Positions 1 to 64,000 of a stretch of DNA of 64,000 bases are shown in pieces (the stretch's first letter is position 1; each line of letters starts with the position of its first letter). This DNA is from an uncultured Opitutia bacterium (GTDB taxonomy: Bacteria > Verrucomicrobiota > Verrucomicrobiia > Opitutales > Opitutaceae), in the NCBI GenBank assembly GCA_903877135.1, contig CAIRCN010000074.1:186001-250000 (forward strand), in the 5' to 3' direction. The notes below the pieces were generated by a model. The model was not told the origin of the DNA. It did no database searches and worked only from the letters and a program-made list of their open reading frames with translations. The translations under genes were made by a program, and so were the position numbers.

Positions 1-1
1 G

Positions 2-457
2 ATGGCGCGGGCCCACGAGGAGACGCTCAAGTGCGTCGTCAAGGCTGGTCGCGACTACGGCGTGAAGGTGATGGGCGACAACCTGGGCTGTCCCGACATG
101 GTGGCCGGCGCGTGTTTCATCGAGGACCTCGGTTGCGATTTCGTAATCCACCACATCGGCTACGACGAGCGCCGCGGGATTGCGGCGAGTGGTCGGCGGA
201 TGCCGAGTCCGCTCGACCAGTTGCGCGAGGTGGTCGCAGCTGTGAAAGTGCCGGTGCAGGCGGTCGGCGGCCTGACGCTCGAGCAGGCGGTGCGGACGCC
301 CGAGTATGGCGCGCCACTCGTGGTGATCGGCGCACCACTGGCGGTGGATGCGGATTCGTTCCGCACGGCGGACGGCAACCTCGAGGGCACGCTGCGCCTC
401 ATCTGTGAGTGCGTGCACGGCTACGGCGACGTGCCGGTCGGGAAATCTTCCCCATGA
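2..457 (+). CDS. 3-hexulose-6-phosphate synthase / 3-keto-L-gulonate-6-phosphate decarboxylase-like protein (5' end outside window)
   Basis: The visible 151 residues are the C-terminal two thirds of an OMP-decarboxylase-superfamily TIM barrel. The segment CDFVIHHIGYDER followed by VPVQAVGGLTLEQA and LVVIGAPLA matches the late strands and phosphate-binding loop of HPS/KGPDC enzymes, which interconvert or decarboxylate ketohexulose phosphates. The family is usually about 210 residues, so the ATG at the very start of the window is probably an internal methionine. The stop overlaps the next start (ATGA), so it is the first visible gene of a four-gene operon with two dehydrogenases and an isomerase. 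Exact substrate cannot be told from sequence; HPS and KGPDC are equally possible. Confidence 0.75.
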   Translation: MARAHEETLKCVVKAGRDYGVKVMGDNLGCPDMVAGACFIEDLGCDFVIHHIGYDERRGIAASGRRMPSPLDQLREVVAAVKVPVQAVGGLTLEQAVRTPEYGAPLVVIGAPLAVDADSFRTADGNLEGTLRLICECVHGYGDVPVGKSSP

Positions 458-1479
458 AAAATCCTGCGGTCGTCAACTATGCCCCCGAGCCCCACAGCGT
501 CGAGCTGCGTGAATTCGCCCGGCCCGAGCCAGGTCCGGAGGACGTGATTCTCGCGGTCGAGGCCGTCGGTGTGTGCGGCAGCGACCTGCACCAGTGGACG
601 AGTTCGCACAGTTGGAAGGTGAACTATCCCGTCGTGCTCGGCCACGAATTTGGCGGACGCATCGCGACGCTTGGCAGCGCGGTGAAAAACTGGTCCGAGG
701 GCGACCGCGTAGTGAGCGAGACGGCGGCGGTGATCGACCCAAACAGCCCGCTCAGCCGCGCGGGACTCTACAATCTCGATCCGACGCGAAAGGGTTTCGG
801 CTACGGTGTCGATGGCGCGATGACACGCTTCGTGCGCGTGCCGGCGCGCTGCCTGCACCGCGTGCCGGACGGACTGGCAATAGAGCACGCGGCGCTGACC
901 GAGCCGTGTTGCGTGGCCTACAACGCCGTGGTCAACAACGCCCACATTCATCCTGGTGACCGCGTGATCGTGCTCGGGCCGGGGCCGATTGGAATTCTCT
1001 GCGCGGCGATGGCGCGGCTCGCCGGGGCGCAGGTGGCGTTAGTCGGACTCGAACGTGACCGCGCACGGCTAGAGATCGCGAAAGCCTACGGTTGCGAGGT
1101 GATCATTGGTGATGCGTCCGGGTGGGCGAGGCAACGCGACGGGCTTGGCGCGGACAGCGTGATCGACGCCGCGGGCGTCTCGGCCGCGCTGAAAATTGCG
1201 CTGGAACTGGTGCGGCCGGCCGGTTGGATCACCAAGGTGGGCTGGGGCCCGCAGCCGCTGAATTTCTCCCTCGATCCGCTCGTGCAGAAGAACATCACGC
1301 TACAGGGCAGCTTCAGCCACAACTGGTCGGTGTGGGAGCGCGTGCTCGCGCTGCTCGCCTCGGGCCAGCTTGACGTGCGCCCGATCACGGGTGGCGTCTG
1401 GGGACTGGAGGCGTGGCACGAGGCGTTCGAGAAAATGCACAGCGGCGAGATTGTGAAAGCTGTGTTGAAGCCGATTTGA
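454..1479 (+). CDS. Zinc-dependent medium-chain alcohol/polyol dehydrogenase
   Basis: A 341-residue MDR-family NAD(P)-dependent dehydrogenase. The start chosen is the ATG overlapping the upstream stop codon, because MKNPAVVNYAPEPHSVEL begins the usual GroES-like fold; a longer open frame upstream has no homology-like content. Catalytic-zinc ligands are visible in CGSDLHQW and GHEFGG, and the Rossmann loop is VLGPGPIGILCAAM. The loop after GDRV lacks the four cysteines of the structural zinc site, so only the catalytic zinc is expected. Relatives include sorbitol, L-threonine and L-idonate dehydrogenases. With the flanking SDR and isomerase it probably oxidises a sugar or sugar acid. Confidence 0.85.
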   Translation: MKNPAVVNYAPEPHSVELREFARPEPGPEDVILAVEAVGVCGSDLHQWTSSHSWKVNYPVVLGHEFGGRIATLGSAVKNWSEGDRVVSETAAVIDPNSPLSRAGLYNLDPTRKGFGYGVDGAMTRFVRVPARCLHRVPDGLAIEHAALTEPCCVAYNAVVNNAHIHPGDRVIVLGPGPIGILCAAMARLAGAQVALVGLERDRARLEIAKAYGCEVIIGDASGWARQRDGLGADSVIDAAGVSAALKIALELVRPAGWITKVGWGPQPLNFSLDPLVQKNITLQGSFSHNWSVWERVLALLASGQLDVRPITGGVWGLEAWHEAFEKMHSGEIVKAVLKPI

Positions 1480-1494
1480 ACCGGAGGCTTTCCC

Positions 1495-2265
1495 ATGAGA
1501 CTGCGCGACAAAGTCATCATCGTCACTGGCAGCACGACAGGGATCGGGCGTGCGATCGCCGAACGCTGCGTCACCGAGGGCGCGCGCGTCCTCGTCCACG
1601 GGCGCGACCGGGCACACGGCGAGGCCGTGGTGGCGAAACTTGGCTCCGCGGCCGTGTTGCACCTCGACGATTTGTCGGACCCGGCCAGCCCCGCGAGGAT
1701 CGTGGAGGCCACGATGAAGGCGTTCGGGCGGATCGACTGCATTGTGAATAATGCCGCGATCGTCCCGCGCACGACCCTTCACACGGCCACGGTGGAGGCG
1801 TTTGACTACACGATGGCCGTCAACGTGCGCGCACCGTTGTTTCTCATTCAGGCGGCGTTTTCGCAGTTGAAAGCCAACGAGGGCTGCGTGCTGAACATCG
1901 GCTCGATCAACGCGCACAGCGGCGAGCCCACGTTTCTGCATTACGCCACCTCGAAGGGCGCGCTCCAGACGCTCTCGCGCAACCTCGCCAACGCTCACGC
2001 CACCGACAAGGTGCGTTTCACGCATTTCAACGTCGGCTGGGTGCTCTCCGACAACGAGTATGCGAAGCAGGTGGCCGAGGGTTTGCCGGCCGATTGGCCT
2101 GAGAAGGTGCCGGCGGCCTACGCGCCCTCGGGACGGCTGATCAAGACCGAGACGATTGCGGCGGGGGCGGTATTTTGGCTGAGCGACGAGTCGAAGCCGA
2201 TTTCCGGCAGCGTCATGGAGCTGGAGCAGTTTTCCATTTACGGCCGCAACCCAGCCAAAACCTGA
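1495..2265 (+). CDS. SDR-family oxidoreductase
   Basis: A 256-residue classical short-chain dehydrogenase. The N-terminal cofactor motif GSTTGIGRAIA, the NNAA motif (a variant of NNAG) and the catalytic YATSK with an upstream serine (GSINAHSG) are all present. A good ribosome-binding site (GGAGG) lies about 8 bases before the ATG. It lies 15 bases after the zinc dehydrogenase and 2 bases before the isomerase, so it is co-transcribed. The likely role is oxidation or reduction at a sugar carbonyl in the same pathway; the substrate is not determined. Confidence 0.88.
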   Translation: MRLRDKVIIVTGSTTGIGRAIAERCVTEGARVLVHGRDRAHGEAVVAKLGSAAVLHLDDLSDPASPARIVEATMKAFGRIDCIVNNAAIVPRTTLHTATVEAFDYTMAVNVRAPLFLIQAAFSQLKANEGCVLNIGSINAHSGEPTFLHYATSKGALQTLSRNLANAHATDKVRFTHFNVGWVLSDNEYAKQVAEGLPADWPEKVPAAYAPSGRLIKTETIAAGAVFWLSDESKPISGSVMELEQFSIYGRNPAKT

Positions 2266-2267
2266 CC

Positions 2268-3170
2268 ATGCCGAAGCTCGCGGCGTTTCCCAAGGGCTGC
2301 ATCCGACCGCTGTGCCAAGGTGGGATGACGCTGCGCGAGTGGGTGGACCACGCGGCGCCGTTGGGGCTTGACGGGCTCGAATACTACAGCGGGTTTTACG
2401 AACTGGCTGAGCCAGCGGGCTGGGCGTCGGCGCGGCGGACGGCGGAAAGTGCGGGCCTGATCATCCCCATGCTGTGCTGCTCGCCGGATTTTTCACAGCC
2501 GGAGCCGGAGCTGCGCCGACGCGAAATCGAGAAGGAGAAAAACTGGATTCGGATGGCGGCGACTCTGGGCGCGGGCTACTGCCGCGTGCTTTCCGGCCAG
2601 CGCCGGCCGGAGCTGACGAAGGACCGCGGCCTGCAGATCGTCGTCGAGAACATCGAGGCGTGTCTGCCCGAGGCGGAGCGGTGCGGCGTCACGCTCATCA
2701 TCGAGAACCATTACAAAGACGACTTCTGGGACTACCCGGAGTTTGCGCAGACGATGGACGTGTTCTGCGAACTGGTGGGACGCATCCGGCACCCGCGTTT
2801 CGGCGTGAACTACGACCCGAGCAACGCGTTCCTCGCGGGCGACGATCCGCTGGAGCTGCTCCGGCGGGTGAAGGACCGCGTGGTGACGATGCACGCGAGC
2901 GACCGATTTCTGCTTTCGGGCACGCTGGAGGATCTCCGGCGTGAGGAGGGCGGCTCGCAGGGCTACGCGAAACGCCTGAGCCACGGCGAAATCGGCAAAG
3001 GCCTCAACGACTACGACGCCATCTTCAGCACGCTGCGCAGCGTGGGCTTCGACAGTTGGGTGAGCATCGAGGACGGCGTTGATGGCATGGAGCAGCTCGC
3101 GGCAAGCGTCCGCTTTGTGCGCGCCAAGCTGAAGCAGCACTGGCCGCCGACGGTCACTCGGCACTCGTGA
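2268..3170 (+). CDS. Sugar phosphate isomerase/epimerase (xylose-isomerase-like TIM barrel)
   Basis: A 300-residue AP-endonuclease-2/xylose-isomerase-like barrel. The metal-ligand pattern is visible: Glu in TLIIENHY, Asp and neighbours in GVNYDPSNAF, His in VVTMHASDRF, and the final Glu in WVSIEDGVDG. The start is the ATG two bases after the SDR stop; the longer reading frame that begins inside the SDR gene has no homologous content. It is the last gene of the operon and its end overlaps the convergent kdpE by 17 bases. Enzymes of this kind epimerise or isomerise keto sugars; the precise substrate is unknown. Confidence 0.85.
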   Translation: MPKLAAFPKGCIRPLCQGGMTLREWVDHAAPLGLDGLEYYSGFYELAEPAGWASARRTAESAGLIIPMLCCSPDFSQPEPELRRREIEKEKNWIRMAATLGAGYCRVLSGQRRPELTKDRGLQIVVENIEACLPEAERCGVTLIIENHYKDDFWDYPEFAQTMDVFCELVGRIRHPRFGVNYDPSNAFLAGDDPLELLRRVKDRVVTMHASDRFLLSGTLEDLRREEGGSQGYAKRLSHGEIGKGLNDYDAIFSTLRSVGFDSWVSIEDGVDGMEQLAASVRFVRAKLKQHWPPTVTRHS

Positions 3171-3852
3171 AGCGGTAGCCGATGCCGGACTCAGTTTTCA
3201 AGAACGCCGGCTGGCCGGCGGAGACTTCCAGTTTTTTGCGCAGGTTGGCCATGTGGACGCGCAGGTAATGCGTGTCCTGCTCATGCGTGGGGCCCCAGAC
3301 TTCGCGCAGGAGCTGGCGATGCGTGACGACTTTGCCGCGGTGCTGGAGCAGCAGGCGTAGCAGGGCGTATTCCTTCACCGTCAGATGCGCGTCGGCACCG
3401 GCCTTGGTGACGGTGCGCTTAGCAAAATCCACCTCGACCTCGCCGAAACGCATGACGCTGACTTCGCCGGCGGGTTGCGCCCGGCGGAGGAGCACGCGCA
3501 TGCGGGCCAGCAGCTCACCGCCGCCAAACGGTTTGGTCAGGTAATCGTCGGCGCCGGCGTCGAGCGCGGCGATTTTCACCGCTTCTTCGCCGCGCACGGA
3601 GAGAATGAGGACGGGCAGGTGGCTCCACTCGCGGAGATGCCGCAGCACTTCGAGGCCGCCCATGTCGGGCAGGCTCAGGTCGAGGATGACAGCGTCGGGC
3701 CGTTGCACGGCCGCCTCGTTGAGACCGAGCGCTCCGGTTTCCGCCTCGCGGACCCGGTAGCCAGCGGACTCGAGAGTGAGCCGCAGGAGGCGGCGGATTT
3801 GCACCTCGTCGTCGATGACTAGAATGTCGGGTTGGTGCGCTAATTCGCTCAT
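3154..3852 (-). CDS. kdpE: KdpE response regulator
   Basis: An OmpR/PhoB-type regulator of 232 residues: a receiver domain with phospho-acceptor Asp near residue 58 (VILDLSLPDMGG) and the conserved Lys in LTKPFGGG, followed by a winged-helix DNA-binding domain (LTVKEYALLRLLLQHRGKVV, then TESGIGYRF). The family partner is KdpD, which lies immediately upstream with a 4-base ATGA overlap, indicating translational coupling. KdpE activates kdpFABC when K+ is limiting. It is the distal gene of the potassium locus and its 3' end overlaps a convergent isomerase gene. Confidence 0.95.
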   Translation of the reverse strand: MSELAHQPDILVIDDEVQIRRLLRLTLESAGYRVREAETGALGLNEAAVQRPDAVILDLSLPDMGGLEVLRHLREWSHLPVLILSVRGEEAVKIAALDAGADDYLTKPFGGGELLARMRVLLRRAQPAGEVSVMRFGEVEVDFAKRTVTKAGADAHLTVKEYALLRLLLQHRGKVVTHRQLLREVWGPTHEQDTHYLRVHMANLRKKLEVSAGQPAFLKTESGIGYRFTSAE

Positions 3853-6518
3853 TCGGTCGGCACCTTACCATGCGCCGCATAAGGAAGGTAAATGGTAAAT
3901 ACCGCCCCGCCGCCGGGATTTTCGCCGACCACGATTTCACCGCCCTGGGCGGTGACGAAACCGCGGATGATCGAGAGCCCCAGACCGAGGCCTCCGGCGC
4001 GGGCAGCGTCGCCGCGCTGGAATTTCTGAAACAGCCGCTCGCGCATCTCCAGCGGGAAACCCGGCCCGCGGTCGGCGACGGTGAAAAAGACGCGGGCGCG
4101 GGAGCCGTCGACGCCGGCGGTGAGAAAGATTGGCGTGGCGGCGGGCGTGTGGAGTGCGGCGTTGAGGAGGAGGTTGGCGATGACCTGCTCCATGAGCGCG
4201 GCGTCGGCGCGGAAGAGCGGGACGTCGGCGGGGATGTCGGCCTCGAACGGGTGGCCGGTGAGCGAGTCCTGCACGCCGTCGACGGCGGCGTTGACCAGAT
4301 CGTGGGCGTCGCACCAGTCGAGCCGGGGCTTGAGCGCGCCGGATTCGAGGCGGGTTTGGTCGAGGAGGTTGTTGACGAGGCGCGTGAGGCGGCGGGTGGC
4401 GGTGCGGATTTCGGTGGTGAGCGCGGCGCGGGTGGGCTCGTCGGCGGTTGTGAGATTTTCAGCGGCGCCGCTCAAGACGGCGAGCGGCGTCTTTAATTCG
4501 TGCGACACGCCGTCGAGCAGGGCGCGGTGAAGTTTGTCCGACTCGGCGAGAAGTTTTTCACGCTCGCCCGCGGCCCGGAGCGACTCGCTCTCGACAAGCA
4601 GGGCGAGTTGCGTGGCGAAACTCTCGATGAGGTCCCGCTGCGCAAGGGTGAGCGTTGCCTCGGGTGGCACGCGCACGACGAGGACGCCCACGGCGGTGTT
4701 TTCGCGCACGAGCGGGACGTAGAAACCTTTCGCGCTAGGCAACGTGTCGGTGAAGCGGCCGGCTTTCTTGCGGTTGCGCCAGACCCAGTCGGCGACGCCT
4801 AGTGCCTTTTCGTCGAGCGTGAACGAGCCCGCGAAGTGCGGCGTGAGGCCGGCGTGGTCGTCGTTGCCGAGCAACAGTGCGGACTGCGCGGCGAAGAGCG
4901 CATCGGTTTGGCGGAGCGCGGCGAACACTGCATCGTCAAGCGTGCTGGCCGCGCTGAGCGCCTGCGTAAGATGGAAGAGCGCGGTCGCGCGGTCCTCGCG
5001 CATCCGCTCGTGGCGCTCCTGAGCGCGGATGCGCGCCGTGAGATGGCCCGCAATCAGTGCGACCACGAAATAGGTGATGAACAGCACGCCGTCCTCAAAC
5101 TTGCCGATGTAAAATGTGAACACCGGCGGGATGAACAGGAAATCCCAGATGAGCGCGCTGAACACGCCCGCGGCGATCACTGGGCCGCGGCCGACGCGCA
5201 GGCTGAGGGCGATGACAGCGAGCAGGTAGAGCATGCCAATCGCGAGATAGCCAGTGAATGGCGTAAGAAACCAGAAGGCGGTCGTAAGCGCAGCCAGCAC
5301 GCCGAGCGTCTCGGCATATTCGTGCGCGGGCGAGGGCGCGGCGGGCCGCCAGTCGAACCACGGCGCCGGCTTTTCCGCGGTCCGTTCGGCCGGCACGACG
5401 TAAAGGTCGATGGGCCCACTGGTGCGCAGCAGGCGGTCGGCAAGATTGCCACCACGCAGCGCATCGAGCCACCGTGGCGATCGCGATTTGCCGACGACAA
5501 TTTGGGTGGCGTTGTTCTGGAGCGCGACGCGCACGAGCGCGTCGGCGACGTCGTCGTCGTGCGTGATGACGACCTCAGCGCCGAGTTCACGGGCGAGCGC
5601 GAGGTTTTGTTCGAGCCGGCGCTGCGCATCCGCGTCAAGCGGCCGGGACGACTCGACACTGACGGCGACCCAGGCTGCGCCCTGCGCGGCCGCCATGCGC
5701 CGGGTCCAGCGGACAAGCTGCGTCGACGAGGGGCTTGGGCCGACGGCAACAAGGAGGCGCTCGCCGGAACGCCAGACCGTCTTGAGCGGCGAGGAAGCGC
5801 GGAGTTCGTGGAGGCGTTTGTCCACGCGCTCGGCGACGAAGCGGAGCGCGAGTTCGCGAAGCGCGGTGAGGTGGGTGTCCTTGAAGAAATTCTCCGCGGC
5901 GGCCTGCGCGCGGTCGCCGAGGTAGACTTTGCCCTCGCGCAGGCGTTCGAGCAGCGTCTCGGGCGAGAGGTCGATGAGCTCGATCTGGTCGGCCAACTCG
6001 AAGACGGAGTCGGGCACGGTCTCGTGCACGGGCACTCCGGTGATCTGGCGGACGGCGTCGGCACGGCTTTCGAGGTGCTGGACGTTGAGGGTGGTGAAGA
6101 CGTCGATGCCGGCGTCGAGCAGCTCAATGACGTCCTGATAACGTTTCGGGTGGCGCGAACCGGGGGCGTTGGTGTGGGCGAACTCGTCGACGAGGGCGAG
6201 CCGAGGCTTGCGCGCAAGGATGGCTTCTAGGTCCATCTCCGTGAGCTGAATGTCGCGATAGGTGACCTGTTTTCTCGGGACGACTGTCAGACCGGCGAGC
6301 AGCGCCTCGGTCTCGGCGCGCTTGTGGGTCTCGACGATGCCAACGACGAGGTCGGTGCCCTCGCGCAACTCCTGCTGCGCCGCGCGGAGCATGGCATAGG
6401 TCTTGCCGACGCCCGGGCACATGCCGAAAAATACCTTTAGCTGGCCGCGGCGCGCGCGGACTTCCTCGCGGTTGAGCGAGGCGAGGAGGGCATCTGGGTC
6501 GGGGCGGACGTTGTGCAT
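3849..6518 (-). CDS. kdpD: KdpD K+ sensor histidine kinase
   Basis: An 889-residue sensor kinase of full family length. Residues 25-240 form the KdpD N-terminal domain with Walker A (GMCPGVGKT, about 32-40) and the DEFAHTNAPGSRHPKR segment. A universal-stress-protein-like domain follows (about 250-375), then four membrane helices (about 400-500), a GAF-like region, the HisKA box GVSHELKTPL with the phospho-histidine near residue 670, and the HATPase domain (GGLGLGLSIIRGF). In the family it senses K+ and, in some bacteria, binds c-di-AMP through the USP domain. It lies downstream of kdpC and the barrel protein rather than directly after kdpC. Confidence 0.96.
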   Translation of the reverse strand: MHNVRPDPDALLASLNREEVRARRGQLKVFFGMCPGVGKTYAMLRAAQQELREGTDLVVGIVETHKRAETEALLAGLTVVPRKQVTYRDIQLTEMDLEAILARKPRLALVDEFAHTNAPGSRHPKRYQDVIELLDAGIDVFTTLNVQHLESRADAVRQITGVPVHETVPDSVFELADQIELIDLSPETLLERLREGKVYLGDRAQAAAENFFKDTHLTALRELALRFVAERVDKRLHELRASSPLKTVWRSGERLLVAVGPSPSSTQLVRWTRRMAAAQGAAWVAVSVESSRPLDADAQRRLEQNLALARELGAEVVITHDDDVADALVRVALQNNATQIVVGKSRSPRWLDALRGGNLADRLLRTSGPIDLYVVPAERTAEKPAPWFDWRPAAPSPAHEYAETLGVLAALTTAFWFLTPFTGYLAIGMLYLLAVIALSLRVGRGPVIAAGVFSALIWDFLFIPPVFTFYIGKFEDGVLFITYFVVALIAGHLTARIRAQERHERMREDRATALFHLTQALSAASTLDDAVFAALRQTDALFAAQSALLLGNDDHAGLTPHFAGSFTLDEKALGVADWVWRNRKKAGRFTDTLPSAKGFYVPLVRENTAVGVLVVRVPPEATLTLAQRDLIESFATQLALLVESESLRAAGEREKLLAESDKLHRALLDGVSHELKTPLAVLSGAAENLTTADEPTRAALTTEIRTATRRLTRLVNNLLDQTRLESGALKPRLDWCDAHDLVNAAVDGVQDSLTGHPFEADIPADVPLFRADAALMEQVIANLLLNAALHTPAATPIFLTAGVDGSRARVFFTVADRGPGFPLEMRERLFQKFQRGDAARAGGLGLGLSIIRGFVTAQGGEIVVGENPGGGAVFTIYLPYAAHGKVPTE

Positions 6519-6753
6519 TTCAGGTCAAACTTCGCCCGCCAGATTGCCGAATTGGCCGGCGGAAAGCCATCTTCATCGGGCGGATTGGAGCAAAGCCCGG
6601 TTAGCATCACCAGCCAGAGGAGTGCAGCGCCCACGCTCAGGGTATCAACGTCTGGGAAATGGAACAGATAACAACCGGGCTAAGCGAACTGGGTTTGCCT
6701 GGCATGCGCCTCTTTTCAGCGATGATCTGGATGATTGCCCAGACCGCAGAAAG

Positions 6754-7563
6754 TCAGAACGTGATCGCATAGCTCACGGTGAGAACGCCGCGACCGACGG
6801 CGGCGGCGTTGACGGCCTTGCCAAAGGTGCCCTGCTTGAAGAAATTTGCGGAACCCTCCGTGTAGGCCCAGCCGATAGTGAACTTGGAGTCCTTGGTGAC
6901 TTGGAACGGCGCAGCCACGCCGATCAGGTAGTAGTTCCCCCAGTTCTTGATTTCCGGCGAAACGTCAGGAACGGCCGTGGTCCATTTGTAGGTGCCGGCG
7001 GTGCCGGTGAAGTCGAGTTCGGTGCCAAAATCCTTGAGCGGGAGGGTGTAGGTGGCGGTAAACTCCAAGGTCGGACCCTTCAGCACGAGATCGTAGTAAA
7101 TCTTCGGTGTGAACTTCCACCCGGCGACGGAGTAGTTGAGTGCGAGGTTGGGCTCGAATGTGGCGGTATAGAAGCCATTGGTCCTTTTCGAGTTCGGATA
7201 AGTGTAAATCGTGACACCGGGCACCCAGCTCAGGGTGTCCTTGATCGCCTCGAACGCGTAGGAACCGTAGAAATCGAACTCGGGGTCGGACTGGCCGACC
7301 ACTTTGTCGGTGATCGGGAAATTGGCCCAGAAGCCGGCGGCGAGGGCCCCGCTGTCGTATTCAATCGCTGGCTCGAAGGAGGGGCCGCCGAGGCGCACGC
7401 CGCGGAACATATATTGGGAGGCGAACGCGGGCGCGGCGGTCACCGCCCAAATCGGAGAACTCGTGGCGGGCACCGCAGTCGCGGTGGACGTTGTTTGGGC
7501 GCGAGCACCGAGCGTTCCGACCGCGGTTATCGCAAGAAGGAGGAACTTTGTTTTGGTTTTCAT
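6754..7563 (-). CDS. Outer-membrane beta-barrel protein, TorF-like putative porin
   Basis: A 269-residue exported protein: a Lys-containing N-terminus, a hydrophobic stretch and an ARAQ cleavage site near residue 22, then alternating polar/aromatic strands ending in a hydrophobic C-terminal strand (VGRGVLTVSYAITF) that ends in Phe, as outer-membrane barrels do. The segment ASQYMFRGVRLGGPSFEP resembles the SDYRFRG motif of the TorF/gcw_chp family. It sits between the kdpC side and kdpD in the same orientation, with 160 bases before it and 235 after it. A role in letting K+ through the outer membrane is an inference from position only. Confidence 0.7.
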   Translation of the reverse strand: MKTKTKFLLLAITAVGTLGARAQTTSTATAVPATSSPIWAVTAAPAFASQYMFRGVRLGGPSFEPAIEYDSGALAAGFWANFPITDKVVGQSDPEFDFYGSYAFEAIKDTLSWVPGVTIYTYPNSKRTNGFYTATFEPNLALNYSVAGWKFTPKIYYDLVLKGPTLEFTATYTLPLKDFGTELDFTGTAGTYKWTTAVPDVSPEIKNWGNYYLIGVAAPFQVTKDSKFTIGWAYTEGSANFFKQGTFGKAVNAAAVGRGVLTVSYAITF

Positions 7564-7723
7564 GATGAGGATGGAATGAAAAGTGTGTTTTCAAACCAGC
7601 GCAGGGTGAGGCCGCCAGGAGAGTAGCGAAGCGCGGCACGTCGTGGCGAATGACGAACGCGCCGACTTGGTGTGAGGGAGTGGGCCTAAGCAATCTGGCG
7701 CGTGCTCTGCGGGTAGCAGCCCG

Positions 7724-7876
7724 TTAGCGGGGAGAGATGGATCGCCCCCAACCGCCCTGATATGAGTCGATGTTGCGGCGGCAGGATGGATCGAGCAGCG
7801 CCAGCATGACGGTCATGGTGATCAGGACGGCGAGTAGCACGGCGCTCCGCATCTCCCGAGGCGTGTAGGTTTTCAT
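7724..7876 (-). CDS. Small membrane protein of the kdp operon (50 aa), unrecognised
   Basis: A 50-codon frame begins with ATG 20 bases after the kdpC stop and ends at TAA. It starts MKTYTPREMR, continues with one clear hydrophobic helix (SAVLLAVLITMTVMLALL, about residues 11-28) and ends in a short basic/polar tail with a cysteine (DPSCRRN). Positive charges before the helix suggest an N-in single-pass inner-membrane peptide. It is too short for routine gene callers. The position directly behind kdpC suggests a Kdp accessory peptide, but no family is recognised and the frame could be non-coding. Confidence 0.5.
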   Translation of the reverse strand: MKTYTPREMRSAVLLAVLITMTVMLALLDPSCRRNIDSYQGGWGRSISPR

Positions 7877-7896
7877 CTGAGGGTTCCACTGGCGGG

Positions 7897-8496
7897 TTAG
7901 CGCGCGGACGATTTCGACGCGTCATCAAGCGTGCGATTGAGCAACAGGACATTCACCCCGGGCTCGCCCAAGGCACCGAGGCTGCGGCCGTCTGTGTGCG
8001 AGGCGATGAGCGCGAAGATGCTGGCGCGCGGGAGGCCGCGGGCGGTGGCGACGCGCGCAGCCTGGAGCTGCGCGTTGGCGAGGCTGATGTGCGGGTCGAG
8101 CCCGCTGCCGGAGGAGGTGACCGCGTCGGCCGGCACGGCGGCATCGCTGGCGAGGCCGTTGACGGTGCGGTAGGCGGCGACGGCGGTTTTGATGCTGTCG
8201 GCGAGCTTCTGGCTGGTCGGCCCTAAGTTGGTGCCGCCGGAACTCGTCGCGTCGTAGCCGGTGCCGGCGGCGGAGGGACGCGGCTGAAAATACTTGTCGC
8301 TGGTAAAACTCTGGGCGAGCAATGCTGAGCCGCACACGGTGCCGTCCTTGTCGACGACAAGCGAGCCGTTGGCTTGGGCGGGAAACAGTGCCTGGGCACC
8401 GGCCCAGACGACGAGCGGATAAGCGCCGCAGAGCAGAACGGCGAAGACGAGTGTCAATAGGAGGGAAGTTCTGATTTCAGTGAGGAACGTTTTCAT
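7897..8496 (-). CDS. kdpC: KdpC, potassium-transporting ATPase subunit C
   Basis: A 199-residue KdpC of normal length. The start MKTFLTEIRTSLLL is followed by the single membrane anchor (LVFAVLLCGAYPLVVW) and the periplasmic domain with the family segments GSALLAQSF, FQPRPSA, GSGLDPHISLANAQLQAARVA and VNVLLLN. The longer frame starting at 8658 is not the gene: the upstream bases belong to a separate 55-aa frame whose stop overlaps this ATG. KdpC stabilises the KdpFABC complex in the inner membrane. Confidence 0.96.
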   Translation of the reverse strand: MKTFLTEIRTSLLLTLVFAVLLCGAYPLVVWAGAQALFPAQANGSLVVDKDGTVCGSALLAQSFTSDKYFQPRPSAAGTGYDATSSGGTNLGPTSQKLADSIKTAVAAYRTVNGLASDAAVPADAVTSSGSGLDPHISLANAQLQAARVATARGLPRASIFALIASHTDGRSLGALGEPGVNVLLLNRTLDDASKSSAR

Positions 8497-8660
8497 GGAT
8501 AGAGAGTGCGGGGATGAGGCACCGTTGGCTTGGGCCAGGGGCCATGCGAGTCGCTGCGCGGTTCCCAGCCGAGGTGGCCAACGGCCAGGCCGGCGATGAA
8601 ACCGGCGAGCGCCACAACCAAGTAGGCGGATAAACGCAGGCGGTCGGTTGCGCAGCACAT
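8493..8660 (-). CDS. Small membrane protein between kdpB and kdpC (55 aa), unrecognised
   Basis: A 55-codon frame starts with ATG 9 bases after the kdpB stop, and its TGA overlaps the kdpC ATG (ATGA), the usual sign of translational coupling. The product begins MCCATDRLRL and has one hydrophobic helix (SAYLVVALAGFIAGLAVGHL, about residues 11-30) with a Pro/His-rich tail. The spacing on both sides is exactly that of a real operon gene, and without it kdpB and kdpC would be separated by 173 bases, unusual for this operon. No family is recognised. Confidence 0.6.
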   Translation of the reverse strand: MCCATDRLRLSAYLVVALAGFIAGLAVGHLGWEPRSDSHGPWPKPTVPHPRTLYP

Positions 8661-8669
8661 GGCGGCCTC

Positions 8670-10712
8670 CTAGACGAGGTGAATAGAGTTGATGAGCAGA
8701 TCGATGGCCTTGATGCCGATGAACGGAATCACGATGCCGCCGAAACCGTAGATGAAGAGATTACGGCGAAGCATCGCCTCTGCGCCGATGGGCCGGTAGG
8801 CGACGCCCTTCAGGGCGAGCGGGATCAGCGCGATGATGATCAGGGCGTTGAAAATCACGGCGCTCAGGATCGCGCTCAGCGGCGAGGCGAGGTGCATCAC
8901 ATTGAGCGGCGCAATGGCTGGGAACACGCCGACCAGCATCGCAGGAATGATCGCGAAATATTTGGCGACATCGTTGGCGATGGAGAACGTCGTGAGCGCC
9001 CCTCGGGTGATGAGCATCTGCTTCCCGATCTCGACGATATCGAGGAGCTTTGTCGGGTTGGAGTCGAGATCGACCATGTTGCCGGCTTCCTTGGCGGCCT
9101 GCGTGCCGGTGTTCATGGCGACGCCGACATCGGCTTGCGCGAGGGCAGGGGCATCGTTGGTGCCGTCGCCAGTCATCGCGACGAGATGGCCCTTGGCCTG
9201 CTCCTCGCGAATGCGGGCAAGCTTCATCTCGGGCGTGGCCTGGGCGAGAAAGTCGTCGACGCCGGCTTCGGCGGCGATGGCGGCGGCGGTGAGCGGGTTG
9301 TCGCCGGTGATCATCACCGTGCGAATGCCCATCGCGCGGAGCTGCGCGAAACGCTCCTTGATGCCGCCCTTCACGACGTCCTTCAGGAAGATCACTCCGA
9401 GCACCTCGCGACCCTCAGCGACGACAAGCGGCGTGCCGCCGGAGCGGGAAACGTGGGCCACGATCTCGCTGACCGCAGGCGGATAGACGCCGCCCTGGGC
9501 CTCGACCCAGGCGCGGACGTTGTCGGCGGCGCCCTTGCGAATGGAGCGGGCGGGCTGGCCGCCGACGGCTGAGAGATCGACGCCGCTCATGCGGGTCTGC
9601 GCAGAGAAGGGCACAAACACTGCTTGTGGCGAGGCGAGGTCGCGGCCACGCAGGTTGAATTCCGCCTTGGCGAGCACGACGATGCTTCGACCTTCAGGCG
9701 TCTCGTCGGCTAGCGAGGCGAGCTGGGCGGCGTCGGCGAGCCGCTCGGGCGTCACGCCCGGAGCCGGCACAAACTCGTCGGCCATGCGGTTGCCGAGGGT
9801 GATGGTGCCGGTTTTGTCGAGGAGGAGCACGTCGATGTCGCCGGCGGCCTCGACGGCGCGGCCGGACATCGCGAGGACGTTGCGCTGGAGCAGTCGGTCC
9901 ATGCCCGCGATGCCGATGGCGCTGAGCAGCCCGCCGATGGTGGTGGGAATCAAGCAGACGAGCAGCGCAATGAGCGTGGTGATGGAGAAGACGACGTTCG
10001 CGTAGATGCCGAAGGGTTTCAGCGCGATGATAACCAGCAGGAAAATGACCGTGAGCGCCGAGAGCAGAATGGTGAGTGCGATCTCGTTGGGTGTCTTCTG
10101 ACGCGTCGCGCCTTCGACGAGGCTGATCATGTGATCGAGAAACCCTTCGCCGGGGTTCGCCGTGATGCGGATGACCAGCGAATCGGAGAGCACGGCGGTG
10201 CCGCCTGTGACGGCGCTGCGGTCGCCGCCGGCTTCGCGGATGACAGGCGCGGATTCGCCGGTGATGGCGGATTCGTCGACGGACGCGGCGCCCTCGATGA
10301 CTTCGCCATCGCCGGGAATCAACTGGCCGGCAGTGACAAAAACGAGATCGTCTTTGCGGAGTTGCGAGGCGTCGACGGATTCGAGCGAGCCGTCCCGGCA
10401 GCGGCGTTGAGCAACGAGCTGCTTGCGCGAAGAGCGGAGGGCGCGCGCCTGGGCTTTACCGCGGCCCTCGGCGACGGACTCGGCGAAGTTGGCGAAGACG
10501 ACGGTGAAGAGGAGCCAGAGCGCGATCTGGAGGACGTAGCCGAACGGCTCCTTCGAGGTGAAGAGCTGCTCGAACGTAAGAAACGCGCCGATGAGTGTGA
10601 CGAACATCACTGGGTTCTTGAGCTGCGTGCGTGGGTCGAGCTTGCGGAACGAGTCGGCGACAGCCTGCGACATGATTGCACGGTCGAAAAGGGAAACGGA
10701 TTTGGTGCTCAT
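8670..10712 (-). CDS. kdpB: KdpB, K+-transporting P-type ATPase catalytic subunit
   Basis: A 680-residue P-type ATPase of the usual KdpB length. The phosphorylation loop [14 protein letters not shown], the actuator motif ITGESAPV, the hinge [10 protein letters not shown] and [18 protein letters not shown] are intact, and membrane helices lie at both ends as in the family. The conserved serine of the TGES loop region that is phosphorylated in E. coli KdpB for inhibition falls in the same motif. It follows kdpA by 37 bases. It hydrolyses ATP to drive K+ uptake through KdpA. Confidence 0.97.
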
Positions 10713-10749
10713 CGGAGTGTGACCTGTAGAATGTGGTGGGTGACGAGTT

Positions 10750-12567
10750 TCAGAAGAGGGTGCCGGCGTGCATCAGGTAGTGCTCGACGATGGGGCCGAT
10801 GGCCAAGGCGGGCAGGAAGGTGAGCGCGCCGACGAGGAGGACGGTGCCGATGAGCAGCACGACGAAGGTGACGCCCTCAGTGCGGAACGTGCCGGCGCTC
10901 GCGGGGACGAGTTTTTTCGAGGCCAGATTGCCAGCGAGTGCGAGAATCGGGACGATCATCAGGAATCGGCCGATGAGCATCGCGAAGCCGAGCGTGGTGT
11001 TGTAGTGCCAGTCGCCATCAGCCGGAGTGGCGGTGAGGCCAGCGAAGGCGGAGCCGTTGTTGCCGACGGCGGAGCTGTAGGCGTAGAGGATTTCACTGAA
11101 GCCATGTGGGCCGGCGTTGTTGAGCCCGGCCTGGCCCCAGGTGCTCACCGCGGCCCACGCGGTGCCCCCGAGAATCGTCGCGGCGAGGACCATGAGGACG
11201 AGCATTACGAGCTTCACATCGTAGGCCTCGATTTTCTTGCCGAGGTATTCCGGCGTGCGGCCGACCATCAGACCGGCGATGAAGACGGCGAGGACGACGA
11301 AGATGAGCATGCCGTAGAGGCCGGCGCCGACGCCGCCGAAGATGACTTCGCCCGTCTCCATGTTGAAGAGCGGCACGAGGCCGCCGATGGGCGTGAATGA
11401 GTCATGCATCGCGTTGACCGCGCCGCATGAGGCGTCGGTCGTGATGGTGGCGAAGAGTGCGGAGTTGAAGATGCCGAAGCGCACCTCTTTGCCCTCCATG
11501 TTGCCGTCCGCGGCAGCGACGCCAAGTTTTTGATGGATGGGATTGCCGCTGACCTCGGCTTTCCAGCAGACAAGCGCGCCGGCAACGAACATCGCGAACA
11601 TCGCGCCCCACACCGCCCAGCCGTGGCGTTGGTTTTTCACCATGCGGCCGAGGTAGTAGGTGAGCGCGCTCGGGATCGCGAAGATCGAGAGGATCTGGAG
11701 GAAGTTGGAGAGCGGCGTGGGATTCTCGAAGGGGTGGGCGGCGTTGGCGTTGACGTAGCCGCCGCCGTTCGTGCCGAGCATTTTGATTGCGATTTGGGAG
11801 GCGACGGGGCCTTGCACGATGGTCTGCGTGTCGACCTTTTGATCGACCATCACCGGCGTCTTGCCATCAGCGGCCAGGACCGGCTGGCCCTTGTCGTCGG
11901 TCTTCGTGACCTGCGTCGTGTAAGGCTCGAGGGTCTTGGCGACCGTGTAGGGCTTGAAGTTCTGGATGATGCCCTGGGAGACGAGGAACAGAGCAAACAC
12001 GAGGCAGACCGGCACCAGCAGGTAGTAGGTGACGCGGACGGTGTCGGTCCAGAAGTTGCCGATGGTCTGCGCAGTCTGGCGCGCGATGCCGCGAACGAGC
12101 GCGGCGGCAATCGCGATGCCGCAGGCGGCCGACGTGAAGTTGTGAATCGTCAACGCGACCATCTGCGAGAAGTAGCTCATGGTCGACTCGCCTGTATAGC
12201 TCTGCCAGTTGGTGTTGGTCGTAAAGCTGGCGGCGGTATTGAACGCGAGTGATGGCGAGAGGCCGGGAAAATTCTGCGGGTTGAGCGGCAGGTGATCCTG
12301 GAAACGGAGGATGAAGTAGGTGAACAGCAACCCGACGGCGCTGAACATCAGCAGCGCGAGCGTGTAGCCGATCCAACTCTGCTCCTTGGCGGGATCGATG
12401 CCGCAGACGCGGTAAGTCAGCCGCTCGACCGGGCGCACGATGGGATCGAGGAACGTGCGACCGTGCACGTCGAGCACCTGGACGAGATATAGTCCGAGCG
12501 GCTTCGTGATGAGCAGCAGCGCTCCGAGGTAGAGCGCGAATTGGAGCCAGGCATTGGGCGAGTTCAT
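10750..12567 (-). CDS. kdpA: KdpA, K+-transporting ATPase channel subunit
   Basis: A 605-residue polytopic membrane protein of the K+-transporter superfamily. Filter-loop regions are visible as [60 protein letters not shown] and [13 protein letters not shown], the four glycine-bearing pseudo-repeats of KdpA. The ATG is 1 base from the kdpF stop. Slightly longer than E. coli KdpA (557), because of an extra loop around residues 215-250 rich in Thr, Lys and Asp ([19 protein letters not shown]). Confidence 0.97.
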
Positions 12568-12651
12568 TTAGAATTTCTCCGGGCGCAGCACCGCCACGAC
12601 GAGGTAGACGAGGAGGGCGAGTGCGATGAGCGAGATGATGATGGTTTCCAT
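12568..12651 (-). CDS. kdpF: KdpF small subunit (27 aa)
   Basis: A 27-codon frame immediately before kdpA (stop and kdpA ATG are adjacent). It begins METIIISLIALALLVYLVVA and ends VLRPEKF. The single hydrophobic helix followed by L-x-PEKF is the KdpF signature. In E. coli KdpF is a lipid-like stabiliser of the KdpFABC complex in the membrane. It is too short to appear among long open frames, and its presence fixes the operon order as kdpFABC. Confidence 0.92.
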   Translation of the reverse strand: METIIISLIALALLVYLVVAVLRPEKF

Positions 12652-12681
12652 GGCGAAAGGTCTGCGGTGGGTGGGCGAAAT

Positions 12682-12771
12682 TCAGCGGACCTTCGCGCAG
12701 AAGCGGGCGTAGGCAGCCGCGACGACGAAAAACGCGACGGTGAGAGCGACGAAGACGAAATCGTTGTTCAT
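12682..12771 (-). CDS. Small membrane protein upstream of kdpF (29 aa)
   Basis: A 29-codon frame ends 30 bases before kdpF. The product begins MNNDFVFVALTVAFFVVAAA and ends YARFCAKVR, a single hydrophobic helix with a short basic, Cys-containing tail. From memory, comparable tiny frames with an FxALTxAFF-like helix occur ahead of kdpF in other bacteria, but I cannot name a family. Position and composition suggest a Kdp-associated peptide; coding status rests on those alone. Confidence 0.55.
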   Translation of the reverse strand: MNNDFVFVALTVAFFVVAAAYARFCAKVR

Positions 12772-12831
12772 GACGGTGCGAGTATCGCACCGGCCGGCCC
12801 ACGCGCCTAATCAAGCGGGACCGCGAACGCG

Positions 12832-12846
12832 TTAAGAATTTATCAA
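12832..12846. promoter_or_regulatory. AT-rich island between the KimA-like gene and kdp, candidate KdpE operator or promoter element
   Basis: The only AT-rich run in the 111 bases between the KimA-like stop and the small ORF ahead of kdpF reads TTGATAAATTCTTAA on the minus strand. Its position about 60 bases before the first small ORF fits a promoter or operator for a separate kdp transcript. KdpE sites in E. coli are T/A-rich in the same place. No exact consensus match can be claimed. Confidence 0.3.
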
Positions 12847-12882
12847 GCTGCGGCCAGCGCCGCGCCGCATCATCGCGCCGGC

Positions 12883-14841
12883 CTAGTCACCGACGCGGAT
12901 CGGAAGGACGACGAAGGGCAGGTTGGCGACGAAAAAGCGGCGCTGCAGCGTGAAGGCGGTGGAGTTGTGCAGGAAGCGCGTGAGGCGCGTCTCGCGGGCG
13001 AAGGCCAGCTGGCCGGCGAAGAAAACCGATTTGGGAAACCTTACCCTCGCCTCCGCCGCGAGGCGCATGACTTCGCCCATGATATCGTGGCCGATGGCGG
13101 TAAATGTTGCCGCACCGTAGCCGTGTGCGCTGGCCCATGCGGCATAGCGCTCGGTCTCAGCGACGGTGTGGACGCGCAGCGAATCTATCTCGGCTGCGCC
13201 CTTAAAATTGCCGGCGTCGACGGGGCCGACGGCGATGAAGGCGAAGTTGCGAAACGTGTCGCCGAACATCCGCGGCACGTGCAGGCAGGTGTGGAGACCG
13301 AGCCCGTTGTAGCCGTTGACCAGCACGATGGCGGTGCGCGCCTTCGGGTCTGCAGCGACGGAGTCGGACGTGTGCGCAGTGACCTTAACTTCGGCGGCGT
13401 CGACGATGGCGTCGAGCCGGCAGAGTTGTTCCGTGACTCCGGTGTAGTGGCGTTTGATGGCGAACGCTATGGCGACGAGCAGCCCGGTCACAAGCAGCGT
13501 GACCCAGCCGCCCTCGAAAAACTTCACGGCGGTGAGGGAGACGAGGATGAAGGTGGTGAGGACGAGGCCGAAGCCGTTGATCGCTAGCTTGCGGAGCCAT
13601 TTCGGCTCGGTGTTCCGCTCGCGCCACCAATGCACGACCATGCCGAGTTGGGAGAGCGTGAAGGTGATGAAGACGTTGATCGAGTAGAAGACGACGAGGG
13701 CATCGACCGAGCCGCGCGTGGCGGTCATCATCACAAGCGCCGCGCCGCCCATGAGGAGAATGCCGTTTTGCGTGATGAAACGGTCGGAGAGATTGGCGAA
13801 GCGGGTGGGCGCCCAACGGTCGAGGGCCATGTTCGCGAGCACACGCGGGCCATCGAGAAAACCGGTCTCGGCGGCGATGAGCAACAGCACGGCTTCGGAG
13901 CCGAGAAAGGCGAAGAGGAACACGGTGCCGGTGGTATGCGGCCAGGCGGCGGTGAGTTTTTCGCAGAGGACGGCGTTGAGGGTTTTGCCCTCGGCCGGTG
14001 CAACCGCGTAGAGCAGGTAGGCGAGCAGCAGTCCGGCGACGGTGAGGGCGAGCGAGGCACCCATGTAGATCATAGTGCGGCGTCCGGTCTGCACACGTGG
14101 TTCGCGGAGGATCGGCAGGCCGTTGCTCACGGCCTCGATGCCGGTGTAGGTGCCGGCGCCCATGCTGTAGGCCTTGAGCAGGAGCGCGAGCAGGGCGAAC
14201 CAGCCGAGTTGCGACGAAACGGTATGGACTTCATGCGCGGTGGCGGTCGCGACGCCGGCAAGACCACTGGCATGTGTGCCGATGGCATAGAGAATCACAA
14301 ACGCGTGCGTGCCGACGAAGAGGAAGAATACCGGCACCCAGAGCAGCACGGATTCCTTCACGCCGCGCAGGTTGACGAGTGTGAGACCGCTGACGCCGAC
14401 AAGCGAAAAGGTGAGTTTCCACACCTGCCAGTGGGGGGGCAGCAGGCTGAAGAGCGCATCCGCGCCGCTTGCGACGGAGAGCGTGATCGTGAGCACGTAG
14501 TCGATCAACAGCGCGCTGCCAGAGACCACGCCGGCGGTGGGCGAGAGGAGTTTGCTCGCGACAAGATAGCCGCCGCCGCCGGTCGGGAAGAGCGCGATGA
14601 TCTGCGAATAGCTGGCGCAGATCACGATGATGGTCACGACGGTCGCGAGCGCGACGAAGAGCGAGAGGTGGACGTTCGCGCCCAGCGCCTTGAACGCCTC
14701 CTCCGGGCCGTAGCAGGAGGACGAAAGTCCGTCCGCGCCAAGGCCGACCCACGCGAAAACCGCGATGAGCGAAATTTTGTGAAAGAGGTTTTGCTCGTTG
14801 AGCGAGCGGGAGCGGCCAAGCAGTAGTGTTTTGAATGACAT
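12883..14841 (-). CDS. KimA-like APC-superfamily potassium transporter
   Basis: A 652-residue permease: a cytosolic N-terminus, about 12 membrane helices to residue 465, and a soluble C-terminal domain of about 185 residues. The N-terminal segment GLGADGLSSSCYGPEEAF matches the ALSSxAYGxE pattern of KimA/YdaO and related APC transporters. In B. subtilis KimA is a high-affinity K+/H+ symporter inhibited by c-di-AMP. Two contexts support the K+ assignment here: a ydaO-type c-di-AMP riboswitch lies in its leader and the kdp genes follow in the same direction. An amino-acid permease is the alternative from sequence alone. Confidence 0.78.
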   Translation of the reverse strand: MSFKTLLLGRSRSLNEQNLFHKISLIAVFAWVGLGADGLSSSCYGPEEAFKALGANVHLSLFVALATVVTIIVICASYSQIIALFPTGGGGYLVASKLLSPTAGVVSGSALLIDYVLTITLSVASGADALFSLLPPHWQVWKLTFSLVGVSGLTLVNLRGVKESVLLWVPVFFLFVGTHAFVILYAIGTHASGLAGVATATAHEVHTVSSQLGWFALLALLLKAYSMGAGTYTGIEAVSNGLPILREPRVQTGRRTMIYMGASLALTVAGLLLAYLLYAVAPAEGKTLNAVLCEKLTAAWPHTTGTVFLFAFLGSEAVLLLIAAETGFLDGPRVLANMALDRWAPTRFANLSDRFITQNGILLMGGAALVMMTATRGSVDALVVFYSINVFITFTLSQLGMVVHWWRERNTEPKWLRKLAINGFGLVLTTFILVSLTAVKFFEGGWVTLLVTGLLVAIAFAIKRHYTGVTEQLCRLDAIVDAAEVKVTAHTSDSVAADPKARTAIVLVNGYNGLGLHTCLHVPRMFGDTFRNFAFIAVGPVDAGNFKGAAEIDSLRVHTVAETERYAAWASAHGYGAATFTAIGHDIMGEVMRLAAEARVRFPKSVFFAGQLAFARETRLTRFLHNSTAFTLQRRFFVANLPFVVLPIRVGD

Positions 14842-14923
14842 GCGGAACGGACGGTGTGTGCAGCGAACTGGGCGCGGTGGGCCAGCGCCAGAATGCGGCG
14901 CGATTGTTTAGCAGCGACCGTGC

Positions 14924-14945
14924 CACGTCCGCACGAGCGGACACG
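14924..14945 (-). promoter_or_regulatory. Leader hairpin downstream of the riboswitch, candidate expression platform
   Basis: On the minus strand CGTGTCCGC, TCGT, GCGGACGTG forms a 9-pair stem with two G-U pairs and a 4-base loop, 12 bases after the riboswitch P1. No uridine run follows, so it does not look like a standard intrinsic terminator. It could act with Rho or with the 117-base leader before the transporter ATG. Confidence 0.35.
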
Positions 14946-14957
14946 CAGTGGATCACC

Positions 14958-15100
14958 CTTCCCAATGCCGACGAGGTTAGCTGGCGGGCTCGGTCCTAGG
15001 AAGTGACCTTGGCGGCGGTTGCCCGCAGCCTTGCGCCCCGGCCACCGCGTGATTTCATCGCGCAGTGGCAATCGGGTCCCCCGTGCTGGCACCGAGGAAG
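14958..15100 (-). ncRNA. ydaO-type cyclic-di-AMP riboswitch
   Basis: The minus-strand leader of the KimA-like gene carries the conserved blocks of the ydaO/yuaA class in order: CGGGGGACCC (15083-15074), a GCCAC...GTGGC stem, GGGGCGCAAGG, and GAGCCCGCCAGCTAACCTCG (14991-14972) followed by TCGGC. The last block is nearly the same as the GAATCCGTCAGCTAACCTCG block of B. subtilis ydaO. The ends CTTCCTCGGTGCC and GGCATTGGGAAG can pair as P1. This class binds two c-di-AMP molecules and turns off K+ transporter genes when K+ is plentiful. The match was made by eye. Confidence 0.87.
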
Positions 15101-15288
15101 CGGCGGCAGCTTTGGCGTGCGAATCCAAAGAACGGGCCGGACCATGACCGGATTGCCGGCTGATTCAAGAAAGACTGTTGCATGAACCGTAACTCGCAGT
15201 TGGTGAGCCGTATGATAGTAAATTCAGGCCGTGCTGATAGCGGACACTTTTTCCTCTCCTTTTGTCGCTCGCCGGGACACCATGAGTT

Positions 15289-17085
15289 ATGGAAAAACGT
15301 CCGTTCGCCGAACTCGGCCTCTCGCCAGAAGCCCTCAAAGCCGTAGAAAAAATGGGCTTTGAGGAGGCTTCGCCCATCCAGACTGCGGTGATCCCTGTCG
15401 CGCTGACGGGCCGCGATGTTGTCGGGATGTCGTCGACGGGCTCCGGTAAGACCGCGGCGTTTGCGCTCCCGGCCATCGAGAGGGTCGACGCCCACAAACG
15501 CGCTGTGCAAGTGCTGATCCTTTGCCCAACGCGCGAACTTGCAGTGCAAGTTGCGGAGGAGTTCGGCAAGTTGGCGCTTTTCAAGCGCGGGGTGCGCGAG
15601 GTGCCGATCTACGGCGGGCAAAGCTACGAGCGTCAGTATCGGGCGCTTGCCGCTGGTGCGCAGATTGTCATCGGAACGCCGGGGCGCGTGATGGACATGA
15701 TGGAGCGCGGCGCGCTCAAGCTCGAAACACTCGCGATGGTTGTGCTCGACGAGGCTGACCGGATGCTCGACATGGGCTTTCGCGATGACATCGAGCATAT
15801 TCTAAAATCCGTGCCGGCGACGCGGCAGTTGTTGTTTTTCTCGGCGACGATGCCGCGCGCGATCCAGGACCTCATCGGCCGCTACTCGAAGGATCCCGAG
15901 TGGATCAAGATCGATTCGGTCGCGCTAAACGCCCCGCAGGTTGAGCAGGTATGGTTCGAGGTCGACCGCCGCTCGAAGCTCGAGGCGCTGACGCGGTTGA
16001 TCGACGTGCAGGATTTTCGCTACGGACTGATTTTCTGCAGCACCAAGATCATGGTCGACGATCTCGACGAAGCCCTGCATGCGCGCGGCTACCAGACCGA
16101 CCGATTGCACGGCGATCTCTCACAGATGCAGCGCGACCGAGTGATGCAGAAATTTCGCGAAAGGAAAATCGAGTTTCTCGTCGCCACCGATGTCGCGGCC
16201 CGCGGTCTTGATGTGGACGACTTGGAGGTCGTGTTCAACTTCGACCTGCCCAACGACGCCGAGGACTACACGCACCGCATCGGCCGCACAGGGCGCGCGG
16301 GAAAAAAGGGGCGGGCGTTCACCTTCGTCTCCGGGCAGGAGCTCTACAAGCTCCAGAGCATGGTGCGCTGGGCGCGTCTGGATGTGCGACGAGGCTCGAT
16401 CCCTTCGCTCGACGAGGTTGATGAGGCACGCACGAACGTGTTCTTCGAGAAAATTCGTTCCACGCTTGAGGCGAAGCAGTTCAAGCCGCACGACCGGATG
16501 ATCGACCGGCTGCTTGACGAAGGTTACGCGAGCACGGACATCTGCTCGGCGCTGATCCATCTGCTGCAAGGCGGCGCGCCGGCGAAGGCGGAAGTCAAGA
16601 AGCCCGCGCCCTCGAAGGCTGCGCCGGCAGAGAAACAAGCCAAGCCCGCGCCGGCATGGGTGGAGAAAAAGGCCACCTTGCCCCCGGCTAACGCGGAGCG
16701 CGTTGCCCCCAGTGAGCCTGAATTGAAGAAAGCGTCTTTGGGACAAGCTGCTTCACTCGCAGATGAGCGTGACGAGGATGAGGAGCCGCCGCGCAAATCC
16801 AAATATGAGCGCCCAGCGCGCACTGGCCGCGAGCCGGGCATGGCGACGATCTTCCTCAACGTCGGTCGTAAGCAGTTAATCACACCGGCGGACATCGTCG
16901 GGAAGATCGCTGGTGTCACGCGGCTGCCGGCGGGGGTAGTGGGCGCGATCGACATTCATCAGCGGCACACCCTGGCCGATGTGGCGGCGACGGAGGCGGA
17001 ATTCATCGTGAAGAAGCTTGCCGGGATAAAGTTGAAAGGGGTGCCGCTCGAGCCGGCGCTGGCAGGTGCGGCGACCGCGGAGTAG
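15289..17085 (+). CDS. DEAD-box RNA helicase with C-terminal DbpA RNA-binding domain
   Basis: A 598-residue protein. Residues 1-375 are the two RecA-like helicase domains: Q-motif near EEASPIQTAVIP, Walker A SSTGSGKT, LDEADRMLDMGF, FFSATMP, ARGLDVDDLEVVFN and HRIGRTGRAGKKGRA. Residues 425-520 are a low-complexity Lys/Ala/Pro-rich linker. Residues 525-598 (FLNVGRKQLITPADIVGKIA onward) are a DbpA-type RNA-binding domain. The architecture matches CsdA/DeaD and DbpA proteins acting in ribosome assembly and RNA decay. It is transcribed away from the potassium locus. Confidence 0.93.
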   Translation: MEKRPFAELGLSPEALKAVEKMGFEEASPIQTAVIPVALTGRDVVGMSSTGSGKTAAFALPAIERVDAHKRAVQVLILCPTRELAVQVAEEFGKLALFKRGVREVPIYGGQSYERQYRALAAGAQIVIGTPGRVMDMMERGALKLETLAMVVLDEADRMLDMGFRDDIEHILKSVPATRQLLFFSATMPRAIQDLIGRYSKDPEWIKIDSVALNAPQVEQVWFEVDRRSKLEALTRLIDVQDFRYGLIFCSTKIMVDDLDEALHARGYQTDRLHGDLSQMQRDRVMQKFRERKIEFLVATDVAARGLDVDDLEVVFNFDLPNDAEDYTHRIGRTGRAGKKGRAFTFVSGQELYKLQSMVRWARLDVRRGSIPSLDEVDEARTNVFFEKIRSTLEAKQFKPHDRMIDRLLDEGYASTDICSALIHLLQGGAPAKAEVKKPAPSKAAPAEKQAKPAPAWVEKKATLPPANAERVAPSEPELKKASLGQAASLADERDEDEEPPRKSKYERPARTGREPGMATIFLNVGRKQLITPADIVGKIAGVTRLPAGVVGAIDIHQRHTLADVAATEAEFIVKKLAGIKLKGVPLEPALAGAATAE

Positions 17086-17150
17086 GGCCGGGCGCCCTGC
17101 CAGCGTCTTGAGTTGCCAGCCGTAAGTCGGTGCCAACGCAAGGCACGCCC

Positions 17151-17180
17151 TTGACACTCCGGGCGTCGGGCGGCTATTGC
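17151..17180 (+). promoter_or_regulatory. Probable sigma-70-type promoter of the HNH gene with a very short leader
   Basis: TTGACA at 17151-17156 is followed after 17-18 bases by a TA-rich element (CTATTG, 17174-17179). Transcription would start near 17187, leaving only a few bases before the ATG at 17192, so the message would be nearly leaderless. Confidence 0.5.
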
Positions 17181-17191
17181 CGTGGCCCCGT

Positions 17192-17809
17192 ATGGAGGCA
17201 GCCCTTGATCAACCGGTGCTGGTGTTGAACCGCCTGTGGCAGGCGGTGAATGTCATTGGCGCGCGCCGCGCATTCGGGCTGCTGGCCCGCGGGCATGCGC
17301 AGGTCGTGCATCATACGGAGGATGACTTCCGGGCGTTTAGCCTGCTGGACTGGATCGATTTCTCCACACACAACCCGCCGCTGGTCGCGCTGGAGACGGT
17401 GCACACTCCAAACCGGACGATCCGGTTGCCGCGCGTCATCCTACTCACGTTATTTGACAAGCTCCCGTGCAAGGAGCTGAAGCTCACGCGCAACAACGTC
17501 TTCGAGCGCGACAAGAACGGCTGCCAGTATTGCGGCCGGGTGCTGCCGCGCGAGCAGCTCAACCTCGACCATGTGATCCCGCGCGACTATGGCGGGAAGA
17601 CCACTTGGGAAAACATCGTCTGCTCCTGCATCAAGTGTAACACGCGCAAGTCGAACCGCCTCCCCCACGAGGCGCACATGCGGCTCATCCGCAAGCCCGT
17701 GCGCCCAAAGTGGCGGCCAGTTATCTCGCTCGTGCTCGGCACGCAGCACCGCGAGATGTGGAAGGATTTCCTCGACCTTGCCTACTGGAACGTGGAACTG
17801 GAGGAGTGA
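17192..17809 (+). CDS. HNH endonuclease family protein
   Basis: A 205-residue protein with an HNH domain at about residues 105-155: CQYCGRVLPREQLNLDHVIP, then ENIVCSCIKCNTRKSNR. Two CxxC pairs would bind zinc and the DHVIPRDYGG...N core would bind the catalytic metal. The N-terminal half (VLVLNRLWQAVNVI) is typical of stand-alone bacterial HNH proteins found in many genomes without a known restriction or phage partner. ATG 17192 is chosen over an in-frame TTG 15 bases upstream because it follows the promoter and starts the conserved sequence. No methyltransferase is nearby. Confidence 0.87.
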   Translation: MEAALDQPVLVLNRLWQAVNVIGARRAFGLLARGHAQVVHHTEDDFRAFSLLDWIDFSTHNPPLVALETVHTPNRTIRLPRVILLTLFDKLPCKELKLTRNNVFERDKNGCQYCGRVLPREQLNLDHVIPRDYGGKTTWENIVCSCIKCNTRKSNRLPHEAHMRLIRKPVRPKWRPVISLVLGTQHREMWKDFLDLAYWNVELEE

Positions 17810-17886
17810 GGTGATGGGCTGGATTTCCGTGGAAAACTGAATCACGAAGATATTGCCGTCGAGTAAAGGGAGCTTAGGGTGGCGTC

Positions 17887-18411
17887 ATGCTCTCGAACAT
17901 TGTGATGACAGTGATCGGTGCCGACCGGCCCGGTCTGGTGCAACTGGTGGCGTCCTGCGTGGCCGACCACGGCGGTAACTGGCTCGAAAGCCGGATGTGC
18001 CATCTCGGCGGCGAATTCGCTGGCATCCTCCGCGTCGAGGTCGAGGCCGCGCGCCGGGACGAACTCGTGACGGCGCTGCGCCAGCTCGAAACCGTGGGAT
18101 TGCGTGTGATCATCCAGACCGCAGGCGGTGCCGCACCAGCATCAGCGGGATCGGTGGCGACGCTGGAGCTGGTCGGACACGACCGGCCAGGGATTTTGCG
18201 CAGCGTCTCAGGTGTGTTTGCGGCGCACGGCGTCAACGTCGAGGAACTCGCCTCCGAACGCGTGAGCGCCCCGATGGGCGGGGGCACGTTGTTTCAGGCT
18301 CGTGTCACGGTGATGGTGCCGGCGACGGCGAACCTCGCTGCTGTGCGCGCAGATCTCGAGAAAATTGCCGCCGACCTGATGGTGGACATCAGGCTGGACC
18401 GGAAGCCGTAG
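17887..18411 (+). CDS. GcvR-like double ACT-domain protein
   Basis: A 174-residue protein of two ACT domains: residues 5-78 (MTVIGADRPGLVQLVASCVA) and 88-172 (LELVGHDRPGILRSVSGVFA). The DRPG loops at the start of each domain are the usual ligand-binding turns. GcvR in E. coli represses the glycine-cleavage operon by binding GcvA, but GcvR-like proteins are widespread where GcvA is absent, so the partner is unknown here. Small-molecule sensing, probably of an amino acid, is the safe inference. It stands alone between the HNH gene and a convergent TPR gene. Confidence 0.82.
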   Translation: MLSNIVMTVIGADRPGLVQLVASCVADHGGNWLESRMCHLGGEFAGILRVEVEAARRDELVTALRQLETVGLRVIIQTAGGAAPASAGSVATLELVGHDRPGILRSVSGVFAAHGVNVEELASERVSAPMGGGTLFQARVTVMVPATANLAAVRADLEKIAADLMVDIRLDRKP

Positions 18412-18441
18412 TCAGTAGGCAATGGCCAAACTGCGATCTCG

Positions 18442-19299
18442 CTAATTCAATTTGGCGAGCGAGTCGGAGGCTGGCTTGAAGGCGGGGTCAAGTTTCAGGG
18501 CGGCTTCGTAGGCGGCGCGGGCGGCGGGTTTTTCGCCGCGCTTTTCGGCGAGGTTGCCTAGCCGCCAGTGTGCGGCGGCGTGCGGGGGTTCGTTTTTTCC
18601 GGGCGTGAGGGTGAGGCTGCGGCGGAGCGTCTGCTCGCCGCGGGCAAGGCGCTGGCCGGTCAGGGCGGCGAGGCGACCGATGGAGTAGAGCGCGAGATAG
18701 TTGTCGGGCGCGGTCTTCAGCGTCTCCTCGAAGAGGGCGAAGGCTTCGTCGTATTTCTTATCCGTGACGTAGAGCTGCGCGAGGACGGTGGCGCCCATGG
18801 TGGGGTTGCGTTTCCGGATTTCCGCGGCCTGCACGTAGGCCTTGGCCATGCTGCCGCCGGCAAAGCCGGGCGCCTGCTGGTGATAAGAGATCAGGCCGTT
18901 ACGGGCGTCGAGATTGTCGGGGTCGAGCGCGACGGCTTTCTCGAGAGCGGCGAGGCATTTTTTGGCGTAGCCGAGTTGGGAGAAGATGCTGGCAGTGCGC
19001 GCGGCCGTGCCGTAGGCGTCGCCGAGGTCGGCGAAATAGTCGGAGATGGTGGGTGCGAGGGTGGTGGCGAGTTCGAGCTGGCGGACGGCTTCGTCGGTGT
19101 CGTTGCGGCGCTCGGCGAGGAGGCCGAGATAGTAATGCGCCTCGGCATTGTTGGGCGTGGTAGCGGCGATCTGCTCGAAGGCGGCGCGGGCGGCGGGGAA
19201 TTTCTTGGCTTGAAAGAGCACGGCGGCGGCTTCGTTGGGGGTGGCGGCGCGCAGGAGCGCGGCGGTGCAGAGCAGCAGGAGGGGGAAGCTGGGCTTCAT
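18442..19299 (-). CDS. Exported TPR-repeat protein
   Basis: A 285-residue protein with a signal peptide (MKPSFPLLLLCTAALLRAAT, cleavage near residue 19) and at least five tetratricopeptide repeats, for example AEAHYYLGLLAERRNDTDEA, DNYLALYSIGRLAALTG and AAHWRLGNLAEKRGEKPAAR. No catalytic domain is present. TPR proteins of this kind act as periplasmic scaffolds. It lies downstream of the MacB-like permease in the same orientation, 99 bases away, so joint transcription is possible but not shown. Confidence 0.8.
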   Translation of the reverse strand: MKPSFPLLLLCTAALLRAATPNEAAAVLFQAKKFPAARAAFEQIAATTPNNAEAHYYLGLLAERRNDTDEAVRQLELATTLAPTISDYFADLGDAYGTAARTASIFSQLGYAKKCLAALEKAVALDPDNLDARNGLISYHQQAPGFAGGSMAKAYVQAAEIRKRNPTMGATVLAQLYVTDKKYDEAFALFEETLKTAPDNYLALYSIGRLAALTGQRLARGEQTLRRSLTLTPGKNEPPHAAAHWRLGNLAEKRGEKPAARAAYEAALKLDPAFKPASDSLAKLN

Positions 19300-19398
19300 C
19301 GGGAATAAAACAGCAGGTTTGCCGAAAGGTTGCGGCCGGCGAAGAAAAAAAAGCGAGGTTCGGCGACCCTGCCCGGCAAAATTATGGGCGGAGCGCGG

Positions 19399-20613
19399 CT
19401 ACTCGTAACGGAGGGCCTCGATCGGGTCGAGCAGCGAGGCTTTCCGCGCCGGGTAAAAACCAAAGACCACGCCGACGGCTGCGCTGAAGAGGAAGGCGAC
19501 GACCACGGCGAGGGGCGAGACGAGCGTGGGCCAATGGTTGATCTGCGAGAGCAGTTCCGACGCGCCGATGCCGAGCAAGATGCCGAGCGAGCCGCCGAAG
19601 GCGCTGAGCACGACGGCCTCGGTGAGGAACTGGAGTTGGATTTCGCGGCCGTGAGCGCCGACGGCGAGGCGGATGCCGATCTCGCGGGTGCGCTCGGTGA
19701 CGGACACGAGCATGATGTTCATAATGCCGATACCTCCGACGAGGAGGGACACCCCAGCGATGGCGCCGAGGAGGAGCGTCATGGTCTTGGAGGTGGCGGT
19801 GGCTGCCTGCGCGATCTCCTCCTGGTTGCGCACAGTGAAGTCGTCGGTCTGCTCGGTGGTGCGGTGTCGCTGGCGAAGGAGCGCGATGATATCGGCCTGG
19901 GCGACGGCGATGGCTTCAGCGCTGGCGGCCTGGACGTTGATGGAGCGGAGCATGGTCTGCCGGGCGACGCGTTTCATCGCGCTCGTGTAGGGGACGATGA
20001 CGAGGTCGTCCTGATCGGCGCCCTGGACGGAGAGGCCCTTGGCCGCGAGCACGCCGACGACCTTGAAGGGCTGGTTGCGGATGCGCAGGGTCTGGCCGAT
20101 AGGCGCGCCATCGGGGAAGAGTTGGGTGACGATGGTCTGGCCGACAATGCACACCTTCCCGACGCTGCGGATGTCGGAATCGGTGAACATGTTGCCGTCG
20201 GAAAGCGGCCACATGCGGATGGATAGGTAATCAGGGCCCTCGCCGAGGATCTGGGTGGACCAGTTGAGGCCGTTGGCGAGCACCTGAGCGCCCATGCGTA
20301 CCTCGGGGCTGACCGCGATCACGGTGGTGACCTCGCGCTGGATAGCGTCGGCGTCCTCGACGGTGAGGGTGCCGGCGCCGAACGAGCCGCTGCGCGCGCC
20401 GCCCTGGCTGATGCTGCCGGAGAAGACGAGGAGGACGTTTTCGCCGAGCGCGGCGATCTGGGCCTCGACCATGGATTTGGCGCCGTTGCCGATGCTCACC
20501 ATGGCGATGACGGCGCCGACGCCGATGATGATGCCGAGCGCGGTGAGGGTGGAGCGCATGGCGTTGCGCCGCAGGGCGCGGAAGGAGACGGTGAGCGTGG
20601 AGCCGATGCGCAT
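19399..20613 (-). CDS. MacB-type ABC transporter permease
   Basis: A 404-residue type VII ABC permease: one N-terminal helix (ALGIIIGVGAVIAMVSIG), a large periplasmic domain (about 45-270) and three C-terminal helices (LLGAIAGVSLLVGGIGIMNI, then AFGGSLGILLGIGASELL and VVVAFLFSAAVGVVFGFYPA). The ARKASLLDPIEALRYE ending is typical of FtsX/MacB permeases. It is the third gene of an adaptor-ATPase-permease operon. In tripartite systems such permeases power export of macrolides, peptides or lipoproteins together with an outer-membrane factor, which is not in the window. Confidence 0.9.
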   Translation of the reverse strand: MRIGSTLTVSFRALRRNAMRSTLTALGIIIGVGAVIAMVSIGNGAKSMVEAQIAALGENVLLVFSGSISQGGARSGSFGAGTLTVEDADAIQREVTTVIAVSPEVRMGAQVLANGLNWSTQILGEGPDYLSIRMWPLSDGNMFTDSDIRSVGKVCIVGQTIVTQLFPDGAPIGQTLRIRNQPFKVVGVLAAKGLSVQGADQDDLVIVPYTSAMKRVARQTMLRSINVQAASAEAIAVAQADIIALLRQRHRTTEQTDDFTVRNQEEIAQAATATSKTMTLLLGAIAGVSLLVGGIGIMNIMLVSVTERTREIGIRLAVGAHGREIQLQFLTEAVVLSAFGGSLGILLGIGASELLSQINHWPTLVSPLAVVVAFLFSAAVGVVFGFYPARKASLLDPIEALRYE

Positions 20614-20635
20614 GGAAAGTGGGCCGCGGGGCGGG

Positions 20636-21397
20636 TCAGCCGGTGAGTTTGGCTGCCACCTCGGCGTCGCGGAGGCGCTGCAATTCCTGCTCGGCGAAAA
20701 AGCGGTCGGCGACGGCGATGTCGCTTACGACGCGGCCGTCGCGCATGATGAGGTTGCGCTTGCAGTAGCGCGCGATGTCGAGCTCGTGTGTGACCATGAC
20801 GATGGTGATGCCTTGCTGGTTCAGGGTCTCGAACACGCCCAAGACCTCGACGGAGGTCTTGCTGTCGAGGTTGCCGGTGGGCTCGTCGGCGAGGAGCACC
20901 TGGGGGTTGTTGACGAGGGCGCGGGCGATGGCGACGCGCTGCTGCTGGCCGCCGGAGAGCTGGCTGGGGAAATGGTCGGCGCGGTCGGAGAGGCCGACGA
21001 TGTCGAGGCAGTGCAGTGCCTGCTCACGCAACTGCCGACCACTGACGCGGCGCGGGCCATAGAGCATGGGCAGCTCGACGTTTTCGAGCGCGGTGGTGCG
21101 GCTGAGGAGGTTGAAGCCTTGGAATACAAAGCCGAGCTTTTCGTTGCGTAGGTCGGCGAGCTCGTTGCGGTCGAGCTGGGAGACATCGACGCCGTCGAGC
21201 AGGTAGCGGCCGCGCGTCGGCCGGTCGAGGCAGCCGAGCGTGTTCATGAGGGTTGACTTGCCGGAGCCGCTCGCACCCATGATGGCCATGAACTCGCCCT
21301 TGTGCAGTTCGAGCGAGACGCCACGGACGGCGTGCACCTGCACTTCACCAGAGTCGTAGATTTTGTGGATGTCCTCGAGTTGGACGACGGCGGCCAT
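20636..21397 (-). CDS. MacB/LolD-type ABC transporter ATP-binding protein
   Basis: A 253-residue ATPase with Walker [10 protein letters not shown], signature [15 protein letters not shown], Walker [12 protein letters not shown] and the H-loop TH in [10 protein letters not shown]. The C-terminal extension of about 25 residues is charged. Spacing to the permease is 22 bases and to the adaptor gene 20 bases. Here the ATPase and permease are separate polypeptides, unlike the fused MacB of E. coli. Confidence 0.93.
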
Positions 21398-21417
21398 GGC
21401 GGTGGGGCGGTCGTGGC

Positions 21418-22833
21418 TCAGAAACCGCGGCGCGGGCCCGGGCCCTGCTGGCCGCCGCCGCCGAAGGGATTGGTGGCGGGCGCGGAACTGCTCTTGGCGC
21501 CCGGGATCACGACGGAGGTGATCACGAGGTCACCTTCCTTGAGGCCATCCAGCACCTCGGTCGAGGCGCCGTCGGTGATGCCGAGTTTTACGTTGGCGGG
21601 GACAGGGTGAGGGTTTTTCGGGTCGCTGCTGTCGAGGAGATAGAGCGTGCGTGTGACAACGGGGTTGTCGGCGGCCCGACCGCCGCCGAAACGGCCGGTG
21701 GGGAGTTCGAGGCCGCGCTGCTTGGCGAGTTCCTGCATGCGCGCAATCACCTCGGGCGTGGGCGGACCGTTGCCGCGCACGAAACCGGCGTCGCGAAATA
21801 ATTCCTGCACTTTCTGGCGGCGCTCTTCGTCTGTCATGGGTTTGGCGACGGGCGCGGCGGCGGTTTTGGCGTCAGTGGCTGCGGGTTTGGCCGCGGGCAA
21901 GAGGCTCTCGGGTATGCGGGCGCGCAGGGCGCTATTGGGCACTTTCAGCGTCGCGGCGCGGGTGGCGACGATGATCGAGGCGTTGGCCGTCATGCCGGGC
22001 TTGAGTTTCAGATCGTCGTTTCGCACCTCGATCATGGTGTCGTAGATCACGACGTTTTGCGTAGTTTTTGGGGAATTGCGGATCTGCCAGACGGCGCCGC
22101 GAAACTGCCGGTTCGGGTAGGCGTCGACGGTGAAGGTGACGCGCTGCTTCTCCTGGACACTGCCGATGTCAGCCTCGGAGACTGCGGCGTCGATTTGCAT
22201 GCTGCGCAGGTCGTTCACGATTTGGAATAGGACGGGAGCGTTGAGGTTGGCCGCGACCGTGTTGCCGACGTCGACGCTACGCGAGATCACCATGCCGTCG
22301 ATCGGGGAATGGATGTCGCAACGGGAGAGGTTGACCTTGGCGGTGTCGTAGTTCGCCTGCTGGATCATCACCTGCGCCTCGGCCTGGGCGAGCAGGGCCT
22401 CGGCGGTGTCGAGGTCGCTTTGGGCGATGAGATGGTGGGCGAACAGGTCGCGCTGGCGCTCGGCGGTGACTTTCTGGAGCGCGTAGTTGGCCTTGGCGTT
22501 GGCCAACTGGCCCTCGCTTTGCCTGAGCGCGGTCTGGTAGCTGGAGGGGTCGAGCTCGGCGAGCAACTGGTCCTTGGTCACGGCCGAGTTCCAATCGACG
22601 TAGAGCTTCGCGATGTTGCCCGAAATCTGGCTGCTGACATCAACCGTGGTGACCGCCTGGAGCGTGCCGGTGGTGGTGACGGTCTGCGTGAGGTCGCCGC
22701 GGGTGACAGGCGTGGTCGTGTATTCGGGTGCTTTGTCGGCGCTCTGCTGCCAGAAATACCAACCGCTCGCGGCGGCTGTGACGACTATGATAGCGAGGAC
22801 GACAAGTCCGCCGGAACTCTTGGTTTTGGCCAT
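21418..22833 (-). CDS. MacA-type periplasmic adaptor (membrane fusion protein)
   Basis: A 471-residue adaptor. The start MAKTKSSGGLVVLAIIVVTA gives the expected N-terminal membrane anchor; the frame extends further upstream but without adaptor-like sequence. After the anchor come a barrel-sandwich hybrid region, the coiled coil (AKANYALQKVTAERQRDLFA) and a beta-barrel (VGNTVAANLNAPVLFQIVND). A Pro/Ala/Lys-rich insertion at about residues 300-400 carries a DEERRQKVQELF helix not usual in MacA. A glycine-rich tail (NPFGGGGQQGPGPRRGF) is also unusual. First gene of the efflux operon. Confidence 0.88.
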   Translation of the reverse strand: MAKTKSSGGLVVLAIIVVTAAASGWYFWQQSADKAPEYTTTPVTRGDLTQTVTTTGTLQAVTTVDVSSQISGNIAKLYVDWNSAVTKDQLLAELDPSSYQTALRQSEGQLANAKANYALQKVTAERQRDLFAHHLIAQSDLDTAEALLAQAEAQVMIQQANYDTAKVNLSRCDIHSPIDGMVISRSVDVGNTVAANLNAPVLFQIVNDLRSMQIDAAVSEADIGSVQEKQRVTFTVDAYPNRQFRGAVWQIRNSPKTTQNVVIYDTMIEVRNDDLKLKPGMTANASIIVATRAATLKVPNSALRARIPESLLPAAKPAATDAKTAAAPVAKPMTDEERRQKVQELFRDAGFVRGNGPPTPEVIARMQELAKQRGLELPTGRFGGGRAADNPVVTRTLYLLDSSDPKNPHPVPANVKLGITDGASTEVLDGLKEGDLVITSVVIPGAKSSSAPATNPFGGGGQQGPGPRRGF

Positions 22834-23021
22834 AGGAGGAAATGAGCGTTCAGTTTTTGACGGGCCGGGCAAACCAATCCGACGAATTCTGCGGGACGGA
22901 AAGGACGCTGCGGCAGAGGGAAGACGCCGGGCCGAGGGGAAAGTAACGCGCCATCGCCGCGACCCGGAATTCTTGTTGCGTCGCGGGGCGGCTGAACGTT
23001 GTTTGCCGCGCACTTCCCACC

Positions 23022-24581
23022 ATGAAAATCCGCCACCTGCTCCTTGCCATGTTCATTTTTGGCCTCGCCCTCGCGCCGCTGCGCGCAGAAGAAGAGAAAA
23101 CCGGGCCGAAGACCGACAAGGTCCCGGAGAAGAAAGCCGACGAGAAGGAAAAGGATCCGGTGCTGTCGGTCACCGAGCACGAGATCACGATCGGCGGCAA
23201 GGTCATCAAATACCGCGCCACCGCGGGCTACCTCGTGCTCAAGGACGAAAAGGACAAGGCGCGTGCGAATATGTTTTTTGTCGCCTACACCAAGCTGGGC
23301 GAGAGCGACCCGGCGAGGCGCCCGCTGACGTTCTCTTTCAACGGCGGACCGGGCTCGGCGTCGGTTTGGCTGCACCTGGGCGCGCTTGGGCCGAAGCGGG
23401 TGGTGATGACCGACAAGGGCGAATCGCTGCCGCCGCCCTACAAATGGGTGGACAACGAGTATTCCTGGCTCGACCAGACGGACTTGGTGTTCATCGACCC
23501 GGTTTCGACGGGCTACAGCCGCGCGGCGAAGGGCATCGAGGCAAAACAGTTTCACGGTTTTACGGGCGACATTGAGTCGGTCGGGGAGTTCATCCGGCTC
23601 TGGACGACGCGGAACGCGCGCTGGGCGTCGCCGAAATTTCTCGTGGGTGAGAGCTACGGCACGACGCGCGCCGCGGGCCTCTCGGACTATCTCCAGCAGA
23701 AATATGACCTCTATCTGAACGGCATCATGCTCGTCTCCTCGATCATGAATTTCCAAACGGCGCTCTTCGCGCCGGGCAACGATCTGCCTTACCAGCTTTT
23801 CCTGCCGACCTACACGGCGGCGGCATGGTATCACGGCAAACTCAAGGGTGATCTGGCGAAGGACCTGCCAAAGGCGCTTGCACGCGCCGAGCAGTTCGTG
23901 ATCAAGGACTACTCGCTCGCGCTTATGCAGGGCGATGCGCTCCCGGCCACCGAGCGGAGCCGCATCGCGAAGGAACTCGTGGCGCTGACGGGTCTGCCGG
24001 AGGAATACGTGCTCAAACAGAATCTCCGGATCAATATTTTCGGCTTCGTCACCGAGTTGAAGAAGGATGAGAACCGCAACATCGGCCGGCTCGACAGCCG
24101 CATCGTCGGCATCGCCGACAACAACGGCGGCGGGCGCGGCGAGGGCGGGTTTTTCGACCCGAGCATGGAGGCGATCCTTGGCGGTTACGCGGCGGCGATG
24201 AACGACTACGCGCGCCGCGAGCTGAAATACGAGAGCGACCTGTCCTACGAACTTCTCACCAGCCGCGTGCAGCCGTGGAGCTACGCCAACGTCGAGAACC
24301 AGTATCTAAACGTTGCCGAGACACTGAAGCGCGCGATGACCAAGAACACGTTCCTGAAAGTCTGGATCGCGAACGGCTACTACGACCTTGCCACGCCCTA
24401 TTTCGCCACCGACTACACGGTGAAACACATGGGGCTCGACCCAGCGGTGCGCGGCAACCTGACGCTGACTTACTACGAGGCCGGCCATATGATGTATATC
24501 CACCGGCCCTCGCTGGCGAAGCTCAAGGCCGACGCCGACGCGTTTCTCGACGCGACGCTGAAATCGGCGAACGTGCGGTGA
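23022..24581 (+). CDS. Secreted S10-family serine carboxypeptidase
   Basis: A 519-residue protein with a signal peptide (about 1-22, ending PLRAEE) and a charged Lys/Glu linker. The S10 oxyanion segment FNGGPGSASVWLHLG, the nucleophile GESYGTTRAAG, the acid in NGYYDLATPY and the histidine in EAGHMMY complete the catalytic triad, in the usual order. The family removes C-terminal residues from peptides at acid pH. It is divergent from the efflux adaptor with 188 bases between, and stands alone. Confidence 0.92.
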   Translation: MKIRHLLLAMFIFGLALAPLRAEEEKTGPKTDKVPEKKADEKEKDPVLSVTEHEITIGGKVIKYRATAGYLVLKDEKDKARANMFFVAYTKLGESDPARRPLTFSFNGGPGSASVWLHLGALGPKRVVMTDKGESLPPPYKWVDNEYSWLDQTDLVFIDPVSTGYSRAAKGIEAKQFHGFTGDIESVGEFIRLWTTRNARWASPKFLVGESYGTTRAAGLSDYLQQKYDLYLNGIMLVSSIMNFQTALFAPGNDLPYQLFLPTYTAAAWYHGKLKGDLAKDLPKALARAEQFVIKDYSLALMQGDALPATERSRIAKELVALTGLPEEYVLKQNLRINIFGFVTELKKDENRNIGRLDSRIVGIADNNGGGRGEGGFFDPSMEAILGGYAAAMNDYARRELKYESDLSYELLTSRVQPWSYANVENQYLNVAETLKRAMTKNTFLKVWIANGYYDLATPYFATDYTVKHMGLDPAVRGNLTLTYYEAGHMMYIHRPSLAKLKADADAFLDATLKSANVR

Positions 24582-24588
24582 GCTGGGG

Positions 24589-26010
24589 TCAGCTCGAATG
24601 GGACAAAGCGGCAGTGCGCGCAGCAAAGTAGTCTTCGTAAAGCGCTCTGACTGGACCGCCGGTGGGATGGCGCACGAGCAGCGCGTCGAGCTGGCGGGCC
24701 GCTTCGGTCGCGATGTCCCAGCCGGCGAAATAAACGGTGTTGCGCACACCGAGCGCGGCAGCGGTGCTGACGAGCCGGTCGGTGCCGATGTGCCGGTCCA
24801 TCACGAGAGCTGGGTCGGTTGGATAGAGATAGGACTGGCTGGTGGGAACGTAGAGGATGCGTGCCGGGCCGAACATCTCGGTCCAGCGGTAAATAGGCCA
24901 GCGCGTCGCCGATTTCTCCTTCCAGGCATAGTGCCAAACGGCGACGCGCCATTGCGACGGCAGCTCGGCACGATAAGTTTCAACGTGCTCGTCCTGCCAC
25001 CAGCAGTTGGCCATGACGAGGTCGAGCGCAGGATTGTGCCGATGGCAGCGCGCGCCAAATTCACGTAGAAAGCACGCGAAGGCGCGGTTGTGCCAGGCGC
25101 GTCGCACCTGGAGTGGATCGAGCCGCAGGTCGCGGCCGGTCGCGTCGCGATAGGCGGCGAGAGATTCGGGATTGAAACGATCGGGATCGCTCTCCGTCGG
25201 GTGCACGGCGACGCCGTCGGCGTTGGGATAGAGTTCCAGCACCTCGTCGAGGATGTCGAAAATGTAGCGGCGCGTGAGTGGGTGCTCAAGGGCCAGACCG
25301 AAATGGTGGCAGGGCTGGCCCTCGGCGTTGAGCCGTGCGGCTTCGGGATTGGCGCGGCTGAAATCGCGTGCGTGTCCGTCGGTCGCGAACATGAGGTAAG
25401 TCTGCACGCCGTGCGCATGGCCATGGTCGATGAGTTCGCGGAGAAAGTTGTCGTGCACGTTGCGTGCGTGCCGGTCGCGGAGCTGCGGATAGAGGCGAGA
25501 CGGGTAGGCGAGGGTGTAGCCGTTCACGAGTGTCCAGAGGCGATTCATGCCGTGGGCGCCCATCCACTCGACCAGTGCTTTCCACTGGGCGAGCGTCCAC
25601 GCAGCGAGGGGATGAGTTTCGCGGCCGGTGATGATCGGATAATCTCCGCAGCCAAGAAAAACATAATAACCGGCCTCGTGTTCTGCGCGAACAGGCGCGG
25701 ATTCCGCTGCCAGAAAGTAATCGCGGCCAGTGATGCGCCGGCCCGCGTGCTCCGCCGACACCGCGAGCGCGTGAAAACCTGCGTGGGTGAGACGACCACG
25801 TAAACGAAAACCACCGTCCGGCAGGGCGACAGGAGCCACTGCAGTTGTGAAGCCCGGGAAGGTAAGGCTCAGGTTTGAAAGTGGCGCGGCGGGGTCTGTC
25901 TGCAGGACAACGTCGAATGAAAACTCGCCGTTCACCGTGCGCGACGCGGCGCGGACGAGCAACTCCTCAGCCGGGGCCAGCGGCGTAAGGAGTCCGTCAG
26001 GAGGGGGCAC
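24589..26010 (-). CDS. TIM-barrel protein resembling glycoside hydrolases, uncharacterised
   Basis: A 473-residue protein without a signal peptide. Residues 1-120 form a beta-rich N-terminal domain and 125-473 a probable TIM barrel with segments such as WKALVEWMGAHGMNRLWTLV, HAHGVQTYLMFATDGH, DGVAVHPTESDPDRF and LVMANCWWQDEHVETY. The acidic residues at strand ends (Asp of ATDG, Glu of HPTES) are candidate catalytic groups. It resembles glucuronidase- or hexosaminidase-like barrels in style, but no family is recognised. The GTG start overlaps the coaD end by 14 bases. Confidence 0.6.
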   Translation of the reverse strand: MPPPDGLLTPLAPAEELLVRAASRTVNGEFSFDVVLQTDPAAPLSNLSLTFPGFTTAVAPVALPDGGFRLRGRLTHAGFHALAVSAEHAGRRITGRDYFLAAESAPVRAEHEAGYYVFLGCGDYPIITGRETHPLAAWTLAQWKALVEWMGAHGMNRLWTLVNGYTLAYPSRLYPQLRDRHARNVHDNFLRELIDHGHAHGVQTYLMFATDGHARDFSRANPEAARLNAEGQPCHHFGLALEHPLTRRYIFDILDEVLELYPNADGVAVHPTESDPDRFNPESLAAYRDATGRDLRLDPLQVRRAWHNRAFACFLREFGARCHRHNPALDLVMANCWWQDEHVETYRAELPSQWRVAVWHYAWKEKSATRWPIYRWTEMFGPARILYVPTSQSYLYPTDPALVMDRHIGTDRLVSTAAALGVRNTVYFAGWDIATEAARQLDALLVRHPTGGPVRALYEDYFAARTAALSHSS

Positions 26011-26485
26011 TGGCGTAGGCGGCCTTCATGGCTTCGGCAACCTCGCGCGGGACGAAGTGCGAGACGTTGCCGCCGTATTTCGCCACCTGCTTGACGAGCG
26101 TCGAGCTGGTGTAGCTGAACTGCTCGTTGGGCATCACGAAGATCGTTTCAAGGCGCGGATCAAGGTGGCGGTTCATCAGCGCCATGTTAAACTCGAACTC
26201 GAAGTCCGACAGCGCGCGCAGGCCGCGGATAATGGCGTCGGCTCTCTGGGCATGGGCGAACTCGACCAGCAGGCCGCCGAAGATCATGGCGGTGACGTTG
26301 GGTAGTTTTTGAATGGTGGCCTGAACTAATGCGAGGCGTTGCGCCGGGGTGAAAAGGGGGCCTTTCCCGGGATTTTCGGCAACGGCGACGGTCACGTGAT
26401 CGAACAGCTTGGCGGCGCGCTTGAGCACGTCGAGGTGCCCGTAGGTAATAGGATCGAAAGTGCCAGGATAGATGCAGTGGCGCAT
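25997..26485 (-). CDS. coaD: Phosphopantetheine adenylyltransferase
   Basis: A 162-residue CoaD of normal length. The start MRHCIYPGTFDPITYGHLDV gives the nucleotidyltransferase T/HxGH motif (TFDPITYGH); IIRGLRALSDFEFEFNMALM and YTSSTLVKQVAKYGG complete the family pattern. It transfers AMP from ATP to 4'-phosphopantetheine in CoA synthesis. The downstream TIM-barrel gene starts inside its last codons, so the two are probably translated together, an odd pairing. Confidence 0.97.
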   Translation of the reverse strand: MRHCIYPGTFDPITYGHLDVLKRAAKLFDHVTVAVAENPGKGPLFTPAQRLALVQATIQKLPNVTAMIFGGLLVEFAHAQRADAIIRGLRALSDFEFEFNMALMNRHLDPRLETIFVMPNEQFSYTSSTLVKQVAKYGGNVSHFVPREVAEAMKAAYASAPS

Positions 26486-26613
26486 GATAGTGGGAACCGC
26501 AGCTAGGCACGAAAATCGCCGCGGGGAAAGCGGAGAATCATCCGGCGTGAGGTCGAGCCGCGGCAAAGCAGATTGCACTAGCGGCCGTGGTGCGGCAACG
26601 TCGCCGCTCTCGC

Positions 26614-28368
26614 ATGGCCGTCACCACGCCCCCGCCCACTCTGATTTGCACCCCGTTTTTTCCCTGCGCTGTGGCGCAGGCCCGCGGTGTGCGTTCGCCC
26701 GAAGCGTTTTTGCACGGAGGGGAGAGCGAATTTGCGGGCGGCGCCGCGTGTCTGGCCAGTCTCGTGATCGATTTTGGCGAGGAATTGGTGGGTGCGTTCG
26801 AGTTCGATGTACGCGCCGATGACGAGGTGAACCTGGAAGTTTTCTATGGCGAGGATCTGGCCGAGGCCCTCGTGACGAAAGACCCATTTCCGGCAGACAA
26901 CTGGTATCGCCTGCCGCGCGATGCCCACACGCTTGCGCCGGGCGAACACACCGTGCGTCACCCGGGCCGGCGGGCGTTCCGCTATGTCCACCTCGTGTCG
27001 CACGGTCCAGCGACTTTCGCCGTGCGCGCCTGCCGAGCGACGCTGGAGCACGCCCCAGTCGAAGCGCGCGGCTGGTTCGCTTGTTCCGATGCGTTACTGA
27101 ATGACGCGTGGCAAATCAGCCGGCGCACGATCAAACTCTGTATGCAGCAGCACTACGAGGACGGCGTGAAACGCGACGGTATGCTGTGGATTGGCGATTA
27201 CCGCGTGGAGTTTTTGTGTGGCAACTATCTCTTTGGCGACGCCGCGCTTGGCCGCCGCTGCCTCGAGATGATGGCGGAGGGCGCGCATCCAAACGGGAGC
27301 CTTTCCGCGGCGGCGTTGCGGGCTGGCGGGCACCAGCACCCACGCCTCGACTATATCGCTGCTGGCATCACAAACCCCGGTGGTTTGGACCGCTGGGTGC
27401 TCGACAACTATTGTGCCGACTACGTCTGTGCTTTGTGGGAATACGTGCTGCACACCGGCGACACTGCGCTCGCGGCTCAGCTCGCGCCGGTGCTTAGAGC
27501 GTTGCTTGGTTATCTGGAAAACGTGGTTCTCGCGCAGGCAGCGAGTCCGCGCTCGTTCATCACCGACAATCAGACTGATCAGGCCGATTGGTGGGGCAGC
27601 CGCTCCACGCTGGCCTACCAACTCGCGGCGGCCTTTGCCGCCGGGGCGCGGCTGCTGGAGTTTGTGGGCGAGAAGATGGAGGCGGAACGTTATCGCCAAC
27701 TCCACCGCGCGCGCCTGCGGCGGGCTGCAGACGATTTCGGGGTGCCGAGGGCCGGCGCGACGATTCGCGACGATTTTGCGACGGATGCGTCGGTGAGCTG
27801 GCACAGCCACGCCGCAGCCTGGCTCGCGGGAGCGATAACCGCGGATGAACTGCGCGCGCTTCAGGGCAAACTGCACGCCAATCCTGCCGTCCGCCGACCC
27901 ATGGCCGGATTCATGGAATATTGGTTGCTGGCCGCGTGGTTCGAGGCCGGCCTCGCTCGCGAGGCGCTGGACGAGATGCGCTCCTACTGGGGCCAGATGC
28001 TGCGCAATGGTGCGACGACGACGTGGGAACTGGTGGATCGCCGCGTGGCCGGACTAGACCGTATCGTCGTCGGCGGGCGCAGCCAGTGCCATGGATGGTC
28101 GGCTGGCCCGGCGCATCTGCTGCCGGCGAAAGTGTTGGGCATCACTCCAGCGACGCCGGGCTTTCGTGAGGTTGAGATTCGCCCGGCGCTCGGTGATTTG
28201 AAGTGGGCCGAGGGCGCAGTGCCGACGCCCCACGGAACGATTCTCGTGGTCTGGCGCGGGTCAGGCACTGGCGAAGTGAGCCTGCCCGCGGGAGTCTCAG
28301 CTGTGTTGCATAGGCCGGGTCGCGAGCCTCAGGTGCTGGCCGGCGGCGCGATTCACATGGTGAATTGA
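26614..28368 (+). CDS. Alpha-L-rhamnosidase-like protein (GH78-type six-hairpin glycosidase)
   Basis: A 584-residue protein with a short beta-sandwich N-terminal part (to about 170) and an alpha/alpha-barrel with the segment QQHYEDGVKRDGMLWIGDYR, equivalent to the acid-containing DGxxRDRxxWxGD motif of GH78 enzymes. NQTDQADWWG and the C-terminal beta domain (GITPATPGFREVEIRPALGD) also fit the family. The family cleaves terminal alpha-L-rhamnose. No signal peptide is seen, so it would act in the cytoplasm. ATG 26614 is preferred to an in-frame GTG at 26587. Confidence 0.8.
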   Translation: MAVTTPPPTLICTPFFPCAVAQARGVRSPEAFLHGGESEFAGGAACLASLVIDFGEELVGAFEFDVRADDEVNLEVFYGEDLAEALVTKDPFPADNWYRLPRDAHTLAPGEHTVRHPGRRAFRYVHLVSHGPATFAVRACRATLEHAPVEARGWFACSDALLNDAWQISRRTIKLCMQQHYEDGVKRDGMLWIGDYRVEFLCGNYLFGDAALGRRCLEMMAEGAHPNGSLSAAALRAGGHQHPRLDYIAAGITNPGGLDRWVLDNYCADYVCALWEYVLHTGDTALAAQLAPVLRALLGYLENVVLAQAASPRSFITDNQTDQADWWGSRSTLAYQLAAAFAAGARLLEFVGEKMEAERYRQLHRARLRRAADDFGVPRAGATIRDDFATDASVSWHSHAAAWLAGAITADELRALQGKLHANPAVRRPMAGFMEYWLLAAWFEAGLAREALDEMRSYWGQMLRNGATTTWELVDRRVAGLDRIVVGGRSQCHGWSAGPAHLLPAKVLGITPATPGFREVEIRPALGDLKWAEGAVPTPHGTILVVWRGSGTGEVSLPAGVSAVLHRPGREPQVLAGGAIHMVN

Positions 28369-28386
28369 CGCGCGGCGTCGCGCCGT

Positions 28387-28893
28387 TTAGTTGGTCTTGA
28401 CTGCCCGCCAACCGACAATCTGGCCATTGGGAAGGCTGACGATGCCGTTGCCCTGATTAAATGTAGAGCCAATCCAAGATTTATCGCCATCCAGATGGAC
28501 GGTTGTGGTTTCGTTGGCGACGAGGATGACGGGAACCGTGAGTTGCTTCCGGAAGCCCTTGACGTGGGCATGAACTTGGTAAGCACCTTCTGGCAGGCGA
28601 ATCGTTGCTGGAAGCTCTCCGAAAGTGCCTGCGCTGTTATGGACAACGTAGATCACCTTACCGCTGGCATCCAAGATTTGGTAATCCGTATGGATGGGAT
28701 AACCCTCGATGCCAATCGGGTTCGGTTGCTTGTCCAGTGCGGTGTAGACGACGAGGGTTCCTGCGGGGCCTTTGGTATCGGCTGGTGGCGGTGGACCGAC
28801 CGGATCAAGGGCAACTGTGTCGTGCTTAAAATAAGTGCAGCCTGAAAGCAGCAACACGAGAGTAACCAAGGCAAACGAGCAGATATGTTTCAT
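28387..28893 (-). CDS. Putative lipoprotein, unrecognised
   Basis: A 168-residue protein with a lipoprotein signal (FALVTLVLLLSGC, lipobox LSGC at about residues 16-19). The mature part is beta-rich with repeated TVHLDGD-like turns (LPEGAYQVHAHVKGFRKQLT resembles a carboxypeptidase-regulatory or PEGA-like fold), and it ends in a short polar tail. No enzyme motif is visible. It is convergent with the rhamnosidase-like gene, 18 bases between stops. Confidence 0.65.
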   Translation of the reverse strand: MKHICSFALVTLVLLLSGCTYFKHDTVALDPVGPPPPADTKGPAGTLVVYTALDKQPNPIGIEGYPIHTDYQILDASGKVIYVVHNSAGTFGELPATIRLPEGAYQVHAHVKGFRKQLTVPVILVANETTTVHLDGDKSWIGSTFNQGNGIVSLPNGQIVGWRAVKTN

Positions 28894-29039
28894 AAGGATT
28901 TCGGCGTCTGACGCTCCAATAGGTCAAAGGTTTCATCATTTTCAAGCAGCGGGGCGTTTTTATCAGGCGAATATAGATTGGTCCCGGATGCGCACGATCG
29001 GTCCGGCGCCGAGCATTGAAGATATCTGGCAAAACAATT

Positions 29040-30275
29040 TTACGTTTCCTCAGGTGGTTTTACACGGCGGAAGGCGCGCCAGAGAAGAAGGTCGTAGGTG
29101 ATCTTCGCGCCGCCGCAAATCCAGAAGGGCAGGCTCATGAGCGCAACCGAGCTGAGCAACGGCGCGGCGATGAGCGGTGCGACGGCGGTGCCGAGCTGCT
29201 TGGCGGTCGTCGTCACCCCGTTGGCGGCTGAGCGTGTCGCGGGCGGCACGACGGCGTTGATGTAGGACTGGCGCGTGGGCACGTCCATTTGCGAAATGGA
29301 ATTGCGCAGCCAGAAAACGACGACGGCGGCACCGAGCGTGGGCATGAGCGGCACGAGCATGAGCAGGACGCTCGAGGGCAGATGCGTCCAGACCATGGTG
29401 TTGACGAGCCCGAAGCGCCGCGCGATGGGCACGGCGGCGAGCGCCGAGAGGCCCGCGAGCAGATTGGTGCCGAAGAAAATCCCGCCGAGCGTCGCCTCCG
29501 ACACGCCGAATTTCTGGTGAAACCAGAAGGCCACGAAGGCCTGCACGCAGAATCCGCCGCCGAACGAATCGAGCGCGAACAGCGCGCTCAGCCGCAGCAC
29601 CAGGCCCTGGGAGGCGCCCAACCCGAGTGCCCCCGGCTCAGCGGCCGGAGCAGCGTGCTGTGGCTCGGCGGCGATCTCGACCTCGCGTCCCAGCCGCAGG
29701 CTGAGCTGGGCCAGCGAGCCGCCGCAGGCGGCGAAAATCCAGAACAACGCGCGATAGCTGTCAGGCGCGCTCCAGCCGCGGAGTTGCAGCCCATGCGCCA
29801 GCGCGCCGCCGGCCAGCGCGCCGAGGGCGCTCATCGAAAATCCGGCGACGTGATACCAGGCGAACAGCCGCGTGCGTTCTCTTCCGGGGATCACATGGGC
29901 GAGACAGGCTTGCTCGACCGCGAGAAACGGCCCGACCTCGGCGCCGGTGGGGCTAATGACGCCGATGGTCGCGGCGAGCACGAGCAGAGTAAAATTATTG
30001 GTCAGCGCCATGCCCGCGCCGCCGAGCACCATGAGCGCGGCGCCAATCCGGAGCGTGGCGCGGCGGCCCCAGCGGTCGGCGCGTGTCGTCAGCCAGAGCG
30101 AAATCGCGGCGTCACCCAGAAACGTCAGCGTGAGGAGCAGGCCAACCTGTCCCGCGTCGAGGCCGATCGCGGTGAGGTGGAGGACAAGCACGACCGCGAG
30201 CAGGCCGCAGGCGAAGAGTCGCACCATGCGCGAGGCAAACAGCACGCGCAGATCGGCGGCGGCGGTCGGATTCAT
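29040..30275 (-). CDS. Major facilitator superfamily transporter
   Basis: A 411-residue protein with about 12 hydrophobic helices. The loop-2-3 motif TTRADRWGRRATLRIG is the MFS signature (GxxxDRxGRR). The start MNPTAAADLRVLFASRMVRL is chosen; upstream in-frame starts would add a low-complexity leader of 53 residues with no helix. The substrate cannot be inferred. Divergent from a small membrane protein gene 150 bases away. Confidence 0.85.
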   Translation of the reverse strand: MNPTAAADLRVLFASRMVRLFACGLLAVVLVLHLTAIGLDAGQVGLLLTLTFLGDAAISLWLTTRADRWGRRATLRIGAALMVLGGAGMALTNNFTLLVLAATIGVISPTGAEVGPFLAVEQACLAHVIPGRERTRLFAWYHVAGFSMSALGALAGGALAHGLQLRGWSAPDSYRALFWIFAACGGSLAQLSLRLGREVEIAAEPQHAAPAAEPGALGLGASQGLVLRLSALFALDSFGGGFCVQAFVAFWFHQKFGVSEATLGGIFFGTNLLAGLSALAAVPIARRFGLVNTMVWTHLPSSVLLMLVPLMPTLGAAVVVFWLRNSISQMDVPTRQSYINAVVPPATRSAANGVTTTAKQLGTAVAPLIAAPLLSSVALMSLPFWICGGAKITYDLLLWRAFRRVKPPEET

Positions 30276-30425
30276 GCGGCGCGGAGCGTGTGCTGCCTGC
30301 ACTGCGACCGGCAAGTCGGAACTCACCGGGTGGGGCGGCGCAGCCCGACAACTTGAAGTCGTAATCTTGCCGGCGAATGGTATGGCTTCACCTGCTCGGT
30401 AGGAAATCTCACCACAAGGAATCCC

Positions 30426-30821
30426 ATGAGTCATTCACCACAGCTAGGATCGTCACATGCGAGCGCAGCATCCGCGGCCACTTGGCGTGAAGCTTCAAGG
30501 GAAACGGTGCGGTATTGGGAGCGCCGCCGCTTCGGCTACAATGGCGTTTTGCTGGCGGTGACGGTGGTGTGGCTGGTGGGCACCTGGCCGCATTTCCGGC
30601 CGGCCTTGAACTGGTCTTCGGGTCTGCAACTGCTCGGTTTGGCGGCGCTCGCGAATGCCTGTTATTGCGCGGCGTATCCGCTAGATTTCATACTCCTGCG
30701 GTCGCCGTTGAGGGAGATGTGGAGGCGGCGCCGGTGGGTCCTGTGGTGCGCGGGAACTTTGTTTGCGGTCGTTCTGACCTGTTACTGGATCGCCGATGAA
30801 ATCTATCCCTCAGTGGGTTGA
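30426..30821 (+). CDS. Three-helix membrane protein, unrecognised
   Basis: A 131-residue protein: a polar Ser/Ala-rich N-terminus, then hydrophobic helices at about residues 40-56 (GVLLAVTVVWLVGTW), 66-88 (GLQLLGLAALANACYCAAYP) and 104-122 (VLWCAGTLFAVVLTCYWIA), with basic loops between (LREMWRRRRW). The inside-positive pattern suggests a real inner-membrane protein. Its end overlaps the convergent NUDIX gene by 12 bases. No family is recognised. Confidence 0.6.
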   Translation: MSHSPQLGSSHASAASAATWREASRETVRYWERRRFGYNGVLLAVTVVWLVGTWPHFRPALNWSSGLQLLGLAALANACYCAAYPLDFILLRSPLREMWRRRRWVLWCAGTLFAVVLTCYWIADEIYPSVG

Positions 30822-31328
30822 CCGGGTGCCGGGCGTGATTTCCTCGATCTCCACCGTCACCGGCCGGCCGGGGGCGCAGTCGGCTTTCAACGCGACGAAT
30901 TTGCCTCGATACTGGTCGTAGATTGGCCAGAGGGCTTTTCGGTCGGTTTCCGGGATCGGCAGGGTATCGACGGCGGCGCGCGTGAAAAAGGCAAACTTGC
31001 CCTCCTTGATATCGGGCGGCAGCGCTGGGATGGGGCGACGGCAGCGAAAGAGGAACATGAGCCAATGCGCGTGGCCCTCGTAGGCTTTCTCGGCGATCAT
31101 CGCGAACAGGTGCAGATCGCCGGCGGTGATGGCGAACCCGGTTTCCTCGGCGGTTTCGCGAACGGCGCATTCGAACGGAGATTCGCCGAGCGTGGTCTCA
31201 AGTTTGCCGCCGATGGGGCTCCACGCTCCGAAGTTCGGAGGCTTGGCGCGGAGCATGAGCAGGTGTTCGCCAGCGGAATTTTCCAGGAAGACCAACACGG
31301 CGATTTTATAGGCGAGGGGAGGCGTCAT
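30810..31328 (-). CDS. NUDIX hydrolase
   Basis: A 172-residue protein with an intact NUDIX box: GGKLETTLGESPFECAVRET followed by AEETGF, carrying the RExxEE metal-binding core. NUDIX enzymes cleave nucleoside diphosphates linked to another group; 8-oxo-dGTP and other damaged nucleotides are frequent substrates of proteins this size. Substrate is undetermined. Divergent from the exonuclease gene. Confidence 0.85.
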   Translation of the reverse strand: MTPPLAYKIAVLVFLENSAGEHLLMLRAKPPNFGAWSPIGGKLETTLGESPFECAVRETAEETGFAITAGDLHLFAMIAEKAYEGHAHWLMFLFRCRRPIPALPPDIKEGKFAFFTRAAVDTLPIPETDRKALWPIYDQYRGKFVALKADCAPGRPVTVEIEEITPGTRSTH

Positions 31329-31450
31329 CAGATTGGCGGCGAGTTTTTGAGCGTGACGCGCGGAGGGGGCTGCACAACTTTTTTCCCGAATCCATGTGGC
31401 GCGCGGGCGTTTTGATTTGAACGGGGGCGGGCCCGCGGCCTCACTTGCGC

Positions 31451-32332
31451 ATGGCCAAATGGATGCTCGTGGACGGTTTCAATCTTGCCTACCGCTGCTT
31501 CTACGCGGTGCCTGAGCTCACGCGGGCGGATGGGTTTCCCACCAATGCCGTGCATGGCTGGGTGAAATCGCTCTGGCGGCTGGCGGACCAGGAACGGCCG
31601 GAGGCGACGCTCGTGTTTTTCGATCTCGGGGGCGCACAGGACCGGCTGGCGCTGCACCCTGAATACAAGGCCCACCGGGAGGAAATGCCGGAGGCGTTGC
31701 AGAAACAGATCGAGCCGATCAAGGCGCTCACCCGGGCGATGGGGCTTGTGGGCATCGAGCAGGATGGAGTGGAATCAGACGACCTGCTCGCGTCGCAGGC
31801 GGTGGCGCTCGCCGGGGCTGGACATGACGTGCTGATCGTGAGCGCGGACAAGGATTTCGCGCAGATTGTCGGCGAGCGCGTGCAGATTTTGCTGCCGCCG
31901 CCAACGGCGAATTCGAAGCTCGGCTGGCGCCGGCTCGACGCCGCTGGCGTTTTGGAGAAATTCGGCGTGCCGCCGGAGCGGATCGCGGACTATCTGGCGC
32001 TGATCGGCGACACCTCGGACAACATTCCCGGGCTCGACGGCGTGGGGCCCAAGACGGCGGCGAAGTGGCTGGCGGAGTTTGGCAGCCTCGAAGGGGTGTT
32101 CGCGCACGCGGGCGAGGTGAAACCGGAGCGGTTCCGGCCGGCGGTGCAGGCCGACGCGGCGCGGTTGCGGCTGAACCGGCAGCTCACGACGCTCAACCTC
32201 GCGTTGCCGACCGTTGCGGCGGAGAAGGTGGCACCGCGGCCGGAGGAGCTGTTTGGGCTCTTGGAAAAGATGGAGATGCGCAGCGCGCTGGCCGAGGCGC
32301 GGACGCGTTATGGGCAGCCGGAGTTGTTTTGA
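31451..32332 (+). CDS. Stand-alone 5'-3' exonuclease (PolA N-terminal domain type)
   Basis: A 293-residue protein equal to the 5' nuclease domain of DNA polymerase I without polymerase. Metal ligands are visible: LVDGFN, FDLGG, GVESDDLLASQAV, SADKDF and the helix-hairpin-helix GDTSDNIPGLDGVGPKTAAK. Stand-alone forms (ExoIX/Xni-like or T5-type) remove flaps and RNA primers. ATG 31451 is chosen over an in-frame TTG at 31445. It precedes a convergent response regulator by 13 bases. Confidence 0.9.
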   Translation: MAKWMLVDGFNLAYRCFYAVPELTRADGFPTNAVHGWVKSLWRLADQERPEATLVFFDLGGAQDRLALHPEYKAHREEMPEALQKQIEPIKALTRAMGLVGIEQDGVESDDLLASQAVALAGAGHDVLIVSADKDFAQIVGERVQILLPPPTANSKLGWRRLDAAGVLEKFGVPPERIADYLALIGDTSDNIPGLDGVGPKTAAKWLAEFGSLEGVFAHAGEVKPERFRPAVQADAARLRLNRQLTTLNLALPTVAAEKVAPRPEELFGLLEKMEMRSALAEARTRYGQPELF

Positions 32333-32345
32333 GGACGGTCTTCCG

Positions 32346-33137
32346 CTACCGTTTCTTTTTCGCTGCGACAGGGGGCTTGGCCGGCTTGGGCTCCCCTTTA
32401 GCCGCCGCGACCGGCACCTCAAGCATGTAACCGATGCCGTGCAGAGTGCGGAAGCCGGCTAGATCCACACCGTGGGCTTTGAACAGTTCGCGCACTTTCA
32501 CGACATATTGGTCGAGCGAACGGCTCTTCACGTCGGCATGCACGCCCCAGACGGAATGGATCAGGGCCTTTCGGGTGACGACGACCCCGGGTTGCGCGCT
32601 GAGATAGGCCAGAATGCCGAGTTCCTTGCGGCCCAGCTTGTGCGTAGTGCCGTCGGGGAAAATGATTTCGAGGCGCACGGGCGTGATGGTGGCCCCGCAA
32701 AAATCGAACGGCTCATCGGTAATGCGGACGTTCTTGGTGACATTCAAGTCAGCATTGCGTTCGGCCCGGCGAAGCACGGCGTTGATGCGGGCGATGAGCT
32801 CGGGGTAGCTGAACGGTTTGGTGACGTAGTCGTCGCCGCCCATGTTAAGCCCCTTGATCTTGCTCGTCTCCTGGTCGTTGCCGGTGAGAAAAATGACCGG
32901 CACCGCAATGTCCGCGGCCTTCAGCTGGTCGAGCAGGGTGAAGCCGGATTCGTCGGGCAGGGTGATATCGAGCAGGAGGAGGTTGGCGAAGTTTTTTCGC
33001 AGAAATTTCAACGCATGGGCGGCGCGGCTGCAGATCTGGCTTTGCATGCCCGCTCGCTCCAGATGGATCGCAATCACATTCGCAAGTTCGGTTTCATCTT
33101 CGACAACGACAATCAGGGGTTTGGGTTCGGCGCGCAT
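32346..33137 (-). CDS. Orphan OmpR-type response regulator with a Lys/Pro-rich tail
   Basis: A 263-residue regulator. The receiver has the acidic pocket VVEDE, phospho-acceptor Asp near residue 57 (LLLDITLPDESGF) and conserved Lys in VTKPFSYPE. A winged-helix domain follows (KLGRKELGILAYLSAQPGV, then FRTLHGIGYMLEVP). The last 25 residues are Lys/Pro/Ala-rich (PKPAKPPVAAKKKR), an unusual extension. No histidine kinase is adjacent, so its partner lies elsewhere. Divergent from hisG. Confidence 0.88.
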   Translation of the reverse strand: MRAEPKPLIVVVEDETELANVIAIHLERAGMQSQICSRAAHALKFLRKNFANLLLLDITLPDESGFTLLDQLKAADIAVPVIFLTGNDQETSKIKGLNMGGDDYVTKPFSYPELIARINAVLRRAERNADLNVTKNVRITDEPFDFCGATITPVRLEIIFPDGTTHKLGRKELGILAYLSAQPGVVVTRKALIHSVWGVHADVKSRSLDQYVVKVRELFKAHGVDLAGFRTLHGIGYMLEVPVAAAKGEPKPAKPPVAAKKKR

Positions 33138-33258
33138 GCAGGTGGTTGGAATGACAACGGATGTTTATTCCGGTGCCCACATTTGTCAAAAAGCGAATGT
33201 GAGCGGTGGCAGCGCCTAGGCGACAGGGGAGAATTTTCTTGAAGGTTACCGGGGCGAG

Positions 33259-34158
33259 GTGTCCTTTCGGCCCGTGTCCGCCCGAAAGCCACTCCTGATG
33301 CTCGGGCTGCCGAAAGGCAGTCTCGAGGAATCCACCAAGAACCTGTTCGCGAAGGCAGGGTGGAAAATCGCGACCAGCTCGCGCTCCTACAAGCCCTCGA
33401 TCGACGACCCCGAACTGGACGGCCGTTTTGTTCGGGCGCAGGAGGTGAGCCGCTACGTCGAGCACGGGTTTTTCGACTGCGGACTGACCGGCCACGACTG
33501 GATTTTGGAGAACGAGTCCGATGTCGTGGAGGTGTGTGACCTCGTCTACAGCCGTGCTTCGGTCCAGAAATCGCGCTGGGTGCTCTGTGTCCCTGAGTCC
33601 TCGCCGATCACGCGGCCCGAGGAGCTGGCGGGCAAACGGATCGCGACCGAGCTGGTCGGCACCGTGCGCCGGTATTTCGCCAAGAAGGGCATCGCCGCCG
33701 AGGTGGAGTTTTCCTGGGGCGCCACCGAGGTCAAGGTGCCGGACCTGGTTGATGCCATCGTGGATATCACCGAGACGGGAAATTCCATCCGGGCGAACAA
33801 GCTGCGCATCATCGACACGCTGCTGGAGACGAACACGAAGTTCATCGCCAACAAGGCGAGCTGGGCCGATCCGGCAAAGCGCAAGAAGATCGAGACGATC
33901 GCGCTGCTGCTCCGCGGGGCGCTCGAGGCCGAGAGCAAGGTCGGGTTGAAGATGAATTTGCCGAAGGCGTCGCTCGCGGCGGTGGTGCAGGCGTTGCCGG
34001 CGCTGCGCAACCCGACGATTTCTCACCTCAGCTCGCCCGACTGGGTGGCGCTCGAAACGATTATCGACGAGAGCATCGTCCGCGAAATCATCCCGCAGCT
34101 CAAGGCGCTCGGCGCCGAGGGCATCGTGGAATACCCGCTGAACAAGGTCGTTTACTGA
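33259..34158 (+). CDS. hisG: ATP phosphoribosyltransferase, long form
   Basis: A 299-residue HisG. It begins with [23 protein letters not shown], where LGLPKGSL is the N-terminal HisG motif. [23 protein letters not shown] and [20 protein letters not shown] are the PRPP- and ATP-binding segments, and a C-terminal ACT-like regulatory domain (about 215-299) marks the long, histidine-inhibited form. It catalyses the first step of histidine synthesis. No other his gene is present; it leads an operon with aguB and aguA, 9 bases away. Confidence 0.96.
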
Positions 34159-34167
34159 CGGCGCGCC

Positions 34168-35043
34168 ATGAAGGTCATCCTCGGACTGCTGCAGCATGCG
34201 TGCTCTGCCGATCCGGCGGCGAACTTGAAGAAAACTCTTTCGCTCGCCGCGCAGGCGGCACGGAAGGGCGCGAATATCATCTGCACGCAGGAACTCTGCC
34301 GCTCGCAGTATTTCTGCCAGAGTGAGAACCACGCGAACTTCGCGCTGGCCGAGGCGATCCCCGGGCCGAGCACGCGGACGTTCCAGAAGCTCGCAAAGAA
34401 ACACGGCGTCGTGATGATCGCGTCGCTGTTTGAAAAGCGCGCATCCGGGCTCTACCACAACACGGCTGTCATCATCGACGCCGACGGCAAGCTGCTCGGC
34501 ATCTACCGAAAGATGCACATTCCGGACGACCCGCTTTACTACGAGAAATTCTACTTCACGCCGGGCGACACAGGTTTCCGGTCGTGGAAAACGAAGTTCG
34601 GCCAGATCGGCGTGCTTATCTGTTGGGACCAGTGGTATCCCGAGGCGGCGCGACTGACGGCGATGCATGGCGCGGAAATTATTTTTTACCCGACGGCGAT
34701 CGGCTGGCATCCCAGCGAGAAGCAGGCGCACGGCGTGCACCAGCACGGCGCGTGGGAAACGATCCAGCGCAGCCACGCCGTGGCCAACGGCTGCTACGTC
34801 GCCGCCGTCAACCGCATCGGCCTGGAGCAGCCGGCGGGCGGCGCCGGCCTCGAATTCTGGGGCCAGAGCTTTGTCGCCGGCACCAGCGGAGAACTGCTGG
34901 CGAAGGCCAGTGCTGATCAGGAGGAGGTTTTGATGGTGCCGGTGGAACTGGGTAAGGTGGACGTCACCCGCACGCACTGGCCGTTCCTGCGTGACCGCCG
35001 GATCGACGCCTACGGCGACCTCATCAGGCGTTTCAGCGACTGA
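34168..35043 (+). CDS. aguB: N-carbamoylputrescine amidase
   Basis: A 291-residue nitrilase-superfamily enzyme with the Glu-Lys-Cys triad in place: ICTQELCRSQYFC, YRKMHIPDDP and LICWDQWYPEAAR. The GLYHNTAVIIDADG and HQHGAWETIQRSHAVANGCY segments match AguB. It hydrolyses N-carbamoylputrescine to putrescine, CO2 and ammonia. The agmatine deiminase gene follows after 2 bases, so both steps from agmatine to putrescine are encoded together. Confidence 0.94.
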   Translation: MKVILGLLQHACSADPAANLKKTLSLAAQAARKGANIICTQELCRSQYFCQSENHANFALAEAIPGPSTRTFQKLAKKHGVVMIASLFEKRASGLYHNTAVIIDADGKLLGIYRKMHIPDDPLYYEKFYFTPGDTGFRSWKTKFGQIGVLICWDQWYPEAARLTAMHGAEIIFYPTAIGWHPSEKQAHGVHQHGAWETIQRSHAVANGCYVAAVNRIGLEQPAGGAGLEFWGQSFVAGTSGELLAKASADQEEVLMVPVELGKVDVTRTHWPFLRDRRIDAYGDLIRRFSD

Positions 35044-35045
35044 AC

Positions 35046-36095
35046 ATGGCTGCCCCGAAGAAGCAGATGCCAGCGGCGCTCGGTTTTCGGATGCCGGCTG
35101 AGTGGGAGCCGCAGGCGGCGGTGTGGCTCTCGTGGCCGCACAAGCGCTCGACCTGGCCCGGGCGGTTCCGGCTGATCCCACAGGTGTTTGCCGGCATCGT
35201 GGCCCGCATCAGTCGCTTCGAGGCCGTTCGCATCAACTGCGCCTCCGCACTGCAGCCACGCGCCAAGCACCTATGCGCGAAGGCGGGCGCGGACCTGGCG
35301 CGGGTGACGTTCTACGATCACCCGACGAACGACGCGTGGTGCCGCGATCACGGGCCGATTTTCGTCAAGCACGACCGGACCGGCGAGGTTGCCGTCACCG
35401 ACTGGGCTTACAACGCCTGGGGCGGCAAATATCCGCCCTACGACCTCGACAACGCCATCCCGGCGCGCATCGCGCGAAAACTGAAACTGCGCCGGTTTGC
35501 GAATGCCATGGTGCTCGAAGGCGGCTCGATCGACGTCAACGGCCGCGGTCTGCTCCTCACGAGCGAGCAGTGCCTGTTGAACAAGAACCGCAATCCGCAC
35601 CTCTCTCGTGCCGAGATCGAGCAAAACCTCCGGGATTTCCTCGGGATCGACGCCGTCCTCTGGCTCGGCGAGGGCATTGCGGGCGACGACACCGACGGGC
35701 ACATCGACGACATGACGCGGTTCTACAAGCCCGACGGGTTCATCACCTGCGTGGAGCCCAACCGCCGCGATCCCAACCACCGGCCGCTCGCGGCGAACTT
35801 GGAACGGCTGCTCGGTTTTCGCGCGCCACAGGGCGGAAAGTTCGATGTGGTCACCCTGCTGATGCCGCGGCCCTGTCGTTTTCGGGGGCAGCGTGTGCCG
35901 GCGAGCTACGCGAATTTCCTCGTCATCAACGGCGCTGTCCTCGTGCCGACGTTTCGGCAGCCACGGCGCGACTCCGGGGCCTGTGAGCGCATCGGCGGTT
36001 GTTTTCCCGGGCGCGAAGTGCTGCCGGTCGACTGCCACGACCTGATCTGGGGCCTTGGCACGCTCCACTGCCTCTCGCAACAGCAGCCCGCGTGA
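35046..36095 (+). CDS. aguA: Agmatine deiminase
   Basis: A 349-residue member of the guanidino-modifying superfamily. Motifs WLSWPHKRSTWPGRF, NDAWCRDHGPIFV, EGGSIDVNGRG, DDTDGHIDDMTRF and the nucleophile segment GLGTLHCLSQQQP are in order; Cys of LHC is the catalytic residue (the usual form is GGGGIHCITQQQP). It converts agmatine to N-carbamoylputrescine. Together with aguB it makes putrescine from agmatine; the arginine decarboxylase would be elsewhere. Confidence 0.95.
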   Translation: MAAPKKQMPAALGFRMPAEWEPQAAVWLSWPHKRSTWPGRFRLIPQVFAGIVARISRFEAVRINCASALQPRAKHLCAKAGADLARVTFYDHPTNDAWCRDHGPIFVKHDRTGEVAVTDWAYNAWGGKYPPYDLDNAIPARIARKLKLRRFANAMVLEGGSIDVNGRGLLLTSEQCLLNKNRNPHLSRAEIEQNLRDFLGIDAVLWLGEGIAGDDTDGHIDDMTRFYKPDGFITCVEPNRRDPNHRPLAANLERLLGFRAPQGGKFDVVTLLMPRPCRFRGQRVPASYANFLVINGAVLVPTFRQPRRDSGACERIGGCFPGREVLPVDCHDLIWGLGTLHCLSQQQPA

Positions 36096-36114
36096 TTCGG
36101 CGGCGGTGCGCAAG

Positions 36115-37191
36115 ATGAGTTCGACCATGCCAGCGAACCGGCCCGACTTCGAACGCATCCGCAAAGCCGTCCGACATAAGCGGCTCGACCGGGTGCCGCT
36201 GGTCGAGTTGTTGGTGGAATTCGAAATCCAGAGCCAGTTCCTTGGGTGCCCGGTGACCTACGAGAACTTGGAAGCGCAGGTCGAGTTTTGGACGAAGGCG
36301 GGCTACGACTACATTCCGCTGGTGGTGGGAATGATGCGCCCGGGCAGAGTCACCGAGGATTCGTCGATCTCGCGGATTCTGCGCGCCACGCTCGAAAAGG
36401 AGGGGGCCGATATGCGCGACGAGCGGAGCTGGAACCTCGAATACACGCCGTTCATATTGGATCGGCGCCGGTTCGACCTGTTCCCGTGGGAGGAGGCCGC
36501 GCGCATCGACATCGCCCAGTTCCACGCGATCAAACCGCTCTTGCCCGAGGGCATGAAGGTCGTGGCGGTGTCGGGAAAGATTTTTACGCTGAGCTGGATG
36601 CTCATGGGGTTCGAGAATTTCGCGGAATCGCTCCTCGCCGACCCGGAGCCGGCCGGGGCGGTGATCCAGCGGGTCGCCGGCATCCAGATGCACGCGCTCG
36701 ACGAGGTGCTGGCGTTGCCGCAGGTGGGGGCGGTGTGGGCGGTGGACGACATGGCTTATTCGCAGGGGCCGATCATTTCGCCCGCACTGTTGCGGGAGCA
36801 TATTTTGCCGTGGTATCGACAGGTCGCGACCCGGTGCCACGAGAGCGGACGGTTGTTTTTCCTGCACTCGGACGGGGATCTCACGGCGTTGATCGATGAC
36901 CTAATCGACCTCGGGCTGGACGCCCTGCATCCGATCGATCCCACAGCGATGGACATCGTTGAGGTGAAGCGCCGCTGGGGCGACCGGCTCTGCTTATTTG
37001 GCAATGTCGATCTGGAATTGCTGCGTTCGGGGAGTGCGGAGGAAGTCCGCGCCAGAGTCCGCGATCTGCTGCGACAGGTGGCGCCCGGCGGCGGCTACGG
37101 GCTCGGGTCCGGCAACTCCGTTCCGGCCTGGGCGCGACTGGAAAACTACAACGCCATGCGCGAGACGGTCTTGGCCCATGGGCGGTATTGA
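36115..37191 (+). CDS. Uroporphyrinogen-decarboxylase-superfamily protein, methyltransferase-like branch
   Basis: A 358-residue UroD-fold protein starting MSSTMPANRPDFERIRKAVR. True HemE carries an RQAGR motif near the N-terminus that binds the porphyrin carboxylates; here the equivalent region reads LDRVPLVELLVEFEIQSQFL and the motif is absent. The C-terminal pattern FLHSDGDLTALIDDLIDLGL, ALHPIDPTAMDI, LCLFGNVD and GSGNSVP fits the family's metal/cobalamin-methyl-transfer relatives. It begins 20 bases after aguA, so it is probably co-transcribed. Reaction unknown. Confidence 0.8.
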   Translation: MSSTMPANRPDFERIRKAVRHKRLDRVPLVELLVEFEIQSQFLGCPVTYENLEAQVEFWTKAGYDYIPLVVGMMRPGRVTEDSSISRILRATLEKEGADMRDERSWNLEYTPFILDRRRFDLFPWEEAARIDIAQFHAIKPLLPEGMKVVAVSGKIFTLSWMLMGFENFAESLLADPEPAGAVIQRVAGIQMHALDEVLALPQVGAVWAVDDMAYSQGPIISPALLREHILPWYRQVATRCHESGRLFFLHSDGDLTALIDDLIDLGLDALHPIDPTAMDIVEVKRRWGDRLCLFGNVDLELLRSGSAEEVRARVRDLLRQVAPGGGYGLGSGNSVPAWARLENYNAMRETVLAHGRY

Positions 37192-37249
37192 CTGGACGCG
37201 GCCCTATTCTCAGGTGGTGATTTGAGCGAAACTGGCATACCTTCCCTCC

Positions 37250-37717
37250 ATGCGCTTCCTGACCCTCGCGACTCTGGCACTGGCTTTTTTTTTCAGCGGC
37301 TGCGACACCGTGTCGAGCCGCATCAGCGAGCGGTTCGAAACCGTGCCGCCCAAGACCCGGACCTACCAGGTCGACCAGAAGGCGGTGTTCGAGGCGGCGC
37401 AAACGGCGATGCGGCGCATCGATTTTCAACTGACGCGCACCGCCCGGGCGCAGGGCATCGTCGAGGGCCTCAGTCGGATCGTGGCGGGGAACGCTTTGAG
37501 CGATGCCCGCCAGCATACCATCGAGGTCCACCTCCGCTCCGAGGAAGCGGGGATCACTTATGTCGATGTGTTGGTCCACGAACAGCAGGAGAGTGCCGAT
37601 TTCGCCGGGGCCACGAACATCGCGCTGCGAGAGCACGGGCTCTACGCTTCGTATTTCGCGGCCTTGGAACAGGCTCTGCGCGAAATGGGAGCCCTGCCGG
37701 CGGCCCCCGCCAAGTAA
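37250..37717 (+). CDS. Putative lipoprotein, DUF3568-like
   Basis: A 155-residue protein with a lipoprotein signal: MRFLTLATLALAFFFSGC, lipobox at FSGC (about 15-18). The mature part has the pattern KAVFEAAQTAMRRIDFQLTR followed by GIVEGLSRIVAG and THVEVHL-like strands, consistent with the small alpha/beta DUF3568 or LPP20-like proteins. Function is unknown. It is placed 59 bases after the UroD-like gene. Confidence 0.6.
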   Translation: MRFLTLATLALAFFFSGCDTVSSRISERFETVPPKTRTYQVDQKAVFEAAQTAMRRIDFQLTRTARAQGIVEGLSRIVAGNALSDARQHTIEVHLRSEEAGITYVDVLVHEQQESADFAGATNIALREHGLYASYFAALEQALREMGALPAAPAK

Positions 37718-37780
37718 CCCGCGCCAGCGCGTTCGCCAGAATTTCGGGCCGCCGCGAAAATGTCGCCGGGAAATTGACCC

Positions 37781-37808
37781 TTGACGCATTGCCCCCCGGG
37801 CCTAGTCC
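37781..37808 (+). promoter_or_regulatory. Candidate rpoZ promoter
   Basis: TTGACG (37781-37786) is separated by 16 bases from TAGTCC (37803-37808), ahead of the ATG at 37841. The -10 match is poor, so this is only a suggestion. The CCCTTGAC context is the same as at the HNH promoter. Confidence 0.35.
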
Positions 37809-37840
37809 TCAACGTTTTCACCGCAGCCACACGCCCAGCC

Positions 37841-38041
37841 ATGAGAGACGATTACATCAAAGACGCACTCAAGATCATACCCGATCCGAACATGCTCATC
37901 AACGTGATTTCACGTCGGGTGAAGCAGCTGCGGCGCGGCAACCGCCCGCTGGTCGAGTCGCTGGAAAAACTCTCGGCCGAGGACACCGCTCTGCGCGAGG
38001 TCAGCGAGGGCAAAATCAGCTACGAGCTCGGCGAGAACTGA
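37841..38041 (+). CDS. rpoZ: RNA polymerase omega subunit
   Basis: A 66-residue protein beginning MRDDYIKDALKIIPDPNMLI, then NVISRRVKQLRRGNRPLVES and SAEDTALREVSEGKISYEL. The pattern of an N-terminal helix, the NRxxxLV-like SRRVKQLRRGNRPLV core and a C-terminal acidic helix is that of omega in Verrucomicrobia. It helps assemble the RNA polymerase core. The upstream in-frame extension (20 residues) is rejected because it lacks homologous content and covers the promoter. It ends at a terminator. Confidence 0.8.
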   Translation: MRDDYIKDALKIIPDPNMLINVISRRVKQLRRGNRPLVESLEKLSAEDTALREVSEGKISYELGEN

Positions 38042-38063
38042 GCGGAACGATAATTTTCATCCG

Positions 38064-38097
38064 AAGGCGGCCCCGCGATTGCCGGAGCCGCCTTTTT
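38064..38097 (+). terminator. Intrinsic terminator after rpoZ
   Basis: AAGGCGGC (38064-38071) pairs over eight bases with GCCGCCTT (38087-38094), an inner CC/GG pair helps close the loop, and five T follow (38093-38097). It lies 23 bases after the rpoZ stop and 26 bases before smpB, so rpoZ is likely transcribed alone. Confidence 0.75.
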
Positions 38098-38122
38098 CGT
38101 GCAGAGTCCCCCCGATACCAAC

Positions 38123-38599
38123 ATGTGCGCGCAGAAAAAAGACCCGGCCCGCTACACGGAAATCCGCAATTCGAAGGCGTTCCGCGACTATACGGTCAAC
38201 GAGCGTTTCGAGGCGGGGATCCAGTTGCGCGGCACGGAGGTGAAGTCGATCCGGGGCGGCCGGGCGCAGATCAACGACTGTTTTGGGCGCGTGGAGAAGG
38301 GCGAAATCTGGCTGCACAACGCCCACATCGAGCAATACGCATTTGGCAACATCAACAACCACGACGCACGGCGCACGCGGAAGCTGCTCCTGCACAAGCA
38401 CCAGGTCCGCAAGATCGCCCAGGCGCTCGCCGCGGGAGGGCAGGCGCTCGTGCCGCTGCGCATGTATTTTAAGGAGGCGCTCGTGAAGGTCGAGGTGGCG
38501 CTCTGCACCGGCAAGAAACTCTACGACAAGCGCGAAGATCTTAAGCGCAAGGTTCAGGTCCGCGAGGTGAGCAAAGCCCTGAAATCCCGTCGCACATGA
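38123..38599 (+). CDS. smpB: SsrA-binding protein SmpB
   Basis: A 158-residue SmpB. The start MCAQKKDPARYTEIRNSKAF is chosen over an in-frame GTG 24 bases upstream because family proteins begin near here. GIQLRGTEVKSIRGGRAQIN, IEQYAFGNINNHD and the C-terminal Lys/Arg-rich tail (KVQVREVSKALKSRRT) are diagnostic. It binds tmRNA in trans-translation. The stop overlaps the thrB start (ATGA). No tmRNA gene is visible in the window. Confidence 0.95.
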   Translation: MCAQKKDPARYTEIRNSKAFRDYTVNERFEAGIQLRGTEVKSIRGGRAQINDCFGRVEKGEIWLHNAHIEQYAFGNINNHDARRTRKLLLHKHQVRKIAQALAAGGQALVPLRMYFKEALVKVEVALCTGKKLYDKREDLKRKVQVREVSKALKSRRT

Positions 38600-39501
38600 A
38601 CACTCCGCGCGACAAAGTCACCGTGTGTGTGCCCGGCAGCACTTCGAACTGCGGCGCCGGTTTCGACACGCTCGGGCTCGCGCTGAGCCTCTACAACCGC
38701 GTGACGCTCACGCGAACGGGCGGAGCGGAGTTTCGGGCCGAGCGGGCGGGCGATGCGCGGGCGCAGGAGATGGTGGCGCAGGCCGCGCAGGCGACGTTTT
38801 CGCGGGTCGGCGCACTCTTCGGTTTTTCCTACCGGATCGACGGCGACGTGCCCTCAGCGCGCGGCCTTGGCTCCAGCGTCACGGTTCTTGCTGGGGTGAT
38901 TGCCGGCATTGGTGCGCTCGCCGGCGCCGGACTGAGCGTGCACGACATGGTCGCGCTCGCCACGGCGCTCGAGGGCCATCCCGACAACGCCAGCGCGGGG
39001 ATTCTCGGTGGTTTCTGCGTCTCGCGCTGCGATCCTTCGACCGGAGCCTATCTGGGGACGGTTCGCGTCGCTGTGCCGGCGGAGTTGGCGTTTGTCGTGG
39101 CTTCGCCGGACACCGAGTTATTGACGAAAGAGTCGCGCGGCGCACTGCCGGCGACGTTGCCGTATTTCGACGCGGTCCGGAGCATCAACAGCGCTGCCTA
39201 TCTGACGGCGGCCTTTGCCACGGGCGATTTCGAAAAACTGCGCCACGCGACAGGAGATTTCATGCACGAGCCGTATCGGTTGCCGGGGATTCCCGGAGCG
39301 CAAAGGGCCATAGCCGCAGGGATTGCCACCGGTGCACTCACCGGCTGGCTGAGCGGCAGCGGCTCCAGCGTGCTGTGTGTGTGCCGCGGGGGCGCCGCTC
39401 CAGAAGTGGCTACAGCGATGAGTGGGGCGTTTGCGCGCGAATCGATGCCGTGCGAAACGCGCATCCTGACCGCTGACAACACCGGGCTGCAGCTAGAGTG
39501 A
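38596..39501 (+). CDS. thrB: Homoserine kinase
   Basis: A 301-residue GHMP kinase with the ATP loop PSARGLGSSVTVLAGVIAG, N-terminal VCVPGSTSNCGAGFDTLGLA, and the C-terminal SGSGSSVLCVCRGG segment. It phosphorylates homoserine in threonine synthesis. The 4-base overlap with smpB couples a ribosome-rescue gene and an amino-acid gene; its 3' end overlaps a convergent receiver gene by 9 bases. Confidence 0.94.
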   Translation: MNTPRDKVTVCVPGSTSNCGAGFDTLGLALSLYNRVTLTRTGGAEFRAERAGDARAQEMVAQAAQATFSRVGALFGFSYRIDGDVPSARGLGSSVTVLAGVIAGIGALAGAGLSVHDMVALATALEGHPDNASAGILGGFCVSRCDPSTGAYLGTVRVAVPAELAFVVASPDTELLTKESRGALPATLPYFDAVRSINSAAYLTAAFATGDFEKLRHATGDFMHEPYRLPGIPGAQRAIAAGIATGALTGWLSGSGSSVLCVCRGGAAPEVATAMSGAFARESMPCETRILTADNTGLQLE

Positions 39502-39918
39502 GGCGGAATCGATATTGGTCGCAGGCTGGCGCACGGCCGCCTCGGGCCAGCGGTGCAAGATTTCGTCAGCGAGCATGCGCCAGCCGAAAGGTTTGGCGAG
39601 GACAACTTTGAGGGGTTTAATGTGCGTGAGATCCTCTTGTGCGAGGGCGACGGCGTGGCCCGTGATCAAAATGAACGGCACGCCGGGCAGCTTTGGCGCT
39701 GCTTGAGCGATGAATTCGAATCCGTTCAACTGCGGCATGTAATAGTCGGTGACGACTACACCGATATCGAGATAGGGTAGCGCTGCCAAGGCCGCGAGCG
39801 GCCGGGTAAACGTATGCACTGGCGACTCGAAATGCTCGGTCAACATCGCCGCAAGCAGCTCCACATAGGACTTTTCGTCATCAACCATGACGATGGCTTT
39901 TTGCGAGAGGACGTTCAC
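39493..39918 (-). CDS. Single-domain response regulator (receiver only)
   Basis: A 141-residue protein with only a receiver domain: IVMVDDEKSY, phospho-acceptor Asp near residue 58 in VVVTDYYMPQLNGFEF, LITGHAVAL and the conserved Lys in VVLAKPFGW. The last 20 residues are a non-conserved tail. Such proteins relay phosphate or regulate by docking. No kinase is adjacent. Confidence 0.87.
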   Translation of the reverse strand: MNVLSQKAIVMVDDEKSYVELLAAMLTEHFESPVHTFTRPLAALAALPYLDIGVVVTDYYMPQLNGFEFIAQAAPKLPGVPFILITGHAVALAQEDLTHIKPLKVVLAKPFGWRMLADEILHRWPEAAVRQPATNIDSASL

Positions 39919-40015
39919 GAAAAAGGGGACACAGAAATCTCAGCAATCGGATTGCAAAAGGCAATCCTCGATGAGCAAATCTTGATTTGCGTTGGGTGGT
40001 AGCGAAGATGTGGCG

Positions 40016-40483
40016 ATGCTGCATGTGGTGCTCTTCCAGCCTGAAATCGCGCCCAACACAGGCAACGTCGGCCGAATGTGCGCGCTCACTAGGTCGCGCC
40101 TGCACCTGATCCATCCACTCGGTTTTGTCATCGACGACCGCAACCTGCGCCGGGCAGGCATGGACTACTGGAAATCACTCGACGTGCATGAGCATGCCGA
40201 CTGGGCGGCGTTTCGGGCGAGCGCGCTCGCGCCGAGGCGGCTGTGGCTCTTCACGACGAAGACAAAGCGGAGTTTTTGGGACGTGCGCTATGCCAACGGC
40301 GACGGGCTCGTTTTCGGCAACGAAGGCTCCGGCGCCCCGACATGGCTGCACGAGGAGATCGGCGAAGGTCAGCGCGTGACGATCCCGCATGCGAACCCGG
40401 CGCTGCGCTCGCTCAACCTGAGCACGGCCGCGGGCGTCGCAACCTACGAGGCGCTGCGGCAGGTCGGGATGCCCAGTGGTTGA
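40016..40483 (+). CDS. trmL: tRNA (cytidine/uridine-34-2'-O)-methyltransferase
   Basis: A 155-residue SPOUT methyltransferase: MLHVVLFQPEIAPNTGNVGR, the knot segment VFGNEGSGAP and the C-terminal RSLNLSTAAGVATYEAL. TrmL methylates the wobble base of tRNA-Leu isoacceptors. ATG 40016 is preferred over a TTG 24 bases upstream since MLHVVLF is the family start. It stands alone between a receiver gene and a gap of 128 bases. Confidence 0.94.
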   Translation: MLHVVLFQPEIAPNTGNVGRMCALTRSRLHLIHPLGFVIDDRNLRRAGMDYWKSLDVHEHADWAAFRASALAPRRLWLFTTKTKRSFWDVRYANGDGLVFGNEGSGAPTWLHEEIGEGQRVTIPHANPALRSLNLSTAAGVATYEALRQVGMPSG

Positions 40484-40611
40484 GCGTGGTTTTTGCGCAA
40501 GCAATGCCCCGTTTCTTTGCCGGTGATTACATCGACCATTCAGCGAGAGTCCGAGCGCAGAGCGTGCGACACGGGCAGTAGGCAAAGATCTGACGCCGAA
40601 GTTGGAACGCG

Positions 40612-40911
40612 CTAAACGAAGCGGAGTTCATCGGTGCTGCTGGGCGCCGAACGGAAAATGCCCGGCAACTCTGCTTTGCCAAAGGGAAGGGTGAGCGACG
40701 GTCCGAGCGGTGCCGCCGGTGGCGATGTCTTGGCTAGGAGCTTAAGATCGCCGGTGTAGCCGTATCGCAACGTGTAGCGGCCGGTGGCTGACAACCAGCG
40801 GTAACGATCGAGCGATGTCGCAAGGCAGAATGGCGTGATGGCGAGAAGGACCAAGCTCAACACCGTCTTCGGGTGCCGGGAGATATGATGCCGTCTCTCA
40901 TTGCTCGTCAT
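40612..40911 (-). CDS. Small single-pass membrane protein behind oppF, unrecognised
   Basis: A 99-residue frame starting MTSNERRHHISRHPKTVLSL with one helix (VLSLVLLAITPFCLATSL, about residues 17-34) preceded by basic residues, then a Pro/Leu-rich periplasmic part ending TDELRFV. It begins 17 bases after the oppF stop in the same direction. The frame extends upstream inside oppF without the character of a gene. No family is recognised. Confidence 0.5.
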   Translation of the reverse strand: MTSNERRHHISRHPKTVLSLVLLAITPFCLATSLDRYRWLSATGRYTLRYGYTGDLKLLAKTSPPAAPLGPSLTLPFGKAELPGIFRSAPSSTDELRFV

Positions 40912-40928
40912 GTGACTGAGCCGCGGGG

Positions 40929-41930
40929 TTAGAGTTCCCCGAGCCGCAAGCAGGCGACTTCGCGGGTTGGGCCGTCGGCGGCGAGCGGGGGGACGGCGAG
41001 CTGACATTTTTCCTGTGCGTGGGGGCAGCGGGGGTGGAAGGCGCAGCCAGCGGGCGGGTTGAGCGGCGAGGGCGGATCGCCGGCGAGGATGATGCGCTGG
41101 CGGGTGCGCTCGGTCTCGGGGTCGGGCGCCGGAATCGCACTCACGAGGGCGCGTGTGTAGGGGTGGCGCGGTCGCTCGATCACGTCGGCGGCGGGGCCGA
41201 GTTCGACGATTTTGCCGAGATACATCACGGCAACGCGGTCGGAGATGTGTTTCACCACGGAGAGGTCGTGCGCGATGAAGACGAGCGAGAGATTCATCCG
41301 GCGCACGAGGTCGGCGAGGAGGTTGAGAATCTGCGCTTGGATGGAGACGTCGAGGGCGGAGACGGGCTCGTCGGCGATGATGATTTTTGGTTCGAGCGCA
41401 AGGGCGCGGGCGATCGCGATGCGCTGGCGTTGGCCGCCAGAAAATTCGTGCGGATATTTTCGGACTAACCGCGGGGCGAGTCCGACGACACGCATGAGTT
41501 CGGCGACGCGGGCGGGAACGGCGGCGGGCTGGCACACACGGTGGAAGAGCAGTGGTTCGGCCAACGTCGCGTAGACGGTCAAGCGCGGGTTGAGCGAGGC
41601 GTAGGGGTCTTGGAAGACCATCTGCAGGTCGCGGCGGATGGCGTGGACCTCGGCGGCGGAACCGGCGGTGAGATTTTTCCCCTCAAGCACGACGGCGCCT
41701 GCGGTCGTCGGCACGAGCTGCATGATGGTGCGGGCGAGGGTGGATTTGCCGCAGCCGGATTCGCCGACGAGGCCAAGGACTTCGCCGCGGCGCAAAATGA
41801 GCGTGACGCCATCGACCGCCTTGACGGTGCCGACGTGGCGCTTGAAGAGAAAACCGTGCGTGACCGGGAAATGCATCCGGACGTCGCGGAGCTCTAGTAT
41901 GGGGTCGGTGTGACTTGTGACCTGCGACAT
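40929..41930 (-). CDS. Oligopeptide/dipeptide ABC transporter ATP-binding protein (OppF-type)
   Basis: A 333-residue ATPase: Walker [11 protein letters not shown]-loop, signature [16 protein letters not shown], Walker [13 protein letters not shown]-loop FIAHDLSVV, and the OppF C-terminal cysteine segment [19 protein letters not shown] (iron-sulphur-like motif). It pairs with OppD 12 bases upstream. No permease or binding-protein gene is in the window, so the rest of the transporter lies elsewhere. Confidence 0.92.
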
Positions 41931-41942
41931 GTGATGTGATTG

Positions 41943-42917
<975 letters not shown>

Positions 42918-42923
42918 GGAGTG

Positions 42924-44816
42924 TCAGGCGAGTGACGCGCGCACTTTGGCCATCACGGTCTCCGGTGCAAGGTCGGTGAGAGCGGCGCCGCCGGTGGGCG
43001 GACTGCCGCGGGGCTGGAGAATGGTGACGGGCGAGGTGAAGACGGGGCCGGTGCGGATGGGGTTGGTCGGGCCGAAGAGGGCGACGAGGGGAACACCAAG
43101 GGCGTTGGCGAGGTGCATGCCGCCGGTGTCGTTGGACACGAGCAGCCGGCATGAGCGGAGCTGCGCGGCGAATTCGGCGAGAGTGGTTTTTCCGGCGAGA
43201 TCCTCGACCTGCGTGGGTTCGTGGCCTGCGGCGATGGCGGAGGTGATGGGCGTGTCGTTGGCGGTGCCGAGGAGGACGAATCGCTCGGCGGGGAACGCGG
43301 CGAGGAGCGCGCGCCAGTGGGCGACGGGCCAGCGTTTTTCGGGGTTGTTTTCGGAGCCGCAAATCAGGGCGATGGGAAGTGAAGAGCGAAGAGTGAAGGG
43401 TGAAGAGTGGAGCGGTGTGCGGTCGGGGGCGGCGTTGAGGCCGAAGTGACGGAGGAAGTTTTCCCAGAGCTCGAGCTGGTGATGCTTGCGTTCGTCGAAG
43501 TCAGGCGGAACGCGATAGGCGTGGGAGAGCAGCGGGCGGCGCTTGCCGGGACGCACGAGGCCGAAGCGCTGGCGGCAGCCGGTCAGCCGCGCCTCAAGGT
43601 CGCCGCGGAACGAGTTGGTGAAAAGCAGCCACACGTCGGGAAACTCGCGGCGCAGTTTCCAGAAGTGAGCGAAATAGCCGAATCCGCGCGACGGCAGGGC
43701 GCGACAGCGGTCGGCCACGCCCCACGATTCGAGCAGCGGAAGGAACTGCGGTTTGGCGACGAGTGTGATCTCGGCGTCGGGGCGCGAGGCGCGCAGGGCG
43801 CGGAGCAGCGGGAGCGCCATGACGACGTCGCCGAGCCAGTTGGGCAGGCGCACCCAGAGGCGTGTGCGGCGTGGGAGCTCAGCCAGGCCGCGCGCCTGCA
43901 AATCGGCGGCGAGCAGGTCGCGTTTGGCCTCAAGCCGGAAGCGCCGCGCGGGGATGTCCTGGTTGCGCCAGCGGTCGTGGGCCCAGAGCCAGGAGGCGCA
44001 GATGTTTTCGTCGTGACGCAGGAGGTTTTCGAGCCAGCGATTGAGCGCCAGGGTGACGCCGGGGGTGGTGCCGTCGTTGGCCACGGGCTCGAGGCAGATT
44101 TCGATCCGCCAGAAGGCGTGGCGGCGCGGGAAAATACCATAGACGCGGGCGGTAAACTTCTCCGCCATCAGGCCGGGCAGCTCGGTAGTGGAACACACGC
44201 GGCCGAAGAGCGTGGATAGCGCACCCTGCATGCCGGCGTTCTGGTCGAAGAGCACGCCGACGAAGCCGCGGCGGCGGAGAATTTTGAGCGCCTCGGCGAA
44301 GCCTTCCTTGCGCGAGAGCAGGCGCATGCCGAAGCGTTCACGCGCGGTAGTGACAAAGGCGTTGGCGGCGGCGTTTTCGAGCGGGCGGAAGATGATGCCG
44401 AATTCCGGGAACGGGGCGGGCAGGACGAGCGGCATGGAGGTTTGCGCCTCCCAGTAGGCGATGTGCGGCGAGCAAAACAACGTGGCCCGGGGATCGCGGG
44501 CATGCTGCGCGAAGGCGGCGGTGAGTCCGGGCGAGGCGGAGACGATCCGGCGCAGGCGCGCCTCGCTGAGCGATGGGATCGCGAGCGACAGCAGGGCGGT
44601 TTCGACCAGATGCCGGGAGCTGGCGCGCGCGATGGTCCGCCGCCAGGCGTGGGATTGGTCGGGAAAGGCGTGATCGAGATTGGAGAGGGTAAGCCGCCGG
44701 CGGCGAGGCCAGAGCCAGTAGGCCGCTTCGCCGAGGAGCGCCGCCGCTGTGCGCAGCAGCATCTCAGGGGTGTGAGCGAGGATCCAGCCGGAGACTTGGA
44801 GGAACAATTTTAGCAC
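42924..44816 (-). CDS. Fused lipid A acyltransferase (LpxL/HtrB-type) and family 9 glycosyltransferase (heptosyltransferase)
   Basis: A 630-residue two-domain protein. Residues 1-290 match the LpxL/HtrB acyltransferase family, with the catalytic His-x4-Glu in CSPHIAYWEAQT and the following VGVLFDQNAGMQGALSTLFG segment. Residues 305-630 are a GT9 heptosyltransferase, with RLPNWLGDVVMALPLLRAL and the sugar-nucleotide loop SNDTGGMHLANALGVPLVAL. The two are normally separate LPS enzymes at the inner membrane. A low-complexity insertion lies between the two GT halves (about residue 470). Divergent from another GT9 gene. Confidence 0.88.
   Translation of the reverse strand: MLKLFLQVSGWILAHTPEMLLRTAAALLGEAAYWLWPRRRRLTLSNLDHAFPDQSHAWRRTIARASSRHLVETALLSLAIPSLSEARLRRIVSASPGLTAAFAQHARDPRATLFCSPHIAYWEAQTSMPLVLPAPFPEFGIIFRPLENAAANAFVTTARERFGMRLLSRKEGFAEALKILRRRGFVGVLFDQNAGMQGALSTLFGRVCSTTELPGLMAEKFTARVYGIFPRRHAFWRIEICLEPVANDGTTPGVTLALNRWLENLLRHDENICASWLWAHDRWRNQDIPARRFRLEAKRDLLAADLQARGLAELPRRTRLWVRLPNWLGDVVMALPLLRALRASRPDAEITLVAKPQFLPLLESWGVADRCRALPSRGFGYFAHFWKLRREFPDVWLLFTNSFRGDLEARLTGCRQRFGLVRPGKRRPLLSHAYRVPPDFDERKHHQLELWENFLRHFGLNAAPDRTPLHSSPFTLRSSLPIALICGSENNPEKRWPVAHWRALLAAFPAERFVLLGTANDTPITSAIAAGHEPTQVEDLAGKTTLAEFAAQLRSCRLLVSNDTGGMHLANALGVPLVALFGPTNPIRTGPVFTSPVTILQPRGSPPTGGAALTDLAPETVMAKVRASLA
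43377..43411. repeat. Purine-rich imperfect direct repeats inside the GT9 linker
   Basis: The + strand reads repeats of GTGAAGAG / GTGAAGGG units over about 35 bases. It codes on the minus strand for the linker LHSSPFTLRSSL between the two Rossmann halves of the heptosyltransferase domain. Length is in frame, so the gene is not disrupted. Confidence 0.6.
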
Positions 44817-44910
44817 AGGGCGCGCGGATTAGCGTTTGATCTGGAACACAAAGTGAATCAAACGATCCAACAGCGGTGGTTAAAAGCAGATTCTGCAATC
44901 CACGCGTGCC

Positions 44911-45876
44911 ATGACCGAACTTCTCATCATCAAACCTTCTTCCCTCGGCGACATCGTGCAGGCGCTGCAGGTCGCCACGTCGCTCAAGGCCCAATGCGAT
45001 GGGCTGCGGATTTCGTGGATCGTGCGCGACATTTTCGCGCCGATCGTGCGGGCGTGCGAGGCCGTGGACCAGACTTACGTGTTTGACCGCACGGGCGGAA
45101 CCAAGGCTTTTCTCCGGATGATGCGCGAGGTGAGAAAGACGAAATTCGACTTCGTGTTCGACATGCAGGGGCTGCTGCGCACGGGCCTGATGACTTCCCG
45201 CGCGCTGGCGAAACGGAAAGTCGGTCGCACGGACGCTCGCGAATGGTCGGGCATATTTTATGACGAAAAGGCGCCGCTGCCACCCGACGGCAGGCGCAGT
45301 CACGCCGTGGATATTTTGCTGCAGTTCTGCCCCGTGCTCGGGGCGAAGCCCGAGTTGCGCGGCGCACTGAAGTTTCGGGAGATCGACACGCTCAACCTCA
45401 GCTTTGCGGAGGGGCGCGGGGGATCGAAGCCGATCGTGATGTTCCCCGACAGTCGCCGCGCCGAGAAGCGCTGGAACGGCTTCAAGCAGCTCACGGATCT
45501 GATTCTCCGCAGCGACCGCTCGCGCAAGGTCATCTGGGCGGGCAATAACGCGGTGGCGGACCGCGGGGCGTTTCAGCCCGCGCAATTCCTGAATTTGACG
45601 GGCAACACGAGCCTCGTGTCGCTGCCGGCGCTGATCAAGCGGGCCGATTGGGTGATCTCCAACGACAGCGGACCGATGCACCTCGCGGCCGCGCTGGGCG
45701 TGCGCACACTGGCGATTTTTGGGCCGACAGACCCGAGGCTCTTCGGCCCTTACCCGCTGACGGCGCCGACGAATTTTGTGGTGCAGGCGCCGGTCGGCGA
45801 TTTGAAGCTCTTGACCGCGAAGGAAGTGTTTACCCGTTTCCAGCGGGCATGTGCGCGAACCGAAAAACAGCGCTGA
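44911..45876 (+). CDS. Family 9 glycosyltransferase, heptosyltransferase (WaaC-like)
   Basis: A 321-residue GT9: MTELLIIKPSSLGDIVQALQ is the N-terminal motif (IKxSSLGDIVxxLP of WaaC/heptosyltransferase I) and VISNDSGPMHLAAALGVRTL the donor-binding motif. It probably adds heptose to the LPS inner core. It is divergent from the acyltransferase-GT9 fusion, which gives one bidirectional LPS promoter region of 94 bases. Which heptose position each enzyme serves is not determined. Confidence 0.88.
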   Translation: MTELLIIKPSSLGDIVQALQVATSLKAQCDGLRISWIVRDIFAPIVRACEAVDQTYVFDRTGGTKAFLRMMREVRKTKFDFVFDMQGLLRTGLMTSRALAKRKVGRTDAREWSGIFYDEKAPLPPDGRRSHAVDILLQFCPVLGAKPELRGALKFREIDTLNLSFAEGRGGSKPIVMFPDSRRAEKRWNGFKQLTDLILRSDRSRKVIWAGNNAVADRGAFQPAQFLNLTGNTSLVSLPALIKRADWVISNDSGPMHLAAALGVRTLAIFGPTDPRLFGPYPLTAPTNFVVQAPVGDLKLLTAKEVFTRFQRACARTEKQR

Positions 45877-45890
45877 TAACGCGCTGACAC

Positions 45891-47210
45891 TCAGAGGTCG
45901 CGGCGGCGAAACGCACTGATCGTGAGCGGTGGCTCTGCCGGATAAAAGGCGATCACGTCGGAAAGATTCATCAAAATCCACGGCATGATGGAGGAAGAAC
46001 CGTTTTTGGTGAACACGATGTCGTCAGCGATATAGACGCACGAGTGGATTACTTTGCCATCGGGGCGCGCGAATACAAAAATGTCGCCCAAGGCAGGCCG
46101 GCCGACAACCCGGACGTATTGGGTCTCGAGCGTCTGTTTGACGATGGCGTCGTCGGCGTATTTTTCGTCGGGCGGGTCGTTAAAAAAATTGAGGCAGGTC
46201 CAGTGGCAGTCGTGCAAGCCGTCCTCCGGGTGATCGGTGGGCTGGGGGTAGGTATAGAGGCGGGCGCGGGGAAAGCGTGGCAGCAGATGGGCGACGTCGA
46301 TGGCGATGCCACGGGGTCGGTGCGAAATAGATTCGAGCAGCGCCTTCAGATCCTTGGTGCGCGGCCCCCGGCCCCAGTAACTGGTGAGCGCCGCGAGGTC
46401 GGAGTCGGTCTTGACGAGGAGTTTGACCAGGAGGGTAGATTTGCGCTCGAGGGTTTTCATCAGCTTGAAGCGTTCGTCCCGCGTGGGCAGGAGCGGGAGC
46501 ACGACATCTTCGTCGGAAAACAGCAGCGAAGTGCCGCGGCGGTAGAGCAGACGCTTCACAAGCTTGATGGTGTCGGGGGACAGTCCGCTGTGGGTAAACC
46601 ACTCGTCGGCGGCATCGGCGCGGAAGCGGAACGGCTCGTTCTGGCTGGGATTTTCCAGGAACAGCGAGAGCGCGGAGTAGATCGCCGTCCGCGCAGGAGT
46701 GCTCAGATCAAGGATGATTTCGGGCGTGGGTTTGATCGTGATCGCACCCGACTCGCCCGGCGCCACGATGGACTCTGTGAGCATTTTGATCTGCGTCGGG
46801 GTGAGGTCGGCGCTGTGCCAGAGTTCCTGAAGCTGCGCGGGCGAGTAACCTTTGAACACCCATTTGAGCTCTTCGGGAACGAGGTCTTTTTCCGTGACGA
46901 ATTGGTCCGGCGGCTCGATGAGCAGGCGCGAGTATAGCAGCTCACCCCAGGGCCCGGGACGGCAGGGGCGGACGAAGTCGTCGTAAATGGAGCTGCCGCT
47001 GGCGTCGTTGGAGCCGGTCTTCGCGCCCGGTGCACGCACAACCATAATGGCGAGCGCCAGCCAAGGCCCGACCAGCGCGAGGCCCAGCAGCCACAGCACG
47101 GGGCGCGGAACTCGGAGAACGACGGCGGAGGTTGGAGGTTCTGGGCGAATGGCGGGGAGGGCGCGACGTTCGCGTTGCGGGCTGCGTCCTGTCAAGGGCG
47201 ACCTGACCAC
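45891..47210 (-). CDS. Membrane-anchored protein with an NlpC/P60-like C-terminal domain
   Basis: About 439 residues from a likely GTG start at 47210. A hydrophobic anchor VLWLLGLALVGPWLALAIMV (about residues 30-50) precedes a central helical region. The C-terminal 110 residues contain DCHWTCLNFF, then LGDIFVFARPDGKVIHSCVY, the cysteine and histidine spacing of NlpC/P60 (C40) peptidases. Frames further upstream overlap serS, so the start is uncertain; GTG is chosen because it precedes the anchor and avoids serS. If active it would cut peptidoglycan stem peptides. Convergent with the GT9 gene. Confidence 0.55.
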   Translation of the reverse strand: MVRSPLTGRSPQRERRALPAIRPEPPTSAVVLRVPRPVLWLLGLALVGPWLALAIMVVRAPGAKTGSNDASGSSIYDDFVRPCRPGPWGELLYSRLLIEPPDQFVTEKDLVPEELKWVFKGYSPAQLQELWHSADLTPTQIKMLTESIVAPGESGAITIKPTPEIILDLSTPARTAIYSALSLFLENPSQNEPFRFRADAADEWFTHSGLSPDTIKLVKRLLYRRGTSLLFSDEDVVLPLLPTRDERFKLMKTLERKSTLLVKLLVKTDSDLAALTSYWGRGPRTKDLKALLESISHRPRGIAIDVAHLLPRFPRARLYTYPQPTDHPEDGLHDCHWTCLNFFNDPPDEKYADDAIVKQTLETQYVRVVGRPALGDIFVFARPDGKVIHSCVYIADDIVFTKNGSSSIMPWILMNLSDVIAFYPAEPPLTISAFRRRDL

Positions 47211-47322
47211 CAACCGGTCTGATCTGGCGGACTGCGAGAGGTTCGAGAATAATGGCTCGGCTGGGGCGCGCGGGCGAATTTTGTTTGTTCTGCCTGCCGA
47301 CACGGTCATAAATGGCCAACTT

Positions 47323-48594
47323 ATGCTCGACGCCAAACTCGTCCGTGAATCGCCCGAAGTGGTGCGTGCCGCCATCGCCAAGAAGCACCTCGACGTCGAT
47401 CTCGACAGCGTGCTTGCCATCGATTCGACGTGGCGCGTGCAATTGCAGGAGGTCGAGCATCTGCGCGCCACGCAGAAGGCGGCCAACGCCGCCATGGCGG
47501 CGTTGGCCAAGGGCTCGCCGGAGTTTCTCGCCAAGGTCGCCGAAATGAAGGCCGTCGCGCAGCAGGCGAAGGAGCGCGACGCCGTGCTGAAGGACATGGA
47601 GGACAAGTTTCGCCAGGCGATGCTGTCGCTGCCGAACCTACCGCATGCGAGCGTGCCCGAGGGGCGCACTCCCGAGGAGAATGTCGTTTACGCGCTGCAT
47701 GGCGCCCATGACGAGGCGCGGCCGCATGCACGGCCACACTGGGAGATTCCGGGCTTCGATAAGCTGTTCGATTTCGCTCGCGGGGCGAAGGTCACGGGCG
47801 CGGGGTTTCCTTTCTACGTCGGCGACGGCGCTCGGATCGTGCGCGCGCTGCTGAATTTCTTTTTGGAGGAAAACGCGAAGGCGGGCTACGTGGAGGTCAA
47901 TCCGCCGATTTTCGTCAACGCGGCCAGCGCCACCGCCACCGGCCAGTTGCCTGACAAGGAGGGCCAGATGTATGAAACCACCGTGGATCACCTCTACGCG
48001 GTGCCAACGGCCGAGGTGCCGCTGACGAATTTCTACCGCGACGAGATTCTCGACGAGGCGGCGCTGCCGGTCCGTCGCTGCGCCTATACGCCCTGTTTCC
48101 GCCGCGAGGCCGGCAGCTATGGCAAGGATGTGCGCGGGCTCAACCGGCTGCACCAGTTCGACAAAGTCGAGCTGCTCAAGTGGGTGCATCCCGCGACGAG
48201 CTACGACGAACTCGACAAGCTGCGCGACGACGCGGAACGGCTGCTGCAAAAGCTCGGCCTGCCATATCGCGTGCTGCTCATGTGCGGCGGAGACCTAGGT
48301 TTCGCGCAGGCGAAGAAATACGACATCGAGGTCTGGGCGGCGGGGCAGAAACGCTGGCTCGAGGTCTCGAGCTGCTCGAATTTCGAGGCATTTCAGGCAA
48401 GGCGCGCGCAAATCCGGTTTCGCTCGAAGGAGACGGGCAAGCCCGAGCTCGTGCACACGCTGAACGGTTCCGGCCTTGCGGTGCCGCGTGTGCTGGCGGC
48501 GCTGCTGGAAAACAACCTCCAATCCGACGGGCGGGTGAAAATCCCGGCCGCGCTCGTGCCGCACTTCGGCAAGGAGTTTCTGAGCTTCGCGTGA
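47323..48594 (+). CDS. serS: Seryl-tRNA synthetase
   Basis: A 423-residue class II synthetase. The start MLDAKLVRESPEVVRAAIAK begins the usual coiled-coil arm (to about 110); a longer upstream frame overlaps the minus gene and has no homology-like content. Class II motif 2 is visible around TPCFRREAGSYGKDVRGLNR and motif 3 near LNGSGLAVPRVLAALLEN; TAEVPLTNFYRDEI is the serine-binding region. It charges tRNA-Ser. It precedes tilS by 37 bases. Confidence 0.96.
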   Translation: MLDAKLVRESPEVVRAAIAKKHLDVDLDSVLAIDSTWRVQLQEVEHLRATQKAANAAMAALAKGSPEFLAKVAEMKAVAQQAKERDAVLKDMEDKFRQAMLSLPNLPHASVPEGRTPEENVVYALHGAHDEARPHARPHWEIPGFDKLFDFARGAKVTGAGFPFYVGDGARIVRALLNFFLEENAKAGYVEVNPPIFVNAASATATGQLPDKEGQMYETTVDHLYAVPTAEVPLTNFYRDEILDEAALPVRRCAYTPCFRREAGSYGKDVRGLNRLHQFDKVELLKWVHPATSYDELDKLRDDAERLLQKLGLPYRVLLMCGGDLGFAQAKKYDIEVWAAGQKRWLEVSSCSNFEAFQARRAQIRFRSKETGKPELVHTLNGSGLAVPRVLAALLENNLQSDGRVKIPAALVPHFGKEFLSFA

Positions 48595-48631
48595 AAGTGG
48601 GGCGGATTAAAGGCCGCCCTGCCTCGGCCGC

Positions 48632-49693
48632 ATGAAACGTCGCGCGATCAACTGGGAGGAATGTGCGTTGCAACTTGCTGCGGCGCTCCCGCGCGAGAGG
48701 TTGCATCCGGCCGTGCTGGCGTGGGCGGAGGCTTGTTCGCCGCGCTTGCCGTGGGCCGTGGCGTTTTCGGGCGGGGCCGATTCGCTCGCGCTGCTGCTGC
48801 TGCTCTGGGCGCACTGGCCCGAGCGGCGGGCGGGACTGCGGGTGCTGCATTTTAATCATCGCCTGCGAGGCGCGCATTCGGCCCGCGATGCGGCGTATTG
48901 CCGGCGCGTGTGTGCAGAATTGAGAGTGCGTTTTTTTTGTGGCGAGTGGCTTGCGCCCGAACGGGCGAGGGCAGGGGAGGCGGGCGCGAGGAGCGCGCGG
49001 CACGCTTTTTTCTCGACGCAGATGCGTCGTCTCCGAGCCCGGGCTCTGTGGCTAGGTCACCAGCAGGACGACGTGGCCGAGACCATACTGATGCGCCTCG
49101 CCCGGGGCAGTGGCACGGCGGGGCTGGCGGCGCCGCGGCCGGTGCAGACGATGCCGGGTGGCCGTGTTCATCTGCGTCCGCTGTTGGGCGTGAAGAAGGC
49201 GGAACTTTGCGCGGCTTTGCGGAAGGCCGGAGTGGCATGGCGCGAGGATGCGAGCAACGCTGGAGCGGATTTTTTCCGCAATCGCATCCGCCACGAGGTG
49301 CTGCCCGCTTGGAACACGGCGGCGGAGCGCGACAGCCTGGCGGGCGCGGCACTCTCACGCGAATTGCTCGAGGAGGACGAGAACGCGCTTGAGGGTTGGC
49401 TGGCCGAGATCGCGCCGATCGCGGCGGACGGGGCGCTCAATCTGCGCCGGCTCGCCGGGAAACCACGTGCCCTCTGGCGGCGTGCGTTGCATCTCTGGTT
49501 GCTGCGCCAGCCGGGCGCAGGGCGGAATTTGTCGCGGCAGGCGTTCGATGCGCTCCTGCACGATGCACTGCAGGGCCGAGTGACCCGGCACAGCCTGGGC
49601 ACGGCGGGCTTTGGCGTGTTCTCCAAGACCCGGCTGCGCTACTTGTTGGCGGTGCGGAAAGAAAGCGGTCTTTTCCAACGCCGGGCCAATTGA
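48632..49693 (+). CDS. tilS: tRNA(Ile)-lysidine synthase
   Basis: A 353-residue PP-loop enzyme: [20 protein letters not shown] is the P-loop (SGGxDS). [33 protein letters not shown] and the C-terminal helical part are typical. It modifies C34 of tRNA-Ile2 with lysine so that AUA is read, an essential step. Compared with the roughly 430 residues of E. coli TilS, the C-terminal domain is short. serS, tilS and ftsH lie head to tail. Confidence 0.93.
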
Positions 49694-49742
49694 CTTATCC
49701 AGTGGGAACATCCACGTTCGCGGCCAAGTCCAACTCAACTCA

Positions 49743-51761
49743 ATGTCCGACCTCGAAAACAAGAAGAAGCATCGTTCGCTCAAGAATCTACCGCCTGACC
49801 GGTTTCAGCCGAAGATGCTGATTTTCTTTTTTGCGCTAGTGGCGGCGGCGCTGGCGCTGCTGTTTTTCTCCCCCGGGCGGCTTGCGTCGCCGGCCACCCT
49901 GAAGATCCAGAAGGTCGTTGAGCTCGCCGAACAGGGGAAGATCAGCAAGGGCGTCATTCATCAGGATGCGTCCGGCGGGCGCGACTGGGTGGTCGTCACC
50001 GGAGAGACGAAGGAAGCCAATCTCGAGAGCGAACATGGGTTGACCAATCAGTTTTCTGCAGCAGGGCGCCTCACCGATGCCAACATGGAGCGGCTGCAAA
50101 AGTCGCAGGCGTTCGTCGAGCAGCCCGCGACCACGCTGTTCACTCAGATCGCGGCACAGGTCATCCCGTTCCTCCTTATTATAGGGCTGCTGTATTTTCT
50201 GTTTGTTCGCCAGCTCCGGCAGGCTGGCAAGGGTGCGCTTAGCTTCGGCAAGAGCCGGGCGAAGCTCCTGACGCGCGACCGCGACAAGGTGACATTTGCC
50301 GATGTCGCGGGCTGCGACGAGGCGAAGGAGGAGGTCAGCGAGGTCGTGGAATTTCTCAAAGACCCGAAAAAGTTCACGAAAATGGGCGGCAAAATCCCGA
50401 AGGGCATCCTCATGGTCGGCCCGCCTGGCACGGGCAAGACGCTCCTAGCGAAGGCGGTCGCCGGCGAGGCGGAAGTGCCGTTCTTCTCGATCTCCGGCTC
50501 CGATTTCGTCGAGATGTTTGTGGGTGTTGGTGCCAGCCGTGTGCGTGACATGTTCGAGCAAGGCCGCAAGAACGCACCCTGCCTGATTTTCATCGACGAA
50601 ATCGATGCGGTGGGCCGGCAGCGCGGCGCGGGCCTAGGCGGCGGCAACGACGAGCGCGAACAGACGCTAAACTCGCTGCTCGTCGAAATGGACGGGTTCG
50701 ACCCCAATGAGGGCGTTATCATCATCGCCGCAACCAACCGGCCGGATGTGCTCGACAGCGCCCTGCTGCGGCCGGGACGTTTCGACCGGCAAATTTACGT
50801 CGACCTGCCCGATCTCGTCGGCCGGGAGCAGATTCTGCGGGTGCATGCCAAAAGAATTACGCTTGCGGAGAACGTCGATCTGCAGGTGATCGCCCGGGGC
50901 ACCCCGGGGTTGTCCGGTGCGGATTTGGCAAATTTGCTTAACGAGGCCGCGCTGCTCGCGGCGCGGCGCAACAAGAAAAAGGTCGAGATGATCGACGTGG
51001 AGGACGCCCGCGAAAAAGTGCAGTTTGGCCGCGAGCGGCGCCGGGTGATGGACGACAGCGAGAAGAAGCTGACGGCCTATCACGAGGCCGGGCACGCGCT
51101 GGTCACGGCGGTGCTCGATGACGGGCATCTGCCGGTGCACAAGGTGACGATTATTCCGCGTGGCGGCAGCCTGGGCAGCACGATGTATATCCCGAAAAAG
51201 GATATTCTCACCCAGGAAAAAAAGAAGCTCGAGATCCGCATCGCCACGGGCTGCGCCGGCCGCATTGCCGAGGAGCTGGTGCTCGACGACATCTCCAATG
51301 GTGCCTCGGGCGACATCCTGCAGGTCACGAAGATTGCGCGCCACATGGTGTGCGACTGGGGCATGAGCCCGCTGGGCATGATCGCCTATGGCGAGAGTTC
51401 GGACACCGTCTTTCTGGGCCGCGAGATCACGCGCAACCAAGCCTATTCAGAGGAAACAGCCCGGCGCATCGATGCGGAGGTTTTCCGCATTGTGGACGAG
51501 CAATATCGGCGGGCGAAGGAGGTCATCATCGCCCACCGCGAGGTGCTGGACAAGATCGCCGCGGCGCTGCTGGAGCACGAGACCCTCGAAGGCAAGCATG
51601 TGCTCGAACTCCTGCAGTTCGGCGAAATGCGCTCGCCCGTCGTGCGCGAACCGGTGTTCAAGTCAGGTGAAAAAGCGGCTGGGAAAAAATCACCCGAAAA
51701 GACAGCTAGCCCCGAGGCGATCTCGCCCGGAGGTGCCGCACCTGCACCGACAGCGGCCTGA
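49743..51761 (+). CDS. ftsH: ATP-dependent zinc metalloprotease FtsH
   Basis: A 672-residue membrane protease. It starts [20 protein letters not shown]; the frame extends upstream into tilS without homologous content. Two membrane helices (about 25-45 and 135-155) enclose a periplasmic domain. The AAA domain has Walker A GPPGTGKT, Walker [18 protein letters not shown], and the zinc-binding HEAGH in [10 protein letters not shown]. The Pro/Ala-rich tail is poorly conserved. It degrades membrane and short-lived cytosolic proteins. It ends at a terminator. Confidence 0.97.
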
Positions 51762-51788
51762 GTAGAGAAAGGGAAGGGCAGAGGTAAA

Positions 51789-51814
51789 GCGCGGCATCTG
51801 CCGCGCATTCTTTT
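51789..51814 (+). terminator. Intrinsic terminator after ftsH
   Basis: GCGCGGC (51789-51795), loop ATCT, GCCGCGC (51800-51806) forms a perfect seven-pair GC stem followed by ATTCTTTT. It lies 27 bases after the ftsH stop and before the UDP-glucose dehydrogenase gene. Confidence 0.8.
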
Positions 51815-51878
51815 GGCGTGTGAGAGGCAAAATCGTCCTTGGATTCGGGCGCGAAGGCCGCAAAGTCACAACTTTACC

Positions 51879-53237
51879 ATGAAAATTTGCTGCATTGGCG
51901 CCGGGTATGTTGGTGGTCCCACGATGGCGATGATCGCACTCAAAGCGCCCGACATCGAGGTGCGGGTGGTCGATATGAACGCGGCGCGCATTGCGGCGTG
52001 GAATTCCGACACCCTGCCAATCTATGAGCCGGGGTTGGACGAAGTGGTGCGACAGGTGCGTGGCCGCAACCTGCATTTCTCGACCGATGTGCATGGCGCG
52101 ATCAAGGCGGCGGACATCATTTTCGTCGCGGTGAACACCCCGACCAAGACCTACGGCGTCGGGGCCGGACGGGCCGCCGATTTGCGGTTCATCGAGTCGG
52201 TGGCGCGGACGATTGCCGAGCAGGCGACCAGCCCGAAAATCATCGTCGAGAAATCCACGATTCCGGTGAAGACGGCGGAGACGATCAAGGATATCCTGTC
52301 CGCCAATGCGCACGGCTTGCAGTTCGAGGTGCTGTCCAACCCCGAGTTTCTCGCGGAGGGCACCGCCATCGCTGACCTCCAGGTGCCGGATCGAGTGCTC
52401 ATCGGCGGCGAGCGCACTCCCGGCGGCGAACAGGCGATCAAGACGCTGGCCGAGGTCTATGCCCGCTGGGTGCCGCGCGACCGGATCATCACGACCAACC
52501 TCTGGTCGTCGGAGCTTTCCAAGCTCGTGGCCAACGCCTTTCTCGCGCAGCGCATCTCGTCGATCAACTCGATCTCGGCGCTGTGCGAAGCGACGGGCGC
52601 GGACGTGGACGAGGTGGCCAACGCCATCGGCCGCGATGCGCGCATCGGCCCGAAATTCCTGAAAGCGTCGGTCGGCTTTGGCGGGTCCTGCTTTCAGAAG
52701 GACATTCTCAACCTGGTTTATTTATGCGACCACTTTGGACTGCCCGAAGTGGCGGCTTATTGGGAGGGTGTCGTGAAAATGAACGACTGGCAGAAGCGCC
52801 GTTTCGCGACAAAGATCGTGCGTTCGCTCTTCAATTCGGTCGCCGACAAAAAAATCGCGGTGCTGGGTTTTGCCTTCAAGAAAGACACCAACGACACGCG
52901 CGAGTCGGCCGCGATTTCCGTCTGCCGCGATTTGCTCGGGGAACAGGCGCGCGTCAGCGTTTACGATCCGAAAGTGCCGGTTGACGAAATTCGTCGCGAT
53001 GTTTTGGGGACCGAGCGCATGGAACCGCGGCTGGCCGTCGTCTCGACGGTGCTCGAGGCGGTGACCGGAGCGCACGCCGTGGCCATCGTCACGGAGTGGG
53101 ACGAATTCAAGAATCTCGACTTCGCGGCGATTTACTCAGTCATGCAGAAACCCGCCTTTGTTTTCGATGGCCGCAATATTTTGAACCTAGATAAATTGCG
53201 GAGCCTAGGGTTCAGAGCCTACGGTATCGGCAAATAA
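51879..53237 (+). CDS. UDP-glucose 6-dehydrogenase
   Basis: A 452-residue UDP-sugar dehydrogenase. Start [20 protein letters not shown] gives the NAD-binding GAGYVGGP. The nucleophile cysteine is in the [18 protein letters not shown] segment, and [14 protein letters not shown] and [20 protein letters not shown] are the other family motifs. It makes UDP-glucuronate for capsule, LPS or exopolysaccharide. Length is closer to the animal-type UGDH than to the short bacterial Ugd. Next to it lies a large surface-protein gene. Confidence 0.94.
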
Positions 53238-53271
53238 GCAGGAAAATATGTTTTTTAACTTATTATTTGCC
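53229..53271. repeat. AT-rich inverted repeat across the dehydrogenase stop codon
   Basis: GGCAAATAA (53229-53237) and TTATTTGCC (53263-53271) are perfect 9-base arms separated by 25 bases. The first arm contains the stop codon. There is no T-run after the second arm, so it is not a normal terminator. It opens the AT-rich stretch ahead of the surface-protein gene. Confidence 0.55.
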
Positions 53272-53361
53272 AATGCTTAGGAATTTCCTGAAACAAAACG
53301 ACATTTAGTCACTCGACATCTGGGGTGAAACTCCTATGTTCCCTTTCGGAAAACTCCCATA

Positions 53362-56300
53362 ATGAACTCAAATCTATCCCGTCCCATTTTCGTTCACTTC
53401 TGGAAAATGCTTTGGATTTTGGCTGGTGCCATGTCCGTCCTGTTCACGACCCCGCTGGCGCGCGCTGGAGGATTGCCCGTTTATTGGGATTTTACGAATA
53501 CCAACCAAACTTGTCAGGGTTATGGCCAGTTCACCTATCAATACACCAACACTCTCACGAGCCCGACTAATGGTGTTACCTACCCGTCAGGCGGGTATAC
53601 CGTCAATCTCAGTGTCAATTGCGCCACTCCACCCTCTGGTTCGACGACTGCAGTGGCGAATACCTATGTGACGCTCAGCCCTAACACCCTGACTTTCACC
53701 GGGGCCAGCCAAGCCCAGACCTTCACGGTTTACGTGAACATACCCAGCGGGGCGGCGAATGGGACGTTTATCTATAATATCATTGCTGCAAACGCAGCTA
53801 CCGGTGCCGCATTGTCCTCCAAAAACTCTCCCGCCGCGCAGATCAACGCCACAGAGTCACCATTGCCGCTCGACACACCGGTTATAGTCCAGATTGCAAG
53901 TCCGGTGAACGGAACCTCCTATAATCCCCCCGCAGGGTCGACTCTCTCTGTGCCGATCATAGTTGGGGCCACAGCCTCCGCTGCATTTCCGGTATCAACG
54001 CTGTCGGCGACCATCACGGGCTTTACCGTGGATGCAACCCAAACGCCTGCGGCGGTGACGACTTTTCTTCCAGCCGCTGTAATTAATTTGAATATTTCTG
54101 GTCTAGGAACGGCTTCGGAGAGTGGAGAAATGCTCGGTGGCTTTTCCCCTCTAAAAGACGCAAACGGCAATTACATAAACGCGACCTACACGGTGACCGC
54201 GACAGCGACCAACTCTGGTTTCGTCAACCCAGTCTACACGGACACCATCGCCAACAGCTTCACCGTCGGCACCGGACCTAAGGTCGTCATCACCAGCCCG
54301 ACGGCAACTCCGAGCATTCCGCTCAGCGTGGCTTCCTCTTCTCCTGGGGTCACGATGGGGTTTACGGGCACCAGTCAGGCTGTTGGTGCGGTTATCACCG
54401 CCCTAACGTTGCAACTGGATAACGGCACGGTTACCCCTCTCACCACATTACAAACCACCGCCCTCAATACGCCCCAAGCCTTTGGGACCGTAACCACTCC
54501 GATCACCACGCCGGGGACGCACACCTTCACGGTGACCGCGACCGACATGTATGGCACCGCCACCACGACCGGCACCTTTAGTGTCATAGACAATTCTTCG
54601 GCGACGGTTTCGGGTGTGGTGTTTGCCGACGCAAATGCTAATGGACTGCTCGATACCGGTGAGTTGGGCGTCGCGAATGTATCGGTGACGCTGACGAATA
54701 CCTCCACTGGAGCGGCGACCGCCACGGCGACCACAGACACCAGCGGCAATTACAACTTTGCTTCAGTCCCCGCCGGCAACTATATGGTGACGGTTGACCC
54801 GTTGGGATTGCTGACCGGCCTCGGCTATAGTCTGACGACCGGCAACGTTCCCCAAGCGGTGATCGTGGCAGTGGGTGCGGCGAGCGCGACTACGCCCACC
54901 GGGTTTACGCTGCCCGGCAGCGTCAGCGGTTCCGTCTATAAGGACAATAACGGGAACGGGAGCTACGAGGCCACTGGCGGCGATGCGCTATTCGGCGGCC
55001 TGACGGTTACTCTGGCGAATACGGCCACTGGCGCGTCATTCGTCACGACCACCAGTGTCAGCGGCACTTACCGTTTCGCGGCGGTTCCCGCCGGCAGTTA
55101 CACGGTGACCGTGACCACACCGACTGGCTACACGCTGACCACGAACAACAACCCTTCGGCGGTCGTTACTCTCACAGGAAATGGTGCGGCGGCTACGGTT
55201 ACCGCCATCGGTTTTGCCCCCAGCAGTTCAGTGAGTGGCGTGGTCTTTTCCGACAACGACTTGAGCGGAAACTACGGTGGCAATGATACGTTTCTCGCTA
55301 ACGTGACGGTAAATTTGAAAAACACGCGCACCAATGCGACGGCCACTGCCGTCACTGATGGCAGCGGTGGTTACACTTTCACGACGATCTACGCGGGCAC
55401 CTACACCGTGACGGTCGACACGACCACGTTGCCTGCCGGCTACAATACGACTCCGACAACCACGAATCCGGGCACCACGACTTGGAATAATCCGCAAACA
55501 GTGATCGTTGGCACTGGCGCGACCGGCCCGACGGCCATCGGGTTTGCCCAACCCAACACCCTGGGCGGGCTCGTATTTTTGGACAGTAACTGGAACACGG
55601 CTTATGATGGTCTTGCTATCGATGGTGTGATCTCCAACGTGACGGTGACACTAAATTCTTCGGCCGGCGTGGCGGTCGCGAGCACGACGACCGGCACCAA
55701 CGGCTACTATCTCTTCACCTCGGTTCCCATCGGCAACTACACGGTGATCGTCAGTTCACCTGGGACCAGCTACGTTCTTACCACACCCAACAATTTGCCT
55801 GTGCAAATCACCGCGGCCTATGGCACGGTCACTACGGTCAACCCCATCGGGTTTGCCACCAACGCTGCAAGCAGCGGCATAGGATCCATTTCTGGTTTTG
55901 TCTTTAACGATGTTAATGGAGACGGGATAAACACTGCAGGCACCGATACACCGCTCAGCGGTGTGAGCGTCACGCTGACGAATACAGATAACAACACGAC
56001 ACCGGCACAAATAGTGGTGACCAATAGCACCGGTATCAACTATAGCTTCACGGGGCTTCTCTACGGCCATTACACAGTGACCGTTGCCACACCGAGCGGC
56101 TACAAGCTGACGACCAAGACGAACGGTGGGTCGGTGTTCCTTACATCGCTGAATAATGCGACGGCGTCGCTGCCCGATACCGGGTTTATGCCGCCGCCGA
56201 AGCCGACGACGGTCGCATTGACCGGCTCGGTGTTCTACGACGCCAATAGCAACGGCACAAAGGATGCCTCGGAAACCACCGCCTTGGGCGGCGTGCCAGT

Positions 56301-57321
56301 GCAGTTGGTCAGTTCCACGGGTGCTTCAGTCACGGTAAACACCGGCACCAATGGTAGCTATACTTTCAATGTCGCTCCCGGCGGCTACACTGTCAATTTC
56401 GCTGGGACATTTGGGGCGTATCGTCTCACGACCTCGGCCAGTTATGTCATCACGCTCACCGCAACTGCGGTGACGGTTCCGGCGACGGGCTACGGCCCGT
56501 CGGGTTGCACTAAGGGCGCCACGGTAGTGGGCTCTGTATACTTCGACCTAAATTGCAACGGGATCCGCAACACTGAAGACTATGGCCTCGGCTGCGTGAC
56601 CGTGCAACTGCTCAAGGCAAACAATGGCGGGAGTTGTGGCTCAGGTAGTGGCTGGGGCTTCTGGGGTGGCTGGGGTGGTTTCGGCTCAATTAGCTACACG
56701 ACGGTGGCTACGACGACGACGGCTGCCAATGGCACCTACACTTTCCAGAATGTTGCCTCTGGCAGCTATATGGTGTCAGTTTGCGATCCTAATGGGTTTA
56801 CCCCCAGCACGTCCAACGATTGGAATATCACAGTTTCTGGTCCCAACTGCACCGTCCCCGACACCGGCTACTCGCTCGATTTCTGCGCCATCAGGACGAA
56901 GTGCGCGGGCGGCCAGAATGTCACTTGCTGGAAAGGCAATGTCGACCGGGCGATCGCCAACAAGTGCAAGAAGACAGATGTCGATGCCACCACGCTAAAG
57001 TGTGAGACCAATCAAATTGGTTCGTGCAAAACGAGCCCGTTCTGCGGCATAGATCTGCCCCATGCGAGCTCTACGCTGGGTTGCACCAGTTCAGCCCCGG
57101 CTGATCAACTCAAGCAGCAATTGGCCGCCTGCGAATATAATAAAGCTAACGGCAATTACATCGACAACGATCAACGCCTGACTAACGCATTCTGCGCTTG
57201 GGGCGAGAATGTGGCGAAGAATTCCCAATGCTATCCCAGCAGCTATGTTGTCTGGGCGAAAAATTGGTGCAGTGCCTACAACAACAGCAATGGCGGTTGG
57301 GTATGGGGACCATATTACTGA
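53362..57321 (+). CDS. Large secreted surface protein with seven SdrD-B-like repeats and a cysteine-rich C-terminus
   Basis: A 1319-residue protein. Signal peptide about 1-36 (hydrophobic WILAGAMSVLFTT, cleavage near LARAGG). Residues 37-410 are Thr/Asn/Gly-rich beta domains. Seven SdrD-B-like domains of about 105 residues begin near 414, 520, 622, 732, 841, 951 and 1053; each starts VSGxVxxDxNxNGxxD-like, a probable Ca2+ loop. Residues 1165-1319 are rich in cysteine (CKKTDVDATTLKCETNQIGS) and lack an anchor. Composition is richer in A/T than the neighbouring genes. Probably cell-surface adhesion or a sheath component. Confidence 0.82.
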   Translation: MNSNLSRPIFVHFWKMLWILAGAMSVLFTTPLARAGGLPVYWDFTNTNQTCQGYGQFTYQYTNTLTSPTNGVTYPSGGYTVNLSVNCATPPSGSTTAVANTYVTLSPNTLTFTGASQAQTFTVYVNIPSGAANGTFIYNIIAANAATGAALSSKNSPAAQINATESPLPLDTPVIVQIASPVNGTSYNPPAGSTLSVPIIVGATASAAFPVSTLSATITGFTVDATQTPAAVTTFLPAAVINLNISGLGTASESGEMLGGFSPLKDANGNYINATYTVTATATNSGFVNPVYTDTIANSFTVGTGPKVVITSPTATPSIPLSVASSSPGVTMGFTGTSQAVGAVITALTLQLDNGTVTPLTTLQTTALNTPQAFGTVTTPITTPGTHTFTVTATDMYGTATTTGTFSVIDNSSATVSGVVFADANANGLLDTGELGVANVSVTLTNTSTGAATATATTDTSGNYNFASVPAGNYMVTVDPLGLLTGLGYSLTTGNVPQAVIVAVGAASATTPTGFTLPGSVSGSVYKDNNGNGSYEATGGDALFGGLTVTLANTATGASFVTTTSVSGTYRFAAVPAGSYTVTVTTPTGYTLTTNNNPSAVVTLTGNGAAATVTAIGFAPSSSVSGVVFSDNDLSGNYGGNDTFLANVTVNLKNTRTNATATAVTDGSGGYTFTTIYAGTYTVTVDTTTLPAGYNTTPTTTNPGTTTWNNPQTVIVGTGATGPTAIGFAQPNTLGGLVFLDSNWNTAYDGLAIDGVISNVTVTLNSSAGVAVASTTTGTNGYYLFTSVPIGNYTVIVSSPGTSYVLTTPNNLPVQITAAYGTVTTVNPIGFATNAASSGIGSISGFVFNDVNGDGINTAGTDTPLSGVSVTLTNTDNNTTPAQIVVTNSTGINYSFTGLLYGHYTVTVATPSGYKLTTKTNGGSVFLTSLNNATASLPDTGFMPPPKPTTVALTGSVFYDANSNGTKDASETTALGGVPVQLVSSTGASVTVNTGTNGSYTFNVAPGGYTVNFAGTFGAYRLTTSASYVITLTATAVTVPATGYGPSGCTKGATVVGSVYFDLNCNGIRNTEDYGLGCVTVQLLKANNGGSCGSGSGWGFWGGWGGFGSISYTTVATTTTAANGTYTFQNVASGSYMVSVCDPNGFTPSTSNDWNITVSGPNCTVPDTGYSLDFCAIRTKCAGGQNVTCWKGNVDRAIANKCKKTDVDATTLKCETNQIGSCKTSPFCGIDLPHASSTLGCTSSAPADQLKQQLAACEYNKANGNYIDNDQRLTNAFCAWGENVAKNSQCYPSSYVVWAKNWCSAYNNSNGGWVWGPYY

Positions 57322-57348
57322 GGTTGAGCAACAATTCCCTGTAGGATG

Positions 57349-57378
57349 GGCCGGGCTTCATAGTCCGGCCTCTTCTTA
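57349..57378 (+). terminator. Intrinsic terminator after the surface protein gene
   Basis: GGCCGGGC (57349-57356), loop TTCATA, GTCCGGCC (57363-57370) pairs over eight bases with one G-T pair, followed by TCTTCTTA. It lies 27 bases after the stop. Confidence 0.65.
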
Positions 57379-57426
57379 GGAAAATCAGGACAATTAGAAA
57401 CAACCAGCAAAGTCACTGCCCTTCCG

Positions 57427-59241
57427 ATGAAACAACTTGCGATCTCCTCCTTAAAGTCGGCGCTGAGCCTGACGTTCGGATTCGCGCTCGTGCTCGCCAC
57501 TGCAGACCTGCCGGCCCAGACCACCACTTCGGATGATGTGCAGATCTTGGTGAGGCCGCGGGCCACGAAGACGGAGGCAGGCTTGCACGCCGCCTTTTCC
57601 GCCAAACATGGTCACGAGCACCACCGCATTGACCCGCTCAGCGTCCGGGTGGTCCGCGTGCCGGCCGCAGAGGCCGCGCAACTGCTGAACGCCTTGAACA
57701 ACGACACCGGCATCGATTTTGCCGAACCCGATGCGACCGCGCAGTCGTTTGCGACCACAAAAACAACGACGACCACTACGACGAACGTAACCGCCAACGA
57801 CCCTTATTACACCAATGGCACAGAGTGGTATCTGCAGAAAATCCAAGCTCCCACGGCCTGGACGACTACCACTGGTTCCTCCTTGGTCATCGTGGCGGTC
57901 GTCGATACCGGAGTGAATTCCACCCACCCGGACTTGGTCGGTAAAGTTCTCACCACTGGCTACGACTTTGTGAACAACAGCACCGACACGAGCGACCTCA
58001 ACGGTCACGGCACCGCGGTGGCCGGCACGATCTCCCCCGTCGCCAACAATGCCCTTGGCGTGGTCGGTGTGACGTGGGCCTCGCCTATTTTGCCTGTGCG
58101 AGTGCTGGACGCCACCGGCTCGGGTTTGTATTCCAACATTGCCAACGGTATCATCTACGCGGCCGATCACGGCGCGCGCATTATCAATCTCAGCCTTGGT
58201 GGCACAGTTGCGTCCCAAACGCTGCAGAGCGCGGTCAACTACGCCTGGAGCAAACAATGTGTGGTGGTTGCGGCAGCGGGCAACAGCGGGCCCAGCAGTG
58301 TGCCGAGCTATCCCGCGGCCTGCACCAATGTGGTGGCGGTTTCGGCGACAGACGCATCCGACATGCATCCGGTCTGGTCCAGCTATGGCAGTTTTGTCAC
58401 CGTGTCCGCACCCGGGGTAAATATTGCGACGCTTTACGGAACCAATCAGTATGCCCTCTGGAGCGGAACGTCGTTTTCGAGCCCCATCACGGCAGGCGTG
58501 GTGGCACTGATGGCCGCCGCGAATACGAAGCTGACCAACTCCCAGCTTGTTGAGTTGCTCATCAAGAACAGCGACGATATCGGCGTGGCGGGTTATGATC
58601 CTTACTTTGGCTATGGCCGGGTGAATGCCAGCCGCGCAGTCGCCGCCGCCAAGAGTTTTGTCTCCACCGACACGATTGCGCCGGTGGCCAGCATCTCTTC
58701 CCCGGCCAACAGCAGCACCGTGTCTGGAACGATCAGTGTCAAGGTTAGCGCGACCGACAAGGTCGGCATCACCCAATTGGAACTCTATGTTGACGGCCTG
58801 GACAGCGCGAAAACCACTGCCGCAACCGGCACGTTTGCGGTGAACACGACTACGTATGCCGATGGCGTCCATACGATCCAGGTTCTCGCCTATGACGCCG
58901 CCGGTAATGTAGGCACCGCGACGGTTTCGGTGACGGTTAAAAATTCAGCGGTTGCCGATACCACGCCACCGGTCGCGACTATCACTTCGCCTTTGACCGG
59001 CTCAAAGATTCCCGCGACAACCGCCCCGCTGAAGATCAGTGTCTCTTCCACGGACAACGTTGGCGTGGTGCGCACCGACCTTTATATCGACGGCGCACTG
59101 TTTGGCTCTAGCACAGCGAATCCGGCCGCGTTTGCATGGACGACCAGCAGTGTCGCCACTGGCTCGCATACGCTCCAAGCCTACGCCTTCGACGCGGCAG
59201 GCAACTACGGTGCCTCCACCCTCGTGACCGTCACCAAATAA
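57427..59241 (+). CDS. Secreted subtilisin-family serine protease with two Ig-like domains
   Basis: A 604-residue S8 protease. A signal peptide (about 1-31, ending LPAQT) is followed by an inhibitor-like prodomain (about 35-125). The catalytic triad is visible: Asp160 in VAVVDTGVNSTHPD, His194 in NGHGTAVAGT, and Ser near 350 in SGTSFSSPITAG, with oxyanion Asn in VVAAAGNSGPSS. After residue 410 come two Ig-like domains starting TIAPVASISSPANSSTVSGT and TTPPVATITSPLTGSKIPAT. Its place downstream of the surface protein suggests a processing or partner role. A terminator separates the two. Confidence 0.93.
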   Translation: MKQLAISSLKSALSLTFGFALVLATADLPAQTTTSDDVQILVRPRATKTEAGLHAAFSAKHGHEHHRIDPLSVRVVRVPAAEAAQLLNALNNDTGIDFAEPDATAQSFATTKTTTTTTTNVTANDPYYTNGTEWYLQKIQAPTAWTTTTGSSLVIVAVVDTGVNSTHPDLVGKVLTTGYDFVNNSTDTSDLNGHGTAVAGTISPVANNALGVVGVTWASPILPVRVLDATGSGLYSNIANGIIYAADHGARIINLSLGGTVASQTLQSAVNYAWSKQCVVVAAAGNSGPSSVPSYPAACTNVVAVSATDASDMHPVWSSYGSFVTVSAPGVNIATLYGTNQYALWSGTSFSSPITAGVVALMAAANTKLTNSQLVELLIKNSDDIGVAGYDPYFGYGRVNASRAVAAAKSFVSTDTIAPVASISSPANSSTVSGTISVKVSATDKVGITQLELYVDGLDSAKTTAATGTFAVNTTTYADGVHTIQVLAYDAAGNVGTATVSVTVKNSAVADTTPPVATITSPLTGSKIPATTAPLKISVSSTDNVGVVRTDLYIDGALFGSSTANPAAFAWTTSSVATGSHTLQAYAFDAAGNYGASTLVTVTK

Positions 59242-59261
59242 TTGGGTGCAGCGGCGGCAGG

Positions 59262-59714
59262 TTATTCGCGGAGGTAAGAGTCGATCAATAGGGTAACGGG
59301 CCCGTCATTGGTCAAAGTGACCTGCATCATGGCACCGAAGCGGCCGGTTTGAACCGGCCGGCTTATTTGCTCTACGGCGCGACAGACAAAGGCCTCGTAA
59401 AGCGGAATGGCGAACTCGGGCTTGGCGGCGGCATTGAACGAGGGCCGCGCTCCCCTGCGGGTGCTGGCGAGGAGGGTGAACTGGCTGACCACCAGGACTT
59501 CTCCGGCGGCTTCGATGACCGAGCGGTTCATTCTGCCTTCGGCGTCCTCAAAAATACGGAGTGCAACGCACTTTTCTGCCAGCCAGTGAGCGTCATCGAC
59601 GCTGTCGCCTGATTGCACGCCGAGTAGAATCAATAGTCCGCTTCCGATTTCGCCAGTGACTTCGCTCCCGACAGTGACCCGGGCATGGCTGACACGTTGC
59701 ACAACGGCGCGCAT
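59262..59714 (-). CDS. dtd: D-aminoacyl-tRNA deacylase
   Basis: A 150-residue Dtd of normal length starting [20 protein letters not shown]. The two catalytic signatures are present: [11 protein letters not shown] and [10 protein letters not shown]. It hydrolyses D-amino acids from mischarged tRNAs. It is convergent with the subtilisin gene with 20 bases between stops. Confidence 0.96.
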
Positions 59715-59754
59715 GGCGGTCTTGTATCGGCTGCCATCTCAGGCGAGGCGTGGG

Positions 59755-60942
59755 TCAAGGCATCGGTACATGGGGCTCGACTTCGGCTTCATAGTCCACG
59801 CCAGCCAACCCAAAGCCGAACAGCTTCATAAATTCGGTGCGATAGCCGTCGATGTCGGTCAGCTCGGCGAGGTTCGCGGTGGTCACCTCGGGCCAGATCG
59901 CGCGGACCGCGGCCTGCACCTCGGGAATCATTTCGAGATCATCCACCCGGACGCGGCCGGCCTCGTCAAACTTCGGTTTGTGGCCGTTATACATCTGTGT
60001 GGCGAAGAGGCGCTGCATTTGCTCGATGCAGCCCTCATGGGTCCCGCGCGCCTTCATGAGTTTGTAGAGAATGGAAATGTAGAGAGGCACTACCGGAATC
60101 GCGGAACTGGCCTGGGTGACGAGGGCCTTGTTCACCGAGATGAAGGCCTGGCCGCCGCCGTGGGCGCGCAACTGCGCATCGATGTTGCGGGCGGCGCGCT
60201 CAAGGTCGTTCTTGGCCAAACCGATCGTGCCATTTTTGTAAACAGCCCATGTAACCTCGGGCCCGATGTAGGAGTAGGCGACGGACTGCGCGCCCGGGGC
60301 GAGCAGGTGGGCCTCGCGCAGGGCCGCGATCCAGAACTCCCAGTCTTCGCCGCCCATCACCGCGACAGTGTCCGCGATATCGGTTTCATTGGCCGGATCG
60401 ATCGTGACTTCGCTGACGATGCCCTTGTCGGTATCGACGGTCTTGTTCGTATAAGGGGCGCCGACCGGCTTGAGGCAGGATTTGTGCACGACTCCCGTCC
60501 GTGGATGCGTGCGGCGAGGCGAGGCGAGCGAGTAAACCACGAGGTCAACCTGGCCGAGATCGGTGCGGATGAGCTCGAGCGCCTGTCGTTTAATGTCGTC
60601 GGAAAAGGCGTCGCCGTTGAGATTTTTGGCGTAGAGGCCGGCGGCACGGGCGGCGCGGGTGAAGGCGATGGTATTATACCAGCCGGGGGTGGCAGGCCGG
60701 CCCTCTTCAGACGGGCGCTCGAAAAAGACCCCGAGCGTCGCGGCTCCGGAACCGAAGGCGGCGGTGATGCGCGAGGCGAGGCCGTAGCCGGTGGAGGAAC
60801 CGATAACCAGCACCTTGCGGGGGCCAGGGTTGATTGGGCCCTTGGCTTTCACATGATCGATCCATTCCTGCACATGTGCTGCGCAACCGACGGGGTGGGC
60901 GGTCACACACAAAAATCCGCGAACCTTTGGCTTGATAATCAT
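59755..60942 (-). CDS. fabV: Trans-2-enoyl-ACP/CoA reductase FabV
   Basis: A 395-residue enoyl reductase: MIIKPKVRGFLCVTAHPVGC is the family N-terminus, GPRKVLVIGSSTGYGLASRI the nucleotide-binding segment, and YKNGTIGLAK the Tyr-x8-Lys catalytic motif. It makes the last reduction of the fatty-acid elongation cycle and is naturally triclosan-resistant. It starts after an 87-base gap from the RskA-domain gene and is followed by dtd, 40 bases on. Confidence 0.96.
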   Translation of the reverse strand: MIIKPKVRGFLCVTAHPVGCAAHVQEWIDHVKAKGPINPGPRKVLVIGSSTGYGLASRITAAFGSGAATLGVFFERPSEEGRPATPGWYNTIAFTRAARAAGLYAKNLNGDAFSDDIKRQALELIRTDLGQVDLVVYSLASPRRTHPRTGVVHKSCLKPVGAPYTNKTVDTDKGIVSEVTIDPANETDIADTVAVMGGEDWEFWIAALREAHLLAPGAQSVAYSYIGPEVTWAVYKNGTIGLAKNDLERAARNIDAQLRAHGGGQAFISVNKALVTQASSAIPVVPLYISILYKLMKARGTHEGCIEQMQRLFATQMYNGHKPKFDEAGRVRVDDLEMIPEVQAAVRAIWPEVTTANLAELTDIDGYRTEFMKLFGFGLAGVDYEAEVEPHVPMP

Positions 60943-61029
60943 ACGGTCGAAACGCTGACAAGACGGGCCGAGGCGTCGAGTTCGTTTTGTGGACTGGGTT
61001 GCGGGTTATCTTGCGGGTTCGGCGAACAC

Positions 61030-61662
61030 TCACTGGTTCAGAAGCAGGATCGGTCCCTCGGGTTTTGGTGCTCCGCCCTTACGTTCGCAGCTGAGGGCAA
61101 ACTTGGTCGAAGTCCGCACCGGCCGGCTGAGATGAAACTCCACCCTTGCGCTTCCCCTCGCGGGAGTAACCGAAAACACGCCACCATCGACCGGGACGGT
61201 AGCCGCCGAATCGATGACCCAGAGCTGATAGTCCTGATCGGCGCCGAGGGCCGGGAGTTTGGTTGCCTGCAAAATTCCCTGCCCAGTGGCCGGGTTCCAG
61301 ACGGCGACTGCTTGCGTCTCCACCGAATTTCCAGTGGACGCGGCAAACATGGCGATCTTGAAACGGGCGACATCGATCCCGGTTTTGAGTTGGGTAGACA
61401 AGGCTTCGATCTGCTGGGCCTGCTGGGTGATGATTGTCGCTTGGTCAGCGAGCTGACGAGTGGCGATGAGACGTTCGGCCTGAAGCTGGTTGTGAGCCGA
61501 GCGGGTTTCAAAAGCCGCGAGGGTCTGCTCACCTTGGAGGCGGGCGATTTCGGCGCAGCTTCCGACATAGCGCAGACAGAACCAGGCACTCGTGACGGTC
61601 AGCAGGGCGGCGATGGCCCACGGAACCCAAGCGAGCAGGCGGAAAGGAAATTGGCTGGGCAT
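61030..61662 (-). CDS. RskA/anti-sigma-K-domain membrane protein
   Basis: A 210-residue protein with one membrane helix near residues 13-32 (WAIAALLTVTSAWFCLRY), a coiled-coil region (about 35-95, QLQAERLIATRQLADQATII) and a C-terminal RskA-like beta domain (about 100-205; VAVWNPATGQGILQATKLPA and QDYQLWVIDS are typical). In actinobacteria RskA proteins hold sigma-K at the membrane, but the N-terminal anti-sigma ASD domain with its zinc finger is not seen here and no sigma-factor gene is adjacent. Function is therefore undetermined; the exosortase genes precede it. Confidence 0.72.
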   Translation of the reverse strand: MPSQFPFRLLAWVPWAIAALLTVTSAWFCLRYVGSCAEIARLQGEQTLAAFETRSAHNQLQAERLIATRQLADQATIITQQAQQIEALSTQLKTGIDVARFKIAMFAASTGNSVETQAVAVWNPATGQGILQATKLPALGADQDYQLWVIDSAATVPVDGGVFSVTPARGSARVEFHLSRPVRTSTKFALSCERKGGAPKPEGPILLLNQ

Positions 61663-61784
61663 ATGGCTCTATCCTACAGGTGCGCTGGAAATGAGATGGC
61701 GGTTCCGGCGGGTTGGCGAGACGGAATTCCGACGCGAGACATCCTGTGCGACGCGAGCACTGCAAAACGTCCGATGGCCCTATG

Positions 61785-61877
61785 TCAGAGCACGGCGTAG
61801 CCGATCAAGCCGAGGACAATGAGCGCGGCGAGGACGGTGAGCGTCCACCTTTCGCGTTGAGTGATAGGCAGCGGCAT
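61785..61877 (-). CDS. 30-aa single-helix peptide behind the exosortase
   Basis: A 30-codon frame begins 4 bases after the exosortase stop. It starts MPLPITQRERWTLTVLAALI and ends VLGLIGYAVL, a basic start followed by one hydrophobic helix to the end. Tight spacing and membrane-like sequence suggest a real product of the exosortase operon. Not recognised. Confidence 0.5.
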   Translation of the reverse strand: MPLPITQRERWTLTVLAALIVLGLIGYAVL

Positions 61878-61881
61878 TTTG

Positions 61882-63480
61882 CTAGAGGCCCAAGGGGGCG
61901 AGGTTGCGGAACACGGTGGCGACCACCGGTTCGCGGCTCAAGTCGGCCCAGGGGCGGTTGCTCGAGACGCGGACGAAAAGCTGGTCTCCATTGTGGCGGA
62001 ATCCGTAGCGCCAGGCGATGCGCAGCAATTCACCAGCAGAGTAGGGGTCGCGATAGTCGATGGGGCGGCCATCATAAATGTGCCAGAACCAGACAAACTG
62101 GGTGTAGGGGCCGCCACGAAATTGCCGCGACTCAGCGTTCGGCAGTGATCGACCATCGGCAGTGAGTTGCTCCCTGGTTTGCGGGGTTGGCACCGGTTCC
62201 CAGCCGGAGCCGGGCCAGCATGCGTCGGGAGTATGCGAGGCTACCAGGCTCACTGGCGCCTGACCTGGCCGCCAGTATGCGAGGTAGATGGTGATTTGTT
62301 CCGGACCGGCTGGAGTCATCCGAGAGTAGGTGCGCTGCGCCAAGTGGTCTGTTTGCAACGTCGCAGCGAATTGGTAGAGATCCTCGCTGGTTTGCACTAC
62401 CCATCCCTCTGCGCGGGCCGGCAACAGGGCAGTGAGGTCGGGCACGGGCGATCCCTGGCGGACGGAGGGGCGGGTGTTCGAGTAAAAGAAAACCATGAGC
62501 CCAACCACAACGGCGAGACCTGTGGCGAGTATCTGTGGCAAATAGCCGCGGCGCACAGTGGCAGGCTCGGTTGGTGCAGGGATGGGGACGGATTTCGCGC
62601 CGGATTCTAGCATCAAAGCGAGTCCGACAAGCAGGGCCGCGGTGACACCAAGCACGGCAAATCCGGTCGCATCATGCCACATGCCAGAAATATCAACGCC
62701 GGAGTTGGCCAGGAGAGTGAGGGTCAGCGAGCGAATAAAATTCATCAGCAGCGCCAGTGGCACGGCCAGGCCGATCAAGAGGCCGCGAGCCCACGGCCGG
62801 CGCACCAGCGTGGCGGAAAACAGCACACCCGCAAACAAGCAGGAAATCAGGCTGCGCACGCCGCTGCAGGCCTCTTCGACGCCGACGGAAGCGCTGGCGA
62901 GATCGATGATGTTACCGTGACGCGAGGCGGCGATGCCGAGTACATGCAGAGCATGAAGGACGATTGTTGTCACCAGAAGTTGAAGACCGAGGGTGAGTTT
63001 GGTGTAACTGCCCGGCGGGATAGGGGCACAGAGGAGCCAAAGGGCCACGGCGGAAATTGAGCTCCAATTCAGTGGCACGAGGCGGATGCCGACCGTGGCA
63101 AAAACGACGAGTCCGGCGGCGAGCAGGAAAACATAGGAAACGGTCAGCGTGAAACCGACCAATGTGTGCGTCCAATCGAGGGAGGCGGCGAAGAGGCCGC
63201 TGGCCACCAGCGCCGCCAAGCCGAGAAGGAGCAAGGCCAGGGCGAGCGCCCCGGTTCTGCCGCCGGAGCCAAGAAACCGCGACGTGCCCTTCCGGCTTTC
63301 GGCCAAGAGCAGCCCGAACACCACGGGCATGAAAAACGCATGGGACAAATCGGGATTCATCCGCCAGTGCGGCCACAGCACCAGCGTGAGGGCGAAGCCC
63401 AAAGCACCGAGCAAGGCGAGGCTCACCCGCGTGGAAAACGAAAGCCGGGAAGGCGCCGGGTTGGTGTCCGCTTCGCTCAT
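61882..63480 (-). CDS. Exosortase fused to an EpsI-type domain
   Basis: A 532-residue protein. Residues 1-310 are a polytopic exosortase with catalytic Cys near 204 (VEEACSGVRSL), Arg in MNFIRSLTLT and His in SGMWHDATGF. Residues 325-532 form the soluble EpsI domain (PGQAPVSLVASHTPDACWPG, then GPYTQFVWFWHIYDG). In the PEP-CTERM system exosortase cleaves C-terminal sorting tags and EpsI works with it; the fusion is common in several phyla. No PEP-CTERM protein occurs in the window. The start overlaps the upstream gene by 4 bases. Confidence 0.92.
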   Translation of the reverse strand: MSEADTNPAPSRLSFSTRVSLALLGALGFALTLVLWPHWRMNPDLSHAFFMPVVFGLLLAESRKGTSRFLGSGGRTGALALALLLLGLAALVASGLFAASLDWTHTLVGFTLTVSYVFLLAAGLVVFATVGIRLVPLNWSSISAVALWLLCAPIPPGSYTKLTLGLQLLVTTIVLHALHVLGIAASRHGNIIDLASASVGVEEACSGVRSLISCLFAGVLFSATLVRRPWARGLLIGLAVPLALLMNFIRSLTLTLLANSGVDISGMWHDATGFAVLGVTAALLVGLALMLESGAKSVPIPAPTEPATVRRGYLPQILATGLAVVVGLMVFFYSNTRPSVRQGSPVPDLTALLPARAEGWVVQTSEDLYQFAATLQTDHLAQRTYSRMTPAGPEQITIYLAYWRPGQAPVSLVASHTPDACWPGSGWEPVPTPQTREQLTADGRSLPNAESRQFRGGPYTQFVWFWHIYDGRPIDYRDPYSAGELLRIAWRYGFRHNGDQLFVRVSSNRPWADLSREPVVATVFRNLAPLGL

Positions 63481-64000
63481 AGCTTGGGGAGGATCAATGC
63501 GGGGCGCGAGCCGCCGGGGAAACGTTCCAGCAATGCATAGATCACTTCCAGCGGCAATGGCACCGCGGGGAGGAACGCCGAAATCCGCGTCTCAGCGGCG
63601 TCGCCCCGGAAAAAGGATTCCATCAGCCCGAGCATGACGAAGCTGCTGCCGGTGGAGCGCCTCAGGATGCCGCCGATCGCGTGCACCTTGCTCCAGTCTT
63701 GAGCGACGCCCGCGGCACAGTAAAGCGACAGATAGATGCCCGCACTGTCGCTGTTGATGGGAAAGTTCGCCCGCACGAATTGGGCATAGACCTGGTCAAG
63801 CAGCGCCTGATCCGGATGCCGGATCAAGTGGGCGGCGAGAATTTTCAGCGTTGGATAATTGGGCGGCGGCCCGAGCAGCAGATCGGTCTGGCGTTGCAGC
63901 AGGCGGCGGGCGCCGAGCTGGGCATAGGCTTCGAGTTGCAGGGTGACGCGGGCTTCGTCGTCGATCCTGCGGCCATACTGATCGAGCAGGTCGAGCGCTT
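63477..64000 (-). CDS. Helical, TPR-like protein upstream of the exosortase (5' end outside window)
   Basis: The frame is open from the window edge to a stop at 63477-63479 (174 residues visible; the first part lies outside). The visible sequence is helical and contains LDQVYAQFVRANFPINSDSA and GIYLSLYCAAGVAQDWSKVH, which resemble TPR-like helical pairs, but no confident repeat unit can be assigned. The stop overlaps the exosortase ATG (ATGA), so it belongs to the same operon, perhaps as a secretion- or polysaccharide-linked scaffold. Confidence 0.55.
   Translation of the reverse strand, partial: ALDLLDQYGRRIDDEARVTLQLEAYAQLGARRLLQRQTDLLLGPPPNYPTLKILAAHLIRHPDQALLDQVYAQFVRANFPINSDSAGIYLSLYCAAGVAQDWSKVHAIGGILRRSTGSSFVMLGLMESFFRGDAAETRISAFLPAVPLPLEVIYALLERFPGGSRPALILPKL

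Follow-up and report, generated by a model that had tools for sequence, protein, structure and literature searches.

Among P-type pumps KdpFABC serves as a model; four subunits are known, and in Anabaena the gene order is kdpABGCD. KdpF, a presumed stabiliser of the pump, interacted with KdpD in a two-hybrid assay and, when overexpressed, left kdp regulation unchanged (PMC3618439). Inhibitory serine phosphorylation of KdpFABC, on KdpB, is mediated by KdpD (PMC11018627), and the kinase acting on the KdpB serine was still described as unknown as of 2020 in the accessible part of one report (PMC7535926). Here we describe two small peptides, X and Y, one or both of which are encoded next to pump genes, kdpD or a Ser/Thr kinase gene in many kdp operons of one family, the Opitutaceae.

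The window, i.e., the whole 64,000-nucleotide stretch analysed (positions 186,001 to 250,000 of contig CAIRCN010000074.1, from an uncultured Opitutia bacterium), carries a kdp operon whose order on the minus strand is a 29-aa ORF, kdpF, kdpA, kdpB, X, kdpC, Y, a porin gene, kdpD and kdpE. The identities of kdpB, kdpD and kdpE are those that we take from family knowledge.

3154..3852, minus strand: presumably kdpE, named from family knowledge
3849..6518, minus strand: presumably kdpD, named from family knowledge
6754..7563, minus strand: TorF-family-like putative porin gene (TIGR02001, 2.1e-9; 37.3 bits, below the model cut-off of 47.15)
7724..7876, minus strand: Y, a second single-span peptide of 50 aa, between kdpC and the porin gene
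7897..8496, minus strand: kdpC (PF02669, 4.4e-68), with its ATG at 8496
8493..8660, minus strand: X, the gene of a 55-aa single-span peptide between kdpB and kdpC, identified from homologues, dN/dS and a structure model
8666..8671, minus strand: Shine-Dalgarno sequence of X, AGGAGG, overlapping the kdpB stop
8670..10712, minus strand: presumably kdpB, 680 aa with TGES and DKTGT motifs, from family knowledge and conservation in kdp loci
10750..12567, minus strand: kdpA, conserved in kdp loci
12568..12651, minus strand: kdpF, encoding a true 27-aa KdpF (PF09604, 1.3e-8; TIGR02115, 7.6e-8)

The initial annotation had described a 55-aa ORF at 8493-8660 between kdpB and kdpC, starting 9 bases past kdpB, overlapping the kdpC start with its stop and encoding a single hydrophobic helix, and all of this was borne out. 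The X ORF runs on the minus strand from the ATG at 8660-8658 through 55 codons to the TGA at 8495-8493, and encodes MCCATDRLRLSAYLVVALAGFIAGLAVGHLGWEPRSDSHGPWPKPTVPHPRTLYP. The TAG of kdpB occupies 8672-8670, leaving 9 nt before the ATG of X, and the TGA of X has two bases in common with the ATG of kdpC at 8496-8494 (ATGA). A longer GTG ORF of kdpC reaches 8658, crossing X in another frame. In G024, a genome of another genus, an X with 62% identity occupies the same slot, with the same 9-nt spacing and kdpC overlap, and the letters running from the kdpB stop codon up to the start codon of X, Shine-Dalgarno sequence included, are identical to those in the window. X is a conserved gene with strong translation signals.

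X resembles KdpF in being a small single-span peptide of the kdp operon that is probably accessory to the pump. It differs in matching neither PF09604 nor TIGR02115, in being about twice as long, with a long tail, and in its operon position: a KdpF is encoded directly before kdpA and has about 25-30 aa, whereas X has 55 aa and lies between kdpB and kdpC. A true KdpF coexists with X in the window operon, and a relic of KdpF is ruled out by the failure of X to match either model. With the N-terminal helix of KdpC, encoded by the neighbouring gene, X shares a single span and a presumed periplasmic C-terminal part; it lacks the KdpC domain, and a KdpC duplicate is ruled out by the absence of any PF02669 match. 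Our best reading is that X is KdpF-like in kind but not a KdpF. It is a new example of a kind already known, the small membrane peptides encoded within transporter operons. KdpG of Anabaena can be likened to X in gene order, both genes lying between kdpB and kdpC, which suggests that other bacteria may also have a gene at this place. KdpG was not found among the matches listed in an open-literature search, which was swamped by the metabolite KDPG, and is not mentioned in the accessible part of PMC5716572. Among the matches listed, no title or abstract opening in the open literature dealt with a small gene lying between kdpB and kdpC. X matched no Pfam family up to E 1, and neither X nor Y matched a Pfam or NCBIfam family; the relatives of X and Y that were tried had no significant match either, the weak ones falling below model cut-offs. 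X and Y are apparently undescribed membrane peptides.

The existence of homologues establishes that X is a real gene. Across seven pairs its dN/dS was 0.28-0.48, and for Y the range was 0.16-0.63 (nine pairs). Between the window and G024, the value was 0.46 for X, 0.07 for kdpB and 0.17 for kdpC. When four non-overlapping X pairs, aligned on protein with a consequent slight bias toward coding, were pooled, pS was 0.488 versus a pN of 0.254 (P 1.4e-9), and differences by codon position were 74/62/109 (P 7e-4). X is under purifying but loose selection. We also examined ORFs in the gaps of 64 family loci plus the window, part of the loci having been chosen for holding X. Among the 17 kdpB/kdpC gaps of at least 130 nt, seven contained a sense-strand ORF of 40-70 aa with a membrane-like segment, a mix of X and Y-type peptides; the antisense strand contained none, and dinucleotide shuffles gave a mean of 0.01. 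A chance ORF is ruled out by the homologues, the pooled synonymous excess and the empty antisense strand of the gaps. The real, extra Kdp-linked membrane peptide that had been proposed from the DNA is upheld by homologues, synteny and purifying selection, and the tblastn and Ka/Ks comparisons suggested with it yielded homologues in family kdp loci, in the same slot in G024, and the loose but purifying ratios above.

In the 252 genomes of the family, tblastn with X alone (E 1e-3 or better), which is independent of any profile, found the window, G024 and 10 further genomes; outside the window, the matches in 10 genomes fell in kdp- or kinase-linked loci and that in G202 beside a Kdp-type porin. 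An X profile of 15 rows, the window sequence among them, found 17 copies spread over 14 genomes (cut-off E 1e-4), although most of these matches are themselves profile rows and their E-values are not independent. The window copy showed both a full-length profile match and a kdp neighbourhood. A copy after kdpC in G221 (L147), split over two frames, was left out of the count. KdpC was present in 59 of the 252 genomes and in all 14 of those with X (hypergeometric P 4e-10, kinship ignored); by genus, it was present in 8/8 that carry X versus 21/49 overall (P 4.5e-4, kinship again ignored). Fifteen of the 17 copies had a clear kdp gene in the same locus; for a sixteenth (L070), the locus offered no more than an incomplete KdpE-like frame with 34% identity.

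Beyond the family, 10 of 387 genomes from the phylum gave a match at E 1e-3 or better; three belonged to the window's family, and the remaining seven matches were partial only, inside frames of 149-553 aa. The X and Y profiles, run against named KdpC loci (the best 80 of 560) and 26 new loci, matched Opitutaceae, Opitutae and Opitutia records, together with L184 (titled 'Verrucomicrobia' only), the family genome G204 (L275) and, weakly (E 0.03), the inside of a 598-aa frame of L238. The single X peptide found no relative in the named genomes scanned, and plasmids gave no match.

Whether the frame persists in close relatives, which the initial annotation had made the test of its peptide, has a divided answer: it is intact in G024, and in G001, the only congener compared, the gene is absent rather than broken, with a kdpB-kdpC spacing of 4 nt. 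Because G001 lacks X and only 14 of the 59 genomes with KdpC have a detected copy, the pump works without it; X is a dispensable accessory gene. On a KdpC tree of 67 rows, built by a quick method with 32 of 64 inner branches poorly supported and with X and Y labels assigned by hand, at least 6 changes were needed for X and 14 for Y, pointing to frequent gain or loss. The G228 locus was left out of this tree, its kdpC being cut by a contig end.

The initial annotation named a single extra peptide and missed Y, whose gene (7876-7724) separates kdpC from the porin gene. With 19 rows of Y, a profile search (E 1e-6 or better) matched 22 of the 252 genomes, as against 14 for X; KdpC was present in 21 of the 22, and in the last, G110, Y lies near a contig end and is followed by a roughly 100-aa ORF and kdpD. 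The congener G001 gave no Y match. Relatives of Y follow kdpC or, in a different group of operons, occupy the kdpB/kdpC slot. The profile added two copies outside the first set: one precedes the porin gene in G202, and the other, in G024, adjoins no kdp gene and lies some 4 kb beyond kdpC. Among 33 gaps of 130-700 nt between kdpC and the next gene, 21 held a membrane ORF of 40-70 aa, compared with none on the antisense strand and a mean of 0.57 (at most 3) after shuffling. With the hand-assigned labels of the 67-row KdpC set, X or Y was present in 32 rows, and the two were never together in one slot. Y resembles X in size, in its single span, in occupying slots around kdpC and in an SR[IV]xWP-like tail, but lacks the glycine face of X. 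Profile-profile comparison gave a probability of 85%, mainly from the tail; the window X scored E 0.35 against the Y profile, and members in L132 and L053 scored against both profiles. X and Y may possibly be distantly related, common descent being unsure because the similarity rests mainly on the tail.

The 17 copies of X differ in their surroundings. Seven lie in the kdpC/kdpD slot (two in G017, and one each in G160, G222, G226, G228 and G034), five directly follow a Ser/Thr kinase gene (G159, G017, G230, G160 and G018), one is upstream of kdpA (G220) and one beside the Kdp-type porin gene (G202). The kdpB/kdpC slot, singled out in the initial annotation, does hold X here, but accounts for only three of the 17 (the window, which is G000, with G024 and G050). 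Overall, kdpD or a Ser/Thr kinase gene is a neighbour of 12 copies and a pump gene of 11. X follows kdpC in the Opitutaceae record EW11, which bears no metagenome-assembly label.

Ser/Thr kinase gene directly before X: L055, 7232-8494; L178, 3597-4718; L057, 9216-10454; L063, 8631-9584; L070, 887-1834

Three of these five kinases were recognized by scan as Pkinase (PF00069) and the other two by tblastn. In G159, G017 and G230 the kinase-X pair accompanies kdpABC and a kdpE-like gene, and no intact kdpD was seen in these kdpABC-kdpE clusters (L055, L178 and L057). In G230 and G018 (L057 and L063), X precedes kdpE; the G018 order is kinase-X-kdpE (kdpE 61%), with no pump genes in the 16 kb examined. 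The kinase-linked copy of G160 is the one on the short contig L070, where the only sign of kdp is the partial KdpE-like frame. The Ser/Thr kinase adjacent to X is a candidate pump kinase, and where it stands in clusters without a visible kdpD it becomes testable which enzyme phosphorylates KdpB. At 8796-8888 of L057, between X and kdpE, there is a match to the last 30 KdpD residues only (E about 0.004), perhaps what is left of a kdpD that was deleted. In G202, a detached Y-porin-X cluster (L062 8148-9503) lies about 770 kb from the kdp operon and its kdpC, and that operon has its own Y.

X has one hydrophobic segment, and AlphaFold2 modelled one helix at residues 2-30 (pLDDT block means 80, 96 and 89) followed by an unstructured 25-residue tail (64, 69 and 58). 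G24 and G28 are nearly invariant in 14 rows and, with A17 and a usually small residue at position 20, form one conserved small-residue face of the helix, which in the model suggests tight helix packing. Among the 17 sequences, K+R averaged 2.00 on the N-flank versus 1.35 on the C-flank, which lends weak support to an N-in/C-out topology, D+E also being higher on the N-flank (1.88 versus 0.94). Many members have SR[IV]xWP- and HPRSLxP-like motifs in the tail; in the window the motif is weak (SDSHGPWP).

In related bacteria X occurs alongside pump genes or genes that regulate the pump, which makes an accessory role in the Kdp pump system probable. We consider it slightly better than even that in Opitutaceae X is translated and serves the Kdp system as a dispensable accessory peptide, tuning the pump or its contact with a pump kinase. 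X would be co-produced with KdpB and KdpC and insert in the membrane N-in/C-out; its glycine face would pack on a pump-complex helix or on one belonging to a Kdp kinase, and its periplasmic tail, through the motifs that many members carry, might dock on a periplasmic partner. It could then tune pump activity or pump-kinase contact in a manner comparable to that proposed for KdpF. The copies away from pump genes, in G018 and G202, the weak tail motif of the window copy and the unchanged kdp regulation on KdpF overexpression speak against this reading. If X and Y do bind, they would provide a natural handle on the tuning of pump activity and serine phosphorylation.

X might instead be a plain structural subunit, i.e., a KdpF-like stabiliser of KdpABC without a regulatory role. 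The three copies between kdpB and kdpC, two of which (window and G024) overlap the kdpC start with their stop, would suit such a subunit, as would the pump gene adjoining 11 of the 17; yet in L062, L063 and L070 the neighbour of X is a kinase or porin gene and no pump gene adjoins it, the window already encodes a true KdpF at 12568-12651, and X was detected in only 14 of 59 KdpC genomes, so we regard this as rather unlikely. With kinase genes or kdpD beside 12 copies and pump genes beside 11, an adaptor between the two is no worse a fit than a pure stabiliser. We are equally doubtful that X regulates Kdp kinases only, binding KdpD or the Ser/Thr kinase of those kdpABC-kdpE clusters that showed no kdpD. 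This would agree with the seven copies in the kdpC/kdpD slot, the five directly after a Ser/Thr kinase gene (two of these before kdpE) and the role of KdpD in KdpB serine phosphorylation (PMC11018627), but in the window and G024 it is kdpC, not a kinase gene, that X overlaps, and the 6.5 kb examined downstream in G024 showed no kdpD.

A broader proposal, to which we give still less credence, is that X and Y represent separate branches of one superfamily of Kdp-linked single-span peptides, as yet undescribed, that would couple a membrane Ser/Thr kinase to KdpB and so control the inhibitory serine phosphorylation of the pump. The candidate kinases would be the N-domain of KdpD or the eukaryotic-type kinase beside X in kdpABC-kdpE clusters without a visible kdpD; the window KdpB retains the TGES motif. 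It is very improbable that X and Y are envelope adaptors whose tails connect the pump in the inner membrane with the porin in the outer one and so channel K+. The detached Y-porin-X cluster of G202, the kdpC-Y-porin order of the window and G211 and the succession of Y and porin in G162 would favour such a link, but a porin was present at E 1e-8 or better in only three loci and the window (71 sequences, i.e., 70 loci plus the window), and the periplasm cannot be crossed by a 25-residue tail, which is shorter than the span requires. Finally, that the X ORF is spurious or a mere translational bridge from kdpB to kdpC, as its absence from G001, its fast evolution and the not clearly uneven codon-position differences of the window-G024 pair (16/14/21) might suggest, is scarcely credible given homologues with conserved protein sequence in four other contexts, the synonymous excess in pooled pairs and the lack of comparable antisense ORFs in the gaps.

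Other small ORFs were observed in these loci. The 29-aa hydrophobic ORF MNNDFVFVALTVAFFVVAAAYARFCAKVR (12682-12771, minus strand), just upstream of kdpF, had no match in Pfam and NCBIfam scans and shows 55-76% identity in seven loci. Between the Y gene and kdpD, a roughly 100-aa ORF (RASRDTFSEERKxCFIRELAAEGFI-like) occurs in L064, L141, L145, L146, L148, L154, L161 and L290; a Pfam scan of one copy gave nothing significant. In Verrucomicrobiota outside the family (L195, L206 and L252), the kdpC/kdpD slot holds a different small membrane ORF (VVYLLAGTISIVLLAGWALKKFG-like).
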